DNA of 64,000 nucleotides, from positions 1 through 64,000 of the forward strand of contig JARSSH010000043.1 in NCBI GenBank assembly GCA_029624815.1, given 5' to 3'. Position numbers and translations under genes: made by a program. Positions within the stretch are counted from its first letter, which is position 1. Every line of letters starts with the position of its first letter. A model generated the notes under the pieces. The model did no database searches. It worked only from the letters and a program-made list of their open reading frames with translations, and was not told the DNA's origin. Positions 1 to 64,000 of the stretch are shown one piece after another. The DNA comes from Candidatus Competibacter sp. Lineage in GTDB: Bacteria; Pseudomonadota; Gammaproteobacteria; Competibacterales; Competibacteraceae.

Positions 1-23
1 CCGGCAGGATGCATCCCGCTCCT

Positions 24-431
24 TCACTTTTCCAGCAAGTCTAGGACTTCACCGTGAATACGGCGGTTGTGGCACACCACGAGCGAGGTGGCATCGATGA
101 AGGCGATCCCAGTGTCCTCGCCCCGGCGAGTGTGGAGATAGATGCACAGCGGCATCAGGGCGGTGGGCATCAGGGCCACAAACCGATTGTAACTCAAAAG
201 GTTGGGAAACTCGCCCCGGCAGTGTGGGCACACTTGCAGCAGATAAAAGGCCTTGAAGTTGCGGTACCGCGCCTGATGGAAATCAATCAAGATCGTCATG
301 ATTTCACTGAGGGTCAAACGACTGGCCCGCCGTCGTTGGCGGGTACCCTCCGTCAGGAGTTGACGATGCCAGGCGGGCAGGAATACTTGGCGGAACTCAT
401 CAACGTCACAGAATAAGTCTTCTAAACTCAT
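24..431 (-). pseudogene. Truncated IS982-family transposase
   Basis: The 135 residues from Met at 431 match the N-terminal half of IS982-type transposases (start MSLEDLF, then a block ending GIAFIDATSLVVCHNRRI). Asp113 in FIDAT is the first acid of the DDE triad. Homology stops after HNRRIH, and a short unrelated tail (GEVLDLLEK) leads to a TGA at 24-26. Full-length members are about 290-300 residues, so the second Asp and the Glu are missing and the protein should be inactive. A GAGGG ribosome site lies upstream of Met 431. The remnant marks past transposition at this edge of the window. Confidence 0.8.
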
Positions 432-581
432 CGGGATGACCCTCGGTGTAGTCGGTGTGGTAACCAGGAACCTTAACAGGTTCCACACCGGGGGCCATCC
501 CCCATCCTTATCCAGAACTGACGTTATTTAACTGTTTAGAATTTCATATAACTAGATAAAAATTAATTGATAAAAACAAAT

Positions 582-596
582 TTCGAATATTTCGAA
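582..596. promoter_or_regulatory. Possible antitoxin operator (tandem TTCGAA palindromes)
   Basis: Two TTCGAA palindromes at 582-587 and 591-596 sit in an AT-rich stretch (about 530-600) upstream of the antitoxin gene. Toxin-antitoxin promoters are usually autoregulated through such repeats, so this is a plausible operator. No clear -35/-10 pair could be assigned, so the role is inferred from position only. Confidence 0.3.
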
Positions 597-671
597 TAAT
601 GCCAATAATAGGGTGTCTATAGCGAATAACCGAACGAACTCCCCCAACATCCTTTGGACCGGACATAAACT

Positions 672-1124
672 ATGGCGCTCGCATCCACCAAGAACCCGAG
701 CCTGCCGACTGAAGAGGAAGCGAGGCTGGCGGCCGAAAGTAGCCGAAAACTCGCCGCGATCATCGGTGGCGGCACGACCGCTCAGTTGCGCCTGTATGAT
801 GGTGACGTAGAAATCACCGTACCCTTTTCCGCGATCCACATGCTGGCGGACATCCTGGCCCAAATGGCGCGAGGTAATGCCGTGACGCTGGTTCCCATCG
901 AGCACACGCTGACAACCCAACAGGCAGCGGACTTGCTCAGTGTCTCTCGACCTTACCTCGTGAATCTGTTGGAAACCGGCAACATTGCGTTCACCAAAGT
1001 GGGACGTCACCGGCGCATCAAGTACCAGGATTTATTGACGTACATGGAGCGGATCGACGAGGAAAGCCGTCAAGCACTGGACGAACTATCCAGGGAGGCG
1101 CAAGAACTAGGGATGGATTACTGA
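672..1124 (+). CDS. Excisionase-type HTH antitoxin
   Basis: 150 residues. The C-terminal half (about 75-130) carries an excisionase-like helix-turn-helix (LTTQQAADLLSVSRPYLVNL, then GRHRRIKYQDL), a fold common in antitoxins paired with PIN-domain toxins. The N-terminal part has a short beta-rich segment (AQLRLYDGDVEITVP). The stop codon directly abuts the start of the PIN gene, so the two are probably translated together. Expected roles are neutralising the PIN ribonuclease and repressing the shared promoter. No strong Shine-Dalgarno is visible before the ATG at 672. Confidence 0.75.
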   Translation: MALASTKNPSLPTEEEARLAAESSRKLAAIIGGGTTAQLRLYDGDVEITVPFSAIHMLADILAQMARGNAVTLVPIEHTLTTQQAADLLSVSRPYLVNLLETGNIAFTKVGRHRRIKYQDLLTYMERIDEESRQALDELSREAQELGMDY

Positions 1125-1694
1125 TTGGCAACCTTTACCGTCGTTTACGATGCTTGTGTCTTCTACCCGGCGACGCTGCGTGACTTGCTGATTCGGTTGG
1201 CCAGAACAAGGCTGTTCCGGGCGCGCTGGACGGCTCGAATCCATGAGGAATGGACCCGAAATTTGCTGGCTAGGCGCCCCGACCTGACCAGCGAACGCCT
1301 TGAACGAACGGTCATGTTGATCAATAAGGCCGTCGAAGATTGCTTGGTGACCGGTTACGAGCACATCATCGATGGCCTCAAGCTACCCGACCCCGATGAT
1401 CGCCATGTCTTGGCGGCTGCGATTCGAGTGGGAGCCGCAGCTATCGTTACGATGAATCTGAAAGACTTCCCCAAAGAGGCGCTGGGCGAATTTGGAGTGT
1501 TCGCCATACACCCGGATGATTTCATTCTCGATCTGGCGGACCTGGAGCCACCCATCCTCGAACGTGTCGCCAAGGAGCAGCGGGCAAGCCTGCGTAGCCC
1601 ACCACGGTCAGCCGAGGAGTTTATCAGCCACATTCGCCGGCAATGTCTACCGGGCGTTGCGGATTTCCTCGAAGATCGCGCCGATCTCATTTGA
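1125..1694 (+). CDS. PIN-domain toxin (VapC-like ribonuclease)
   Basis: 189 residues beginning at a TTG immediately after the antitoxin TGA. The N-terminus VVYDACVFYP gives the first acidic residue of the PIN site. IHEEW, LPDPDDRHVLAAA and TMNLKDF supply the other expected positions of the larger PIN_3 type, which has a C-terminal helical extension. The family cleaves RNA with Mg2+. Strict adjacency to an HTH antitoxin supports a type II toxin-antitoxin pair. The target RNA cannot be predicted. Confidence 0.8.
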   Translation: MATFTVVYDACVFYPATLRDLLIRLARTRLFRARWTARIHEEWTRNLLARRPDLTSERLERTVMLINKAVEDCLVTGYEHIIDGLKLPDPDDRHVLAAAIRVGAAAIVTMNLKDFPKEALGEFGVFAIHPDDFILDLADLEPPILERVAKEQRASLRSPPRSAEEFISHIRRQCLPGVADFLEDRADLI

Positions 1695-1753
1695 GCGCAT
1701 CACGGCCCAAATTCGCCGGCAACCTTTGACCGGCATTTGACCATCCAAAACGA

Positions 1754-1779
1754 AAAAGCTTGCAGCGACGCAAGCCTTT
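1754..1779 (-). terminator. Intrinsic terminator after tRNA-Thr
   Basis: On the minus strand a 10-bp stem (1770-1779 with 1754-1763, one G-U pair) closes a 6-nt loop and is followed by a T run, just 3' of the tRNA. The plus strand also shows a T-rich tract after the same stem (CTTTGTTTTT), so it could also stop transcription from the toxin gene. Confidence 0.75.
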
Positions 1780-1786
1780 GTTTTTC

Positions 1787-1862
<76 letters not shown>

Positions 1863-1928
1863 GAAATGTCTTGGGGCAGGCACTATAGCCCACTCAAATC
1901 CGACATACAAGGCGCGATTCGTCCCGGC

Positions 1929-2660
1929 TTAGAGAAGCTTCAGGCACTGCCGGACGGCTGGCAGATGGCGGCGGCTGACTTCCAGTCGATCGGGGATTTC
2001 TTGAAAAATCAGTTGCGTACCATCGTCTGCGGTTTTCTCAAGCCCAGCGATTTGCGCCACCATCGCCAGCGCGTTGCGGTGCGTCCGTATCGCGCGGGTT
2101 CCCAGTTCCCGTTCCAACGTTTTCAGCGTTTCCTCGATCAGCGCTTCGCCGTGGCGATGGCGGACCGTGACGTATTTCTGGTCGGCCTGAAAATAACACA
2201 CGTCGGCCAGCGGGATCAGTTCCAGCCGCTGGCCGATCCGGGTGCGGATGTGGGTACGCCCGATTCCCTCGCGCTCCGCCGTCAGGCTGACCAGTTGCGC
2301 CCGGTTGAGCCGGCCGGCGCTGGCCAACGCCTGTTCGAGTCGTTCCAGCCGGACCGGTTTGAGCAGATAGGCGACCGCATGAGTGTCGAAGGCGTCCAAC
2401 GCATGTTCGCTGTAGGCCGTGACAAAGATGAGCGCGGGTGGCTGGGGTAGCGCCGCCAACCGCCGGGCGGTTTCCAGGCCGTCCAGGCCGGGCATCTGAA
2501 TATCCAGCAGGACGATGTCGGGTTGCAGGCTGGCGGCGAGCCGCAAGGCGTCCGCGCCGTTGCCGGCTTCACCGCAGGGTTCGTGATCGGGCAGGCGGCC
2601 GAGCAGCTCCCGCAGCCGGTCGCGGGCCGGCGGTTCGTCATCGACGATCAGCACTTTCAT
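1929..2660 (-). CDS. LytTR-family response regulator (AlgR-like)
   Basis: 243 residues. The N-terminal receiver (1-120) has the acidic pocket VDDEP, phospho-acceptor Asp in LLDIQMPG, and the conserved Thr and Lys (FVTAYS, LLKPV). The C-terminal LytTR DNA-binding domain (about 140-243) includes YFQADQKYVTVR and RTHRNALA. Such regulators bind direct repeats and control envelope or exopolysaccharide genes. No partner histidine kinase is encoded nearby in the window. Its neighbour ispH lies 87 nt upstream on the same strand. Confidence 0.88.
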   Translation of the reverse strand: MKVLIVDDEPPARDRLRELLGRLPDHEPCGEAGNGADALRLAASLQPDIVLLDIQMPGLDGLETARRLAALPQPPALIFVTAYSEHALDAFDTHAVAYLLKPVRLERLEQALASAGRLNRAQLVSLTAEREGIGRTHIRTRIGQRLELIPLADVCYFQADQKYVTVRHRHGEALIEETLKTLERELGTRAIRTHRNALAMVAQIAGLEKTADDGTQLIFQEIPDRLEVSRRHLPAVRQCLKLL

Positions 2661-2747
2661 GGCGACAAGACCCCCATCGGTAAGGGCTTCCCGCCTGGAG
2701 CGATCGCGCCCGGCGAGCCGCCCGAAAGCGCTTGCCTGGCCAGCGCC

Positions 2748-3686
2748 TCAGCGCAATTCCCTGGGCAGGGCAAAAATCACGTTTTCGGCGCGGCCGACGC
2801 TTTCGCTGATCGCCGTCGCCCCCAGATCCCGCAGGCGGGCGATCACCTGCCGCACCAGCACCTCGGGCGCCGAGGCGCCGGCCGTCACGCCGATGGCCGT
2901 CTTGTCCGCCAGCCACGCCGGGTCGATGTCCTCGGGGCCGTCGATCAGATAGGCCGGCGTGCCCCGTTTTTCCGCCAGTTCCCGCAACCGGTTGGAGTTG
3001 GAGCTGCTGCGGGAGCCGACCACCAGCAACAGCGCGCAGTGGCCCGACAGTTCCTTCACCGCGTCCTGGCGGTTCTGGGTGGCGTAGCAGATGTCGTCCT
3101 TGCGCGGCCCCTGGATGGCCGGAAACCGCTCGCGTAGGGCGGCGACGATGCGCGCCGTGTCGTCCACCGACAGCGTGGTCTGGGTCACGTAGGCCAGTTC
3201 GGCGGGATTGCGCACCGTTAGGGAGTGTGCATCCTCGACCGTTTCCACCAGATACATCCGTCCGCCTCGATCCGTGTCGTACTGGCCCATGGTGCCCTCG
3301 ACCTCCGGGTGGCCGGCGTGACCGATCAGCACCACCTCATGTCCAAGGTTGCCGTGGCGGGCGACTTCCATGTGGACTTTGGTCACCAGCGGACAGGTGG
3401 CGTCGAACACCTTGAGGCCGCGCCGCGCCGCTTCTTCCCGCACGGTTTGCGAGACGCCGTGGGCGCTGAAAATCACGGTCGCGTCTTCGGGCACTTCGTC
3501 CAGTTCATCGACGAACACCGCGCCGCGGCGGCGCAGATCGTCCACCACGAAACGGTTATGCACCACTTCGTGGCGGACGTAGATCGGTGCGCCGAACAGT
3601 TCCAGCGCCCGCTCGACGATACCGATGGCGCGGTCCACCCCAGCGCAAAAGCCGCGCGGGTTGGCCAGGTGGATGTGTACGCTCAT
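2748..3686 (-). CDS. ispH: 4-hydroxy-3-methylbut-2-enyl diphosphate reductase
   Basis: IspH/LytB catalyses the last step of the MEP isoprenoid pathway, reducing HMBPP to IPP and DMAPP. The three cysteines ligating the [4Fe-4S] cluster are visible in RGFCAGV (Cys14), FDATCPLV and [10 protein letters not shown]. Conserved His residues occur in VRHEVVHN and FSAHGVS, and the proton-donor Glu in [11 protein letters not shown]. The start is set at 3686 ([13 protein letters not shown]), five residues inside the longest frame. It is 29 nt downstream of lspA. fkpB, often found between them in gammaproteobacteria, is absent. Confidence 0.97.
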
Positions 3687-3715
3687 ACAGGTCTCCCGCA
3701 AGCCGGTTGCGCCCG

Positions 3716-4216
3716 TCAGGCCCCGTCAGCCGGAGTGTTCGGCGCGCTGGCCTTGCCGGACCACAGGCTGTCCAGCACCAGCAGCACCGCGCCGACAGTG
3801 ATGGCCGAATCGGCGACGTTGAACGCCGGCCAGTACCAGCGCTGGTAATAAAGTTGAATAAAATCGATCACCTGACCCAGCCAGGCACGGTCGATCAGGT
3901 TGCCGATCGCCCCGCCCAGGATCAGCGCCAGCGCCGTCGCCAGCCGTTTTTCCGCCGGTTGGAGCCGCCGCAGCCAGACGATCAGTCCGATGCTGACCAG
4001 CAGCCCCAGTCCCAGAAAAAACCAGCGCTGCCAGCCCCCGGCGCCGGCCAGAAAGCTGAAGGCGGCGCCGGTGTTGTAGGTCAGTAGCAGGTTGAACGAA
4101 GGCAGCACCGGCACCGGTTGGTGAAAGGTCAGCAGCGTTTCGGCGAGCAATTTGGTGACCTGATCCAGCACGATCACCGATCCGCTCAGCCACCAGCACC
4201 AGCGGGACGCGGCCAT
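3716..4216 (-). CDS. lspA: Lipoprotein signal peptidase II
   Basis: 166 residues with four predicted transmembrane segments. It removes the signal peptide from diacylglyceryl-modified prolipoproteins at the inner membrane. The catalytic aspartates are in GNLIDR and FNVADSAIT, and the family motif YNTGAAFS is present. The ATG overlaps the ileS stop by one base (TGATG), so translation is coupled. Confidence 0.97.
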
Positions 4217-7050
4217 CAGGCGTAACGCCGTATTTCACCATCGCCGGCGACATTGTCCACGCAGCGCCCGCACAGTTGCGGATGCTCGGGATAGTGACCG
4301 ACATCGGCGCGATGGTGCCAGCAGCGCACGCATTTCTCCTCGCTGCTGGGCGCGACCCGGATCGCCAGCGATTGACCGTTGCACGAGGCCGGTTCCGTGG
4401 CGCCCGGCGCTTCGGCCAGCGGTCGCACCCGGGCCGACGAGGTGATGAGAAAGAATCGCAGCTCATCCTCGATCCGCCGTAAATCGTCCGCCAGTTCGCC
4501 ATCGCAGTACAGATCCACCTCGGCGTCCAATCCCGAGCCAATGCCGCCTTCGATCCGCAGGCGCTCCAGCTTCTTGCCGACCATCTCGCGCACCGCGATC
4601 AGCCGGTCCCAGTAGGCCGCGTTGAGCGGTTCGGCGTCATCGACCGCGATCAGTCCGTCGTACCAGGTGGTCAGGAACACCGACGGACCGCGCTCGCCCG
4701 GCAGGTGCCGCCAGATTTCCTCGGCGGTGAAGCTGAGAATCGGCGCCAGCCAGCGCGTCATCGCCTCGGCGATGTGGTGCAGGGCGGTTTGCGCCGAACG
4801 GCGGGCGATGCTGTCGCGTTGAGTGGTGTACTGGCGATCCTTGATGATGTCCAGATACAGACTGCCCATGTCCACCGAGCAAAAGTTGTGGATTTTCTGG
4901 TAGATCAGGTGAAACAGGTACTGGTCGTAAGCCTCCAGGATCTCCGCCTGCAAACGGTGGGTGCGGTCCACCGCCCAGCGATCCAGCGCCAGCATTTGCT
5001 CCGGTGGCAAACGATGTCGCGCGGGATCGAAGCCGTTGAGATTGGCCAACAGAAAACGGGCGGTGTTGCGCATTCGCCGGTAGGAATCGGCCATGCGCTT
5101 GAGGATTTCGTCGGAGACGTTCATTTCGCCGCGATAATCGGTGGCCGCCGCCCACAGCCGCAGCACGTCGGCGCCCAACGAGTTGACCACCTTTTGCGGC
5201 GCGACCACGTTGCCCAGCGACTTCGACATCTTGCGGCCCTGGGCGTCGACGGTGAAGCCGTGGGTCAAAAGCCCCTTGTAGGGCGCGACGCCGCGCATGG
5301 CCACCGAGGCCAGCAGCGAGGACTGAAACCAGCCGCGATGCTGGTCGGAACCTTCCAGGTACAGTTCGGCGGGGAAGCGCAGCTCCGGGCGGCGCTCCAG
5401 CACCGAGAGGTGAGTGGTGCCGGAATCGAACCAGACATCCAGGGTATCGGGAATCTTGTCGTACTCGGCCGCGTCCGCGCCCAGCAACTCGGTCGGATCG
5501 AGTGCGAACCAGGCGTCGATGCCACCCTGTTCGATGCGTTGCGCCACCCGTTCCATGAGTGCTTGGGTGTTCGGATGCAATTCGCCGGTTTTCTTGTGCG
5601 CGAACAGGGTGATCGGCACCCCCCAGGAGCGCTGGCGGGAGACGCACCAGTCGGGGCGGTTGGCCACCATGCCCTGAATCCGCGCCTTGCCCCAGTCCGG
5701 GGTAAAGCGCGCCTTGTCGATTTCGCTCAGCGCGCGGGCGCGCAGCCCATGTCGATCCATGCCGATGAACCATTGCGGGGTGGCGCGGAAGATGATCGGG
5801 GTCTTGTGCCGCCAGCAGTGCGGGTAGCTGTGCGTCAGCCGGGCGACGCGCAGCAGCGTACCGTGCGCCTTGAGGGCGTCGATCGCGCGCTCGTTGGCGG
5901 CGAACACATGCAGACCGGCGAACAGTGGAGTATCGGGCAGGAACTTGCCGTCCGGCCCAACCGGGTTATCCACCGGCAGGCCGTAGCGAGAGCCGACCAC
6001 ATAGTCTTCCTGACCGTGGGCGGGAGCGGTATGCACCGCGCCGGTGCCGGCCTCGGTGGTGACGTGGTCGCCGAGGATGATCGGCACGTCGCGGTCGTAG
6101 AACGGATGACGCAGCGTCAATCCCTCCAGGTCGGCGCCCGAGCCGTAGGCGACCACATGGTATTGATCGATGCCCCAGCGCGCCAGCGAGTCTTTCAGTA
6201 GCGGCTCGGTGACGAGCAGACGTTCCTGCCCCCGGTCGGTTTCGACCTGCGCCACCACGTATTCGAAGCCCGGATTGACCGCCACCGCCCGGTTGGCGGG
6301 CAGCGTCCACGGCGTGGTGGTCCAGATGACCACGGACAGCGCTCCCTTGCCTTCGTGGCCCTCGACGTGGCGCAGGCGGGCCAGCAAGGTCTCGGGATTC
6401 GCCACCGGAAAGCGCACGTCGATGGCCAGCGAATCGCGATCCTCGTATTCGACCTCGGCCTCGGCCAGCGCCGAGCCGCAGTCGATGCACCAGTACACCG
6501 GTTTGGAACCGCGGTACAGATGACCGTTGGCGACGATTTTCGCCAGCGCCCGCACGATGTCGGCCTCGGCCCGGAAGTCCATGGTCAGATAGGGATTGTC
6601 CCAGTCGCCCAGCACGCCCAGCCGCTGGAAGTCGGCGCTCTGGCTGGCAATCTGCTCGGCGGCGAAGGCCCGGCAGGCGGCGCGGAATTCGCGGGCATCG
6701 ACCTTGGCTCCCACCTTGCCCAGCTTCTTCTCCACCATCTGCTCGATCGGCAGGCCATGGCAGTCCCAGCCCGGCACGTAGGGCGCGTCGAAGCCGCTCA
6801 GGGTGCGGGATTTGACGATGATGTCCTTCAGCACCTTGTTGACGGCGTGGCCGATATGAATCACCCCGTTGGCGTAGGGCGGGCCGTCGTGCAGCACGAA
6901 TTTCGGCCGGCCGGCGAATTCGGCGCGCTGGCGGCGATACAGGTCCAGCTCCCGCCAGTGGCGCAGCAGATCCGGCTCGCGCCTGGCGAGATCCGCTTTC
7001 ATCGGAAAAGCGGTTTGGGGAAGATTGAGGGTGTTTTTGTAATCAGCCAC
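4216..7050 (-). CDS. ileS: Isoleucyl-tRNA synthetase
   Basis: 944 residues, normal length for bacterial class I IleRS. Motifs in order are HIGH (VIHIGHAVN), the CP1 editing domain ([12 protein letters not shown], then the [12 protein letters not shown] region), KMSKS ([10 protein letters not shown]), the anticodon-binding helices and a C-terminal zinc finger (CVRCW and CGRC). The start codon is GTG at 7050, preceded by an AGAGG ribosome site in the short gap from ribF. The gene is co-directional with ribF, lspA and ispH. Confidence 0.98.
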
Positions 7051-7059
7051 GGTAAGCCT

Positions 7060-8091
7060 CTAGAAACCGGTGCGAGAACGCTCCTCTCCTTTTGGGAGAG
7101 GGAGTGAGGGGCTCCCTGCTCCCGGTGGGAGAGGGGCTGGGATTGGAGGGAGGGGTATGCCCCGTTCGGCGAAATAGGTTCGGGCGGTTTGCTCGTCCCG
7201 CCGGATCTGCGCTTGCAAGGCGGCCAGCGACTCGAAGCGCTGTTCCGGGCGCAGATAATGCAGAAAATCGACTTTGACGTGCCGGCCGTACAGATCGCCC
7301 TGAAAATCGAGCAGATGCACTTCCAGCCGCTCGCGCTCGCCGGCCACCGTGGGCCGCCGACCGACATTGGCGATGCCGGGCCAGGGCGGCAGCGCCGGAT
7401 CGCCGAGCAGCACGGCATGGACGCCGGAAACCGGCGTGACCCGGCGATGCAGGTGGATGTTGGCGGTCGGAAAGCCGATGGTGCGCCCACGACGATCGCC
7501 GTGCGCCACTCGCCCGCACAGGTCGTAGGGCCGGCCCAGCAGTCGCGCCGCCAGTTCCAGATTGCCCCCCGCCAGCGCCTGGCGGATGCGGGTGCTGCTG
7601 ACCCGCTCGCCGTCCAGGCTGTGGCTGTGGCTGTCGGCGACCGTGAAGCCGTGTCGTTGGCCGGCCGCGACCAGCAGGGCGAAATCGCCGGCGCGGCGGT
7701 GGCCGAAGCGGAAATCGTCGCCGATCACCAGATGGCGGATGCCCAGACGGCTCACCAGCAGCTCGTCGATGAAAGCCTCCGCCGGCATGGCCGCCAGCCG
7801 GTGATCGAATTCCAGGCACAGCACCCGCTCGATACCCAGATCCTCCAACGCCAGCAGTTTTTCCCGCAGCCGCATCAATCGGGCCGGCGGCGCGTTGGGG
7901 CCGGCGAAGAATTCCTGCGGCTGCGGTTCGAAAGTGACGACCAGTCGCGGCAGGCGCAGTTGCGCGGCCTGTTCGGCCAGTTGCTCCAAAATCAGCCGGT
8001 GGCCGAGATGGACGCCGTCGAAGTTGCCGATGGTGGCGACGCAGCCCCGGTGGCGGGGCCGAAGATTGTGCTGGCCGCGAATCAATTCCAT
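7060..8091 (-). CDS. ribF: Bifunctional riboflavin kinase/FAD synthetase
   Basis: 343 residues, somewhat longer than the usual ~310. The N-terminal adenylyltransferase has IGNFDGVHLGH and SSTRIRQAL; the C-terminal flavokinase has the GFPTANI motif and ends near RRDEQTARTYF. It makes FMN and FAD from riboflavin. From about residue 309 the protein continues into a Pro/Gly-rich tail (PLPPIPAPLPPGAG, then PLPKGEERSRTGF) encoded by an inserted palindromic repeat. The tail lies outside the catalytic domains and is probably tolerated. Confidence 0.95.
   Translation of the reverse strand: MELIRGQHNLRPRHRGCVATIGNFDGVHLGHRLILEQLAEQAAQLRLPRLVVTFEPQPQEFFAGPNAPPARLMRLREKLLALEDLGIERVLCLEFDHRLAAMPAEAFIDELLVSRLGIRHLVIGDDFRFGHRRAGDFALLVAAGQRHGFTVADSHSHSLDGERVSSTRIRQALAGGNLELAARLLGRPYDLCGRVAHGDRRGRTIGFPTANIHLHRRVTPVSGVHAVLLGDPALPPWPGIANVGRRPTVAGERERLEVHLLDFQGDLYGRHVKVDFLHYLRPEQRFESLAALQAQIRRDEQTARTYFAERGIPLPPIPAPLPPGAGSPSLPLPKGEERSRTGF
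7081..7155. repeat. Dispersed palindromic GGGAGAGGG-type repeat in the ribF 3' end
   Basis: Clustered CCTCTCC / GGGAGAGG arms (CTCTCCTTTTGGGAGAG, then CTCCCGGTGGGAGAG) and a GTGAGGGG core are typical of short palindromic repeats scattered through many proteobacterial genomes. Here the repeat is translated as the last ~35 residues of RibF. A related copy is at about 40283-40326. Confidence 0.7.
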
Positions 8092-8234
8092 GCTGGTCGT
8101 CGGTGGTGGGATCGGTCGGGTTGCGAGCGAAGCACGTCATTATAGGGACAATCGCCGGTTTCTTAACACACCGGCGCCCGCACCTCGTTGGGAGATCGGG
8201 GTCGGATCGCTATCCGCTCGCCGCCTTCGCGATG

Positions 8235-9692
8235 TCAGGCGGTCATTCTGGCGTCTCCCGGCCAGTCCCACAGTTCGCGCGGGTAGTCGCGATACAATTC
8301 CCGGAATGCCTGCTGGTAACGCCAGTCGGCGTTGACGATCCGGGCCAGTTCCCAGGGACGGGTCAAGTGGCGCTCGGCCCGCAGCGGATGACGCTGGCCC
8401 GCCTCGCGAATCTGGCGGGCCAGCAGCGCGCCGAACTCACGCAGCGGCAAGGTGGTGGGCGTGAGCGGATGCATGCAGTCGTGCAAGTCGTAGGCGTCGC
8501 CGCACCAGAACGCGGGCCGCGCTGTTTCGTAGTCCGACGTGCCGGGCGAGGGCGTGCAGACGGTGAAGCTGTATTGCGCCGGGGGCATGGCGTTCACATA
8601 GTCGCCCAGGCGCCGAAACTCGGCGTGACCGTACTCCGGCCGCACCATGAACGCCGCGTGGCAGGCGATGCCCAGCCGGCGCAAGGTGTCGTGGGCGCGC
8701 TCGTTGTGGGCCACCGTGCCGCCCTTGCGAGTCGCTTTCAATTCCTGGTTGGTGGCGAACTCGAAGCCGACGAACACGCCGTCCAGGCCGATCTCCTTCC
8801 AGCGGCGCAGCAGTTCCGGGTAGCGCAGGATGGTGGTGGCGCGCGCCCAGGCGAAGTAGCGTTTCTTGACGCCGCGTTTTTCCAGCGCCTCGGCCAGCTC
8901 GAAGCCGAATTGATCGTCGATGAAATTCTCGTCGTCGGCGAAATAGACGTGATCGACCTCGATCCGCGCGATATCCTCGGTCACCACATCGACCAGTCGC
9001 GGCATGTGGGTGGCGCCGCTCAGGAACGGCACGATGCAGAACGAGCAGGTCATCTTGCAGCCGTAGGAGGTGCGCGCCATCGCGACCGGGGGAAAGAGCA
9101 TTTGCCAGTCGCGCGGATTCTCGTGAACCCAGATGCAGGAGTAGGGCCGGCTGTCCCACAAATCGCGGCGCGGGATCGGGATGGTTCTCGGGTCGGGATA
9201 GCGGGGCCAAACCGAAGCGGCGGTGGCGTCGAAACGGTCGCCGGTGAATAACAGGTTGGCGATGTCTTCGGGTTCGTCCCCCTTGTCCAGCGCCGTCACC
9301 AGGGCGCCGAACGGCGCGCAGCCTTCGCCGCGCACGATGTAGTCGATGTCCGGGATGTTGCAATCGGCCGGCGCCACGGTGGCGTGATGCCCGCCGACCA
9401 CGATTCGGGTGTTGGGCAGCAGCCGACGCACCATGCCGGCCAGCCGTTTCATGGTCCCCGATTCGTGGCTGTAGGCGGTGAAGCCCACCAGGTCGGGGCG
9501 AAAACGGGCCAGCGCACGCTCGAAGGCGGCGTCGGCGAAGCGGTACAACCGCAGGTCGAGCACCCGTAACTCGTGTTGCTTGGGAATCGCGGCGGCCAGA
9601 TAGCCGAACTCCAGGGGTTCCAGACACTGAAAGCGCTGGAGGCCGAGCACGGTTTTCAGGTGGGCCTGGGGCTTGACGAGCAGGATGCGCAT
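8235..9692 (-). CDS. B12-binding-domain radical SAM enzyme
   Basis: 485 residues. The N-terminal ~150 residues resemble a cobalamin-binding Rossmann domain (MRILLVKP start, LVGFTAYSHESGT, IVVGGHHATVAP). The radical SAM core has the cluster motif CKMTCSFC followed by VYFADDENFIDD and GVFVGFEFAT. Such proteins transfer methyl groups or rearrange lipids, cofactors or peptides. Hopanoid C-3 methylase (HpnR) is a possible relative, but the substrate is not determined by sequence. It sits alone between murJ and ribF on the same strand, and no precursor peptide is obvious beside it. Confidence 0.85.
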   Translation of the reverse strand: MRILLVKPQAHLKTVLGLQRFQCLEPLEFGYLAAAIPKQHELRVLDLRLYRFADAAFERALARFRPDLVGFTAYSHESGTMKRLAGMVRRLLPNTRIVVGGHHATVAPADCNIPDIDYIVRGEGCAPFGALVTALDKGDEPEDIANLLFTGDRFDATAASVWPRYPDPRTIPIPRRDLWDSRPYSCIWVHENPRDWQMLFPPVAMARTSYGCKMTCSFCIVPFLSGATHMPRLVDVVTEDIARIEVDHVYFADDENFIDDQFGFELAEALEKRGVKKRYFAWARATTILRYPELLRRWKEIGLDGVFVGFEFATNQELKATRKGGTVAHNERAHDTLRRLGIACHAAFMVRPEYGHAEFRRLGDYVNAMPPAQYSFTVCTPSPGTSDYETARPAFWCGDAYDLHDCMHPLTPTTLPLREFGALLARQIREAGQRHPLRAERHLTRPWELARIVNADWRYQQAFRELYRDYPRELWDWPGDARMTA

Positions 9693-9777
9693 CGGTCGTC
9701 CTCGAAGTGCGGGAGCACGACCAGAATATAACCGAATCCCGAGCGGTTTTGTCGGGATAGGCGTCTGGCTAGCGCGC

Positions 9778-11319
9778 CTACCCGCGTCCCATCAGCAGAT
9801 GTCGCGGTTTGATCCCCGCGGTCAGCACCGCCAGCAAATAAGTCCCGCCGCCGACCGCGACCAGCCAGCTCAGATGCCACAGTCGCGCGCCGGCGCCGGC
9901 GCGCAACCACTGTTCCAGTTCGCCCACCCCGAACCACAGCACCAATCCCATCGCCAGATTGGCGGCGCTCAGTTGCGCCAGAAACGTTGCCCATCCGGCG
10001 CGTGGCCGGTAGATGTCGCGCCGCCGCAGATTGACGAACAGCAGACCGGCGTTGAGAAAAGCGGCCAGCGACGTGGCCAGCGCCAACCCGGCATGGGCCA
10101 GCGGCCAGACCAGAATCAGCACCATCGCGGTGTTGGCGACCATGGCGATGACGCCGTACTTGACCGGGCTGCGGGTGTCCTGGCGGGCATAGAAGCCGGG
10201 CGCCAGCACCTTGATCAGCATGAACGCCACCAAACCCAGCGCGAACGCCATCAGGCTGCGGGCCGACATGGCCACGTCGCGGGCGTCGAACTCGCCGTAC
10301 TGAAACAGCGCCGACAGGATGGGGCCGGCGAGGATCGTCAGCGCCACCGTGGCCGGAACGCCGATCAACAGGGCCCAGCGCAGCGCCCAGTCCAGTGTTT
10401 GGGAGAAGCCGTCCACCTCGGCTCCGGCGTGCTGGCGGGACAGCTTGGGCAGGATCACCGTGCCCAGCGCCACGCCGAAAATGCCGAGCGGAAACTCCAC
10501 CAGCCGATCGGAGTAGTACAACCAACTGACGCTGCCGGAAACCAGAAACGAGGCGATCAGGGTATCGATCAGCAGATTGACCTGCGCCACCGAGGAGCCG
10601 AACAACGCCGGCAGCATCAGCTTCAGCACCTGTTGCACACCTTGGGAGGCCCAGCCCCAGCGCGGGCGCGGCAATAGTTTCAGCCGCAGCAGGAAAGGTA
10701 CTTGAAAGCCCAGTTGCACGATGCCGGCGATGAACACGCCCCAGGCCAGACCCATTACAGGTTGCGCCATGCGGGGAGCCAGCCACAGGGCGGCGGCGAT
10801 CATGGTTAGGTTGAGCAGCACCGGGGTGACGGCCGGAATGGCGAACCTGCCGCAACTGTTCAGCACCCCGCCGGCCAGGGCGGTCAGCGAGATGAACAGC
10901 AGGTAGGGAAAGGTGATGCGCAGCATCTCCACCGTCAATTGGTATTTGTCGGCATCGACGGCGAAGCCTGGCGCGAACAACAGAATCAGCAGCGGCGCGG
11001 CCAGCACGCCGAGGGCGGTGATGGCGAACAGGATCGCGCCCAGGGTGCCGGTCACCTGGTCCACCAGTTCCTTCATCTCCGCCGGGGAGCGCTGGGTCTG
11101 ATATTCCGAAAACACCGGCACGAAGGCTTGCGAGAACGCGCCTTCGGCGAACAGCCGGCGCAGGAAATTGGGGATGCGAAACGCCACGAAGAAGGCATCG
11201 GTGCCGGCGCCGGCGCCGAACATTTGGGCGTAGACCATGTCGCGGACGAAGCCGGTGACGCGAGACAGCGAGGTCATGGCGCTGACCACGCCGGTCGATT
11301 TGAGAAGAGCCTTGCTCAT
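9778..11319 (-). CDS. murJ: Lipid II flippase MurJ
   Basis: 513 residues from MSKALLKSTG (start 11319), with about 14 hydrophobic segments of the MOP superfamily. It flips lipid II across the inner membrane for peptidoglycan synthesis. Family blocks include SRVTGFVRDMVYAQ, GAGAGTDAFFVAFRIPNFLRRLFAEGAFSQAFVPV and YYSDRLVEFPLGIFGVALGTVILP. The upstream extension to 11442 was discarded because it lacks homology. It is divergent from rpsT, the usual gammaproteobacterial neighbour. Confidence 0.97.
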   Translation of the reverse strand: MSKALLKSTGVVSAMTSLSRVTGFVRDMVYAQMFGAGAGTDAFFVAFRIPNFLRRLFAEGAFSQAFVPVFSEYQTQRSPAEMKELVDQVTGTLGAILFAITALGVLAAPLLILLFAPGFAVDADKYQLTVEMLRITFPYLLFISLTALAGGVLNSCGRFAIPAVTPVLLNLTMIAAALWLAPRMAQPVMGLAWGVFIAGIVQLGFQVPFLLRLKLLPRPRWGWASQGVQQVLKLMLPALFGSSVAQVNLLIDTLIASFLVSGSVSWLYYSDRLVEFPLGIFGVALGTVILPKLSRQHAGAEVDGFSQTLDWALRWALLIGVPATVALTILAGPILSALFQYGEFDARDVAMSARSLMAFALGLVAFMLIKVLAPGFYARQDTRSPVKYGVIAMVANTAMVLILVWPLAHAGLALATSLAAFLNAGLLFVNLRRRDIYRPRAGWATFLAQLSAANLAMGLVLWFGVGELEQWLRAGAGARLWHLSWLVAVGGGTYLLAVLTAGIKPRHLLMGRG

Positions 11320-11408
11320 GGAAGGTGAGGCCTGCGCTGGACGGTTCGGAAGGCGCGGATGATAGCGGGATTGCTTCGACCTGTCAGCGATGCGGCATGT
11401 CTGGGGGA

Positions 11409-11437
11409 TTGACAGTACGGCGAAAGCTGTCAATATT
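11409..11437 (+). promoter_or_regulatory. Candidate rpsT promoter inside an inverted repeat
   Basis: TTGACA (11409-11414) lies 17 bp before AATATT (11432-11437), about 65 nt upstream of the rpsT start. The -35 element is part of a perfect inverted repeat, TTGACAG...CTGTCAA, at 11409-11433. That could be coincidence or a regulator site. There is no experimental support. Confidence 0.5.
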
Positions 11438-11503
11438 CTCAATCCTTTTTTGCGCCGTATCCGTGACTAAGTTTATCTTTTTGAGTTTTAAGGAGTATTT
11501 AAG

Positions 11504-11773
11504 TTGGCCAATACCGCTCAAGCGAAGAAGCGCGCCCGTCAGGCGGAAAATCACCGTCAGCATAACGCCAGCATGCGTTCCATGCTGCGCACCTATGTGA
11601 AGCGCGTCATCAAAGCCATTCAGACTGGCGACAAGGCAAAAGCCGAATCGGAATATCGGACGGCCGTGCCGGTGCTCGACCGCATGGCTCGCAAGGGCTT
11701 GATCCATGCCAATAAGGCCGCCCGCCACAAGAGCCGCCTGAACCAGCATATCCGCGAGATGCCGTCGGCTTGA
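11504..11773 (+). CDS. rpsT: 30S ribosomal protein S20
   Basis: 89 residues, standard length, beginning [17 protein letters not shown], very basic and helical. S20 binds 16S rRNA early in 30S assembly. The start is TTG at 11504 with a good AGGAG ribosome site at 11491-11495. A UUG start is also seen in E. coli rpsT, where it is tied to translational autoregulation. It is divergent from murJ. Confidence 0.98.
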
Positions 11774-11953
11774 TTCGCCGCCTGCCCGCCCATCCTCGGC
11801 GTGCTGGTGTTTCTTCCTCTCATCGGGTTTGTATCCGAATTCGGGCGGGCCAGGCGTCGTTCGATCCAAGGCGGGAAGGCTCGCCCGCGGAAGCAGGTAA
11901 GCCTTTTGTTTCGACTGCGTTCGGCCACCATGCCGGACTCGGCCCGGAAGCGG

Positions 11954-12445
11954 TCACTTTGCCTGCCAGCCGTCGCCGCGCCCCCCATAGCGATTCCCGT
12001 AGTACCCATAGTAATTGGGTCGGGGGTTATAACCGTAGCCGTAGTCGTAGCCGTAGTTGTCGCAGTTGTAGTACGAAACGCCGTTTACAAACACCGAGGC
12101 GCAACCGCCAGTCGGCGGGGGTTCTGGGGGGCCGATCGCCACTGGCGGGGCTGCGGCATCGGCGATGGCGGAGCCGACCAGTGCGCCGATGGCCAAGCCG
12201 ATGACCGCCGCGCCCGCCGCTCCGCAGTTCCAACAGCCGCCGTGGTAGCCCCCCCGATAGCCGCCCCGATAGCCGCCGTGATACCCTGGGCGGCCGCCAC
12301 CGTGGTAACCCCCCGGGTTTCCCCGGTGGCCGCTGCCGTTATAGCCGCCGCCATATGGTCGTTCCGCATTCGCGTTGTGCGGCGGAACCAGCAGCATCCC
12401 GCCGGCGACCGCGCCAGCGAGTATCCAGTGTCTTATCGCGCTCAT
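11954..12445 (-). CDS. Secreted Gly/Tyr-rich protein with glycine-zipper segment
   Basis: 163 residues from Met at 12445, supported by an AAGGAA ribosome site. The N-terminus is a classical signal peptide (SAIRHWILAGAVAGGMLLV, cleavage likely after NANA). Next come a His/Gly/Tyr-rich repeat region (HGGYRGGYRGGYHGG), a hydrophobic Gly/Ala segment (AAVIGLAIGALVGSAIADAA) and a Tyr-rich tail (NYGYDYGYGYN). Two Cys pairs (CWNC, and the Cys of GGCASV with YYNC) might form disulfides. It is probably periplasmic or surface-exposed; function unknown. Low complexity limits comparison. Confidence 0.65.
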   Translation of the reverse strand: MSAIRHWILAGAVAGGMLLVPPHNANAERPYGGGYNGSGHRGNPGGYHGGGRPGYHGGYRGGYRGGYHGGCWNCGAAGAAVIGLAIGALVGSAIADAAAPPVAIGPPEPPPTGGCASVFVNGVSYYNCDNYGYDYGYGYNPRPNYYGYYGNRYGGRGDGWQAK

Positions 12446-12462
12446 GCTTGTGTTCCTTCCGG

Positions 12463-12741
12463 TCAATCCGTCATGTTGGGGTTTTGGGTAACGCCTTTCG
12501 ACCGCTTCGGGTCCGGCTTAATCCTATAGACCTCGCGCAAGAGCCGTCGTTGTTCGCCAAGAACCCCTTTCCTTTCATCCGGTGAGCGATAAACGCCGGT
12601 GGGCGGCCACATGGCCGCGCAGTACGGGTGGCCGCCTTCCAGAATCAGGGTGACCCGCTCGCGCGGGGGCGCCGAATGCGCCCAGTGCGTGCCGCCGGGC
12701 GGTTTTTGATCGTCGAGACCGCAGGTGAATCGGCGGTGCAT
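12463..12741 (-). CDS. Doubtful small hypothetical protein
   Basis: A 92-residue frame with no recognised motif, ending just upstream of the Gly/Tyr-rich gene on the same strand. It has charged and proline-rich stretches and no signal peptide. It is the only sizeable candidate in the 12446-12818 gap, and no convincing ribosome site was seen. It may be spurious; it is listed so that the gap is described. Confidence 0.25.
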   Translation of the reverse strand: MHRRFTCGLDDQKPPGGTHWAHSAPPRERVTLILEGGHPYCAAMWPPTGVYRSPDERKGVLGEQRRLLREVYRIKPDPKRSKGVTQNPNMTD

Positions 12742-12769
12742 GGCCGATCGACGGATCGTCGTGAGCGAT

Positions 12770-12812
12770 GGAGCGGGTTTGTTCGCGCGGCGGCGACCCC
12801 GAAACCCGCTCC
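12770..12812 (-). terminator. Long hairpin directly after cysK
   Basis: Perfect 11-bp inverted repeat (GGAGCGGGTTT at 12770-12780 and AAACCCGCTCC at 12802-12812) beginning 7 nt after the cysK stop. There is no T run, so it is either a U-less terminator or an mRNA 3'-end stabiliser. Confidence 0.45.
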
Positions 12813-12818
12813 CGCCGT

Positions 12819-13736
12819 TCAGTCGAACAGCCCCGCCACCGACAGGTAGCGCTCGCCGGTGTCGTAGCAGAAGGTCAGCACGCGGCTGCCGTCGGGGATT
12901 TCCGGCAGTTTCTGGGATACCGCCGCCAGCGACGCCCCGGAGGAAATGCCGATGAAGATGCCTTCCTCCCTGGCGCAGCGCACCGCGAACTTGAAGGCGT
13001 CTTCATGCGCGACCTGGATGACGCCATCCAGGATGCTCGTGTTCAGCACCGCCGGCACGAAGCCGGCGCCGATGCCCTGAATCGGGTGCGGGCCGCGCTG
13101 GCCGCCGCTCAGCACCGGCGAGGCGCTGGGTTCGACCGCGAACGCTTTCAAGCTCGGGAAGCGTTCCTTCAGCACCTCGGCGCAACCGGTGATGTGGCCG
13201 CCGGTGCCGACCCCGGTGATCAGGTAATCCAACCCATCCGGAAAGTCGGCGAGGATTTCCTGGGCGGTGGTGCGGCGATGAATCTCGACGTTGGCGGGAT
13301 TCTCGAACTGCTGCGGCATCCAGGCGCCCGGCGTGCTTTCCACGATTTCCTGGGCTTTCTCGATCGCGCCCGGCATTCCCTTTTCCTTGGGCGTGAGCAC
13401 CAGTTCCGCGCCCAGCGCCGCCAGATAGCGCCGCCGCTCCAGCGACATGGATTCCGGCATGGTCAGGATCAGGCGATAGCCCTTGGTCGCGGCCACCAGC
13501 GCCAAAGCGATGCCGGTGTTGCCGGAGGTGGGTTCGACGATCACGGTATGGGCTGTGATCAGGCCGCGCCGTTCGGCATCCTCGATCATCGCCAGGCCGA
13601 TGCGGTCCTTGATGCTGCCACCGGGATTGGCCCGTTCCAACTTCATCCAGATTTCGACCTTGCGGTTGGCGAACAGCCGGTTGATACGGACATGTGGGGT
13701 GTTGCCAATGGTTTCCAGAATCGTGTGCGCTTTCAT
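12819..13736 (-). CDS. cysK: Cysteine synthase (O-acetylserine sulfhydrylase)
   Basis: 305 residues, fold-type II PLP enzyme. Lys43 in GGSIKDR binds [14 protein letters not shown] binds substrate, GTGGHITG binds the phosphate, and the late GISSGAS motif is present. It makes L-cysteine from O-acetylserine and sulfide. Length and motifs fit CysK more than CysM, though the subtype by eye is not certain. It is a single gene flanked by a hairpin downstream and a 275-nt AT-rich gap upstream, shared divergently with moxR. Confidence 0.93.
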
Positions 13737-14011
13737 GGTTGCTCTCTATCGGGCGGGGTTGCATCGGTTGCCGCACTCTTGCCGGAGGCGGCGGTCAGTA
13801 TCCGTGACGAGGGCGGCCGCGCCGGATCGGTGCGGGTTCGGAGGTTTGGGTGCGGCGCCGGAACAGAGTTCCTGTAAACTAATCAACCTTCGATTGCTTG
13901 CCATTTAAAAATAGCAGGCGCGGCTAGCCAAACATAAAGAATAATAAGAAATTTTTTTATAACCTTGAGCGAGTTGCCCCGGTCGTCGCTCGTCTGCAAA
14001 GGAGATCGCGC

Positions 14012-14869
14012 ATGTCCGAAGCCCGTTTTCGCGGCACCGACCGCTACGTCGCCACCGATGACCTGATGATGGCGGTCAATGCCGCCGTGACATTGGGCCG
14101 GCCGTTGCTGGTCAAGGGCGAGCCCGGCACCGGCAAGACCCAACTGGCCGAGGAAGTCGCCAACGCTCTGAACCGGCCGTTTATCCAGTGGCATATCAAG
14201 TCCACCATCAAGGCTCAGCAGGGCTTGTACGAGTATGACGCCGTCTCCCGGTTGCGCGATTCGCAGTTGGGCGACGCGCGGGTGCATGAGATCGGCAACT
14301 ACATCGTCAAGGGCAAGCTGTGGGAAGCGTTTACCGCCGAGACGCAGCCGGTGTTGCTGATCGACGAGATCGACAAGGCCGACATCGAATTTCCCAACGA
14401 TTTACTGCTCGAACTCGATCGGATGGAGTTTTACGTCTACGAGACCCGGCAGGTGGTCAAGGCGCGGCACCGGCCGATCATCATCATCACCAGCAACAAC
14501 GAAAAGGAACTGCCGGATGCGTTTCTGCGCCGCTGTTTCTTCCACTACATCCGCTTCCCCGACAAGGAGACCATGGAGCGGATCGTGCAGGTGCATTATC
14601 CCGACCTGAAAAAGCGGCTGCTGGCCGAGGCGCTGGAGGCGTTTTTCGAAATCCGCGACGTGCCGGGTCTGAAAAAGCGCCCGTCCACTTCGGAGCTGTT
14701 GGACTGGATCAAGTTGCTGGTGGCCGAGGATATTCCTCCCGAGGCGCTGCGCGGCGACCAGCGCAAGCTAATCCCGCCGCTGTACGGAGCGCTGCTGAAG
14801 AACGAGCAGGACGTGCATCTGTTCGAGCGGTTGTTGTTCATGAACAGGCATTCGCGTATAGAAAAATAG
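14012..14869 (+). CDS. MoxR-family AAA+ ATPase
   Basis: 285 residues. Walker A GEPGTGKT (about 37-44), Walker B VLLIDEIDKAD, sensor 1 IIITSNNEKE, and arginine finger region DAFLRRCFFHYIRFP. MoxR ATPases act as chaperones with a VWA-domain partner to activate or assemble metal-dependent enzymes or envelope complexes. A strong AAGGAG ribosome site precedes the ATG. The partner gene is downstream but is separated by an inserted AT-rich segment, and the final residues (FMNRHSRIEK) may have been altered by that insertion. Confidence 0.92.
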   Translation: MSEARFRGTDRYVATDDLMMAVNAAVTLGRPLLVKGEPGTGKTQLAEEVANALNRPFIQWHIKSTIKAQQGLYEYDAVSRLRDSQLGDARVHEIGNYIVKGKLWEAFTAETQPVLLIDEIDKADIEFPNDLLLELDRMEFYVYETRQVVKARHRPIIIITSNNEKELPDAFLRRCFFHYIRFPDKETMERIVQVHYPDLKKRLLAEALEAFFEIRDVPGLKKRPSTSELLDWIKLLVAEDIPPEALRGDQRKLIPPLYGALLKNEQDVHLFERLLFMNRHSRIEK

Positions 14870-14901
14870 CGGGTGGTATTTCAGGCGTGGATATAGGGGT
14901 C

Positions 14902-15003
14902 ATGAACTGGATTCCATGCGAAGAGTGGCATGGTCGGTATATCCGCGTCAGAAACGCCATTAGCCTTGATTTCATAACATGGCAAGATGATGCTCATGGA
15001 TAA
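14902..15003 (+). CDS. Tiny AT-rich hypothetical protein
   Basis: 33 residues starting MNWIPCEEWHGRYIRVRNAI. Base use is more AT-rich than the flanking genes. Its stop TAA overlaps the ATG of the next small gene (ATGGATAA), a typical coupling arrangement. No family recognised. Its tryptophan and aromatic content make random origin less likely, but the frame is very short. Confidence 0.4.
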   Translation: MNWIPCEEWHGRYIRVRNAISLDFITWQDDAHG

Positions 15004-15211
15004 TTACGTTCCTATTTTTGAATCAAAAGTCAAAAAGCTTCAGGATAAAATAGTCAAGGAGCTATCTATTCCAAAAAAGAACAGAAACAAGAAGCATCTC
15101 AAAAAGATGCTTAGAGAGATCAAGGGCATCAAGGAGACTATTAAGTCCGCGAAACACATCAAAACCTGTCCTCATTGTGGAATGCCGCTCTGGAATGAGG
15201 AGTCACTGTAA
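14996..15211 (+). CDS. Small basic protein with CPHCG knuckle
   Basis: 71 residues from the ATG at 14996 (alternative ATG 14987). It has a Lys-rich helical body (about 10-55, likely coiled coil) and a C-terminal TCPHCGMPLW, one CxxC pair as in a half zinc ribbon, which might dimerise around a metal. The strongly AT-rich Lys/Ile codon use contrasts with the GC-rich neighbours and suggests acquisition. Together with the 33-residue frame it forms a two-gene insertion between moxR and its VWA partner. Function unknown. Confidence 0.55.
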   Translation: MDNYVPIFESKVKKLQDKIVKELSIPKKNRNKKHLKKMLREIKGIKETIKSAKHIKTCPHCGMPLWNEESL

Positions 15212-15236
15212 TATGCTGGTTTTAGATAAATAGCCG

Positions 15237-16424
15237 ATGATGACCGATTTCTTTCTCAAGCTGCGTCAGGCCGGTCTGCCGGTCACGCTGACCGAATTTC
15301 TCACCCTGCTGGAAGCGCTGAGCCAGCGGGTGACCGCTCACGACATCGACGCGTTCTACTATCTGGCGCGGGCGACGTTGGTGAAGGACGAACGCCATTA
15401 CGACCGCTTCGATCAGGTGTTCGGCAGCCATTTCAAGGGACTGGCGACGCTGTTCGACGAAATCGTCGGCGCCGAGGTGCCGCTGGAGTGGCTGCGCAAG
15501 CTGGCCGAGTTGACCCTGAGCGAGGAGGATAAGCAGTGGATCGAATCGCTGGGCGGCTGGGAAAAACTGATGGAAACCTTCGCCCGGCGCATGGCCGAAC
15601 AGGAAGGGCGGCATCAAGGCGGCAACAAGTGGGTGGGCACCGCCGGCACTTCGCCTTATGGGGCGTATGGCTACAACCCGGAAGGCATCCGCGTCGGTCA
15701 GGACACCTCGCGTCACCGCCGCGCCGTCAAGGTCTGGGACCGCCGCGAGTTCCGCAATCTGGACGACACGGTGGAGTTGGGCACCCGCAACATCAAGGTG
15801 GCGCTGCGGCGGCTACGTCGTTTCGCCCGCGAAGGCGCCGCGCGGGAACTGGATCTGGACGACACGATACGGTCGACGGCCCGCAACGCCGGTTATCTCG
15901 ACCTTAAGATGGTGCCCGAGCGGCATAACGCGGTGAAGGTGCTGCTGGTTCTGGATGTGGGCGGTTCGATGGACGACCACGTCCGGGTTTGCGAGGAATT
16001 GTTTTCGGCGGCGCGCGGCGAGTTCAAGCATCTGGAGTATTTCTACTTTCACAACATGGTGTACGAGTCGCTGTGGAAGGACAACCGCCGCCGTTATACC
16101 GAGAAGACCGAAACGGTATCGGTGCTGCACACCTTCGGACGGGACTACAAGCTGATTCTGGTCGGCGACGCCACCATGAGTCCCTATGAAGTGAGCTACC
16201 CCGGCGGCAGCGTCGAGCATTTCAACCCGGAAGCCGGCGATGTTTGGATGAGCCGCCTGCTGATGGCCTATCCGCAGGCCATCTGGCTGAACCCGCAGCC
16301 GCGGAATCGCTGGAGCTACGTCCCCTCGATTCAGATGGTGCGGGAACTGATGAGCGACCGCATGTACCCGCTGACGCTGGAGGGATTGGAACAGGGCATC
16401 CGCGCCCTGCAACGGTCGCGGTGA
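15237..16424 (+). CDS. VWA-domain (CoxE-like) protein
   Basis: 395 residues. The C-terminal VWA domain starts near residue 232 (VKVLLVLDVGGSMDDH) and contains GRDYKLILVGDATMSPYE, typical of partners of MoxR ATPases. The N-terminal half is helical and basic (RHRRAVKVWDRREFRN). The MIDAS motif reads D-V-G-G-S rather than D-x-S-x-S, so metal binding may differ. No Shine-Dalgarno sequence is evident before 15237, consistent with the upstream insertion having displaced the original leader. It probably works with the MoxR protein. Confidence 0.9.
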   Translation: MMTDFFLKLRQAGLPVTLTEFLTLLEALSQRVTAHDIDAFYYLARATLVKDERHYDRFDQVFGSHFKGLATLFDEIVGAEVPLEWLRKLAELTLSEEDKQWIESLGGWEKLMETFARRMAEQEGRHQGGNKWVGTAGTSPYGAYGYNPEGIRVGQDTSRHRRAVKVWDRREFRNLDDTVELGTRNIKVALRRLRRFAREGAARELDLDDTIRSTARNAGYLDLKMVPERHNAVKVLLVLDVGGSMDDHVRVCEELFSAARGEFKHLEYFYFHNMVYESLWKDNRRRYTEKTETVSVLHTFGRDYKLILVGDATMSPYEVSYPGGSVEHFNPEAGDVWMSRLLMAYPQAIWLNPQPRNRWSYVPSIQMVRELMSDRMYPLTLEGLEQGIRALQRSR

Positions 16425-16461
16425 GCGGATCGGCCGCGCGATCCGTGCGACGGAATCGTTT

Positions 16462-17574
16462 TCACGGCGTCTCCGTTGATGAGCGCTCATTCCGTTTCCG
16501 CCGCCACAGCTCCGCGCAGGGCGTGGGGTGACCGGCGATGTCCGCCGCCTTTTCCGCCTCCAGGCCCATTAACCCGTTCTTGGCGTAATCCAGCAGTTCG
16601 CCGCGCCGCCGCTTTTTAACGCCGCTCCCGAAGACGCCCGCCGCGTCAGGCTTCAGATAATCCCGCGACAATGCGCCCAAAAACGCGGTTTCGGTTCCGT
16701 TCGGCGCTGCCTCCCGTCGCAGTAAAAGATCGTACTCGACTTCCCCGCCGGGCTGAAAGGCGTCCGGCGCGCGATGCAGACGGGCCGCGGCTTGGGCGAT
16801 GGCGTCGAACGAAGTGTCTTCCATGAGTAGGCGCAAAACCTGTTCGATATAGGCGAGATTGGCGCGTTGGAAGACGATTCGGGCGCGCTGAAAATCCGCT
16901 TCGGTCGGCGGCGCGTTCTCATCCCGATCGTTACGCAGATCGAATTTGGCGTGTTCCCGCAACTGCTCGAACGGCGAGGTGGAAACCAATACGCCCCGGA
17001 TGCGGAACCGCCAGCGTTCGCCCTGGTATTCGACCGGTTGTTCCCCAAGCTGCAACGCCACGACGTGAGGCATGTACAGCGTCGCCACGATCTTGTAATC
17101 GGCCCAGCCTTCGGGCGTTCCCAGCGCCAAGCCCTTCGGGTCGATGAAGCCGAAGGTTTGGGTGCGGGTCGCCGGATCGACGATCCAGACGATGAAATCG
17201 GGGTAGAACCAGTCGGAGTCGTCCATCCGCAGTCGGAACGAACGAGGGTCTTTCTCGATATTGCGTTTGAGCCAGACCTCCCGGCCGTTCCAGGCCAGCG
17301 GCGTTTTTTCGCTGCGGGGCGGGTTGCCGGCGGGATAGAGCCAATGAATCAGGTCGCGGACGAACTGTTCTTCATGGGCGTCCAGTTTGCCGGGACCGAC
17401 ATCGATTCGGGCTTCCCCCGGCGTCAGCAGCACCGGCTGATAGACACTGCCGGGCGCGAAGACTTCGTAAGCGCCGCGCGGTTCGAGGATCAAGGGCAGA
17501 TTGTGCAGATCGGGGCAGGCGATATCGGCGCCGAACAGGCCATTCTGTTGGGATATGGATTTCTTTTTAGCCAT
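16462..17574 (-). CDS. Stand-alone PD-(D/E)XK-like nuclease subunit of a type III-like system
   Basis: 370 residues from MAKKKS. A segment resembles the C-terminal endonuclease domain of type III Res proteins: Glu68/69 (AHEEQFVRDL), W..KRNIE, YPDFIVW with Asp126, and FIDPKG with Asp145-x-Lys147. That order is the expected PD-D/E-x-K core. The rest is unfamiliar, with a basic patch (VKKRRRGELLDYAKNG) near the C-terminus. It is the last gene of a leftward operon after the helicase, from which it is separated by a palindromic repeat. It probably supplies DNA cleavage. Confidence in the nuclease fold is moderate. Confidence 0.6.
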   Translation of the reverse strand: MAKKKSISQQNGLFGADIACPDLHNLPLILEPRGAYEVFAPGSVYQPVLLTPGEARIDVGPGKLDAHEEQFVRDLIHWLYPAGNPPRSEKTPLAWNGREVWLKRNIEKDPRSFRLRMDDSDWFYPDFIVWIVDPATRTQTFGFIDPKGLALGTPEGWADYKIVATLYMPHVVALQLGEQPVEYQGERWRFRIRGVLVSTSPFEQLREHAKFDLRNDRDENAPPTEADFQRARIVFQRANLAYIEQVLRLLMEDTSFDAIAQAAARLHRAPDAFQPGGEVEYDLLLRREAAPNGTETAFLGALSRDYLKPDAAGVFGSGVKKRRRGELLDYAKNGLMGLEAEKAADIAGHPTPCAELWRRKRNERSSTETP

Positions 17575-17587
17575 TGGGTTGCCTTTG

Positions 17588-17642
17588 AAATCCCCCCGTG
17601 CTTCGCACACCCCCCTTTGTCAAAGGGGGGTTGGGGGAATTT
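17588..17642. repeat. Palindromic CCCCCCTTTG...CAAAGGGGGG repeat, copy 1
   Basis: Contains CCCCCCTTTGTCAAAGGGGGG (perfect arms) with a flanking GGGGGAATTT and a second C-rich arm around GTGCTTCGCAC. It supplies the last codons and the TGA stop of the helicase gene (translated as QIPPTPL). The second copy, at 23119-23152, has the same orientation. Such elements are common dispersed repeats in bacteria. Confidence 0.8.
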
Positions 17643-20094
17643 GTAGTTCCTTCCGATACATCGCCGGGATGCCGCTCGACGCGGCGTCGGCGAGGGCATA
17701 GCGACTGTGGCGGCTTTCCTGTTTGCGGTAAGCGCTCTCGAACAGGCGGCGGAGCAGGGTGGCCGCCAGCCGGTTGAGCCGTTGCACATCCGCTTCGCTG
17801 GTGATGGTCAGGGCGGCGGGCAGGCCGACAATCCGGTAGCGGGAACCGCTCAGCGCGGCGTCGATGGCGGCCCGGTCGAAACGGACGTTCCACCAGCGCC
17901 GCAAGCGCTTGAATTCCACCAGATCCCGCCATAGTTCATCCCGGTCGAGCAGAAACAACTGTTGCTGGAATCGGGCCGTGAGGTCTGAGTCTACCGTGCT
18001 TTGGGAACGGCGCAATCCGCCGCCGGTCACGGTCGTCGTCGTTGCGATCGCGCCCAGGGAGAGAGTGACCCGGTTGATTCCGGCCAGCCAGCCGTCGCCG
18101 GTGATGTCGACCGTGAATTGGTCCGGTGTGGGGGTGATGGCCACCACCGCCTTGAGCGGCGAGGGCGCCGGCAGATTGGGCCAGGTTGGGCATTCGAGGG
18201 ATTGGACTTCGGCGACCCCGCTGGCGTACAGGTTGTTCAGGAAGGTTTCCAGATAGGTCGAGCGCAGCCCGTGGATGTACGCGGTCTGCAAGGGCCGGAG
18301 TTCCGGCGATGGATTCGCCAACCGCTTGCCGTCGCCGTTGACCCCGGCGAAGCGCACCACACGCCCGAACATCTGAACGATCAACGCGCCTTCGCCTTGG
18401 CCGAGGCGGAGCAGGGTCAGAGAGCAGGCCCGGTAGTTATCCCAGCCTTCGGCAAAGCGGCGGGAGCCGATCAGCAAATTGACGCCGGCGCGATCCTGGT
18501 TGAGACCGGCGAACAGGGACGGCGTCAGCGCGTCTTCGGCTACCTGCAAACCAGCCTGTTCCGTGGCTTTTTTCAGGCCGTTGGCGTCGCCGACGTTGAC
18601 CACGCCGAAGTAATGCACCGTGTCGCCGCGTTGCAGGCCCAGCCCGAGTTCGCCGGGCGCGGCTTTCAGCAGGCGCAGGATGGGTTGGTCGCCGGCCTGC
18701 CAGCCGAACACGTCGGCCAGGATGCGCCGGGCGAGCGGTTCGGCGCTCTGGCCGGTCAGGGCGATGCGCACGTCCGGCGGCAGCAGATCCGCGCCGTTGG
18801 CGGACATGGCCAGCACTTCCGCGACCCAGGCGGCCCAGTCGGCGGGCCGGCGGAGGATGGCATCGAGAAAGCGCAGCACCTCGACAACGTCGCTGGTCTG
18901 CTCGACATCGGCTTTTGCGCCGCTGCCGCCGATCACCGATAGCCCCAGCAGCACCCAGAGCGGCGCGGCGACGCGTAAACCGGCCGCGCGGATCTGCCGC
19001 TGGCTGGCGCTGCCGCGATAACTGGCCACCTGATGCCGGAAAGCGATCAGAGCGGCCGTCAGGGTATGCCGTTGCACCAACGCGCTGACCACGCCGCCGC
19101 TGTCCAGGCGGACATGCCAGAAATCCTTGCCGTAGCGGTCGCCGTGAAAGCGGTCGTAGGCATAGTCGAAGATGATGGATTTGGCGTAGCGGTCGAAGGC
19201 GTGTTCGGCTTCCGCGACTTGGCCGAAGGTGGCGGAGAATTCCAGCAGCAGGCCCCGGCAGCGCGGGTCGGGCGCGTCGATCCCGGCCAGATCGCGTTGC
19301 AAGCGTTTCCAGACGCTGGCTTCGGCGCGCTGGCCTTTGTGTCCCTCGTCCACGAATACCAGGTTCCGCCCGTCTTGAAAGACCTCGGTGGGCACGGTGA
19401 CGCCTTCGCCCTTTTTGGCGTCGGCCAGCTTGTTGATGTCCAGCACGATGACCGTATCGGGCGACAGGTCGCCCAATCGGGCGGCGTCGCCGTCCGTGGG
19501 ATAGGCGAACACCGGCCATTGCCGCAGGTGGCGGAGGTGGTCGGCGTGCTGGCGGGTGAGCGGTTCGGACGGGGTGATCAGCAGGATGCGGTCCCATCGC
19601 TGGCGCGGTTCCAGCAGGGCCAGCGCGGCATGGAGCACATGCGTTTTGCCGGCGGCGGTGGCCATCCAGAAGGCGGCGAATTGCAGGTCGGTTGCGGTGA
19701 AAGGCTCCAGTTTTTCGTGTTGGGGCGGATGCTTGGCGAGCCGGTCGTTCAGTCGGTCGAGCAATGCCGCCGAGTCGCTGGCGCGGGCGTCTTGCCAGTG
19801 GGCGAACAGCAGCAGGGCCAGATATTGCGCGTAGCGCGGCGCGAGCCGGACTTTGATGCAGGCGGCTCGCAGATGGTCGTCCAGCACGGCCAGGCGTTCG
19901 CTGTCGCCCCGGCATAGCGAGGCCAAGGCTTCCAGGTAACGGCCTTCCTCCAGAGCGGCCCGTGCGCCGAGGGTGTCTTCGACCGTGGCGAGTTGGCGCA
20001 TGGCGGCGAGCAGCGACAAGCCGAGTTCAGCAGCCAGCGCATCGCGCAGGACGAGCGCGGCCTTGAGGCGGGCGTGGCCAGAAATTTTTATCAT
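17620..20094 (-). CDS. SF2 helicase, Res-like translocase of a type III-like system
   Basis: 824 residues. Motif I is MATAAGKT (144-151), motif II VFVDEGH (DEGH 249-252), motif III EFSATF (285-290), and motif VI QMFGRVVRFAG in the second RecA domain (near 590). These fit a superfamily 2 DNA translocase as in type III Res. Unlike canonical Res it carries no evident C-terminal nuclease motif; the next gene seems to supply it. The reading frame ends inside the palindromic repeat (KELQIPPTPL), so the original C-terminus may be changed. It starts one base after the PIN gene stop. Confidence 0.82.
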   Translation of the reverse strand: MIKISGHARLKAALVLRDALAAELGLSLLAAMRQLATVEDTLGARAALEEGRYLEALASLCRGDSERLAVLDDHLRAACIKVRLAPRYAQYLALLLFAHWQDARASDSAALLDRLNDRLAKHPPQHEKLEPFTATDLQFAAFWMATAAGKTHVLHAALALLEPRQRWDRILLITPSEPLTRQHADHLRHLRQWPVFAYPTDGDAARLGDLSPDTVIVLDINKLADAKKGEGVTVPTEVFQDGRNLVFVDEGHKGQRAEASVWKRLQRDLAGIDAPDPRCRGLLLEFSATFGQVAEAEHAFDRYAKSIIFDYAYDRFHGDRYGKDFWHVRLDSGGVVSALVQRHTLTAALIAFRHQVASYRGSASQRQIRAAGLRVAAPLWVLLGLSVIGGSGAKADVEQTSDVVEVLRFLDAILRRPADWAAWVAEVLAMSANGADLLPPDVRIALTGQSAEPLARRILADVFGWQAGDQPILRLLKAAPGELGLGLQRGDTVHYFGVVNVGDANGLKKATEQAGLQVAEDALTPSLFAGLNQDRAGVNLLIGSRRFAEGWDNYRACSLTLLRLGQGEGALIVQMFGRVVRFAGVNGDGKRLANPSPELRPLQTAYIHGLRSTYLETFLNNLYASGVAEVQSLECPTWPNLPAPSPLKAVVAITPTPDQFTVDITGDGWLAGINRVTLSLGAIATTTTVTGGGLRRSQSTVDSDLTARFQQQLFLLDRDELWRDLVEFKRLRRWWNVRFDRAAIDAALSGSRYRIVGLPAALTITSEADVQRLNRLAATLLRRLFESAYRKQESRHSRYALADAASSGIPAMYRKELQIPPTPL

Positions 20095-20095
20095 T

Positions 20096-20560
20096 TCACC
20101 CCAGTTGCGCCCAAAGGTCTCTCAGTACATGCGACGACAAGTAGAGACCATGGTGATCGATGAGCTCCTGGAGCTTGGTTCTGACAGTTGCTTTATCCAT
20201 CAGTCCCTTGGCGTTCGCCAGCAATAACAGCCCCGCCGTGCCGATAGGGAGCAGTCCCAACTGTTTAGCCTTGTTACGCGCCAGCAGATCGTCCAGCGCA
20301 ACGTAGGAGATCCGATGCTCCCGCGCCAGTACCATGACCTCCAGTTCGCCTGCATGAAGCCGCCCCACGGCGCCTTTGACATAGGCCGCGCCTTCCGGCG
20401 TGAGCGTAGCCGGCTGGATAAAAGAGGGGAGTCTGAGATTATGGATCTCGGCAATGACCGCCGGGGGAACCAGAATCTCTACAAAGCAGCCGGAAAGCAG
20501 AGACAAGGCATCCACCTTGTTCAGAAAAATGAGCGGACTGGCATTGATCACCAATTTCAT
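20096..20560 (-). CDS. DUF3368 PIN-like toxin
   Basis: 154 residues from MKLVINASPLIFLNKVDALS, the signature start of DUF3368 PIN-like proteins. It continues with VEILVPPAVIAEI, HAGELEVMVLA and YVALDDLLARNKAKQLGL, supplying the acidic positions of a PIN fold (an Asn replaces the first Asp, as is frequent in this family). Its ATG overlaps the antitoxin stop by 4 nt (ATGA), and its own TGA is one base from the helicase ATG. It is predicted to be the RNase toxin of the pair with the UPF0175 protein. Confidence 0.8.
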   Translation of the reverse strand: MKLVINASPLIFLNKVDALSLLSGCFVEILVPPAVIAEIHNLRLPSFIQPATLTPEGAAYVKGAVGRLHAGELEVMVLAREHRISYVALDDLLARNKAKQLGLLPIGTAGLLLLANAKGLMDKATVRTKLQELIDHHGLYLSSHVLRDLWAQLG

Positions 20561-20817
20561 GGCGCGTGATTTGCCCATTTCCGAGCTGTGGCGAGATCTT
20601 CCAATACGGCTTCATCTTCCAGCCGCAGGCCGTGCCCGAAGTGTTCCCGAAGCCGGTAGTGAAATTCTTCAAAATCCAAACCGGCCAACGCGGCGGCGGC
20701 GGCGAAACTGACCTTGTGGGAATGATAGAGGCTGGCGGCAAGGAAAAAATCGCCGGCATCGACACCTAGCGGTTGCAGGATGTCGGTAAATTCAGGTTTA
20801 AGCTGGATGGCGTTCAT
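20557..20817 (-). CDS. UPF0175-family antitoxin
   Basis: 86 residues from ATG 20817, preceded by GGAG. The core FFLAASLYHSHKVSFAAAAA followed by LAGLDFEEFHYRL matches UPF0175 helix-turn-helix-like proteins, which pair with DUF3368 toxins in many bacteria and archaea. It lies 14 nt after the Mod stop codon with no room for a separate promoter, so it is probably expressed with mod and the helicase gene. Confidence 0.78.
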   Translation of the reverse strand: MNAIQLKPEFTDILQPLGVDAGDFFLAASLYHSHKVSFAAAAALAGLDFEEFHYRLREHFGHGLRLEDEAVLEDLATARKWANHAP

Positions 20818-20831
20818 GGTCGTATCTCCGT

Positions 20832-23800
20832 TCAAAATGGCCCAAACTGCCCGGCAAAGACCGCTTCGATGCTTTCGAACCGTTCGCAGCCTTCAAACGT
20901 CAATGCCGCCGGGTCGTTGGTGAATATCCGGTCGGCGGAATGGGCGGCGAGTTGGGCTTGCAGCCAGGCGACCGCTTCGGGGTGGGCGCAGTCGCGGAAA
21001 AACACGGCGACCGTTTGTTCGCGCCGGTCGTGGCCGAGAATGACCGCGCCGGGCGGTTCGCGGTATAGGCGTGTGACATCGAGACCGAGTAGGTAGATCA
21101 GGCTTTCCACCAGATCGACCGGTTGCGACGGCGCTTCGCCGCCGCCCGCGACTCGTTTCAGGGTGTAGCCGAAGGGAGAGGCGAACCATTCGACCGCGCA
21201 GTAAAGAGCTTGGCTTTCCCGATGCAATCGGTAGCGCAGACTGAAAGCCGGGCCGTCGAAGTCGAAGTCGGCGGATTGGCCGGTTTCCGGTTCGATGGCG
21301 AGGTTGGCCAGGGTGTCGTCGTATTGTTCCAGGGTTTGAACGCGCAGGAACAGGCCGGGGCCGTCTGTTTTGCCGTTTTCCTTCCATTCCGGCGACCAGG
21401 CCGCTCGTTTCAGGCGCGGCAGGAGCAACGTATCGAAGTAGGCGTTGCATTCCACCAACAGGAACTTACGCTGACCGTCGTCGGCATGGTTCTGGGCGAT
21501 GACCGCATGACCCGTCGTGCCGGAACCCGCGAAAAAATCCAGTACCCATTCATCCGCGCTGATTGCTTCGGTCGATAAGGAAAGTACGCGACGAATCAAG
21601 GCCGTGGGCTTGGGTGTTTGAAATACCGATTCGTTTTCGGCCAAGGGCGTATAGGCCAGCAGTTCCTTCTTGGCGTCCTGGGTATGACCGACTTCCTGAT
21701 AGAGCCATATGGTTTGCGGTACTCGCCCCTGTTTGACTTCACTCAGGAAGCGTTTAATTGCAGGAATGTTGTCCCGGTTCTCGCCCCACCAGATGCGGCC
21801 GTCGCGGTCAAGCTCCTCAAACTTGGTTTTGGATACCCGCCAGTACGTGCCCGGCGGCGGTCCGGGAATTAGCCGTCCGGAGGGACAGGTGATTGGATAG
21901 CGGCCTTGACTGTAGGGATTACGAGCGGAGAGATCGCCTGGTTTCCAAGGGCCACGCGGGTCGTTGTCTGGACTGCCATAGCGCGCTTCCATTTCGGCTG
22001 TGCGGGGTAACAGTTCTGGAAGCCAGCGTTCCGCGTTGCGCGCGTAGACCAGCAGATAATCGTGATCTTCGGAAAAGTGTTTGGCCGAATTTTTGGGCGA
22101 ATAAATCTTTTGCCAGATGACCGTGGCTATGAAATTGGCCGAACCGTACAGCCGATCCGCCAGTAGCCGAAACGCTGGTTGTTCATGGTCATCCAGGGAA
22201 ACGAATAACGCCGCCTGCTGATCCATCAAGCTCTTGGCGATGGACAGGCGTTCGTCGATCATCGCCAGCCATGAAGCATGTTGATAAGCGTCTTTGTAGG
22301 GAAAACCATCACCGCCGGTATTGTACGGCGGGTCAATATAGATGCACTTCACCCGCTCGCGGTATTTGGCCCGGAGCAGATGCAGCGCCTGCCAGTTATC
22401 GGAATGCAGCGCCAATCCATCGAGCGCCTCGTCCAACGGTCGTTCGCGCGTGACCGCTTCCAGCAGCGCCCATTTGAATTCCTCGTCGAAATGGCCGGTA
22501 TCCACCGGCAGGGGCAGGTAGCGGTGCGTGGCTTCGGTAATCAGATCGCCGCTTTTCTCCATCCGGCAGGCGGCGGCATCGGCAAAATCGCCCAAGCCCA
22601 GCGTTCGCCACTCCTCGCGCTGACGCCGCACGATTGGTTCAAGACGCGCCTCCAGCCATTGCCGCCCGGCCAGCCGGTCGATGCGGTCCAGCGTGATGAC
22701 GTAGCGGGTTGAGAACACCAGCTTTTTCTTTTCCCATAGGGTCTTCTGGAAATCGGCCAGCGCCGCCAAAAAGGCGATGATTTGTTGTCCCACTTCCCGC
22801 ACGATGCGCGCAACCCGCAACACCCGTTGCGGCAAATCGCCGCCAGCCAGCAATTGATCGGCGTCCAGCATCTCGGTCTTGATGAAAATATCCAGATCTT
22901 CGCGCAACACCGGCCCGAGCCGTTGGTGAATGAAAAAATCGTTCTGATTGCGAGCAATGAACTGGTTGAGCCAGCGCCGGATTTCCGTACCGTCGCCGCC
23001 GCATTCTCGCTGTACTGCGTTGACGATCTCGTCTTTATGCCGCTCGCTGCGGGCGCCCTTGAGATACTTCAGGCAAACGCGCGTTTCTTTCCTCACCCCT
23101 GGCTGTGGCTGTTCAGTTCCCCCCTTTGCAAAAGGGGGGCTAGGGGGGATTTCGCCGGACGAACAGACCGAAGCCAACTCGTAATGCGCCTTGTCGTTCG
23201 GTTTCAGCGCCGCCCGCGTCGCGGCCAAGGTCTCCGGCTCCACCGTGAACAGCAACCGCTGGCCTTGCGCCAGCCTGACCGGAAAATCGGTGAAGACATC
23301 GCCCGACTTGATGTAATACATCCCCTCGGTGGCCCAATGAAACTCGGTATCCTCGCCGGTCGAGCGCAGATAGCGGCTACCCTCCCGCCCGTAGCGCCGG
23401 GCCACGATGAAATCGCCGTCCTGATAATGGCGCGAGAAAAACTGATACAGGCGGTTGAAGACTTCGCTACGATCCAGCGCGGCGGTGGACGCCGCTGTCT
23501 TGCGTTCCAGAATGGCGCGGTATTCGTTGACCAGTTCCATCGTTGCCGGAACCATTTCCAGCGCCGCCAAGCGCTGATCCCGTTCCACCGCGTTCGCGCC
23601 GGGTTTGAGGCCCAACTGTTTTTCCAGCGCCGCGAGCCGGTGTCGATCCTCGGCGGCGGTCTCGGCCTCCGCTTCCCGGAACGCCTCCGCCAGCAAGACC
23701 GACAGCCGCCCACCCTTGAGCGCTTTCCAGCCGTGCTCGGCGACGATCTCGCCCAGAAATGCCCGCACTTCGCGGTTATGGCGGCGGATCACCCGGTACC

Positions 23801-23888
23801 AGCCAAAATCCAGCGCCTCTGCTTCGTCCGTTTGGAACAACTCGGCCATCAGCTCGATGAATCGGGTTTCGGCTTGCGGTTGGGACAT
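20832..23888 (-). CDS. Large Mod-type adenine-specific DNA methyltransferase
   Basis: 1018 residues. The catalytic motif IV is IDPPYNTGG (about 515) and the SAM motif I is FFAGSGTTGH (about 786). That order (IV before I) is the beta-class arrangement of type III Mod enzymes. The N-terminal ~450 residues form an extra domain (FNRLYQFFSRHYQDGDFIVA), making the protein much longer than usual Mod (about 550-680). Residues about 246-257 (GEIPPSPPFAKGG) come from an inserted palindromic repeat that keeps the frame. It heads the five-gene operon and probably protects or specifies the DNA target. Confidence 0.88.
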   Translation of the reverse strand: MSQPQAETRFIELMAELFQTDEAEALDFGWYRVIRRHNREVRAFLGEIVAEHGWKALKGGRLSVLLAEAFREAEAETAAEDRHRLAALEKQLGLKPGANAVERDQRLAALEMVPATMELVNEYRAILERKTAASTAALDRSEVFNRLYQFFSRHYQDGDFIVARRYGREGSRYLRSTGEDTEFHWATEGMYYIKSGDVFTDFPVRLAQGQRLLFTVEPETLAATRAALKPNDKAHYELASVCSSGEIPPSPPFAKGGTEQPQPGVRKETRVCLKYLKGARSERHKDEIVNAVQRECGGDGTEIRRWLNQFIARNQNDFFIHQRLGPVLREDLDIFIKTEMLDADQLLAGGDLPQRVLRVARIVREVGQQIIAFLAALADFQKTLWEKKKLVFSTRYVITLDRIDRLAGRQWLEARLEPIVRRQREEWRTLGLGDFADAAACRMEKSGDLITEATHRYLPLPVDTGHFDEEFKWALLEAVTRERPLDEALDGLALHSDNWQALHLLRAKYRERVKCIYIDPPYNTGGDGFPYKDAYQHASWLAMIDERLSIAKSLMDQQAALFVSLDDHEQPAFRLLADRLYGSANFIATVIWQKIYSPKNSAKHFSEDHDYLLVYARNAERWLPELLPRTAEMEARYGSPDNDPRGPWKPGDLSARNPYSQGRYPITCPSGRLIPGPPPGTYWRVSKTKFEELDRDGRIWWGENRDNIPAIKRFLSEVKQGRVPQTIWLYQEVGHTQDAKKELLAYTPLAENESVFQTPKPTALIRRVLSLSTEAISADEWVLDFFAGSGTTGHAVIAQNHADDGQRKFLLVECNAYFDTLLLPRLKRAAWSPEWKENGKTDGPGLFLRVQTLEQYDDTLANLAIEPETGQSADFDFDGPAFSLRYRLHRESQALYCAVEWFASPFGYTLKRVAGGGEAPSQPVDLVESLIYLLGLDVTRLYREPPGAVILGHDRREQTVAVFFRDCAHPEAVAWLQAQLAAHSADRIFTNDPAALTFEGCERFESIEAVFAGQFGPF
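23119..23152. repeat. Palindromic CCCCCCTTTG...CAAAAGGGGGG repeat, copy 2, inside mod
   Basis: CCCCCCTTTGCAAAAGGGGGG followed by a GGGGGGATTT arm, same orientation as copy 1. It lies within the methyltransferase gene and adds a Pro/Gly-rich loop without breaking the frame. Confidence 0.8.
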
Positions 23889-23945
23889 CTTTTTGAGTAC
23901 CTTGAGGGTGCGCTATTCAAATCGTCATGGTCACCGAAAGAATAG

Positions 23946-25168
<1,223 letters not shown>

Positions 25169-25170
25169 CG

Positions 25171-25575
25171 CTATTTCACGATCTTCAGCACCGGCCTGCG
25201 CTCGCCGCGGGCGGCCGGCTTGTCCGGCGGCGCGTCGTCGGGCGGCGATGGCGGTTCATCGTGACCCGTCTCTTCGCCAAAAACCATGCCTTGGCCGTTC
25301 TCGCGGGCGTAGATGGCCAGTACGGCGGCGATGGGGATGTAGACCGCGCGGGCGACGCCGCCAAAACGGGCGTTGAATTCGATCTGTTCGTTGCCCAGGC
25401 GCAGGTCGCGCACGGCGATCGAATGGACGTTGAGCACGATCTGCCCATCGCGCACATGCTGTTTGGGAACCTCCACGCCGGGCAATTCCGCATTGACCAG
25501 GATGTGCGGCGTCAAGCCGTTGTCTTCGATCCACTCGTAAAGGGCGCGGATCAGATAGGGCCGGGTTGAAGTCAT
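25171..25575 (-). CDS. sspB: ClpXP specificity-enhancing factor SspB
   Basis: 134 residues from MTSTRPYLIRALYEW. The substrate-binding domain includes FNARFGGVARAVYIPIAAVLAIYARENGQGM. A disordered Pro/Asp linker is followed by the C-terminal ClpX-binding tail RRPVLKIVK. It delivers ssrA-tagged proteins to ClpXP. It follows petC directly; sspA, normally between them, is missing. Confidence 0.95.
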   Translation of the reverse strand: MTSTRPYLIRALYEWIEDNGLTPHILVNAELPGVEVPKQHVRDGQIVLNVHSIAVRDLRLGNEQIEFNARFGGVARAVYIPIAAVLAIYARENGQGMVFGEETGHDEPPSPPDDAPPDKPAARGERRPVLKIVK

Positions 25576-25652
25576 GACGGAACCGGTCGGCGGATGGGGG
25601 AGCGACAACCTTCCCAACGGTGCTTGGGGGAGGCATGAAAAGGAGCGATGCC

Positions 25653-25683
25653 CCGGCGGAGAGCGGCCAATGCCCTCCGCCGG
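25653..25683 (-). terminator. GC-rich hairpin after petC
   Basis: 9-bp arms CCGGCGGAG (25653-25661) and CTCCGCCGG (25675-25683) lie 8 nt past the petC stop. There is no T run. It may attenuate read-through from the bc1 operon into sspB. Confidence 0.4.
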
Positions 25684-25691
25684 CGGCGTCG

Positions 25692-26435
25692 TCAGTGCAC
25701 GTCCTTCCAGTATTCTTTCTTAAGCAGATAGAACACCACGAAGGCCAACGCCAGGAACAGGATCACCCAAACCCCGATCCGCTGGCGCTCCAGCTTGATC
25801 GGTTCGCCGACGTAGGACAGGAAGTTGACCAGATCCGCCATCGATTCCTTGAACTGCGGCGGGCTCATGCTGCCGGGCTGGGTCAGTTCGAAACCCTGGA
25901 TGGTTTTGACTTCATGGCCCTCGGCGTCCTTGTGCACCGCGTAGACCGGCTTCTGCATCCCCTGCAGATCCCACAGCACATGCGGCATCCCGGCGTTCGG
26001 GAAGGCGGCGTTGTTCACACCGAACGGCCGGCTGGGGTCTTCGTAGAAGGTCAGCAGGTAGGTGTACAGGTAATCGTCGCCGCGCGAGCGGGCGATCAGG
26101 GTCAGATCGGGCGGCACCACGCCGAACCAGTCCTTGGCTTCGCTCTTGACCATCGCGTTTTTCATCGTTTCACCGACCTTGGCGTCGGTGAAGATCAGGT
26201 TCTCCTTGACCTGTTCGTCGGTCAGACCGATGTCGCGGGCCATGCGGTTGTAGCGCTGGTGCTCCAGCGAGTGGCAGCCCATGCAGTAATTGACGAACAG
26301 CTTGGCGCCGCGTTGCAGCGATGCTTTGTTGTGGGAGTCGATCGGCGCCGTCAGCAGGGGATACCCTTCGCCGCCGGACGCCGCGCTCAGGGCCGGCAGC
26401 GCCAGAAATGCCAGTGAGAGAATGATTTTTTTCAT
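25692..26435 (-). CDS. petC: Cytochrome c1 of the bc1 complex
   Basis: 247 residues. Signal peptide (KKIILSLAFLALPALSAASG), haem-binding CMGCHSLEH, axial Met region near NAAFPNAGMPHV, and one C-terminal membrane anchor (IGVWVILFLALAFVVFYLL). It carries electrons from the Rieske centre to soluble cytochrome c. The ATG overlaps the petB stop (ATGA). Confidence 0.97.
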   Translation of the reverse strand: MKKIILSLAFLALPALSAASGGEGYPLLTAPIDSHNKASLQRGAKLFVNYCMGCHSLEHQRYNRMARDIGLTDEQVKENLIFTDAKVGETMKNAMVKSEAKDWFGVVPPDLTLIARSRGDDYLYTYLLTFYEDPSRPFGVNNAAFPNAGMPHVLWDLQGMQKPVYAVHKDAEGHEVKTIQGFELTQPGSMSPPQFKESMADLVNFLSYVGEPIKLERQRIGVWVILFLALAFVVFYLLKKEYWKDVH

Positions 26436-27664
26436 TGTTCGGTCACCCTTTCCGGTACGGGCTTGGTCTTTTCGAACGCCGGCAGGAACGGCAGCACGAA
26501 GAAGAAGGCGAAGTAGATCACGGTGCAGGTCTGCGCCAGCGTGGTGCGGCCCGGACTCGGCGGCAGGGCGCCCAGATAACCCAGAATCAGGAACGACACC
26601 GCGAACGCGGTGAGCGCCAGCTTGAACGAAAACCCGCGGTAGCGGATGGATTTCACCGGGCTACGGTCCAGCCAGGGCAGGAAGAACAGAATGACGATGG
26701 CGCCGATCATGGTGATCACGCCGCCTAGCTTGTCCGGCACCGCGCGCAACATGGCGTAGAACGGCGTGAAGTACCACACCGGCGCGATGTGCGGCGGCGT
26801 CTTCAGCGGGTCGGCGGGATCGAAGTTGGGGTGTTCGAGGAAGTAGCCGCCCATCTCGGGCATGAAGAAGATCACCACCGAGAAGAAGATCAGGAACACC
26901 ACCACGCCGACCAGATCCTTAACGGTGTAGTACGGATGGAAGGGGATGCCGTCCAGCGGGATGCCGTCCGCGCCTTTCACCTTCTTGATTTCGACCCCGT
27001 CGGGGTTGTTGGAGCCGACTTCGTGCAGGGCGAGAATGTGAGCGACCACCAACCCCAGCAGCACCAGCGGCAGGGCGATGACGTGCAGCGAGAAGAAGCG
27101 GTTCAGGGTGGCGTCGGACACCACGTAGTCGCCGCGAATCCACAGCGACAGATCCTGGCCGATGCCGGGGATGGCGCTGAACAGCGAGATGATGACCTGC
27201 GCGCCCCAGTAGGACATCTGGCCCCAGGGCAGCAGGTAGCCCATGAACGCCTCGGCCATCAGGGCGAGGAAAATCAGCACGCCGAAGATCCAGATCAACT
27301 CGCGCGGCTTTTTGTAGGAGCCGTAGATCAGGGCGCGGAACATGTGCAGGTAGACGACGACGAAGAAGGCCGAGGCGCCGGTGGAATGCATGTAGCGGAT
27401 CAGCCAGCCCCAGTCCACGTCGCGCATGATGTATTCGACCGAGGCGAAGGCGTCGGCGGCGGACGGTTTGTAGCTCATGGTCAGCCAGATGCCGGTCAGG
27501 ATCTGGTTGACCAGCACCAGCAACGCCAACGAGCCGAAGAAGTACCAGATATTGAAGTTCTTCGGCGCGTAGTATTCGGTCAGGTGCTCGCGGATCGACT
27601 TGGTGAGCGGAAACCGTTCGTCGATCCAGCCGAGCAGACCGGTCGTGCCTTGTGTGTTCGCCAT
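26432..27664 (-). CDS. petB: Cytochrome b of the bc1 complex
   Basis: 410 residues, multi-spanning. Haem-ligating histidines are in YMHSTGASAFFVVVYLHMFR and SLHVIALPLVLLGLVVAHI. The Qo-site PEWY-type motif is replaced by APVWYFTP, as is common in gammaproteobacteria. It contains both quinone sites. The start overlaps the petA stop by one base (TAATG). Confidence 0.97.
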   Translation of the reverse strand: MANTQGTTGLLGWIDERFPLTKSIREHLTEYYAPKNFNIWYFFGSLALLVLVNQILTGIWLTMSYKPSAADAFASVEYIMRDVDWGWLIRYMHSTGASAFFVVVYLHMFRALIYGSYKKPRELIWIFGVLIFLALMAEAFMGYLLPWGQMSYWGAQVIISLFSAIPGIGQDLSLWIRGDYVVSDATLNRFFSLHVIALPLVLLGLVVAHILALHEVGSNNPDGVEIKKVKGADGIPLDGIPFHPYYTVKDLVGVVVFLIFFSVVIFFMPEMGGYFLEHPNFDPADPLKTPPHIAPVWYFTPFYAMLRAVPDKLGGVITMIGAIVILFFLPWLDRSPVKSIRYRGFSFKLALTAFAVSFLILGYLGALPPSPGRTTLAQTCTVIYFAFFFVLPFLPAFEKTKPVPERVTEQ

Positions 27665-28263
27665 TATGCAGCCTCCGGATCAACGCCAATCAACACCCGT
27701 GAATCGGTCAGATACCGATAGGAAGGCACTTCCATGTTGGTCGGCGCGGGCACGCTTTTGTAGACGCGGCCGGCCAGGTCGAAGCGGGAACCGTGGCAGG
27801 GGCAGAAGAAGCCGCCTTTCCATTCCGGTCCCAGATCGGCCGGCGCCACGTCGGGACGGAAGGTGGGCGAGCAGCCGAGATGGGTGCAGATGCCGACCAT
27901 GACCAGCGTATCGGGCTTGATGGAGCGATACGCGTTCTGGGCGTATTTGGGTTGCTGGCTGGCCTCCTCGGATTTGGGGTCGCTCAATTGATTATCGAGG
28001 GTGGGCAAATCGTCCAGCATTTTCTGGGTGCGCTTCAGCAGCCAGACCGGTTTGCCGCGCCATTCGACGGTCATCATGGCGCCTTCCTCCAGCTTGCTGA
28101 TGTCGGCTTCCACCGGTGCGCCGGCAGCCCGGGCGCGCTCGCTGGGCGACCAGGATTTCAAGAATGGAACGGCGACGAACGCCACGCCCACGCCGCCGAC
28201 CACGGTTGCCGTGGCGGTCAGAAAGCGGCGTCTGCCGAGATCGACGGCATCTACCGTACTCAT
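27664..28263 (-). CDS. petA: Rieske iron-sulfur subunit of the bc1 complex
   Basis: 199 residues from ATG 28263. A twin-arginine signal anchor (RRRFLTATATVVGG) targets it as a folded protein. The [2Fe-2S] ligands are in CTHLGCSP and CPCHGSRF. Its start was placed at the Tat motif rather than at the much longer upstream frame, which has no homology. First gene of petABC. Confidence 0.97.
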   Translation of the reverse strand: MSTVDAVDLGRRRFLTATATVVGGVGVAFVAVPFLKSWSPSERARAAGAPVEADISKLEEGAMMTVEWRGKPVWLLKRTQKMLDDLPTLDNQLSDPKSEEASQQPKYAQNAYRSIKPDTLVMVGICTHLGCSPTFRPDVAPADLGPEWKGGFFCPCHGSRFDLAGRVYKSVPAPTNMEVPSYRYLTDSRVLIGVDPEAA

Positions 28264-28677
28264 AAGCAGTCTCCCAATTATCGGTATATCGTTGATGTTG
28301 ATGGTAGCGTCGCGGTTTCGCGTTTGCCGGAACCCGGTCGTGCGCACCCCGTTGCGCCGAGACGGGCGGCTTTTGGAGAACGCGCGGCGGCGGCGCATGA
28401 TAGCGATCGATTCAGGCTCCCGTGATTTCCACGGTACGACGGAAAATATTACCGCAGTGCGGGTATGGGGGTCTATGCGCTTGACCGTGAACCGAGATAA
28501 ACGGCGTTCGGTCGTTGTGCGCCGTTGCCGATGTCGTGGACGGCGGATGGGAAGAGCGTATGGCCTCGACACCTGGGAGTCGCACGGTATTCCGCCCTGC
28601 GCCGGCAATAAATTCTGGTACTTTATCCGTCCGTCCGCCGCCGAAATGCTCACTCGCTCCGCGTCCCCCGAGGTCCG
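28264..28677. other. Intergenic region between divergent petA and RNase genes
   Basis: 414 bases with no convincing gene. It must hold the petABC promoter (minus strand) and any promoter for the RNase gene. No confident -35/-10 pair was found. A GAGG ribosome site lies 5 nt before the RNase ATG. Confidence 0.5.
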
Positions 28678-30492
28678 ATGAATATCCCGCAACACAGTCT
28701 GGTGCTTTACAAGAACGGTCCGGCCCGCGTCGCCAGTCTCGGCGACAAGCTGGAAATCGAGCTGGAGGATGGCCGGTCGCTGCGGGTGCGCCCCAAGGAC
28801 GTGCTGCTGCTGCACCCCGGACCGTTGCGCGGGTTGCGCGAATTGGATCTTCCGCCGGGCGAGGTGGAAGCGGCCTGCGAGTTGCTGGAGGGCGAGCGAA
28901 CCACCTTGCCCGACCTGGCCGAACTGGTCTACGGCGCCTACACGCCCGCCGCCGCCTGGGCCACTTGGCGGCTACTGGACGAAGGTCTGTATTTCCAGGG
29001 CGCGCCCGAGGCGATCGTGGTCCGGCCGCTGGCGGAGGTGGCGCGGGAACGGGCGGCGCGCGAGGCGAAAGTGGCCGAACAATATGCCTGGAACGAGTTT
29101 TTGAGCCGCGCCCGCGCCGGCCGGTGCGCTGCCGAGGATGCCGCGTTTCTGCGCGAAATCGAGGAAGTGGCCTGGGGCCAGCGCGAGCAGAGCCGGGTAT
29201 TGCAGGCGCTTGACTGCAACCAGAACATGGAAAGCGCGCATGGCCTGCTGCTGCGTTTGGGGTATTGGGACGGCACGGTCAACCCCTATCCTCGGCGGAT
29301 CGGGGCGCCGCTGGCGGCGGCGGCGGCGGATCTGCCCGAATTGCCGGACGAGCCGCGGCTGGATTTGACCGGACTGGCGGCCTACGCCATCGACGATGAA
29401 GGCAACCTCGATCCCGACGACGCCCTGAGCCTGGACGGCAACCGTTTGTGGGTGCATGTCGCCGATGCCGCGGCCCTGGTGTCGCCGGACAGTCCCGCCG
29501 ACCGGGAAGCGCGGGAGCGGGGAGCCACGCTGTATTTGCCGGAAACCGTCGTGCCGATGCTGCCGGCGGAGGCGGTGCCGCGTCTGGGTCTGGGATTGAG
29601 CGAGATCACGCCGGCGCTGTCGTTCGGTTTGACGCTGGATGCCGATGGCACCGTCGTCGACGTGGAGATCGCGCCCAGCCGGGTGCGAGTGCGGCGGCTG
29701 AGCTATGAAGCAGTGGAATCGCGGCTGGACGAGGAGCCGTTTCGCACTCTGCACGAACTGGCCCAGCGCCATCGGACCCGCCGCCGCGCCAACCGGGCGG
29801 TGTTCATCGATCTGCCGGAAGTGAAGATGCAGGTCGCCGACGGGCGGGTGGTCATCAAGCCGCTGCCTCGCTCGCGCAGCCGGATGCTGGTGAGCGAGGC
29901 GATGCTGATGGCCGGCGAAGCGGCGGCTCGCTTTGCGCTGGAGCGCGGGCTGCCGTTTCCGTTCACCACGCAGGACGTGGCGGTGGGCGACGCGGATCGG
30001 GAGCCGGCCGGGCTGGCGGCGATGTACGCCCTGCGCCGCGGCCTGCGCCCACGCCAGTACAGCGGCCAACCCGGTCCGCACGGCGGCTTGGGGCTCGACG
30101 TGTACGCGCAGGTGACCAGTCCGCTGCGGCGTTATCTGGATTTGGTCGCGCACCAGCAGTTGCGGGCGTGCCTGCGGGGCGGCGATCCCCTGGAGACCCA
30201 GGCAATCGTCGAACGGGTCGGGGCGGCGGAAGCGGCGGCGCGGGGGATACGGCGGGCCGAACGACTGTCCCGCGAGCATTGGACCGTGGTGTATCTTCAG
30301 CAACATCCCGGTTGGCAAGGCGAAGGGGTGCTGGTGGAAAAGCGGATGCCGCGCGGCGTGGTGCTGATTCCCGAACTGGCCCTGGAGGCGCGGGTGAAGG
30401 TGGGCGAGAGCGTGGCGCCGGACAGCGCCTTGCCACTGCGGTTGACCGGTCTGGAGTTGCCGGCGCGCGAGGCGTATTTCAAGGTCGGCTGA
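28678..30492 (+). CDS. RNase II/R-family 3'-5' exoribonuclease
   Basis: 604 residues with a complete RNB domain. Metal-binding motif AIDDEGNLDPDDALSL (about 238-253) retains the four catalytic acids, and TSPLRRYLDLVAHQQL is the C-terminal signature. The N-terminal region (1-200) is not a clear pair of cold-shock domains, and the C-terminal S1-like tail is short. It degrades single-stranded RNA. It is closer to the shorter RNase II-like proteins of environmental proteobacteria than to E. coli Rnb, so no symbol is assigned. Confidence 0.9.
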   Translation: MNIPQHSLVLYKNGPARVASLGDKLEIELEDGRSLRVRPKDVLLLHPGPLRGLRELDLPPGEVEAACELLEGERTTLPDLAELVYGAYTPAAAWATWRLLDEGLYFQGAPEAIVVRPLAEVARERAAREAKVAEQYAWNEFLSRARAGRCAAEDAAFLREIEEVAWGQREQSRVLQALDCNQNMESAHGLLLRLGYWDGTVNPYPRRIGAPLAAAAADLPELPDEPRLDLTGLAAYAIDDEGNLDPDDALSLDGNRLWVHVADAAALVSPDSPADREARERGATLYLPETVVPMLPAEAVPRLGLGLSEITPALSFGLTLDADGTVVDVEIAPSRVRVRRLSYEAVESRLDEEPFRTLHELAQRHRTRRRANRAVFIDLPEVKMQVADGRVVIKPLPRSRSRMLVSEAMLMAGEAAARFALERGLPFPFTTQDVAVGDADREPAGLAAMYALRRGLRPRQYSGQPGPHGGLGLDVYAQVTSPLRRYLDLVAHQQLRACLRGGDPLETQAIVERVGAAEAAARGIRRAERLSREHWTVVYLQQHPGWQGEGVLVEKRMPRGVVLIPELALEARVKVGESVAPDSALPLRLTGLELPAREAYFKVG

Positions 30493-30511
30493 GCCGGCTG
30501 AATCGCTACGC

Positions 30512-31195
30512 TTAACCCCGGCCCAGCGCATTCGCTTCCTTTGCCAGGGCCGTAATCGCACCCCAGTCGCCGGCCGCCAGCGCGGCCTTGGGCGCCAGCC
30601 AGGATCCACCGACGCAGGCGACGTTGGGCAGCGCCAGGAACTCCGGCGCGGTTTCCACTCCGATCCCGCCGGTCGGGCAGAAGGCGACATCCGGGAACGG
30701 CCCGCTCAGCGCTGTTAACATGCCGACGCCGCCCGCCTGCCAAGCCGGAAACAGCTTCAGTTGGTGAAGTCCGGCCAGTCGGGCGGCGATCACATCCGAG
30801 GGCGTCATCACGCCGGGCAGCAGGGGCAACCCCGTTTCGCGGGCGGCTTGAAGCAGCGCCGGGGTCAGGCCGGGACTGACCCCGAAACGGGCGCCGGCAT
30901 CCCGCGCCTCGCCAAAGTCTTCGGGTCGGGTGAGGGTGCCGGCCCCGACGATGGCGTCGGACACCGCGCGGGCGATAAGTCGGATCGCGTCCAGGGCGAC
31001 CGGGGTGCGCAAGGTCACCTCCAGCACCCGCACCCCGCCGGCGACCAGCGCCCTGGCCAGGGGCACGGCGTGCGCCAGATCTTCGATGACGATGACCGGG
31101 ATGACCGGTCCGACGCGCATGATCTCCAGGATATTCAGGGCGCCGCGCTCGGTAGGGCGCCGCTGGCTTGGGAGACGCCGTTGAGGGTTCCTCAC
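30512..31195 (-). CDS. eda: KDPG/KHG aldolase
   Basis: 227 residues from the GTG at 31195, which overlaps the upstream transporter's stop (GTGA). Schiff-base Lys in LKLFPA, catalytic Glu in LEVTLRT, phosphate loop FCPTGGI, and GGSWL at the end. It splits 2-keto-3-deoxy-6-phosphogluconate to pyruvate and glyceraldehyde 3-phosphate (Entner-Doudoroff). Similarity to Eda begins about 20 residues in, at ALNILEIMRVGPVIPV, so an internal start at 31120 is possible but would cut the first helix. edd is not in the window. Confidence 0.94.
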   Translation of the reverse strand: MRNPQRRLPSQRRPTERGALNILEIMRVGPVIPVIVIEDLAHAVPLARALVAGGVRVLEVTLRTPVALDAIRLIARAVSDAIVGAGTLTRPEDFGEARDAGARFGVSPGLTPALLQAARETGLPLLPGVMTPSDVIAARLAGLHQLKLFPAWQAGGVGMLTALSGPFPDVAFCPTGGIGVETAPEFLALPNVACVGGSWLAPKAALAAGDWGAITALAKEANALGRG

Positions 31196-33339
31196 CACTG
31201 CATCAGCCGCTGAATTTCCTTGGCGCTCCAGCGCATTGCCCGGCTTTGGATCTGGCCGAGCGCCAGCAGCAGGGCGACGGCGGCGTCTGGATGGGTCTCC
31301 CGCAGTTGGCTGAAATCGGCGCGATTCAGCACCAGCAGTTCGCTGGGTTTCATCGCCGTGGCCTCGGCGGTGCGCGGGCCGGGGTCGAGGAACGCGACTT
31401 CTCCAAACAGGGTGCCCGGTCCGAAAACGGCCAGTCGCTTATGGCGGTCGGCGGTGACGGGGATGTGGATATCCACCCGGCCCCGCAGGAGCAGATACAG
31501 TTCGGCCCCGGAATCGCCGGCCGAGAACAGGTGTTCGCCGCGAGCCAGTTCGCGCGGTCGCAACACCGCCGCCAAGGCGGCGACTTCCTCCGACTTCATG
31601 TCCTTGCATAAATCCAGTTCGCGCAGGGGAATGCGCCGCTCCAGCACGGTCGGTGCGTACCCCATGGTGTGCAAGAGGGCATTCTCGGCATATTCCAGCG
31701 CCTGGTCGGTGCTGGGAAAGGTCCGCACGTTAATCCGCCGTTCGCTCAAACTGAGCCGACGCAGGGTGCGCTCGACCGAAGGCCCCAGCCCCAGATTCTC
31801 GTGAACCTCGCAAAACAACAACTCGCCACCGTGCGCGCCCAGGCGTGCCGCGATCTGTTGCAGCAGGCGCACGCTGGACAGGTCGATGTGCAGCACCCGG
31901 CGCAGGTGCAGGATGATCCAGGCTTGCCGGTCGATGTCCGGCAGCATCTGCTCGAACAATTGGTCGGCCTTGGCGAAAAACAGGTTGCCGCGCAGCTCGT
32001 ACAGCACGATGCGGTCGCCGTCGCGGGCCAGCAGCGCGGCCTGTTCGGCGGGCCGTTGCCGCACCGAGGGGCGCTCGATGGCGGTCGTCCGGCGGTGGAT
32101 GATCGGCAGGCTGCTTTGCTGGCGGATGAACAGCAGAATGGCGATGGCCAGGCCCGCCAGCACCGCCATCATCAGGTCGTAGCCGATGGTGATGCCGGCG
32201 ACCAGCAGGGCGACCGCCGCGTCCAGGCGGGTGCGGCGGCGGCGGGCCCAAGCCACGATGTCCCGTTCCAGCAGGCCGAGCGCCGAGGCGATGATGATGC
32301 CGGCCAGCGCGCTGGTCGGCATCCATTGGCCGAGCGGTCCGGCGAAGGACAGTATCGCCAGCAGCAGCAGGCCGGCGGCCGGCGCGGCCCAGCGGCGGGC
32401 GCCGGCGCGGATGGCGGTGGTGGTGCCGCCCACGCTGGCCGCGCCGGCCATGCCCCCGGTCAGGCCGGCGGCTATCTGACCGATGCTTTGGGCCAGCAGC
32501 TCGCGACGGGCGTTATGGCGCAGACCGGTGGCGGTGTCGGCCAGCATCGAGGTCAGCAGGGTGTTGAGCGACGACAGCACCGCCAGGGCGAAGGCGGCGT
32601 GCAGGATCAGCGGCCAGGGCAGGGAGGGCCAGGCCGCGAACTGATCGACGGCGAAGTGGAATTCCGACAGTTTGGGTAAGGCGCCGATGACCCAGTGTTT
32701 CGGCACGGTCGGTGGGTTGGCGATGTACAGGACAATTTGATAGAACGCGGCGCCGCCGAACAGGCCGGCGATGGGACCGGGAACGTTCGGCAGATAGTTC
32801 GGGGCGTAGCGGACGGCGCAGAACGCCACCACCGTGGTGAGCATCGGCAACCAGGACCATTGGGTCCACAGACCGCCGTAACTGATGCCGAGCAGGGGTT
32901 TGATTTGCGACAGGATCAGCAACAGGCCGGTGCCAGTGGTTAGACCGGCGATGACCGGATAGGGGATGAATTTCATCAACCGCCCGCCGCCGGCCAGGGC
33001 GATCAGCAGTTGGAGCAGTCCGGCGCATACAGTGACGGCGAACAGGGCCGATGCGATGCTGTCTTGCGGGGTGCCGGCGGTGGTGAGCAGCATCGCCGTG
33101 CCGCTCAGCAAGGCCATGCTGGCGCCGGTCGGACCGCTGATCAGGCCCACCGTGCCGCCGCCGATGCCGGAGATCAGCAGCAGGCCAATGGCGCCGAACA
33201 AACCGGCCAGCGCGCCCGGCGCGGCGCCGAGGTAGGGGGCGAACACGGTCACCCCGAAGGCGGTGGCCTGCGGCAGCACCACGGCGGCGGCGATCAACCC
33301 GCCCCGCAGGTCGGAGAGAGGTACGGAGCGAACGTTCAT
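31192..33339 (-). CDS. SulP-family anion transporter with STAS and cNMP-binding domains
   Basis: 715 residues. The membrane domain (about 1-400) starts LRGGLIAAAVVLPQATAFGV and includes SGPTGASMALLSGTAMLL. A STAS domain follows (about 430-545, RIVLYELRGNLFFAKADQLF, then LHIDLSSVRLLQQ). The C-terminal cyclic-nucleotide-binding domain (about 575-700) has GAELYLLLRGRVDIHIP and GTLFGEVAFLDPGPRTAEA. It probably transports sulfate, bicarbonate or another anion, with transport gated by a nucleotide or other ligand; the substrate is unknown. Its last codons overlap eda. Confidence 0.88.
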   Translation of the reverse strand: MNVRSVPLSDLRGGLIAAAVVLPQATAFGVTVFAPYLGAAPGALAGLFGAIGLLLISGIGGGTVGLISGPTGASMALLSGTAMLLTTAGTPQDSIASALFAVTVCAGLLQLLIALAGGGRLMKFIPYPVIAGLTTGTGLLLILSQIKPLLGISYGGLWTQWSWLPMLTTVVAFCAVRYAPNYLPNVPGPIAGLFGGAAFYQIVLYIANPPTVPKHWVIGALPKLSEFHFAVDQFAAWPSLPWPLILHAAFALAVLSSLNTLLTSMLADTATGLRHNARRELLAQSIGQIAAGLTGGMAGAASVGGTTTAIRAGARRWAAPAAGLLLLAILSFAGPLGQWMPTSALAGIIIASALGLLERDIVAWARRRRTRLDAAVALLVAGITIGYDLMMAVLAGLAIAILLFIRQQSSLPIIHRRTTAIERPSVRQRPAEQAALLARDGDRIVLYELRGNLFFAKADQLFEQMLPDIDRQAWIILHLRRVLHIDLSSVRLLQQIAARLGAHGGELLFCEVHENLGLGPSVERTLRRLSLSERRINVRTFPSTDQALEYAENALLHTMGYAPTVLERRIPLRELDLCKDMKSEEVAALAAVLRPRELARGEHLFSAGDSGAELYLLLRGRVDIHIPVTADRHKRLAVFGPGTLFGEVAFLDPGPRTAEATAMKPSELLVLNRADFSQLRETHPDAAVALLLALGQIQSRAMRWSAKEIQRLMQW

Positions 33340-33570
33340 TCAGGGCTGCCGTTCGGGTTGCGGGCGCCATGCATCGCAATCGAGTCGGCCGGGCGGCTTG
33401 TCGCGAGTTGCCGGCGATTGCCGGAGTCGGGAAGAGGATCGAGGTATTCGGACATGTTCGGATGCGCGATTTTACAAGTGTCCATCATGCCATGAAACCG
33501 GTGATTTTGGGTTTCTTCAGCGCATCGAAAATATATATTTAGTTATAAACAAATAAATTTATATTTCTTT

Positions 33571-33599
33571 TTGATTGAATGATTCTGTCTTAAGCTAAT
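33571..33599 (+). promoter_or_regulatory. Candidate fpr promoter
   Basis: TTGATT (33571-33576) and GCTAAT (33594-33599) with 17-bp spacing follow a strongly AT-rich tract (about 33525-33570) that could act as an UP element. The 348-nt gap 33340-33687 holds no convincing gene. Confidence 0.4.
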
Positions 33600-33687
33600 G
33601 ATCCAAAACCTAGCGAAGCACTCGGGAATCGGATGAAATTTCCCGACCGCGATTCCCATCCGCTTAACTCCGACAGGATCGACCCCG

Positions 33688-34464
33688 ATGAAGGCCAGCG
33701 ACAAGTACACCGTGGAGACGATTACGGAAATCCGCACCTGGGCGTCCAATCTGTTTTCCTTCAAAACCACCCGTAGCCAGTCCTACCGCTTCATTGCCGG
33801 CCAGTTCGCCCGGCTGGGCGTCGAGGATGACAACGGCGAGCGGGTTTGGCGGGCGTATTCGATCTGCTCGGCGCCCTACGACGATTTCCTGGAGTTCTAC
33901 TCCATCGTCGTGCCCGACGGCGCGTTCACTTCGCGACTGTCGCAACTGAGGATCGGCGATCGGGTTCTGTTGGAAAAGCGCAATTACGGTTATTTGACCA
34001 CCGACCGTTTCGAGTGCGGCCGGGATCTGTGGCTGTTGTCCACCGGCACCGGGTTAGCGCCGTTCCTGTCCATTCTGCAGGAGTTCGATCCCTGGGAGCA
34101 TTACGAAAACATCGTGCTGGTCCACAGCGTGCGCTACCGCCACGAATTGGCCTACGAGGAGTTCATTCGCTCGTTCAAGGAGAACGAACTGTTCGCCGAG
34201 CATACCCACAAGTTGCAATACGTGCAGGTGGTGACCCGCGAACGGAACGGGTGCTCGATGCTCAACGATCGCATCACCTGTCTGCTGAACAACGGCGAGC
34301 TGGAAGCGCATGTCGGCCTGCCGATCGACCGGGAACGCTCCCGGGTCATGATCTGCGGCAACCCCGATATGGTGCAGGAAACCCGCGACCTGCTGACCGG
34401 GCGCGGCCTGACCCTGAGCCTGCGCGGCAAACCGGGCAATCTGGCGGTGGAAAATTACTGGTAG
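33688..34464 (+). CDS. fpr: Ferredoxin-NADP+ reductase
   Basis: 258 residues, bacterial FPR type. FAD-binding RAYSICS, NADP-binding LSTGTGLAPFLSIL, and CGNPDMVQETRDLL; the C-terminus ENYW carries the terminal aromatic residue that stacks on FAD in this subclass. It moves electrons between NADPH and ferredoxin or flavodoxin, often in oxidative stress. Single-gene unit with an AT-rich promoter region. Confidence 0.95.
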   Translation: MKASDKYTVETITEIRTWASNLFSFKTTRSQSYRFIAGQFARLGVEDDNGERVWRAYSICSAPYDDFLEFYSIVVPDGAFTSRLSQLRIGDRVLLEKRNYGYLTTDRFECGRDLWLLSTGTGLAPFLSILQEFDPWEHYENIVLVHSVRYRHELAYEEFIRSFKENELFAEHTHKLQYVQVVTRERNGCSMLNDRITCLLNNGELEAHVGLPIDRERSRVMICGNPDMVQETRDLLTGRGLTLSLRGKPGNLAVENYW

Positions 34465-34503
34465 GCTTCGGGCACGATGGCCGGGAGCTGGCCCGGCGCC
34501 GGA

Positions 34504-34686
34504 TCATTCGACGACTTGGCTGGCCCAGTCGCGGCTCTTGAACCAGTAGTCGTGCCGCTCCTTCGGCCAGCCGTCCCGCTGGCGCGGCATGATCCAGTTG
34601 TTGAAGAAATTCAGGGCGTCGATTGCGTAGCCGACCCGCTCGCCGTTCTTGTCGCGCATCGCCCAGAGGACGAAGGCGATTCCCAA
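34504..34686 (-). pseudogene. 3' fragment of an amino-acid ABC transporter substrate-binding protein
   Basis: The frame ends with RDKNGERVGYAIDALNFFNN, then WI, a short basic stretch and DYWFKSRDWASQVVE, which resembles the last helices of periplasmic amino-acid binding proteins (a repeated pattern of asparagine/leucine helix followed by Y-D-x-W). Nothing upstream continues it: the sequence runs into a permease fragment on the opposite strand. Probably a rearranged remnant without function. Confidence 0.55.
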
Positions 34687-35002
34687 AGGGCAGTGGGAAG
34701 CGGCGCGGGCGTTGGGGCCGCATTCCGGTCAGGCGATGGGCGAGGGGGTGCTGCCGCAGGCGGTGCGGAAGATGGTCCCGGCGCTGGCCGGACAGTTCAT
34801 TGCGCTGATCAAGGATTTGTCGCTGATTTCGCCGATTTCCATTCGGGAACTGACTTGCACCGGTACGGAACTGGCCGTGTCCTCGGGGCGAGTGTTCGAA
34901 GTCTGGCTGACGGTGGCGGCGCTGTATTTTCTGCCGTGTTTCGGATCGGCGCGGCTGTTCGGACGGGTGGAGCGGCGACTGGGCCGGCATTGCCGTCGTT
35001 GA
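34649..35002 (+). pseudogene. Truncated amino-acid ABC transporter permease (HisM/GltK type)
   Basis: The segment IPKGQWEAARALGPHSGQAM and LPQAVRKMVPALAGQFIALI, followed by KDLSLISPISIRELT, is the conserved cytoplasmic EAA loop and following helix of polar amino-acid ABC permeases. The N-terminal membrane segments are missing and no proper start is present; the 5' side abuts the inverted binding-protein fragment. The tail GRVFEVWLTVAALYFLPCF is the last helix. A degraded gene. Confidence 0.75.
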
Positions 35003-35072
35003 CTTGGAGTCGGCAAGGGCAACGACTTTATCTTTGCGCGGTATGATCCTCAACAGATTGGAGCCACGGATC

Positions 35073-35479
35073 ATGATCGACTATTCAACCTCCCGCGCGG
35101 TATGCACAGAGGCGTTCATCGATCTCTTGCGGCGCTCGACGCTCGCCGAACGGTCGATGATTCAGAATGTATCGCGGCGATGCTCGCCAATGCGGATTTG
35201 ACGGTGACCGCATGGGAGGAAAACCGGCTGGTGGGGGTCGCCCGTTCCGTCACCGATTTCAGCTATTGCTGTTATCTCTCCGATCTTGCGGTTGACACTG
35301 ATTTTCAAAGGCAAGGCATTGGCAGGGAGCTAATACGGCAAACCACGTCATTGCTGGGGTCAAAGTGCAAATTGATCCTGCTCGCTGCTCCCAATGCCTC
35401 CGGCTACTATCCGCGGATTGGCTTTGAAAAACACCCCAACGCTTGGGTGTTGCATCGGGATGTTCGGCAAGCCGGATAG
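35073..35479 (+). pseudogene. Frameshifted GNAT N-acetyltransferase
   Basis: The N-terminal part (MIDYSTSRAVCTEAFIDLLR, then RSTLAER) is in the frame of the ATG at 35073. The rest (VDDSECIAAMLANADLTVTA, then YLSDLAVDTDFQRQGIGREL, ending near GFEKHPNAWVLHRDV) is in another frame. The break is near 35151-35155, consistent with a small deletion such as 1 or 4 nt. The acetyl-CoA loop QRQGIG is intact. A shorter protein could start downstream in the second frame (for example at 35102), but it would lack the native first strand. Confidence 0.75.
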
Positions 35480-35490
35480 AGACGCATGGG

Positions 35491-35523
35491 AAAAGAGGGC
35501 TAATGCAGATCGCATCAGCCCTC
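35491..35523 (-). terminator. Intrinsic terminator of the lactate operon
   Basis: On the minus strand GAGGGCTGATGC pairs with GCATTAGCCCTC (12 positions, one mismatch) around a GATCT loop, followed by TTTT (35494-35491). It lies 25 nt past the lldP stop. Confidence 0.75.
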
Positions 35524-35548
35524 GGCGAGAAGGCGCGATCTAAATTAT

Positions 35549-37234
35549 CTAACGCACCACTGATGCCGCGGCCGGAATCATCCATTGCAGGTAATACGCC
35601 TGCACATAGGTGATGATGCCGATGATGACGGCAAAGAATAGGCTATGTTTCAGCGTGAAGCGGAACAAATCCGATTCCTTGCCCACCAATCCCGCCGCCG
35701 CGCAGGCGACCGCGATGGACTGCGGCGAAATCATCTTGCCGGTAACGCCACCCGTGGTGTTGGCCGCGATGGTCAGCACCGGATCGACGCCGATCTGTTG
35801 GGCCGTCACCTGCTGCAAATTGGCAAACAGCGCGTTGCTGGAGGTGTCGGAACCGGTTAGGAAGACGCCCAGCCAACCCAAGAACGGCGAGAAGAAGGGA
35901 AACAGCGCCCCGGTAGCCGCAAAGGCCAGACCCAGCGTCGAGGAAACGCCAGAGTAATTGGCGATAAATGCAAAGCCCAGCACCAGGCCAATGGTGAAAA
36001 TGGGTTTAGCCAATTCGACGAAGGTTTCCCAGAGCGTGGTAAAGAACAGCTTGAAGTGAACTCCCAGGATAAATGCGCTGATGACGGCCGCCAGTAGAAT
36101 GGAGGTTCCCGTCGCCGACAACACATCAAATTTGTAAACGGCATCGTAAGGCGTCAGCGCCTTGACAATCGGTACGGCCTTCATCACCAGTTTGTCCAGG
36201 CCCGGTATATGGAAACTGATCACCCAAGATTCCAACAGAGCGCCTTTAGCGAACAGGCCCTTGAAAGCTGGCAGGGTCCAGACAGTCACCATGATGGTGA
36301 GCACGATGAACGGTGACCAAGCCTTGAAAATTTGCCCGATGCTGTATTGGGAATGTGGATGATCCGCTGGAATATGGGTTCCAGCACCGGCGCTCTGGAA
36401 GGAAAAGGCTTGCTTGGGTTGCCACATGAAGCGCAGGAAAAGGGTCAGGACCAGCAGGCTTACCAAAGCAGAAGTAATATCTGGCAACTCATAAGCCCAG
36501 TGATTCGAGGTGTAATACTGGGTCAAGGCGAAAGCGCCGGCCGCGACGAAAATCGCCGGCCAGGTTTCCCGAACGCCACGCCAGCCATCCATGATGAAGA
36601 CCAGCCAGAAGGGAACGAACAGCGACAATAACGGCAGTTGCCGACCCGCCATTTGGCCGATAAGGAAGGGATCGGTGCTGGTGACCTTCCCGGCGACCGT
36701 GATCGGAATACCCAAGGCGCCAAACGCTACCGGCGCGGTATTGGCGATCAGACACAAACCAGCGGCATAAAGCGGATTGAAACCCAGACCCACCAGGAGC
36801 GCGGCGGTAATCGCCACCGGTGCGCCGAATCCCGCCGCACCTTCCAGAAAGGCGCCGAAACAGAAACCCACCAAGACCATTTGCAGGCGTTGATCGCCGG
36901 TGATGGACAATACCGAAGATCGGATGATCTCGAACTGGCCGGTCTTGACCGTGAGTTTATATAGAAACACGGCGGCCACGATGATCCAGGAAATCGGCCA
37001 CAGACCGTATAAAAAACCATAGCCGGTCGCGGCCAAGGCCATGGAAACCGGCATCTGGTAAATCAACACCGCAATGACAATCGCAAGAGCTACCGTGATC
37101 AATGCGGCGATATGGCCTTTCATTCGCCAAACCGCCAACGCAACGAAGAAAAAGATAATCGGAATGGCGGCAACCAACGCGGAAAGCCATAGGTTGTCAC
37201 CCAATGGCGCATAAATTTGGGTCCAGGACTGCAT
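35549..37234 (-). CDS. lldP: L-lactate permease
   Basis: 561 residues from ATG 37234 ([16 protein letters not shown]), with an AGGAGT ribosome site. LctP-family blocks [36 protein letters not shown] and [17 protein letters not shown]. An inner-membrane proton symporter for lactate, and possibly glycolate. Last gene of lutABC-dld-lldP, followed by an intrinsic terminator. Confidence 0.95.
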
Positions 37235-37379
37235 GAGAAAGAACTCCTCGGTAGTGATTGTTGACGACGGTTGGCTTGCTTTACTTCCCTGAAAACCCGA
37301 TTGGAGAAGTTTTGGGCGCAAAAAGCCCCTCACCCACCCGCGCGGGTATCCTTGAAATGCTTGGGGGTGCTCTAGGGAA

Positions 37380-40214
37380 TCAGCCGGTATTTGGCTGTGA
37401 GCAGCGATCGACCAAATAGACGATGGAGCGGTAATAGCGCCTGCTGTGCAGGGATAGGCCGATTTCGCAGGTGCGGCTGGTGGAATACCCGGATGTGCAA
37501 TCCTCCGGCAGCGCCGCCGGCAAATCCCGCAAGGCGCTGGCGTTCAATTCCGGGTGGGTGAAACCCTTGTCTCCGGCCCAGCCGCAACAGGAAATCCGGT
37601 CGGGGACAATGACTTTTTCGACGCAAGCTTCGGCGATGGCCTTCAGCTTGGCCTGCAAGCCCATGTTGATATTGCTACAGGTGGGATGAACGGCGACGGT
37701 TTCCGCCCGCTTGTGAATCGTCAACCGCTCCAGCACGACGTCGTGGAGGAATTCCGTGATGTCGTACAATTTGAGCGGGGTTGGCGCCTGGTTTTTCTTG
37801 ACCCGAAACACACAGGGCGTGGTATCGAACACAATCGGGTCTTGTCCATTGCGGCTGGCCTTGAGCAGGGCCTGCTCGACTTCCCGCCGCTTGGCGTCAG
37901 CCTGCTCCGGCAAGCCTTTACTTTCAAAAGGTTGTCCACAGCAAAGTGAACCGTTGTCCTCGGGCAGGATCACCTCGAATCCAGCCTTACGCAGCAGAGC
38001 GGCGGTTTTCACCGGCAAAGCATCCAACTCGGGATCGCCCTTGGCCGGCCCCATGGTGCGGCTGGCGCAACTGGGGAAATAGACGACCCGCGGACGATCC
38101 AGCGCGGCGTTCGCCTCCGGCTTGGGCATCGTGCCAGCGGAAGGCATATAGCGATTCCACAGCGGCAGCCGATTCCCCGACAGTTTACGCATGGCCCCGG
38201 TCACACCGCCCTGCAACGTGGAGCCAAAAACCGTGTGCGAGAGGTTGGCGGCAGCCAGGTTGAAACGGGTGGCCGTGGTCACGCCGGAGAAGTGATTCGC
38301 CACCCAATTGCCAATCCGTTGCGCGGTTTGACCACGCTGCTGACTACGCTTCTTCAACATCATCGTGCCGGTGTTGATGCCGACCGGACAGGTCAGCGAG
38401 CACAGGCTATCGGCGGCGCAGGTCTCCAACCCTTGATAAGCATACGACTCGGTGAGGGTTTGCAATTGCTGGGCATCTTCGCCGGCGGCTTGCAGACGCG
38501 CCATTTCGCGCAAGCCGACGATACGCTGGCGTGGCGACAGGGTCAGGGCGCGGGACGGACAATTCGGTTCGCAAAAACCGCACTCGATGCACTTATCCAC
38601 CAATGGATCGACGGCGGCCATCGGCTTGATATTTTTCAGATGGGCTTCCGGGTCATCGTTGAGAATGACGCCGGGATTAAGCAAATTGCGTGGATCGAAC
38701 AGGGCCTTGATTTCCCGCATCAACTGGTACGCTTGTTGTCCCCATTCCAACTCGACGAAGGGCGCGATGTTGCGGCCCGTGCCATGCTCGGCTTTCAACG
38801 AGCCGTCGTATTGGTCCACGATCATGTGGCACACATCGTCCATGAAGTTCTTGTAGCGTTCGGTTTCGGCGGGCTTGGCGAAGTCGGGGGTGATGACGAA
38901 GTGCAAATTCCCTTCGAGCGCGTGACCGAAGATGATGGAGCCGGCATAGCCGTGCTGGTCGAACAAGCGCTGTAAATCCAGAGTCATTGCCGCCAGTTGA
39001 GGTACGGGAACCGCGACATCTTCGATGATGACGGTGGTGCCGGTCGCCCGCGCCGAACCGACCGAGGGGAACAGTCCCTGGCGGATCGCCCACAACTGCG
39101 TGAATTCTTCCGGTCGGTCGGTAAATTGGAACGGGAGCAGGGTTGGCTTGTCGGCAATCGCGGCGGTGATGATCTCGACCTGAGCGGTCAAGGTTGCCGG
39201 GTTGGTCGCCCGGGTTTCCACCAACAGGGCGGCGGCGGTCTCCGGCAGTTCCTTGAAGTACGGCGGCATACCGGCCTTATTCTCCACTGAACGCAGCGAG
39301 GCGCGATCCATCAATTCCACCGCAGCCACCGGCTGGCTTTTCAGCGCCGCCACGGCTTCGCAAGCGACCTTAATGTCGGGGAAGATCATCAGCGCCGTGG
39401 CTTTATGCGTATGCTCCTCGACCGTGTGATAGGTGATCTCGGCGATGAAGCCCAACGTGCCTTCGGAACCGATCATCAGGTGTTGGAAGATCTCGAAGGG
39501 GTCTTCGTAATCCACCAAGGCGTTGAGGCTGTAACCGCAGGTGTTCTTGATTTTGAATTTGGCGCGGATGCGTTCCGCCAACGCCGCGTCGGCGCGGGTG
39601 CGCTGGCCCAGTTCGGCAAGTTGCGTGAGTAGAGCGCCGTGACTGGCGCGGAAGGCTGCGCGGCTGGTGGGATCGCCGGTGTCCAGCAATGTGCCGTCGG
39701 CCAGCATGACGCGCATGCTTTTCAGGGTCTTATAGCTGTTTTGCGCAGTGCCGCAGCACATGCCGCTGGCGTTATTGGCGGCAATGCCGCCGATCTGGCA
39801 GGTGTTGATCGATGCGGGATCGGGACCGATCTTGCGTTGATAAGGAGCCAGATAGCGGTTGGCGTGACCGCCGATGATGCCCGGTTGCAGACTGACGGTC
39901 GCCGCGCCCTCGCCGATGCGCCAGTTGCGCCAGCCATCGCCCAGTTGCAATAAAACGGAGTCGGTGACCGCCTGCCCGGACAGGCTGGTGCCGGCGGCGC
40001 GGAAGGTCACCGGAGTACCGTATTGGTGCGCCAGCGCCAGGATGCGCCGCATCTCGTCTTCGCTGTCCACCCGCACCACCAGTTTGGGAATCAGCCGGTA
40101 CAGGCTGGCGTCGGTGCCGTAGGCAAGGGTACGCAAGGGGTCGCTGATCAGGCGCGCTGCCGGAATGAAGCGTTGCAGGTCGCGGTGCAGATGGTCGTGG
40201 GCCGTCGATGACAT
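37380..40214 (-). CDS. dld: FAD/Fe-S D-lactate dehydrogenase (Dld-II type)
   Basis: 944 residues. The N-terminal FAD-binding domain (1-260, [13 protein letters not shown] and GSEGTLGF) is followed by an FAD-oxidase C domain (to about 500). A ferredoxin-like pair of [4Fe-4S] motifs comes next ([12 protein letters not shown] and CSLTCPVGI), then cysteine-rich CCG-type domains ([12 protein letters not shown] and ISCCGWAG). The fused architecture is that of quinone-linked D-lactate dehydrogenases found with lutABC. It oxidises D-lactate to pyruvate at the inner membrane. D-2-hydroxyglutarate or related acids are alternative substrates. Confidence 0.92.
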
Positions 40215-40282
40215 GGTTATTCAGCCTCGTTTTGGTGGTGGGCGCGCTGGACAAAGCAGCACGCTATTTTTTTTTGCGTAGC

Positions 40283-40326
40283 CGTCCCCTTCCCTCTCCA
40301 GTTAAGTGGGAGAGGAGTGAGGGTTA
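40283..40326. repeat. Short palindromic repeat between dld and lutC
   Basis: CCCTCTCCAGTTAAGTGGGAGAGG followed by AGTGAGGG. Same type as the repeat at 7081-7155, here intergenic and so harmless. Confidence 0.6.
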
Positions 40327-40355
40327 TGCTTGAAATTTAAGAAGAGAGAAGCGGA

Positions 40356-41009
40356 TTAGTCGTCCAGGATCAGCACGATCAACTCCTTGGGACCGTGAAC
40401 GCCAAAGGTCAGAACCAATTCGATATCGGCGGTCTTGGATGGACCGGAGATCAACAAGGCATTGGTCGGCATTCCCTCCGCCCAATGTTCCCGGCGGATG
40501 GCTTCGGCGAGGGAGCCATGAATCTTCGCCGCCTCCAGCACCGCGATATGCAGCGCCGGCGCCAACGACATCAAGCGCGGTTCCTGTGGAGTGGGCCAAA
40601 GGATCAGGGCGCCCACGTCAGCCAGTCCGCCCTGAGTCGAGGTGATGCCCGCGTCGATGGCGAACAACCGTTCCTTGCACTGCTCCACTGCTTCGGTATA
40701 GCCGACCAGCGGTGGCAAATCGCTTTCCCAGGTTTCTTCCAAGGTGATCCCGATGGGCGTTGCCGGGCCGTACAGAAGACCGTTCGCCGAGCGTTTGCGC
40801 AGCACGTCCTTGAGAACGGCCGTCCAATTTCCGCTATCGGTAAGGTGCACCTCGGCGTGCATGGCTTCCATCAGCCGCTTGAGCCGATCCATCTTGTCGG
40901 CGCGGCCGAGTTCCGTCTCGGGCGGTGCGGCGATTTCAGGCGTGGCAACGCTATCTTGAGGCGTTGCCGCCCGCAGTCTGGCGAGAATATTGGCGCGGGC
41001 GTCACTCAT
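40356..41009 (-). CDS. lutC: Lactate utilisation protein C (LUD domain)
   Basis: 217 residues from MSDARANILARLRAA. LUD domain with the late block SGPSKTADIELVLTFGVHGP, typical of LutC/LldG. It is required with LutA and LutB for L-lactate oxidation. It overlaps the end of lutB by 8 nt. Confidence 0.93.
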   Translation of the reverse strand: MSDARANILARLRAATPQDSVATPEIAAPPETELGRADKMDRLKRLMEAMHAEVHLTDSGNWTAVLKDVLRKRSANGLLYGPATPIGITLEETWESDLPPLVGYTEAVEQCKERLFAIDAGITSTQGGLADVGALILWPTPQEPRLMSLAPALHIAVLEAAKIHGSLAEAIRREHWAEGMPTNALLISGPSKTADIELVLTFGVHGPKELIVLILDD

Positions 41010-42444
41010 CGCCGATCCCCTTTTCCTTGGCGAGCACATGCAGGCTCTTGCTGGCGAACGGAGGCAAGGCGCGGGATTGAGTCCACTTTTTCACGATGTC
41101 CGGCGCCGGCAACTTGGACAGTTGCGGACCCAGCAGACCCAACAACCTGGCGTTCAGGGCGTTGACCCAAGGCGTGGCGTTGCTCAATGCCCAGCCTTTC
41201 CAGGTCAGATTCTCCGCCGCGTTGACTTTATAGCCGTGACCTTTAACCGCATGAGGAGAATCCGCCTTGTTGTAGGCTTCGACGCGCAGGCGGCGCAGGA
41301 TATCGACGATGGGGATCTTGACCGGGCACACTTCCTCGCAGGCTCCGCAAAACGTGGAGGCGGTCGCCATCGCGCCGGCGTTCTCCAAGCCTTCCAGTTG
41401 CGGCGTCAGAATCGAGCCAATGGGGCCGGGATAGACGTAACCATAGGCATGGCCGCCAAGGCGGGTGTACACCGGGCAATGGTTCAGGCAAGTGCCGCAG
41501 CGGATGCACTTCAGTGTTTGCCGCAGTTCGGGATCGGCCCAGATTTGGGTGCGGCCGTTGTCGAGCAGAACCAGATGGACCTCCTTGGGGCCGTCCTTCT
41601 CGTCCGGCTTGCGCGGCGAAGTGATCATATTGAAATAAGTGGTGATTAACTGGCCGGTGGCCGAGCCGGTGAGCAAGCGCAACAGCGGCGGCACGTCCTC
41701 CAGGCGCTCCACCACCTTTTCCAAACCCATCACCGCGATATGCACCGGCGGCGCGGTGGTGCACATGCGACCGTTGCCCTCGTTTTCCACCAGGCACAGC
41801 GTGCCGGTTTCGGCGACCGCGAAATTGACCCCGCTGACCCCGACTTCCCCGGCGAAAAACTTCTCGCGCAAGACTTGCCGGGCGATGGCGTTCAGTTCCT
41901 CGACGACTTCGGTGTACGGGGTGTTGGGAATCTTTTCGTGAAACAGCCGGGCGATCTGATCGCGGTTCTTGTGAATCGCCGGGACAATGATGTGCGACGG
42001 CGTTTCGTGATCCAGTTGGATGATGTACTCGCCGAGATCCGTCTCCAGCGCTTCGATGCCGTGTCCCTCCAGGAAATGATTGAGGTGCATTTCCTCCGAC
42101 ACCATCGATTTGCCCTTGATGACGCGGGTGGCGTTGTGGCGCTGAATGATCGCCAGGCAAATCCGGCTGGCTTCGTCCGGGGTCTCGGCCCAGTGCACCT
42201 GGATGCCGTTTTCGGTGCATGTCCGCTCCAGTTGCTCCAGCAATTGCGGCAGTTTGTTCAGCGCCCGTCGCCGGATGGCGTCGCCGCGCGCCCGCAGTTG
42301 CTCGAACGCTTCCGGGTCGGAGAACAGGTTCCGACGCCGCAGCCCCAAGGTGTCCATGGCGGCCCGGAGGTTGCGACGCAACTGCCCGTCGTTCAGGGCC
42401 TTGGTGAAATTCCTGGGAAAATCGACGGTAACGGGATTAGCCAT
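41002..42444 (-). CDS. lutB: Lactate utilisation iron-sulfur protein B
   Basis: 480 residues from MANPVTVDFPRNF. An N-terminal LUD domain is followed by two [4Fe-4S] motifs (CIRCGTCLNHCPVY and CGACEEVCPVKIPI). It carries electrons from L-lactate oxidation toward the quinone pool. Its start lies within the last codons of lutA (8-nt overlap). Confidence 0.95.
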   Translation of the reverse strand: MANPVTVDFPRNFTKALNDGQLRRNLRAAMDTLGLRRRNLFSDPEAFEQLRARGDAIRRRALNKLPQLLEQLERTCTENGIQVHWAETPDEASRICLAIIQRHNATRVIKGKSMVSEEMHLNHFLEGHGIEALETDLGEYIIQLDHETPSHIIVPAIHKNRDQIARLFHEKIPNTPYTEVVEELNAIARQVLREKFFAGEVGVSGVNFAVAETGTLCLVENEGNGRMCTTAPPVHIAVMGLEKVVERLEDVPPLLRLLTGSATGQLITTYFNMITSPRKPDEKDGPKEVHLVLLDNGRTQIWADPELRQTLKCIRCGTCLNHCPVYTRLGGHAYGYVYPGPIGSILTPQLEGLENAGAMATASTFCGACEEVCPVKIPIVDILRRLRVEAYNKADSPHAVKGHGYKVNAAENLTWKGWALSNATPWVNALNARLLGLLGPQLSKLPAPDIVKKWTQSRALPPFASKSLHVLAKEKGIGDE

Positions 42445-43177
42445 GAGCGCGCTCCAGGATGAATTCGGCGACATGCTTGACGGGAATCGGAATCTTGCGG
42501 TGCTCCAGCGCCCCGCCGATATTCATCAGGCAGCCGCAGTCGCCGGACAGCAGCAGGGCAGCGCCGGTTTGTTCGATGTCCGCGACCTTGTCGGCCACCA
42601 TCGCCGAGGACAAATCGGCTTGCTTGACGGAGAAGGAGCCACCGAATCCGCAGCATTCGCGTTCCCGTTGCAGTTCGATCATCTCGACGTTTTTCAACTG
42701 GCGAACGAGCGACTTCGAGTATTCGATCACCCGCATCTCGCGCAGCGCGCTACAGGACGAGTGCCAGGTGACCTTGATCGGTTGTCCCCGATCCTCCAGC
42801 TTGACGTCGAGTACCCGGACCAGAAATTCGCTCAATTCGAAAACACGGTCGGAGAAGCGTTTCGCCACGGTGGCCTCGGGCTCGTCGGCGAACAGCTTGG
42901 GATAGTGGTGTTTCAGCATCCCGCCGCAGGAGCCGGACGGAACGATGATCGGATAATCCTTGGCGAATGCCTTAAGCTGCTGGCGGGCGACCCTTCTGGC
43001 TTCTTCCGGAAAGCCGGAGTTGTAGGCGGGTTGGCCGCAGCAGGATTGTTGCTGGGGATAAATGACCTGGATGCCTGCGTGTCGCAGGAGTTCGATGCCG
43101 GCCATGCCGGCTTGGGGATAACACAGGTCGATCAGACAGGTACCGAAGTAATACACCTTCTCGGGACGGGTGGGCAT
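42437..43177 (-). CDS. lutA: Lactate utilisation protein A (CCG domains)
   Basis: 246 residues. Two cysteine-rich CCG domains (QSCCGQPAYNSGFPEEA and RECCGFGGSFSVKQ) probably hold an unusual Fe-S cluster, as in heterodisulfide reductase B. First gene of the operon, so expression starts at the promoter just upstream. Confidence 0.95.
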   Translation of the reverse strand: MPTRPEKVYYFGTCLIDLCYPQAGMAGIELLRHAGIQVIYPQQQSCCGQPAYNSGFPEEARRVARQQLKAFAKDYPIIVPSGSCGGMLKHHYPKLFADEPEATVAKRFSDRVFELSEFLVRVLDVKLEDRGQPIKVTWHSSCSALREMRVIEYSKSLVRQLKNVEMIELQRERECCGFGGSFSVKQADLSSAMVADKVADIEQTGAALLLSGDCGCLMNIGGALEHRKIPIPVKHVAEFILERAHG

Positions 43178-43316
43178 GGGTATCCCTTCTTCGACTTTGG
43201 TGGTTGGCGCCGCCTACATGCCATCGATCCGAACCGCGGCGGTCGATGGTGGGGTGGTGGCTTCTCATTTTATCCACCGTTACCGGGCCAATCTGGAGTT
43301 GGCATTTTTGGTAAGG

Positions 43317-43382
43317 TGGTCTGACCAAATTTATAGCAGCTTGCTTTTGGGATTGCAAGTATTTGGTTATGTGGTCTGACCA
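43317..43382 (-). promoter_or_regulatory. lutA promoter flanked by two LldR-type operators
   Basis: Minus strand: -35 TTGCAA (43358-43353) and -10 TATAAA (43335-43330), 17-bp spacing. Identical palindromes TGGTCTGACCA lie at 43317-43327, over the predicted start site, and at 43372-43382, upstream of the -35; their centres are 55 bp apart. TGGTnnnACCA matches the operator pattern of FadR-type GntR regulators such as LldR and PdhR. The regulator gene is divergent and adjacent. Binding at both sites could repress by occlusion or looping until lactate is present. Confidence 0.75.
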
Positions 43383-43386
43383 AAAT

Positions 43387-43414
43387 TTTGCTAAGCTAGA
43401 ATTAATGCTATAAA
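43387..43414 (+). promoter_or_regulatory. Candidate lldR promoter
   Basis: TTTGCT (43387-43392) and TATAAA (43409-43414), 16 bp apart, begin 4 nt downstream of the upstream operator (43372-43382). If used, lldR would be autoregulated by the same site. Its spacing and -35 are weaker than those of the lutA promoter. Confidence 0.4.
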
Positions 43415-43508
43415 CAATGCGGTTGTCGCGATGTTTGGGCGCCGATGAAACGAGTGCCGTGTGGCACAATAGCGATGACGATATTGAGTTCAATACTTGG
43501 GCAAAATC

Positions 43509-44297
43509 ATGCAATACGAAACGATTAACCCTCCGAAGGTCTCGGATGCCATCGTCAACCAGATCGAGCAGTTGATCCTGGAAGGCGTTCTCAAACCGGG
43601 CGAACGGTTGCCTCCGGAGCGGGAGCTCGCTCAGGAGTTGAACGTATCCCGCCCGTCCCTGCGGGAGGCAATCACGACGCTGAAGTCCCGAGGACTGTTG
43701 CAGAGCCGGCGCGGCGGAGGGAATTTTGTGGTCGATGTGATCGCGCCCACCCTGACCGATCCCCTGATCGAGCTATTGAAAAACCATCCCAAGGCCATGT
43801 TCGACGTGCTGGAATTGCGCCATGCCCTAGAGGAGGTCGCGGCCTACTTCGCCGCGTTGCGCGCCACCGATGCCGACCGGGAAATCCTGCGGTGTCGCTT
43901 CGCCGAGTTGGAGGAGATACAACGGGGCCAGCGCAAGCCCGAACACGACGCCGTGGTGGATGCGGGATTTCATCTCGCCATCGCCGACGCCTCCCACAAT
44001 GTGGCCCTGATCCATGTGATGCGCGGTCTGTTCGATTTGCTGCTCAGTAATATCTGTCGTTCGCTGGAGCGGCTTTATACCCGCGAAAGCAGCTATGCGC
44101 TGGTCCATTCCCAACATCAGGCCATCCTGAATGCCGTGTTGGAACGCGATCCGGAAGCCGCCCGGCATGCGGCCCACGTTCATTTGGCCTTCGTCGAATC
44201 CACCTTGCGCGAACTCGACCAGGAAGCCGCCCGGCAGGAACGCTCGAAACGACGCTTGCATAGCCTGTTGGATCTGGAAGCCAATGCCGAGTCGTAG
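43509..44297 (+). CDS. lldR: GntR/FadR-type lactate-responsive regulator
   Basis: 262 residues from MQYETINPPKVSD. N-terminal winged helix (LKPGERLPPERELAQELNVS, then RPSLREAITTLKSRGLL) and a C-terminal FCD ligand domain with metal-binding His positions (DAGFHLAIADASHN and SQHQAIL). Close in type to PdhR/LldR, which sense pyruvate or lactate. Divergent from lutABC-dld-lldP and next to two matching operators, so it most likely controls that operon. Confidence 0.9.
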   Translation: MQYETINPPKVSDAIVNQIEQLILEGVLKPGERLPPERELAQELNVSRPSLREAITTLKSRGLLQSRRGGGNFVVDVIAPTLTDPLIELLKNHPKAMFDVLELRHALEEVAAYFAALRATDADREILRCRFAELEEIQRGQRKPEHDAVVDAGFHLAIADASHNVALIHVMRGLFDLLLSNICRSLERLYTRESSYALVHSQHQAILNAVLERDPEAARHAAHVHLAFVESTLRELDQEAARQERSKRRLHSLLDLEANAES

Positions 44298-44405
44298 TTT
44301 CGCTGGGGTTTTGTCGAACGCTAAGGTCCGGGTCGGTTGCCTGGAATGGCGGCGGAAGCGGCCTGGCCAGCCAATGCGGATTATTCCAAGCTTTCGGGAG
44401 CGATA

Positions 44406-45179
44406 ATGGCCACCGATCCTGAAGATTCCGGCCAGCTTTTGAACGCCGCCGCCGAATTGACCATCGCCGGAAGAAAGATCCGGCTGGAAATGCCGGTGCC
44501 GGCCGGGCCGACGCGCCTGGACAAGTTGCTGCCTTTCCTGCGCTATTTAACCGATCGATTCGTCGATTTCTCGGTGGAGAACGCGCGGATGGAGGGGTTG
44601 ACGGTATCGTGCCGGAAGGGCTGCGGCGCCTGCTGCCGGCAACTGGTTCCCATCTCGGCGATCGAGGCGCGGCGGCTTGGAGAGGTGGTGGAGCAGATGC
44701 CGGAACCCCGGAAATCCATCGTCCTGGCCCGTTTCGAGGAGGCGAGACAACGCTTGCAAGCAGCCGGGTTGCTGGAGAAGCTGCGCGAGCCGAACCGTGT
44801 TGGCGACGATGAAGTTGATCCGATCGGGCTGGCCTATTTCCAGCAAGGAATCGCCTGTCCGTTCCTGGAAGATGAGTCATGCTCGATCTACGAGGAGCGC
44901 CCCCTGGCCTGTCGCGAGTATCTGGTGGTCAGCCCGGCCGAGAATTGCGCCCGGCCGACCGTGGACTCGATCCAACCGGTGCCCATCGTCGTCCGGGTTG
45001 CCAAGACAGTGAGGGCGCTGAATGTCGAGAAAACGCCTTCCGCGCCCCGCTGGGTGGCGCTTGTCCTGGCGCTGGAACAGGCGGACATCCGTCCGGATGA
45101 AACACCGTCTCAACCCGGTCCCGAACTGGTGCGGGAAATATTCGGTCGGCTGACGGGGCGGGATGCGGAGAGTGGATAA
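44406..45179 (+). CDS. YkgJ-family Fe/Zn-chelating Cys-cluster protein
   Basis: 257 residues from ATG 44406 (GGGAGC ribosome site). The motif CRKGCGACCRQLVPIS and then CPFLEDESCSIYEERPLACR is the CxCxxxC-type cluster of YkgJ/UPF0153 proteins, thought to bind Fe-S or zinc. The role is unknown in general; members often sit with oxidoreductases. It lies between lldR and the convergent hisD. Confidence 0.85.
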   Translation: MATDPEDSGQLLNAAAELTIAGRKIRLEMPVPAGPTRLDKLLPFLRYLTDRFVDFSVENARMEGLTVSCRKGCGACCRQLVPISAIEARRLGEVVEQMPEPRKSIVLARFEEARQRLQAAGLLEKLREPNRVGDDEVDPIGLAYFQQGIACPFLEDESCSIYEERPLACREYLVVSPAENCARPTVDSIQPVPIVVRVAKTVRALNVEKTPSAPRWVALVLALEQADIRPDETPSQPGPELVREIFGRLTGRDAESG

Positions 45180-45204
45180 CGCGTGTTCGCGAGGGGCGAA
45201 GCGC

Positions 45205-46512
45205 TTATTTCAGCCGCGATTCCGCTGACCGTGCGTGAGCCGTCAGGCCCTCGCCGCGCGCCAATACCGAAGCAGTGCGGCCCAGCGTCGCCGCCCCAGC
45301 TGGCGAGCAATGAATGATGTTGCTGCGCTTCTGGAAGTCGTACACCCCCAGCGGCGAGGAAAAACGCGCGGTGCGCGAGGTTGGCAGTACGTGATTGGGG
45401 CCGGCGCAGTAGTCCCCCAGCGCCTCGGCGGTGTAGCGGCCCATGAAGATCGCGCCGGCGTGGCGGATTGACGGCAACAGTTCCTCCGGTTTTTCCACTG
45501 ACAGTTCCAGGTGCTCCGGAGCGATGAAATTGACCACCCGCGCCGCCTCGGCCAAGTCGCGCACCTGAATCAGCGCCGCCCGCCGGCGCAGCGAAGCCTC
45601 GATGATCCCCCGCCGCTCCATCTCCGGCAGCAGGCGCGCGACGCTGGCGGCGACCTGTTCCAGAAACGCCTCTTCCGGACTGATCAGGATCGGCTGGGCG
45701 TCCTCGTCGTGCTCGGCCTGTGAAAACAGGTCCATGGTGATCCAGTCGGGGTCGGTCAGTCCATCGCAGAGCACCAGAATTTCCGACGGTCCGGCGATCA
45801 TGTCGATGCCCACCGCGCCGAACACCTGCCGTTTGGCGGCGGCGACGTAGATGTTGCCCGGTCCGACGATCTTGTCCACGCGCGGCACGGTGGCGGTGCC
45901 GTAGGCCAGCGCGGCGATCGCTTGCGCCCCGCCGAGCGTGAAAACCCGATCCACCCCCGCCACGGCGGCGGCGGCCAGCACCAGGTCGTTGAGTTCGCCG
46001 CCCGGCGCCGGCGCCACCATCGCCACTTCCGGCACTCCGGCCACCTTGGCGGGAATGGCGTTCATCAGCACCGAGGACGGATAGGCAGCCTTGCCGCCGG
46101 GCACGTACAGCCCGACCCGGTCCAGCGGCGTTACCTGCTGGCCAAGCACGCTACCGTCAGCTTCGGTGAAGGTCCAGGAGACCAGTTTTTGCCGTTCGGC
46201 GTAGGCGCGGATACGGTCGGCGGCAGTTTCCAGCGCCGCGCGCCGCTCGGCGGGAATGGTAGCCAATGCCTGCCGCAGGCGCTCGGCGGGGATTTCCAGG
46301 TCGGCGGCGCAAGCGGCGTCCAGTCGGTCGAAGCGATGGGTGTAATCCAGCAGCGCGGCATCGCCCTCCGTTCGCACCCGCGCGAGAATTTCGCGCACCA
46401 CGGCGGTCACGGCGGCGTCGGCGACCCCTTCCCAGGCGGTCAGGGTTTCCAGGCGCGGCCAGAAATCGGCGTCGGCGGTGTTCAGGCGTTGGATATTCGG
46501 CATGAGCGGCAT
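45205..46512 (-). CDS. hisD: Histidinol dehydrogenase
   Basis: 435 residues (or 432 from the second Met at 46503). Zn/NAD motifs [24 protein letters not shown], read as [11 protein letters not shown] then [11 protein letters not shown], plus [22 protein letters not shown] and [10 protein letters not shown]. It makes histidine from histidinol via histidinal. Third gene in the run murA-hisG-hisD; hisC, the usual next gene, is absent. Confidence 0.97.
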
Positions 46513-46560
46513 TCCGGTATGGACGCTCCCCGCGCCCGCCAGCGGGAGAGGAGGTATTGT

Positions 46561-47193
46561 TCAGACGCCGACGGCGGCGGCCATGCGGGCCATGATCGCT
46601 TTGATCCGGGCGTGCTTCATCTTCATGGCGGCCTTGTTGACGATCAGGCGCGAGCTGATGTCGGCGATGTGTTCCAGCGGCGCCAGGCCGTTCGCTTTCA
46701 GGGTGTTGCCGGTGTCCACCACATCGACGATGTAGTCGGCCAACCCGACCAGCGGCGCCAGTTCCATCGAGCCGTACAGTTTGATGACTTCCACCTGCCG
46801 GCCCCGATCGGCAAACCAGCGCCGGGTGGTGTTGACATACTTGGTGGCGATGCGCGGACGGCTCAAGCGCGGCCGATGATTGGGATCGCCGGCCACCATC
46901 AATCGGCAGCGGGCGATGTTCAGGTCCAGCGGTTCGTACAACCCCTCGCCGCCGTGCTCCAGCAGCACGTCCTTGCCGGCCACGCCCAGATCGGCGGCCC
47001 CATATTGCACATAGGTCGGCACGTCGGTGGCGCGGATGATCACCAGCTTCACGTCGGGTTGGTTGGTGTCGAGGATCAGCTTGCGGCTGGTTTCCGGATC
47101 GTCGGCCGGCACGATGGCCGCCGCCGCCAGCAGCGGCAGGGTTTCCTTGAAGATACGGCCCTTGGACAGGGCAATGGTCAGCGTCGCGGACAT
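46561..47193 (-). CDS. hisG: ATP phosphoribosyltransferase, short form
   Basis: 210 residues: the short HisG that lacks the regulatory domain and needs HisZ for activity. [15 protein letters not shown] at the start, [10 protein letters not shown] and the PRPP loop [15 protein letters not shown]. First step of histidine synthesis. hisZ is not in this window. Confidence 0.97.
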
Positions 47194-47199
47194 CGGCGC

Positions 47200-48480
<1,281 letters not shown>

Positions 48481-48726
48481 TCAGGATTGCGGTTTTTGCC
48501 AAGTGTCCGGCGTGTAGGTCTTGAGGGACAGGGCGTGGATCTCCTCGCGCTCCATTCGCCCTCCCAGCGCCGCGTACACCAGCCGGTGCTGCTGCACCAG
48601 CGATTTGCCGGCGAAGGCCGCGCTGACGACCACCGCCTCGAAATGGACGCCGTCGTCGCCGCGGACCCTGGCCCGCGCGTCCGGCAGTTGTTCTTCGATC
48701 AGGCGTTCGATGTCTTGGGCTTGCAT
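48481..48726 (-). CDS. ibaG: BolA/IbaG-family protein
   Basis: 81 residues from MQAQDIERLIEEQLP. BolA fold with the class helix VVVSAAFAGKSLVQQHRLVY and C-terminal IHALSLKTYTPD. It probably works with a monothiol glutaredoxin in iron-sulfur handling. Between mlaB and murA. Confidence 0.93.
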   Translation of the reverse strand: MQAQDIERLIEEQLPDARARVRGDDGVHFEAVVVSAAFAGKSLVQQHRLVYAALGGRMEREEIHALSLKTYTPDTWQKPQS

Positions 48727-48811
48727 TGCAGTCAATCCTGGCTGGATGGGAAGGGTGTTTAGGGAAGCGGCCGGTGTCGGAACGGGGCGCGGAACGCGGG
48801 GAAGGTCACCG

Positions 48812-49108
48812 TCAGGCGGCGGGTAGCACCGTTTCCAGATCGGCGACTCGGATGATGGCGCGCATCTGCGCTGGGATGCCGACAAAGAGCAGCTCCCGCC
48901 GGTGGCGGCGCGCCTGGCACACCCATTGCGCCAACAGGGCAACTCCCGCGCTGTTGGAGCGCTTGACCCCACTCAGGTCGATGCGCAAGGGCGCGGCGCC
49001 CGCGAACAACGCTTCGGTGGCTTCCCACAGATCCGCGACGGAATCGAAATCCAGTTCGCCTCGGACGCGGAGGGTATCGCCGTCGCGGCTGACCTGCGCC
49101 GAGGCCAT
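48812..49108 (-). CDS. mlaB: MlaB STAS-domain subunit
   Basis: 98 residues. STAS fold with LRIDLSGVKRSNSAGVALL, including the conserved Ser/Thr site. Binds the MlaF ATPase of the phospholipid transporter MlaFEDB and stabilises it. Start overlaps the mlaC stop by one base. Confidence 0.9.
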   Translation of the reverse strand: MASAQVSRDGDTLRVRGELDFDSVADLWEATEALFAGAAPLRIDLSGVKRSNSAGVALLAQWVCQARRHRRELLFVGIPAQMRAIIRVADLETVLPAA

Positions 49109-49713
49109 CAGCGCGATCCGGTGTTGCGCTGCTGGAGATCGGCGATCACCGAGTTCATGCCATTGGCGCGGATTTGGCTGGCGAAGGTGCTGCGGTAGTT
49201 GGTAACCAGGCTGACCCCGTCCACCGTGACGTCGTAGACCTTCCAGCCATCGTCGTTGAGATGCATGCTGTAGTTGATCTGGATCGGTCGGCCGGCCTTC
49301 AGCCGCACTTCGGTCTTGACCGTCACTTCGCTGCCGTCCCCCACTGTCGATTGCGGCAGCAGCCGGATGTCTTCGTTGGAATACTCCAGCAACGCCTTGG
49401 CGTAAGTGCGGACCAGCAGGGTGCGGAATTCCTCGGTGAAGCGACGGCGCTGGTCGGGCGTGGCCTGCTGCCAGGCCCGGCCCAATACCCAGCGCGACAT
49501 CAGCTCGAAATCGAAATTGGGCAACACGATCTGATCGACCAACCCGTAAATCCGTCCTGGATCCCGGTCGAGCATCGCGCGATTCTGGCGCAAGGCGTCG
49601 ATCATCCGCGTCGAGGTGTCCTGGATCACATCCTGCGGGGGTCTGACGGCGGCCTCGATGGCGCCGCCGCCCAACGCCAGCAGCAACAGGCCGAGAGCGA
49701 TCACTCGTTTCAT
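49108..49713 (-). CDS. mlaC: Periplasmic phospholipid-binding protein MlaC
   Basis: 201 residues with a signal peptide (VIALGLLLLALGGGAIEAAV). Tol-associated Ttg2D fold: FRTLLVRTYAKALLEYSN and VKTEVRLKAGRPIQINYSMH. Shuttles phospholipids between the outer-membrane MlaA and the inner-membrane MCE complex. Confidence 0.95.
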   Translation of the reverse strand: MKRVIALGLLLLALGGGAIEAAVRPPQDVIQDTSTRMIDALRQNRAMLDRDPGRIYGLVDQIVLPNFDFELMSRWVLGRAWQQATPDQRRRFTEEFRTLLVRTYAKALLEYSNEDIRLLPQSTVGDGSEVTVKTEVRLKAGRPIQINYSMHLNDDGWKVYDVTVDGVSLVTNYRSTFASQIRANGMNSVIADLQQRNTGSR

Positions 49714-49853
49714 CGGATTAGCTTACTCCTCATCTGAAACTGGAAACAGGGACGGCGTTCGCGAGGATGCCGCCGACCGCATCAATCCAATGGAAAATCG
49801 GGTTCTTCAATGCGCGCCCGCGCCGTGGAGCGTCCGGACCGGAACCGGTACGG

Positions 49854-50345
49854 TCAGGGTGTTTTGGGCGGCGTGGAATCTCCCGACGCCATATTGGTGA
49901 ATACCCGGCCGATCAGCTTTTCCAACACCAGCGCCGACTGGGTCAGCTTGATCGTTCCGCCGTCCTTGAGAGTGCTGTCCATGCCGCCGGGTTCCAGCCC
50001 GACGTATTGTTCGCCCAGCAATCCCGAGGTCAAAATGCTGGCGCTGGAGTCCGTCGGCAGTTGGTCGTACCTGGGATCGATGGACATCGTGACCACGGCT
50101 TCGTAGCTGTGCGGATCCAGACCGATATCGACCACCCGGCCGATGCGCACCCCGCCCAGCGTGACCGGGGCGCGGGCCTTGAGCCCGCCGATATTCTCGA
50201 AGTGGGCCGCGACGCGGTAGCCTTTGTCATCTCCCAGGCTGGTGAGGTCGCTGACCTTGAGCGCCAGCATGAAAAACGCCGCCAATCCCAGCGCGACGAA
50301 CAAGCCAACCGCCAGTTCCAGATTCTTTTGTTTCACGATCACCAC
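49854..50345 (-). CDS. mlaD: MCE-domain subunit MlaD
   Basis: 163 residues. One N-terminal membrane anchor ([21 protein letters not shown]) and an MCE domain ([20 protein letters not shown], then [14 protein letters not shown]). Hexamerises to make the periplasmic lipid pore. Its start overlaps the mlaE stop, and a 140-nt gap with no evident gene follows before mlaC. Confidence 0.95.
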
Positions 50346-51124
50346 TCTCCGAACATCAGGGCGGTCAGTAGGAAGTCCAGTCCCAGCACCGCCAGCGAGG
50401 TGTCCACCACGGTGCGGGTGGTGGCGAGGCTGACGCCTTCCGAGGTCGGCTCCGCCTGATAGCCTTCGAACAATGCGATCCAGTTGGCCACCAGCCCGAA
50501 CACGGCGCTCTTGATGAGGACGCCGTTGGCGACGTCGGCGAACAATTGCACTTTCGCCTGCATCTGCGCCCAGAACGAACCACCGTCCACGCCCAGTTGC
50601 ACCACCGCGACCAAGTAGCCGCCCAGGATGCCTGTTGCGGTAAAAATGCCGGTCAGCAGGGGCACCGCGATGCAGCCGGCCAGGAAGCGCGGGGCCAGCA
50701 CGCGGGGAAACGGATCGACCGCCATCATTTGCATGCTGGCCAGTTGTTCGGTCGCCCGCATCAGCCCGATCTCGGCGGTCAGCGCCGAACCGGCCCGACC
50801 GGCGTACAGCAGGGCGGTCAGCACCGGCCCCAGCTCCCGGATCAGGGACAGCGCCACCACCGTGCCCAGCGAAGAGGTCGCGCCGAAATCCACCAGATTG
50901 GCATACCCTTGCAGACCCAGCACCATGCCGACGAACAGGCCGGAAACCAGGATAATGGGTAGCGACAGAACGCCAACCGCGTGCAGTTGCTTGACCAGCA
51001 GCCCGGGTCGGCCGAACAGAAACGACAGCGCGCGCAACAGTTGCAGCAGGAACAGGTTGGCCCGGCCCAGCCGAGCCAACCGGTCCAGTACGAAGCGTCC
51101 CAATTCCGCCAGCAACGCCATCAT
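50339..51124 (-). CDS. mlaE: MlaE permease subunit
   Basis: 261 residues from ATG 51124, which overlaps the mlaF stop (ATGA). About five membrane helices; MlaE family blocks [33 protein letters not shown], quoted here as [13 protein letters not shown] and [18 protein letters not shown]. Inner-membrane permease of the retrograde or anterograde phospholipid system. Confidence 0.95.
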
Positions 51125-51966
51125 GTCGGAGTGCCCGCCAGCAAATCGGTGTCGTAGGGCGGCGCCGGATAATGAAAAGACATCGGACCGTCGGGCAGGG
51201 CGTGCATGAATTGATCCACCCAAGGCGAAGCGGAGCGGCTCAGATCCTCCGGCGTGCCGTGCTCCACCACCTGACCGTCGGAGATGAGATAGAGATAATC
51301 GGCGATGGCGGCGGTTTCCTTGACATCGTGCGAGACGATGATGCTGGTCAAACCGAGGGCGTCGTTGAGGGTGCGGATCAATTGCACCAGCACGCTCATC
51401 GAGATCGGATCCTGGCCGGCAAACGGCTCGTCGTACAGGATCATCATCGGATCGAGCGCGATGGCGCGAGCCAGCGCCACCCGGCGGGCCATGCCGCCCG
51501 ACAGTTGCGCCGGCATCAAGGCATGGGCGCCGCGCAGGCCAACCGCTTCCAGCTTCATCAGCACCAGGGTTCGGATCAGGGGCTCCGGCAGTCGGGTGTG
51601 CTCGCGCAGTGGGAAGGCGACATTGTCGAACACGCTCAGATCGGTGAACAGCGCGCCGCTCTGAAACAACACGCCCATGCGTTTGCGCAATTGGTACAGA
51701 TCCTTGCGGTCGAGCTGGTGGACACAGATGCCGTCGACCTCGATGCGGCCGGCATCGGGGCGAATCTGGCCGCCGATCAAGCGCAGCAAGGTGGTTTTGC
51801 CCGTGCCGCTCGGCCCCATGATGGCCGTGACCTTACCGCGCGGGATGGCGAGATCCACTTCTCGAAAGATGCGATGCTCGCCGCGGCTGAACGACAAGCG
51901 GTGCACGGTCACCAGAGGATCGTCGCAGGGCAGGGCGGTGTTCAAGCGGGTGCTAATCGCGAGCAT
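51121..51966 (-). CDS. mlaF: ABC ATPase MlaF
   Basis: 281 residues. Walker [12 protein letters not shown], signature [14 protein letters not shown], Walker [15 protein letters not shown] and switch His in IIVSHD. Drives MlaE/MlaD lipid transfer. First gene of mlaFEDCB-ibaG-murA-hisGD, divergent from ppdK. The C-terminus (about 250-281) is longer than that of E. coli MlaF (269 aa). Confidence 0.95.
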
Positions 51967-52310
51967 CCTTTTGTTAAACTTGGGAATAACGGTTGGGACG
52001 GATAGATAAAAAGTTCACTATCTTCCGGCCAAGCCGCCGGCAAGTCAAATGACCGCTCCTGGTTCCGGGCCGCCGCCGCCCCGGATGTTCTTGGCAATTT
52101 CCGAGCTATGTGGTTATCTTTGAGGGCGATACAGGCCGGTCGATCGACCGGCGACCAGTATTCCCTTACTGGCGGAACTATTTTTCCGCACGCGCAATCC
52201 CGGCGACAGAAAGCAGTCCGGCCGACCGTTCAAGACGGCGCGGGATGGTCTATGCTGTTGCGAAGTCGGATGAGTCCGACGCTCCCTCAACCACTTATGA
52301 AGGTAGGATC
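51967..52310. other. Intergenic region between mlaF and ppdK
   Basis: 344 bases without a gene. It holds the promoters of both flanking units. A 6-bp hairpin (52265-52270 with 52275-52280) lies 30 nt before the ppdK ATG. No convincing consensus promoter or riboswitch was recognised. Confidence 0.45.
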
Positions 52311-55079
52311 ATGGCGAAGAAGTATATTTATAAGTACACCGAAGGTGACGGCAAAAACAAAATGCTGCTGGGCGGCAAGGGCGCCAATCTTTGCGAGATG
52401 ACGCAAATTGGTTTGCGGGTGCCGCCGGGCTTCGTGATCACCACCGAAGCCTGCCTGGACTACATCGGCGCCAACAATCGCCTGCCCGATGGGATCATGG
52501 GCGACCTGCGCGAGCACATGGCCTGGCTGGAGCAGGAAACGGGCAAGCAATTCGGCGGCGCCGGCAACCCGCTACTGGTTTCGGTGCGCTCCGGTTCCGC
52601 CATGTCGATGCCGGGCATGATGGACACTATTCTCAACCTGGGTTTGAACGAAGCCACTCTGGCTGGACTGATCAAGCTGACCGGCAACGCGCGCTTCGGC
52701 TACGACGCCTACCGCCGTTTCATCCAGTTGTTCGGCAAGATCGCGCTGGGCGTGGACGATCATTATTTCGACGAGCACTTCGAGGCGATCAAGCGCCGTG
52801 CCGGGGTGAAGGTGGATGTGGCCCTGAGCGCCGAGGATCTGCGCGATATCGGCCAGTTGTTCCTGCAAGTCGTCCAGGAGCAGACCGGGCGGCCGTTCCC
52901 GCAAGATCCCTATGAGCAGTTGGAACTGGCGGTCAAGGCGGTGTTCAACTCGTGGATGGGTCAGCGCGCGGTCGATTATCGCCGCGAGTTCAAGATCACC
53001 CCGGCGCAGGCCAACGGCACCGCGGTCAATATCGTGACCATGGTGTTCGGCAACATGGGCAACGACTGCTCGACCGGCGTGGGTTTCACCCGCGATCCCG
53101 GCACCGGCGAAAACGTCATGTACGGCGAATACCTGGTCAACGCCCAGGGCGAGGACGTGGTGGCCGGCATCCGCACCCCGAAGCCGGTCGCGGAGATGAA
53201 GGACGAAATGCCGGATCTGTACCGGCAACTGGTGGATCTGCGCAACAAGCTGGAAGGCCACTACCACGAAGTGCAGGATTACGAGTACACCATCGAGAAG
53301 GGTGTGCTCTATTGCTTGCAGACCCGCAACGGCAAGATGAACGCCCAGGCCATGGTGCGCAGTTCGGTGGAAATGGCCAAGGAAGGGCTGATCACCCGCG
53401 AAAAGGCGTTGTTGCGGATCGACCCCGAGTCGCTCGAACAGATGATGTTCCCGCAGCTCGATCCCAAGCAAAAAGTGGCGCCGGCGGCGGTCGGTATGGG
53501 CGCGTCTCCCGGCGCTTCGTCGGGCAAGATCGTGTTCGACGCCGACACCGCGGTAAAGCGCGGGCGCGGCGCCAACGAGAAAATCATTCTGGTGCGCGAG
53601 GAAACCAAGCCGGAGGACATCCATGGTTTCTTCGCCGCGGTCGGCATCCTGACCAGCCGCGGCGGCAAGACCTCGCACGCGGCGGTTGTGGCGCGCGGCA
53701 TGGGCAAGCCCTGTGTGGTCGGCGCGGAAGACATTCTGGTCAATGTGCATCAGCGCCAGGCCATCATCGGCGACAAGGTGCTGCATGAGGGCGACGTCGT
53801 CACCATCGATGGCGGCACCGGCCAGGTCTATCTGGGCGCCGTTCCCACCATCGAACCGGAATTCACCCCGGAACTGCGCACCTTGCTGGGTTGGGCCGAC
53901 GAGATCGCTACCCTCAAGGTCATGGCGAACGCAGACACGCCGGAAGCGGCGCAGCGCGCTTCCAACTACGGCGCCATGGGCATCGGCCTGTGCCGCACCG
54001 AGCGGATGTTCAACGCCAAGGAGCGCCTGCCCATCGTGCTGGAAATGATTCTGGCCGAGACCACCGAGGATCGCGAAGCCGCCTTGGCCAAGCTGCTGCC
54101 GATGCAGCGCAGCGATTTCAAGGAAATCTTCCGGGTGATGGCGCCGCGTCCGGTCACGGTTCGCCTGCTCGATCCGCCGATTCACGAGTTCCTGCCGTCC
54201 GAGCAAACCTTGATCGACGACATCGAGCATCTGCGCCATTTGCGCCAGACCGCGCAGGGTTTGGAAGCGATCAGCCAGATTCTCAGCCAGGTCAATCCGA
54301 AAGCGGTTGAACAGTTGGGCATTTTAAACGACAGCCATCTGGTCTCCGACGTGCTGGCCAAGAAGGAAGAAATCCTGCAGAAGGCGCGCGCCCTGCACGA
54401 AATCAACCCGATGCTGGGTCATCGCGGCGTCCGCCTGGGTCTGACCTATCCCGAGATTTACAAGATGCAGATCCGCGCCATTCTGGAAGCGGCGGCGGAA
54501 TGCATTCAGGAGAAGGTCAACGTCCATCCGGAAATCATGGTGCCGCAGGTGTGCACCGTGGAAGAACTGAAGCGGGTGAAGGCGCTGGTCGACGAGGTGT
54601 TGCCGCAGGTTGAGGCCAAGTACGCCGTCAAGGTGCATTTCGAGTTTGGCACCATGATGGAGGTCGTGCGAGCCTGTCTGCGCGCCGGTGAAATCGCCGG
54701 TGTGGCTGAGTTCTTCTCCTTTGGCACCAATGACCTGACCCAGGCCACTTTCTCGTTCTCGCGCGAGGACGCCGAGAACAAGTTCCTGCCGTTCTACAAC
54801 TCCGCCGCGATTCTCAAGGATAATCCGTTCGAGGCGTTGGATACGGCCGGCGTCGGCCAGCTCATGCAGTTTGCGGTTGAAAATGGCCGGAAGACCCGCA
54901 ATGGTCTCAAGGTCGGCATTTGCGGCGAACAGGGCGGTCATCCGGCTTCGATGCGCTTCTGCCATTTTGCCAATTTGACCTACGTGTCCTGCTCGTCGCC
55001 CCGTGTGCCGATCGCCCGGCTGGCGGCGGCGCACGCCAAGCTGCTGGAAGGCGAATTCAAGCCAGCCACAACCGGCTGA
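52311..55079 (+). CDS. ppdK: Pyruvate, phosphate dikinase
   Basis: 922 residues from MAKKYIYKYTEGDG; an AAGGTAGG ribosome site fixes the start rather than the longer upstream frame. N-terminal ATP-grasp (LLGGKGANLCEMT and VRSGSAMSMPGMMDT), phosphohistidine in GGKTSHAAVVARGMGKPCV (His about 454), and a C-terminal PEP-binding barrel (GLCRTERMF, FSFGTNDLTQATFSFSRED, quoted as FFSFGTNDLTQ). Interconverts PEP and pyruvate with PPi, allowing reversible glycolysis or gluconeogenesis from lactate or acetate. Single gene between the mla and kds units. Confidence 0.97.
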   Translation: MAKKYIYKYTEGDGKNKMLLGGKGANLCEMTQIGLRVPPGFVITTEACLDYIGANNRLPDGIMGDLREHMAWLEQETGKQFGGAGNPLLVSVRSGSAMSMPGMMDTILNLGLNEATLAGLIKLTGNARFGYDAYRRFIQLFGKIALGVDDHYFDEHFEAIKRRAGVKVDVALSAEDLRDIGQLFLQVVQEQTGRPFPQDPYEQLELAVKAVFNSWMGQRAVDYRREFKITPAQANGTAVNIVTMVFGNMGNDCSTGVGFTRDPGTGENVMYGEYLVNAQGEDVVAGIRTPKPVAEMKDEMPDLYRQLVDLRNKLEGHYHEVQDYEYTIEKGVLYCLQTRNGKMNAQAMVRSSVEMAKEGLITREKALLRIDPESLEQMMFPQLDPKQKVAPAAVGMGASPGASSGKIVFDADTAVKRGRGANEKIILVREETKPEDIHGFFAAVGILTSRGGKTSHAAVVARGMGKPCVVGAEDILVNVHQRQAIIGDKVLHEGDVVTIDGGTGQVYLGAVPTIEPEFTPELRTLLGWADEIATLKVMANADTPEAAQRASNYGAMGIGLCRTERMFNAKERLPIVLEMILAETTEDREAALAKLLPMQRSDFKEIFRVMAPRPVTVRLLDPPIHEFLPSEQTLIDDIEHLRHLRQTAQGLEAISQILSQVNPKAVEQLGILNDSHLVSDVLAKKEEILQKARALHEINPMLGHRGVRLGLTYPEIYKMQIRAILEAAAECIQEKVNVHPEIMVPQVCTVEELKRVKALVDEVLPQVEAKYAVKVHFEFGTMMEVVRACLRAGEIAGVAEFFSFGTNDLTQATFSFSREDAENKFLPFYNSAAILKDNPFEALDTAGVGQLMQFAVENGRKTRNGLKVGICGEQGGHPASMRFCHFANLTYVSCSSPRVPIARLAAAHAKLLEGEFKPATTG

Positions 55080-55085
55080 GAACGG

Positions 55086-55114
55086 GCGGCGTTGCTTCAG
55101 GCAAGCAACGCCGC
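55086..55114 (+). terminator. 12-bp hairpin after ppdK
   Basis: Perfect stem GCGGCGTTGCTT (55086-55097) with AAGCAACGCCGC (55103-55114), starting 6 nt past the stop; no T run follows. Probably a 3'-end stabilising or first-stage terminator stem, followed by the intrinsic terminator at 55130-55157. Confidence 0.6.
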
Positions 55115-55129
55115 TGATTAAAAGCATGG

Positions 55130-55157
55130 GGGGCGGCTGTGGCCGCCCCTGTTTTTT
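55130..55157 (+). terminator. Intrinsic terminator of ppdK
   Basis: Stem GGGGCGGC (55130-55137) with GCCGCCCC (55142-55149), 4-nt loop, then TGTTTTTT. Separates ppdK from the kds/lpt operon. Confidence 0.8.
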
Positions 55158-55209
55158 GGCAAGACTTCCAAGAATCGAGGATGGAAGCAGGCGCTCTTTG
55201 CAGGGATGA

Positions 55210-56211
55210 TTGAACAACCGAACTCGATTTCGACCGAATATGCACCCCGATCAATTGAAACGTTTGGCGAGCCAGGTTTTGGCGATTGAAGCTCAGGCTG
55301 TCGAGCAGTTGCAAAGCCGTATCGACGACCGCTTTGTCCATGCCTGCGATTTCATGCTCCGTTGCCAGGGCCGGATTGTGGTTCTCGGCATGGGCAAATC
55401 CGGGCACATCGGTGGCAAAATCGCCGCGACCCTGGCAAGCACCGGCAGCCCGGCCTTTTTCGTTCATCCCGCCGAAGCCAGCCACGGCGATATGGGCATG
55501 ATCACTGTCCAGGATGTCGTGTTGGCGCTGTCGAATTCCGGCGAAACCGATGAAATTTTGACGCTACTGCCGCTAATCAAGCGCTTGGGCGTTCCGTTGA
55601 TTGCCTTGACCGGCAATCCCACCTCGACGCTGGCCCAAACCGCTGACGTGCATATCGACGTCAGCGTGCCGCAGGAAGCCTGCCCATTGGGGCTGGCGCC
55701 GACCTCCAGCACCACCGCCACGCTGGTGATGGGCGACGCCTTGGCCGTGGCGTTGTTGGAAGCACGGGGTTTTACCGCCGAAGATTTCGCCCGCTCTCAT
55801 CCCGGTGGCCGGCTCGGGCGCCGCCTGCTGCTGCTGACCGACGATGTGATGCACACCGGCGCGCGGATGCCGCGCAGCGCGCCCGACGATTTGCTGAAAG
55901 ACGCGCTACTGGAAATGAGCCGCAAAGGTCTGGGCACAACCGTGGTGGTGGATGGCGAGGAGCGCGTGCTGGGGGTGTTCACCGACGGCGATCTGCGCCG
56001 GGCGCTGGACCGGCAGGTGGACGTGCATACCGCCCGGGTCGCCGAGGTGATGATCCGCGACTGCAAGACCATCGCGCCCGGCACTCTGGCCGCCGAGGCG
56101 CTGCGCATGATGCAACAGTACAAGATCAACGCCCTGCCGGTGGTAAACTCCATCGGGAAGCTGGCCGGCATCCTCAACATGCACGATCTGTTGCGCGCCG
56201 GCGTGTTGTAA
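55210..56211 (+). CDS. kdsD: Arabinose-5-phosphate isomerase
   Basis: 333 residues from TTG 55210, or 323 from ATG 55240; neither has a strong ribosome site. SIS domain (VVLGMGKSGHIGGKIAATLA, and ALSNSGETDEI) followed by two CBS domains (about 210-333). Converts ribulose 5-phosphate to arabinose 5-phosphate for KDO. First gene of the KDO/LPS export operon. Confidence 0.96.
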   Translation: MNNRTRFRPNMHPDQLKRLASQVLAIEAQAVEQLQSRIDDRFVHACDFMLRCQGRIVVLGMGKSGHIGGKIAATLASTGSPAFFVHPAEASHGDMGMITVQDVVLALSNSGETDEILTLLPLIKRLGVPLIALTGNPTSTLAQTADVHIDVSVPQEACPLGLAPTSSTTATLVMGDALAVALLEARGFTAEDFARSHPGGRLGRRLLLLTDDVMHTGARMPRSAPDDLLKDALLEMSRKGLGTTVVVDGEERVLGVFTDGDLRRALDRQVDVHTARVAEVMIRDCKTIAPGTLAAEALRMMQQYKINALPVVNSIGKLAGILNMHDLLRAGVL

Positions 56212-56235
56212 TCTCCACCCGGCGGAAGATCGATC

Positions 56236-56757
56236 ATGCGCGATATCCTGAGCAAGGCCACCCAGATTCAGTTGGTCATCTTCGACGTGGACGGCGTGTT
56301 GACCGATGGTCACCTTTATCTGGGTAACGACGGCAATGAATATAAGGCCTTCCATATTCGCGATGGGCATGGCATCAAGATGTTGCTCGAAGCGGGCGTG
56401 GAGGTGGCTATCATCTCCGGTCGTCACGCCGCCTCGGTGGAGCGGCGCATGACCGATCTGGGTATCCGCTACGCCTATTTGGGCGTGCAGGATAAATTGG
56501 CGGCGTTCAACAGCTTGCAGGCGAGGCTGGGTGTGGACCCGGAGCAGGTGGCCTACGTTGGCGACGATTTGATCGATCTGCCGGTGATGGGCCGGGTCGG
56601 TTTGGCCATCGCGGTGCAGGACGCCGATCCCTTCGTCAAGCAGCATGCCCACTGGCAAACGCCCAGTTGTGGCGGGCGTGGCGCGGCGCGCGATGTCTGC
56701 GAACTGCTGCTGGAGGCGCGCGGCCAACTGACGGGCCTGCGTGGCCGTTATCTTTAA
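56236..56757 (+). CDS. kdsC: KDO-8-phosphate phosphatase
   Basis: 173 residues, HAD type C0. Nucleophile motif IFDVDGVLTDGHLYLG, conserved Lys region and VAYVGDDLIDLPVMG. Dephosphorylates KDO 8-phosphate. Directly after kdsD as in most gammaproteobacteria. Confidence 0.97.
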   Translation: MRDILSKATQIQLVIFDVDGVLTDGHLYLGNDGNEYKAFHIRDGHGIKMLLEAGVEVAIISGRHAASVERRMTDLGIRYAYLGVQDKLAAFNSLQARLGVDPEQVAYVGDDLIDLPVMGRVGLAIAVQDADPFVKQHAHWQTPSCGGRGAARDVCELLLEARGQLTGLRGRYL

Positions 56758-56769
56758 GGCCGCTACCGG

Positions 56770-57378
56770 GTGAAAGAGCGTGGCGGCGCGGCGCGCGACG
56801 GTTTCACGGTACGCGGCGGCCTGTACCTGGCCGGCCTGGCGCTATTGGCTGCTTCGAGCTACGGCTTGTTGCGCTGGGTGGAATCCTCGTTGCGCGAGCC
56901 GGTTCCAGTCGAGAGTCGGGAGCCGGTGCTGGTGGTCCGACGATTCCGGGCCGTGCGGATGACGGTTGCCGGTCTGCCGGAGTATGTGGTCGAGGCCCCG
57001 TTGTTGAAGCAATTGCCGGGTCAGCTCGGTACTCAGGTCGAACAGCCGCAAATGGACTGGTATCGGCCGGATGGCCAGACCCGTGAGTGGCGGCTACGAT
57101 CCGAACAGGGCTGGATCGCTCCCAACCGGGAGCGGATCCGGCTGGAAGGCGAGGTGGTGATGATCCGTACCGCCGAGAGCGGCCAGCCACCGGTCGCCAT
57201 GACCACCCGCGACGTGCTGGTGCGGCCCGATATTCGTTACGCCGAAACCGCCGCGCCGACCCGGGCGGTGACGCCGGGCGGCGAGTTGCGCGCCGTCGGC
57301 GTGCGCGCCTATCTGGATCAGCAGCGGTTGGAACTGCTTTCCGAAGTGCGAGGTGTCTATGAACCCCCCAAGCCGTAA
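56770..57378 (+). CDS. lptC: LPS export protein LptC
   Basis: 202 residues, GTG start. One N-terminal transmembrane anchor (GGLYLAGLALLAASSYGLL) and a periplasmic beta-jellyroll. Connects LptBFG in the inner membrane to LptA. Overlaps lptA by 20 nt. Confidence 0.88.
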   Translation: MKERGGAARDGFTVRGGLYLAGLALLAASSYGLLRWVESSLREPVPVESREPVLVVRRFRAVRMTVAGLPEYVVEAPLLKQLPGQLGTQVEQPQMDWYRPDGQTREWRLRSEQGWIAPNRERIRLEGEVVMIRTAESGQPPVAMTTRDVLVRPDIRYAETAAPTRAVTPGGELRAVGVRAYLDQQRLELLSEVRGVYEPPKP

Positions 57379-57877
57379 ACTCGGGCTGGCGCTGGCGCTG
57401 GTGGCGTCCTCGGCCGCCGCTCTGCCGGAGGATCGCGAGCAGCCGATTCATCTGGAGGCCAGCCGCGGCCAGTTGGATCAGAAGACCGGCGTGAGCGTTT
57501 ACGAAGGCAACGTGGTGATCAGCCAGGGCTCGATGCGATTGACCGCCGACACCGCCACCATCCACGTCAAGGACAGCAGCTTCGAACGGATGGAAGCGGT
57601 GGGAAAGCCCGTCAACCTGCGCTACAAGCCGGCGGCCGACAAACCGGAAATTCTGGGCACCAGCCAGCGGGTCGAGTACAACGTCGGTAGCGCCAAGGTC
57701 ATCATGAGCGGCGATGCTCGACTGGTGCAGGGACAGGATGTGTTTACCGGGGATCGGGTGGAATACGATCTCAAGGGCGATGTGGTGCGGGCGCGCGGCG
57801 CCGGTGCGAACGGTCGCATCCAGTTCACCATCCAGCCGCGTGGACAAAGCGTGCTCCCCGCCGCCAAGAAGCCCTGA
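57359..57877 (+). CDS. lptA: LPS bridge protein LptA
   Basis: 172 residues from ATG 57359 inside the end of lptC. Signal peptide ([14 protein letters not shown]), OstA repeats such as [20 protein letters not shown]. Forms the periplasmic bridge carrying LPS to LptDE. The GTG at 57353 is an alternative start. Confidence 0.95.
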
Positions 57878-57879
57878 TC

Positions 57880-58605
57880 ATGGCCCAGTTGATTGCCAAG
57901 GAGGTCGTCAAGCGCTACCGCAAGCGGGTGGTGGTGGACGCCGCCTCGCTGACGGTCGCCAGCGGCGAAGTGGTCGGTCTGCTGGGGCCGAACGGCGCCG
58001 GCAAGACCACCACCTTTTACATGATGGTCGGTCTGATTCATTGCGACGAAGGGCGGGTGCTGTTGGACGACCGTGACCTGACCCACCTGCCGATGCACGC
58101 GCGGGCGCGGTTGGGGGTCGGCTACCTGCCGCAGGAACCGTCGATATTTCGGCGGCTGACGGTGCTGGACAATGTAATGGCGATTCTGGAAACCCGTCCG
58201 GATCTGAGCAAAGCCGAGCGCCGGCCGCTGGCCGAGGAGCTGTTGCATGAGCTGCATGTCGGCCATCTGCACGACAACCCGGGCATCAGCCTGTCGGGCG
58301 GCGAGCGCCGCCGGGTGGAGATTGCCCGGGCCTTGGCGGCCCGGCCGGCGTTCATGTTGCTGGACGAGCCGTTCGCCGGAGTCGATCCTTTGTCGGTGCT
58401 GGATATCCAGCGCATTATCGGCCACTTGTGCGAGCGCCGGATCGGTGTGCTGATCACCGATCACAACGTGCGCGAGACCTTGGGGATCTGCGATCGCGCC
58501 TATATTCTCAACGAGGGCCGGGTGATCGCCGAGGGCGATCCCGGCACGATTCTCGCCGACCGACAGGTCCGTCGGGTTTATCTGGGCGAATCGTTCCAGC
58601 TTTGA
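57880..58605 (+). CDS. lptB: LPS export ABC ATPase LptB
   Basis: 241 residues. Walker [14 protein letters not shown], signature [15 protein letters not shown], Walker [14 protein letters not shown], switch [10 protein letters not shown]. Powers LPS extraction with LptFG, which are encoded elsewhere. Two nucleotides after lptA. Confidence 0.98.
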
Positions 58606-58713
58606 CCCGGCGAGCGCCGGTCGGCTGGCAAATGTCCGCCGCGTTAGCCACTCTAGCCGAAAACCCGCTAGGATTATAGGTAGGTTAAGTGAAGCGGCTT
58701 GATGCAGGCTTGA

Positions 58714-60180
58714 ATGGTTATGAGACAGTCATTACAGCTACGCCTGGGTCAGCAACTGACCATGACCCCCCAATTGCAGCAGGCGATTCGCCTGTTGCAA
58801 TTGTCCAGTCTGGATCTACAGGTGGAGGTGCAGGCGGTTCTCGACTCCAACCTGATGTTGGAGCAGGCCGACGAACCGCAGGATCCGCCGGTCCAGCCGG
58901 AAACCCTGGCGGCCCAAACGGCGGCGGAGAACGGGCCGGAGGCAGAAATCGACGCGACGGCGAATACCCTGCCGGACGAACTGCCGGTGGACAGCGCGTG
59001 GGAGGATGTCTACGAATCGTATGACGGCGCGACCAGCTATTCCCGAGGCGAAGAGGAGGAATGGGATCCCTACGAGCGCTATGCCGGCGCCGGGGAATCG
59101 TTGCGCGACCATCTGTACTGGCAGATGCGGCTGACGCCGTTCGGCGAGCGGGAACTGGCGGTCGCCACCGCCATCATCGACGCGATCGACGAGTCCGGTT
59201 ATCTGGCCGCGTCGCTGGAGGATATTTGCCAGGGTTTGCACGATGGAATCGCGATGACGCCGGCCGAGGCCGAGAAGGTGTTGGGGCAGATTCAACGCTT
59301 CGATCCGCAGGGCGTCGGCGCCCGAAGCCCGGCCGAATGCCTGTTGTTGCAACTGGAGGCGTTATCGGCCGATACCCCGTGGCTGGCCGAGGCGCGCCGC
59401 CTGGTCGAGCATCATCTGGAACTGTTGGCCGAGCGCGATTTCGCCGGCTTGATGCGTCGGCTCAAGGTGACGCGCGAGGCGCTACAGGGTATCGTGAGCC
59501 TGATTCAGTCCTTGGATCCGCGCCCGGGCGCCCGCCTGTCCAACGCCGCGCCGCAGTACGTCGTTCCGGACGTATTGGTCTACCGCCAGCGCCATGCCTG
59601 GCGGGTCGAGCTGAACCCCGATAACATGCCCAAGCTGCGCATCAACGCCCGCTACGCGGCCTTGGCGCGGCAAAGCAGCCCGAACGGCGACACGGCCTGT
59701 CTGAAGAACCATCTGCAGGAGGCGCGCTGGTTTCTCAAGAGCCTGCAAAATCGCAACGAGACCCTGCTCAAGGTGGCCACCTGCATCGTCGAGCGTCAGC
59801 GGGAATTTCTGGAACAGGGCGACGAGTACATGAAGCCGCTGATTCTGCGGGATGTCGCCGAGACGCTGGGCATGCACGAATCGACCGTCTCGCGGGTGAC
59901 CACCCAGAAATACATGCATACGCCGCGAGGGATCTACGAGCTGAAATATTTCTTTTCCAGCCATGTCGGCACCAGCGACGGCGGCGAGTGTTCGTCCACC
60001 GCCATCCGTGCCATGATCCGCAAGCTGATCCAGGCGGAAAACCCCGGTAAGCCGCTCAGCGACGATAAGATCGCCAAACTGTTGGAGGCCGAGGGTATTC
60101 ATGTGGCCCGGCGCACGGTGGCCAAATATCGGGAAGCCATTTCCATTCCTTCTTCTTCGGATCGTAAACGCCTCGTCTGA
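58714..60180 (+). CDS. rpoN: RNA polymerase sigma-54 factor
   Basis: 488 residues. Gln/Leu-rich region I (LRLGQQLTMTPQLQQAIRLL), acidic region II (about 50-120), and the RpoN box ARRTVAKYRE near the C-terminus. Recognises GG-N10-GC promoters with an enhancer-binding ATPase. Alternative ATG at 58720. Followed by hpf and the nitrogen-PTS genes. Confidence 0.98.
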   Translation: MVMRQSLQLRLGQQLTMTPQLQQAIRLLQLSSLDLQVEVQAVLDSNLMLEQADEPQDPPVQPETLAAQTAAENGPEAEIDATANTLPDELPVDSAWEDVYESYDGATSYSRGEEEEWDPYERYAGAGESLRDHLYWQMRLTPFGERELAVATAIIDAIDESGYLAASLEDICQGLHDGIAMTPAEAEKVLGQIQRFDPQGVGARSPAECLLLQLEALSADTPWLAEARRLVEHHLELLAERDFAGLMRRLKVTREALQGIVSLIQSLDPRPGARLSNAAPQYVVPDVLVYRQRHAWRVELNPDNMPKLRINARYAALARQSSPNGDTACLKNHLQEARWFLKSLQNRNETLLKVATCIVERQREFLEQGDEYMKPLILRDVAETLGMHESTVSRVTTQKYMHTPRGIYELKYFFSSHVGTSDGGECSSTAIRAMIRKLIQAENPGKPLSDDKIAKLLEAEGIHVARRTVAKYREAISIPSSSDRKRLV

Positions 60181-60341
60181 ACGGACGGGGATACCCGCCC
60201 CGCGAGGGGCATCGCAACGGGAGTGTGGGGCGTGCCGGACGGCGTGAATCCGCAACGGTCCAGCGGTCGCCATGGAACGCGCGCCGGTCGACGGCTCCAA
60301 CGCCCGATCCAAACGAGACCTGCCAGCCAGGAGTCCATGTC

Positions 60342-60665
60342 ATGCAAATCAAACTGAGCGGACACCATGTGGAAATCACCCAGGCGCTGCACGACTACGT
60401 GCACGACAAACTGGAGCGTATCGAGCGGCATTTCGACAATGCGACCAGCGCCCAGGTGATTCTCAGCGTCGAGAAGCTGCGCCAGAAGGCCGAAGCGACG
60501 ATCCATGTGGCCGGTCACGAGATCTTCGCCGACGCCGTCGACGAGGATATGTATGCCGCGCTCGATGCCCTGATCGACAAGATCGACCGTCAGATCAAGA
60601 AACACAAGGAAAAACTGACGGACAAGCATCGTGGCGAAAAGGCGCGCAGTTACCCCCAGCCTTGA
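60342..60665 (+). CDS. hpf: Ribosome hibernation promoting factor (short HPF)
   Basis: 107 residues from MQIKLSGHHVEITQALHDYV. S30AE fold; short form without the dimerisation domain. Supports 100S ribosome formation with Rmf, or 70S stabilisation, in stationary phase. The 161 bases after rpoN hold no gene. Confidence 0.95.
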   Translation: MQIKLSGHHVEITQALHDYVHDKLERIERHFDNATSAQVILSVEKLRQKAEATIHVAGHEIFADAVDEDMYAALDALIDKIDRQIKKHKEKLTDKHRGEKARSYPQP

Positions 60666-60674
60666 GTGAACTTC

Positions 60675-61148
60675 ATGGATATTACAGACCTGATTACCTC
60701 CGACCGGATCGTCTGTGACAGCGAAGTAGCCAGCAAGAAAAGGGTCATCGAGGTATTGAGTGAGCTGCTCGTCACCGGTCAGCCCGATTTGACGGTCCGG
60801 CCGATCTTCGACAGCCTGATCGGCCGGGAGCGTCTGGGGAGCACGGGTCTGGGTCATGGGGTCGCCCTGCCCCATGGCCGCTTCGAGCACAGCCAGCAGG
60901 CCATTGGCGCGTTTGTCAAGTTAAAAAAGGGCGTGGATTTCGACGCCATCGACCGGCAGCCCGTGGACTTGGTGTTCGGTCTGCTGGTGCCGGATCATTA
61001 CACCGACGAACATCTGAAGATTCTTGCCTATCTGGCGGAAATGTTCAGCGACCAGGCCTTTTGCCGGCAATTGCGGGAAACCGACTCCAATCGGATGCTG
61101 TTTACCCAGTTCCGGGATTGGAAGCCCGCGGCCATGACCTTGCCATGA
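60675..61148 (+). CDS. ptsN: Nitrogen-PTS EIIA protein
   Basis: 157 residues from MDITDLITSDRIVCD; the GTG at 60666 is an alternative. Phospho-acceptor His67 in GHGVALPHGRFE. Receives phosphate from NPr and regulates potassium transport and other targets. Overlaps hprK (ATGA). Confidence 0.96.
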   Translation: MDITDLITSDRIVCDSEVASKKRVIEVLSELLVTGQPDLTVRPIFDSLIGRERLGSTGLGHGVALPHGRFEHSQQAIGAFVKLKKGVDFDAIDRQPVDLVFGLLVPDHYTDEHLKILAYLAEMFSDQAFCRQLRETDSNRMLFTQFRDWKPAAMTLP

Positions 61149-62089
61149 ACCAGCCGGCCCGCGCGAAGGATGTATTCCAGGCGCTGGAAGCCGTGTTGGA
61201 CTTGAACTGGGCCGGCGGCGCGGCGGGGGCGGAACGCATCCTATGGCCCTTGACCGAAGCCGGCATTCCCTTGTACGGCCGGCTGAACTGGGTTCATTCC
61301 CCCCGGCTGCAAATCTGCGGTCCGGAGGAAAGCGACTTTTTCGGTCGGCTCGAACCGGCGGTGCGGGAGGCGTTGATCCGCGATCTGCTGGAATTCCCGA
61401 CGGGTGCGGTGCTGGTGTGCGGCGGCGTGGAGCCGGTCGAGGCGCTGCGGGCCGGCGCCGAGGCGGCCGGCGTCCCGCTCTGGTCCAGCCCGGTCACGCC
61501 CGAGGTGGCGCTGGAGCAACTCAACCACTACCGGCACGGTCTGGACGCTTCCACCGTGGTCCACGGCGAGCTGCTTGAAGTGTTCGGCCTGGGCGTGCTG
61601 ATCACCGGCGGCAGCGGCATCGGCAAGAGCGAGCTGGCCTTGGAGCTGATCAGTCGCGGCCATCGCCTGATCGCCGACGACACGCCGACCCTGACCCGGG
61701 TGGCGTCGTCGGTCCTGGAAGGAACCTGTCCGCCCGCCTTGAGCGATCTGCTGGAAGTGCGCGGGCTTGGCATCCTCAATATCCGCCGTATGTTTGGAGA
61801 TAGCGCCATTAAGCGCAACAAGCGTATCCGGCTGATTCTCCACTTGGTCAAAATGGAGGAGATCGCACCGCCGGCCGATGCCCGGCTGCAGGGGATGCGG
61901 GAAAACCGGGTCATTCTGGGCGTCGGCGTACCGGCGATCACCTTGCCGATCGCGCCCGGCCGCAATCTGGCGGTGCTGGTGGAATGCGCGGTGCGCGATC
62001 ACATCCTGCGCTTGGGCGGATATCACGCCGAACAGGATCTGATGGCGCGCATGGAAAAAACCATGGCGAGGGCCGTTTCGTGCGAATAA
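61145..62089 (+). CDS. hprK: HPr kinase/phosphorylase
   Basis: 314 residues from ATG 61145. Conserved His140 (STVVHGELLEVFG), Walker A LITGGSGIGKSELALELI (154-171), IADDTPTL and the K3 motif EVRGLGILNIRRMFG. Phosphorylates and dephosphorylates HPr at Ser46, which the downstream NPr retains. Rare in enteric gammaproteobacteria, more usual in beta- and alphaproteobacteria and Xanthomonas. Confidence 0.97.
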   Translation: MNQPARAKDVFQALEAVLDLNWAGGAAGAERILWPLTEAGIPLYGRLNWVHSPRLQICGPEESDFFGRLEPAVREALIRDLLEFPTGAVLVCGGVEPVEALRAGAEAAGVPLWSSPVTPEVALEQLNHYRHGLDASTVVHGELLEVFGLGVLITGGSGIGKSELALELISRGHRLIADDTPTLTRVASSVLEGTCPPALSDLLEVRGLGILNIRRMFGDSAIKRNKRIRLILHLVKMEEIAPPADARLQGMRENRVILGVGVPAITLPIAPGRNLAVLVECAVRDHILRLGGYHAEQDLMARMEKTMARAVSCE

Positions 62090-62946
62090 TCATCGTCAGC
62101 GGTTTATCCGGTTCCGGCAAGACCATCGCGCTGCAAACCCTGGAAGATCTGGACTATTACTGCGTCGATAACCTGCCGTTCAAGCTGATTCTACCCCTGG
62201 CGCGGGAAATCACCGCCGCCAGGGGTTATTTGCCGCCGACGGTGGCGGTGGGAGTGGACGCGCGCAATTTCATCGACGATTTGCATCGATTTCCCGCCAC
62301 GCTGGCCGAGCTTCGCGCCAGCGATCTGCGGGTGGACGTGCTGTTCCTTCAGGCCGACGATGAGATTCTGCTCAAGCGCTACAGTGAAACCCGGCGGCGG
62401 CATCCCCTGGATCTGGGCAGCATCCCCTTGCGGGAGGCGATTCAGCGGGAGCGGCTTTTGTTGGAGCCAATCGTGGCCTGCGCCGATCTGCTCGTCGACA
62501 CCAGCGACACCAACCTCTATCAGTTGCGCGAGCTGATTCGCGCCCGCGTGCACGAGACGCCCAGCGAGGCGATGTCGCTGCTGTTCGAGTCGTTCGGCTT
62601 CAAGAACGGCGTGCCCGCCGACGCCGATTTTGTGTTCGATGTCCGCTGTTTGCCTAACCCGCACTGGGAGCCGCAGCTACGCCCTCTGACCGGCCTGGAT
62701 CGGACCGTGATCGATTTTCTCGCCGGCCAACCGGAAGTGGACGCGATGATCGCCGACGTCGGTCATTTTCTGGAGGGTTGGTTGCCGCGGTTCGAGCGCA
62801 GCGAGCGGAGTTATTTGACCGTGGCCATCGGATGTACCGGCGGTCAGCACCGCTCGGTGTTCGTCGCCGAGGCGCTGGCTCGCCATTTCAGTGGGTTGCG
62901 CGACTATGTCATGGTTCGCCATCGAGAACTAAAATTGACGGTGTAG
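62080..62946 (+). CDS. rapZ: RNase adapter protein RapZ
   Basis: 288 residues from GTG 62080, overlapping hprK by 10 nt. Walker A GLSGSGKT, then YYCVDNLPFKLI, RFQADDE-type FLQADDEILLKRYSETRRRHP quoted as LKRYSETRRRHP, and the C-terminal GCTGGQHRSVF. In E. coli it guides RNase E to GlmZ and binds GlcN6P. Normal length (about 285). Confidence 0.96.
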   Translation: MRIIIVSGLSGSGKTIALQTLEDLDYYCVDNLPFKLILPLAREITAARGYLPPTVAVGVDARNFIDDLHRFPATLAELRASDLRVDVLFLQADDEILLKRYSETRRRHPLDLGSIPLREAIQRERLLLEPIVACADLLVDTSDTNLYQLRELIRARVHETPSEAMSLLFESFGFKNGVPADADFVFDVRCLPNPHWEPQLRPLTGLDRTVIDFLAGQPEVDAMIADVGHFLEGWLPRFERSERSYLTVAIGCTGGQHRSVFVAEALARHFSGLRDYVMVRHRELKLTV

Positions 62947-62997
62947 CTCAATGGGCGGTTACGGTTGGATTGGCTGGGGAACAGAGGGAGCGTCAGG

Positions 62998-63267
62998 GTG
63001 CTGAAGCGGGAAATTGTCATCATCAACAGGCTGGGGTTGCACGCCCGCGCCGCTGCTAAATTCGTGACCCTGGCGGCCGGATTCGACGCCGAGATCCGAT
63101 TGTTGCGCGATGGACGCGAAGTCAATGGCAAAAGCATCATGGGGGTCATGATGCTGGCGGCCGCGCGTGGCGCCCGATTGGAGTTGTGCGCCAGCGGTCC
63201 CGAGGCCGAACAGGCGCTCGAACATCTCGAAGATCTGGTGCGCCGCCGCTTCGACGAGAGCGAATGA
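62998..63267 (+). CDS. ptsO: Phosphocarrier protein NPr/HPr
   Basis: 89 residues from GTG 62998, preceded by GGGAG. His15 (RLGLHARAA) and Ser46 (NGKSIMGVMML) fall at the canonical positions, which supports this start. Ser46 is the HprK site. Carries phosphate from EI to EIIA-Ntr. Confidence 0.94.
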   Translation: MLKREIVIINRLGLHARAAAKFVTLAAGFDAEIRLLRDGREVNGKSIMGVMMLAAARGARLELCASGPEAEQALEHLEDLVRRRFDESE

Positions 63268-63279
63268 GAGGGCTTCCGC

Positions 63280-64000
63280 ATGCCGTTTTCGCTGCATGGC
63301 ATCGGGGTTTCCCGGGGGTATGCGATCGGCAGAACCTACCTGCTGCAGCGTAACCAGCCGGAAATCGCCGAGTACACCATCCCCGACGCCATCGTCGAGG
63401 ATGAAGTCCAGCGTTTTCTGAATAGTCTGGATATAGCCAGGCGGCAGTTGCGCGATGTCCGAGTGCAGGTTCCCCCGACGGCGCCGACGGAGGTCGCCGC
63501 CTTCATCGACACCCATTTGCTGATGCTGGAAGACGCGACTTTTACCGAGGCGCCGATCAAGCTGATTCGCACGCGCAAGTGCAACGCCGAATGGGCGCTG
63601 AAGATCCAGCGGGATCTGCTGATCCAGGTGTTCGAAGACATGGACGATCCGTATCTGCGCACCCGCAAGGACGATGTGGAACATGTGGTGCGGCGAGTAC
63701 AGCGCGTGCTGGTGACCGAGGATCCGGCTTATCTGAACGACCCCGATTACACCGAGCTGGCATCCAGCCGATTGATGGGACGCATCGTCGTCGCCGACGA
63801 CCTGACCCCGGCCGACACCATCCTGATGCAGCATCAAGGGGTGCTGGCTTTCGTGACCGAGTACGGTGGCCCGCTGTCTCACACCGCCATTCTGGCGCGC
63901 AGCCTGGGCATCCCGGCGGTGGTCGGCGCGCGCAACGCCCGCGCTTATCTGGGCCACGACGAGCCGGTGATCGTCGATGGCCGGCAGGGTGTGATCCTGC
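63280..64000 (+). CDS. ptsI: PTS enzyme I, partial (runs off the window)
   Basis: 240 residues visible from ATG 63280, open to the window end. Starts MPFSLHGIGVSRGYAIG; the phosphohistidine motif is GGPLSHTAILARSLGIPAVV. There is no N-terminal GAF domain, so it is a plain EI rather than EI-Ntr (PtsP), though it probably serves NPr. Full length expected about 570-590 residues. Confidence 0.93.
   Translation, partial: MPFSLHGIGVSRGYAIGRTYLLQRNQPEIAEYTIPDAIVEDEVQRFLNSLDIARRQLRDVRVQVPPTAPTEVAAFIDTHLLMLEDATFTEAPIKLIRTRKCNAEWALKIQRDLLIQVFEDMDDPYLRTRKDDVEHVVRRVQRVLVTEDPAYLNDPDYTELASSRLMGRIVVADDLTPADTILMQHQGVLAFVTEYGGPLSHTAILARSLGIPAVVGARNARAYLGHDEPVIVDGRQGVIL

Follow-up and report, generated by a model that had tools for sequence, protein, structure and literature searches.

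Two putative operators bracketing a predicted lactate-gene promoter are conserved in Competibacteraceae

In the genome of a Candidatus Competibacter bacterium we found two identical putative palindromic operators, which flank a predicted sigma-70-type promoter in front of lldE, and this whole unit is conserved among relatives of the strain. We consider it quite likely that the cassette represents the operator-promoter unit of lldEFG, probably together with dld and lldP, and that it would be repressed by the FadR/FCD-type regulator encoded divergently. It belongs to a known type of switch and is well conserved between this wastewater bacterium and its relatives. Competibacter-type wastewater bacteria are glycogen-accumulating organisms, and the unit predicts how this lineage switches on lactate use. 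All coordinates refer to the window, i.e. the whole stretch of 64,000 nucleotides that was analysed, and are listed in Table 1.

The lldE promoter region in the window

The regulator gene and lldE are oriented divergently with 331 bp between them. The reading frames of lldE, lldF and lldG overlap and are followed by 141 bp up to dld and by another ~145 bp up to lldP. Given these gaps, we only infer that dld and lldP belong to the operon, and the promoter of lldE-lldF-lldG probably serves them as well. The dld-type dehydrogenase scored below every NCBIfam cut-off shown, and its substrate is, judging from the gene context, probably D-lactate. Directly downstream of the regulator gene lies a gene for a CxxCxxCC (PF03692) protein (44337-45179), which is possibly cotranscribed with it.

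Table 1 Features of the predicted lactate oxidation locus in the window.
Feature	Coordinates	Strand	Evidence or remark
Putative operator O1, core TGGTCTGACCA	43317..43327	+	Overlaps predicted +1 of the lldE promoter; 9/11 core columns invariant (14 loci)
Putative operator O2, core TGGTCTGACCA	43372..43382	+	Centre at ~-54 relative to predicted lldE transcription start; 9/11 core columns invariant (14 loci)
O1 accessory half-site TGGT, 8 bp before core TGGT	43309..43312	+	TTGGT at 43308-43312 invariant (14/14 loci)
O2 accessory half-site TGGT, 8 bp before core TGGT	43364..43367	+	4/5 columns of 43363-43367 invariant
Predicted -35 hexamer TTGCAA, lldE promoter	43353..43358	-	Invariant (14/14 loci)
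Predicted extended -10 (TGC + TATAAA), 17 bp from -35	43330..43338	-	TAT in 14/14, TGC in 13/14 loci
lldE, cysteine-rich CCG-domain subunit of lactate oxidase	42437..43177	-	Pfam CCG 110.1 bits
lldF/lutB, iron-sulfur subunit	41002..42474	-	TIGR00273 494.2 bits (cut-off 444.8)
lldG/lutC, LUD-domain subunit	40356..41039	-	Pfam LUD_dom 126 bits; no NCBIfam match
dld-type FAD/Fe-S 2-hydroxyacid dehydrogenase	37380..40214	-	Pfam FAD-oxidase_C, FAD_binding_4, Fer4, CCG
lldP, lactate permease	35552..37234	-	PF02652 695.1 bits at 35603-37186; first in-frame ATG at 37234; coordinates exclude the stop codon
Divergent FadR/FCD-type GntR regulator ("lldR" by context)	43509..44297	+	Pfam GntR, FCD

A sequence-only reading of the region had pointed to two exact copies of the 11-mer TGGTCTGACCA with centres 55 bp apart and with TTGCAA/17/TATAAA between them. 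A pattern match bore out all three points. The putative operators O1 and O2 are centred at 43322 and 43377, both cores fall within 66 bp roughly halfway between the two genes, and the promoter elements lie between them on the minus strand (TTGCAA at 43358-43353, the TATAAA hexamer alone at 43335-43330). Based on base composition, 0.027 exact copies of the 11-mer are expected on both strands of the window, and the 3.63 Mb genome contains it at four places, namely O1, O2 and two positions within long open frames (L001 and L004). This expected count and the genome-wide rarity rule out a chance origin of the pair. When up to two mismatches were allowed, the window contained 19 matches, compared with 12.0 ± 4.0 in shuffled sequences, and 19 was reached in 5 of 100 shuffles. 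The loose matches are thus hardly above the shuffled level, and the exact pair alone represents the signal. The pattern TGGTNNGACCA occurs at 13 other places in the genome, which are mostly located inside long open frames (L012, L014 and L015 are ambiguous). A wider regulon based on a loose pattern was rejected, since the reversed control gave more matches than the real pattern (28 and 33 vs 11 and 10), which makes the loose pattern uninformative.

A consensus promoter scan of positions 42900-43800 reported no promoter, because the scan requires a final T in the -10 element, which is absent from TATAAA. It is conservation (see below) rather than the consensus scan that supports TTGCAA-17-TATAAA as the putative promoter. 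Placing +1 at 7 bp past the -10 element gives a predicted start at ~43323, relative to which O1 would extend from ~-4 to +7 and its accessory box from ~+12 to +15. Two other candidates were dismissed: a terminator-like hairpin at 43287-43303 (one found vs 0.9 expected), and an lldR promoter overlapping O2, which is not conserved. A TGGCACAATA-like block at 43462-43471, located ~40 bp before the start of the regulator gene, contains GCACAA in 11 of 14 loci; it lies 80 bp past O2 and may represent an extended -10 element of a promoter for the regulator gene itself.

Conservation of the cassette in the family

We searched 39 genomes of the family for the regulator (E <= 1e-40) and obtained a match in 19 of them, 16 of which encode a regulator with at least 82% identity. 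The following comparison covers 14 loci; outside this count are G002 and G020, whose contigs stop short of the operators, as well as G007, G011 and G017, whose regulators are 50-53% identical. Both operators are present in all 14 loci with upstream DNA. They are of the TGGT type in 13 loci, and O1 of the remaining one (L029) starts with CGGT. The distance between them is 55 bp in six loci, 54 bp in seven and 53 bp in one. That a lactate-gene promoter lies between two operators beside a divergent GntR/FCD regulator, as proposed in the sequence-only reading, is therefore supported by a pair kept at near-constant spacing in 14 of 14 loci.

The predicted promoter is conserved as well. TTGCAA, the 17-bp spacer and the subsequent TAT are found in every one of the 14 loci, and TGC precedes TAT in 13; the -10 hexamer reads TATAAA in eight loci, TATGCT in three, and TATTAT, TATTCT and TATATT in one each. 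Mean identity to the window reaches 0.92 and 0.97 in the cores, 1.0 in the -35 element and values within 0.92-1.0 in the accessory boxes, compared with 0.79 in the -10 element, 0.62 in the promoter spacer and 0.56 in both flanks.

The accessory boxes had been overlooked in the sequence-only reading. An extra TGGT is located exactly 8 bp upstream of the core in 28 of the 28 operators of the 14 loci, on the same side in both copies, so that the repeating unit is TGGTnnnnTGGTCNGACCA, arranged in tandem. The accessory half-site of O2 is located 5 bp from the -35 hexamer. A mirrored GGT on the opposite side of the core was found in 0 of 27 exact TGGTNNNACCA sites. Since the accessory boxes point in the same direction while the adjacent promoter elements differ, the shared constraint probably originates with the regulator rather than the promoter.

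Across the 39 family genomes, the composite TGGTNNNNTGGTNNGACCA gave 31 matches, 27 of which are located in the cassette and four elsewhere, compared with two matches of the reversed control. The four stray matches (L144, L145, L150 and L160) were checked for covering frames; the one at L145 (~1501-1519, in G007) is a single composite match, TGGTAAGTTGGTATGACCA, beside a frame which, we assume, may encode a universal-stress-like protein. No pair matching the exact composite was found in the 20 family genomes without a regulator match; several of these genomes are incomplete, and a lone match occurs in one of them. In a sample of 369 genomes of the class, including the source genome, two others matched the composite (G051 and G203), and the reversed control matched four times. 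Both matches are located within the long frame of one and the same gene, which we take to be that of glutamate-cysteine ligase. The cassette goes with lactate genes: at L029 (2260-2560), a locus in which lldE gave no match, it precedes dld, and at L022 (1-933) the lldE match is limited to the first 32 codons and dld is close by. The three family genomes with the less similar regulators (50-53%) show other layouts upstream: one TGGTCATACCA is found at L035, none at L034, one TGGTCTGACCA at L040, and two TGGTCTTACCA separated by 93 bp at L033. The last of these layouts belongs to a related regulator of Plasticicumulans lactativorans (L033/L054), a member of the same family.

The two operators could in principle be independent, operon-specific sites, of which O1 would repress lldE and O2 would autoregulate lldR. 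Among FadR-subfamily double-site divergons, 71 of 100 were assigned to such a type and 29 of 100 were judged cooperative, as reported in section 16 of PMC4494728. Among 12 distant lldEF-labelled relatives, the outer sites are separated by 171-226 bp in nine (in one of these a third site lies in between) and the two sites of L113 by 109 bp; L078 and L106 each carry a single site. In the 12 loci with an lldE start, however, the pair is central and its sites are 54-55 bp apart for intergenic lengths of 306-353 bp (r = 0.36, for a narrow length range and related loci). Moreover, O2 adjoins the -35 element of lldE, and 80 bp separate O2 from the start of TGGCACAATA, which is the most conserved block resembling an lldR promoter. 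We consider independent sites unlikely on these grounds. A central pair with a near-constant distance at varying intergenic length, as seen here in 12 related loci, is also what characterises the central double-site divergons (group 1) as described in PMC4494728.

Identity and possible effector of the regulator

The regulator belongs to the FadR subfamily of GntR proteins, with scores above the cut-offs for PF00392 (77.9 bits) and PF07729 (68.2 bits). The residues Asp151, His155, His203 and His225, which we take to be the metal ligands of the FCD domain, are invariant in an alignment of 12 proteins. Regarding its designation as lldR in the sequence-only reading, a divergent GntR/FCD regulator is indeed located beside lactate oxidation genes, which it may control; orthology to LldR was not established. 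The regulator scored 257.1 bits against LldR (NCBIfam NF007741, cut-off 311) and 285.6 bits against PdhR (NF007001, cut-off 330), the latter being its best NCBIfam score, and it is 48% identical to PdhR, 41% to LldR and 36% to GlcC of E. coli. Of its 80 top-ranking relatives (out of 588 or more), L043, a protein from a Candidatus Competibacteraceae metagenome-assembled genome (MAG), is 94% identical to it.

We calculated a FastTree phylogeny of 100 proteins, which included nine of the 14 family regulators and, as relatives, the best 80 of at least 588. In this tree, the regulator groups with L048, which is linked to lldEF-lldP, and with the aceE-linked L040 and L055 (support 0.912), and the next group consists of the aceE-linked L036, L061 and L075 (support 0.95). 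Thus, within this set of relatives, five of the six nearest neighbours outside the family-specific clade are adjacent to aceE. E. coli LldR and Pseudomonas lldP-linked proteins form a separate clade (support 0.854), outside which the regulator falls, and E. coli PdhR is found among enterobacterial aceE-linked proteins in a clade apart from it. On its sequence, the regulator is not an orthologue of E. coli-type LldR. As both NCBIfam cut-offs were missed and the neighbours are mostly linked to aceE, the name "lldR" rests on gene context.

With five of six nearest neighbours located beside aceE, the effector could be pyruvate. The regulator might be a PdhR-like sensor that answers to pyruvate also or mainly, rather than a lactate sensor, a reading for which the top NCBIfam score, the tree neighbours and the higher identity to E. 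coli PdhR speak, but which we regard as rather doubtful. The organism's own aceE has no T[GT]GTnnnAC[CA]A site within the 1.27 kb before its match, the composite pair in the family is found solely before lactate genes, and E. coli PdhR itself belongs to another, enterobacterial clade. In addition, the operator agrees with the box of E. coli LldR, AAnTGGTCnGACCAnTT, which was determined by genomic SELEX and occurs twice per target according to the available text of PMC10272880: the TGGTCnGACCA core is matched exactly in both operators and the flanks partly. This fit makes binding by a regulator of such type credible. Common to both systems are, as far as that source goes, the core, two boxes per target, a FadR/FCD regulator and lactate genes. 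In E. coli, however, lldR is located inside lldPRD and not divergently, the lldPRD operators AATTGGCCCTACCAATT and AATTGGCAGTGCCACTT are separated by ~125 bp and, as judged by eye, lack a TGGT 8 bp upstream, and the 41% identical LldR belongs to another branch of the tree. The Competibacter genome encodes two FCD regulators, the second of which (C21) may also bind the operators, which counts against our preferred explanation.

Proposed mode of repression and role of the accessory half-sites

We propose that dimers of the divergent regulator would bind both palindromes. A dimer at O1 would cover the -10/+1 region, and a dimer at O2, together with the accessory box, would cover the DNA immediately upstream of the -35 element. 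With both operators occupied, the promoter would be covered from both sides and RNA polymerase would be shut out, so that repression would most likely be based on promoter occlusion. The dimers would be released when the FCD domain takes up an organic acid, either lactate or, as a possible alternative, pyruvate or glycolate. The accessory half-sites would strengthen binding by offering a seat for a second dimer or for an extra domain. DNA looping would be possible, yet unneeded for repression.

Looped repression, in which two operator-bound dimers would form a tetramer and bend the 55-bp promoter DNA into a small loop, appears quite improbable to us. The near-constant spacing of 53-55 bp is in line with it, and a loop model was reportedly put forward for E. 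coli LldR by Aguilera in 2008. However, closing a loop of only 55 bp would be very difficult unless a protein bends the DNA, and the operator spacing is tied to the promoter in any case; it could stem from promoter geometry alone. The idea of the sequence-only reading that the operators are about five turns apart on the same DNA face holds only approximately: 55 bp amounts to 5.24 turns at 10.5 bp per turn, which places the sites ~86 degrees off phase, and an offset of up to this size speaks against a loop. Looping was shown for the FCD regulator Atu1419, which likewise has two intergenic palindromes, but this protein is a tetramer with sites 190 bp apart, for which the loop was seen by electron microscopy, and all GntR regulators studied before it were dimeric, as stated in the available text of PMC7797058.

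Promoter occlusion by bound dimers, our preferred reading, can be compared with several described systems. Double-site divergons and extra half-sites (PMC4494728), stacked dimers (NanR; PMC8012715) and looping (Atu1419; PMC7797058) are already in print, judging from the available text of these sources. The cassette resembles the central double-site divergons of section 16 of PMC4494728 in its divergent regulator, its two mid-intergenic sites and their near-constant distance, whereas the Competibacteraceae pair also brackets a recognisable promoter. We found no mention of Competibacteraceae in the available part of that paper, and no paper on such a regulator or operator in this family among the matches listed in our literature search.

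For 13 FadR groups, section 17 of PMC4494728 describes additional half-sites at a distance of 7-12 nt from the centre of the palindrome, the role of which is left to experiment. The centre of the Competibacteraceae accessory box is ~11.5 nt off the palindrome centre and thus within this range. The published half-sites, however, are weaker and occur on one or both sides, whereas all 28 Competibacteraceae operators have a complete TGGT, and its side never changes. As it is duplicated, fully conserved and confined to one side, the box offers an unusually clean natural case for studying extra half-sites at GntR palindromes, and a natural series of 28 operator copies plus the promoter variants of 14 loci is at hand.

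As a tentative extension, for which we see a limited chance, each operator might be a composite of three half-sites (TGGT-8 bp-TGGT-inverted ACCA) that takes up two dimers asymmetrically, with four dimers boxing in the promoter in tandem. If true, an FCD regulator that lacks the N-terminal extension of NanR would stack in a NanR-like but strict and polar manner, and the four dimers would give a steep lactate switch without looping. NanR, also of the FadR subfamily, stacks its dimers on close GGT direct repeats, placing one domain on a consensus stretch and the other on non-consensus DNA; in E. coli it binds (GGTATA)3 direct repeats, and its cooperativity requires a 32-residue N-terminal extension, as far as described in PMC8012715. 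The NanR site thus consists of direct repeats, whereas the Competibacteraceae site consists of a palindrome plus one direct repeat. An N-terminal extension of the NanR type is absent from the regulator: residues 9-238 align to residues 30-257 of NanR, and the part before the alignment is ~21 residues shorter.

Extra half-sites were also seen in more distant relatives (L044-L122). Of their 111 PdhR/LldR-type sites, eight carry an extra GGT/ACC 8 bp to the left and 11 carry one 8 bp to the right, compared with 0-3 at other offsets, save offset 20 with five and seven. This amounts to a modest peak at 8 bp and a further one at 20 bp.
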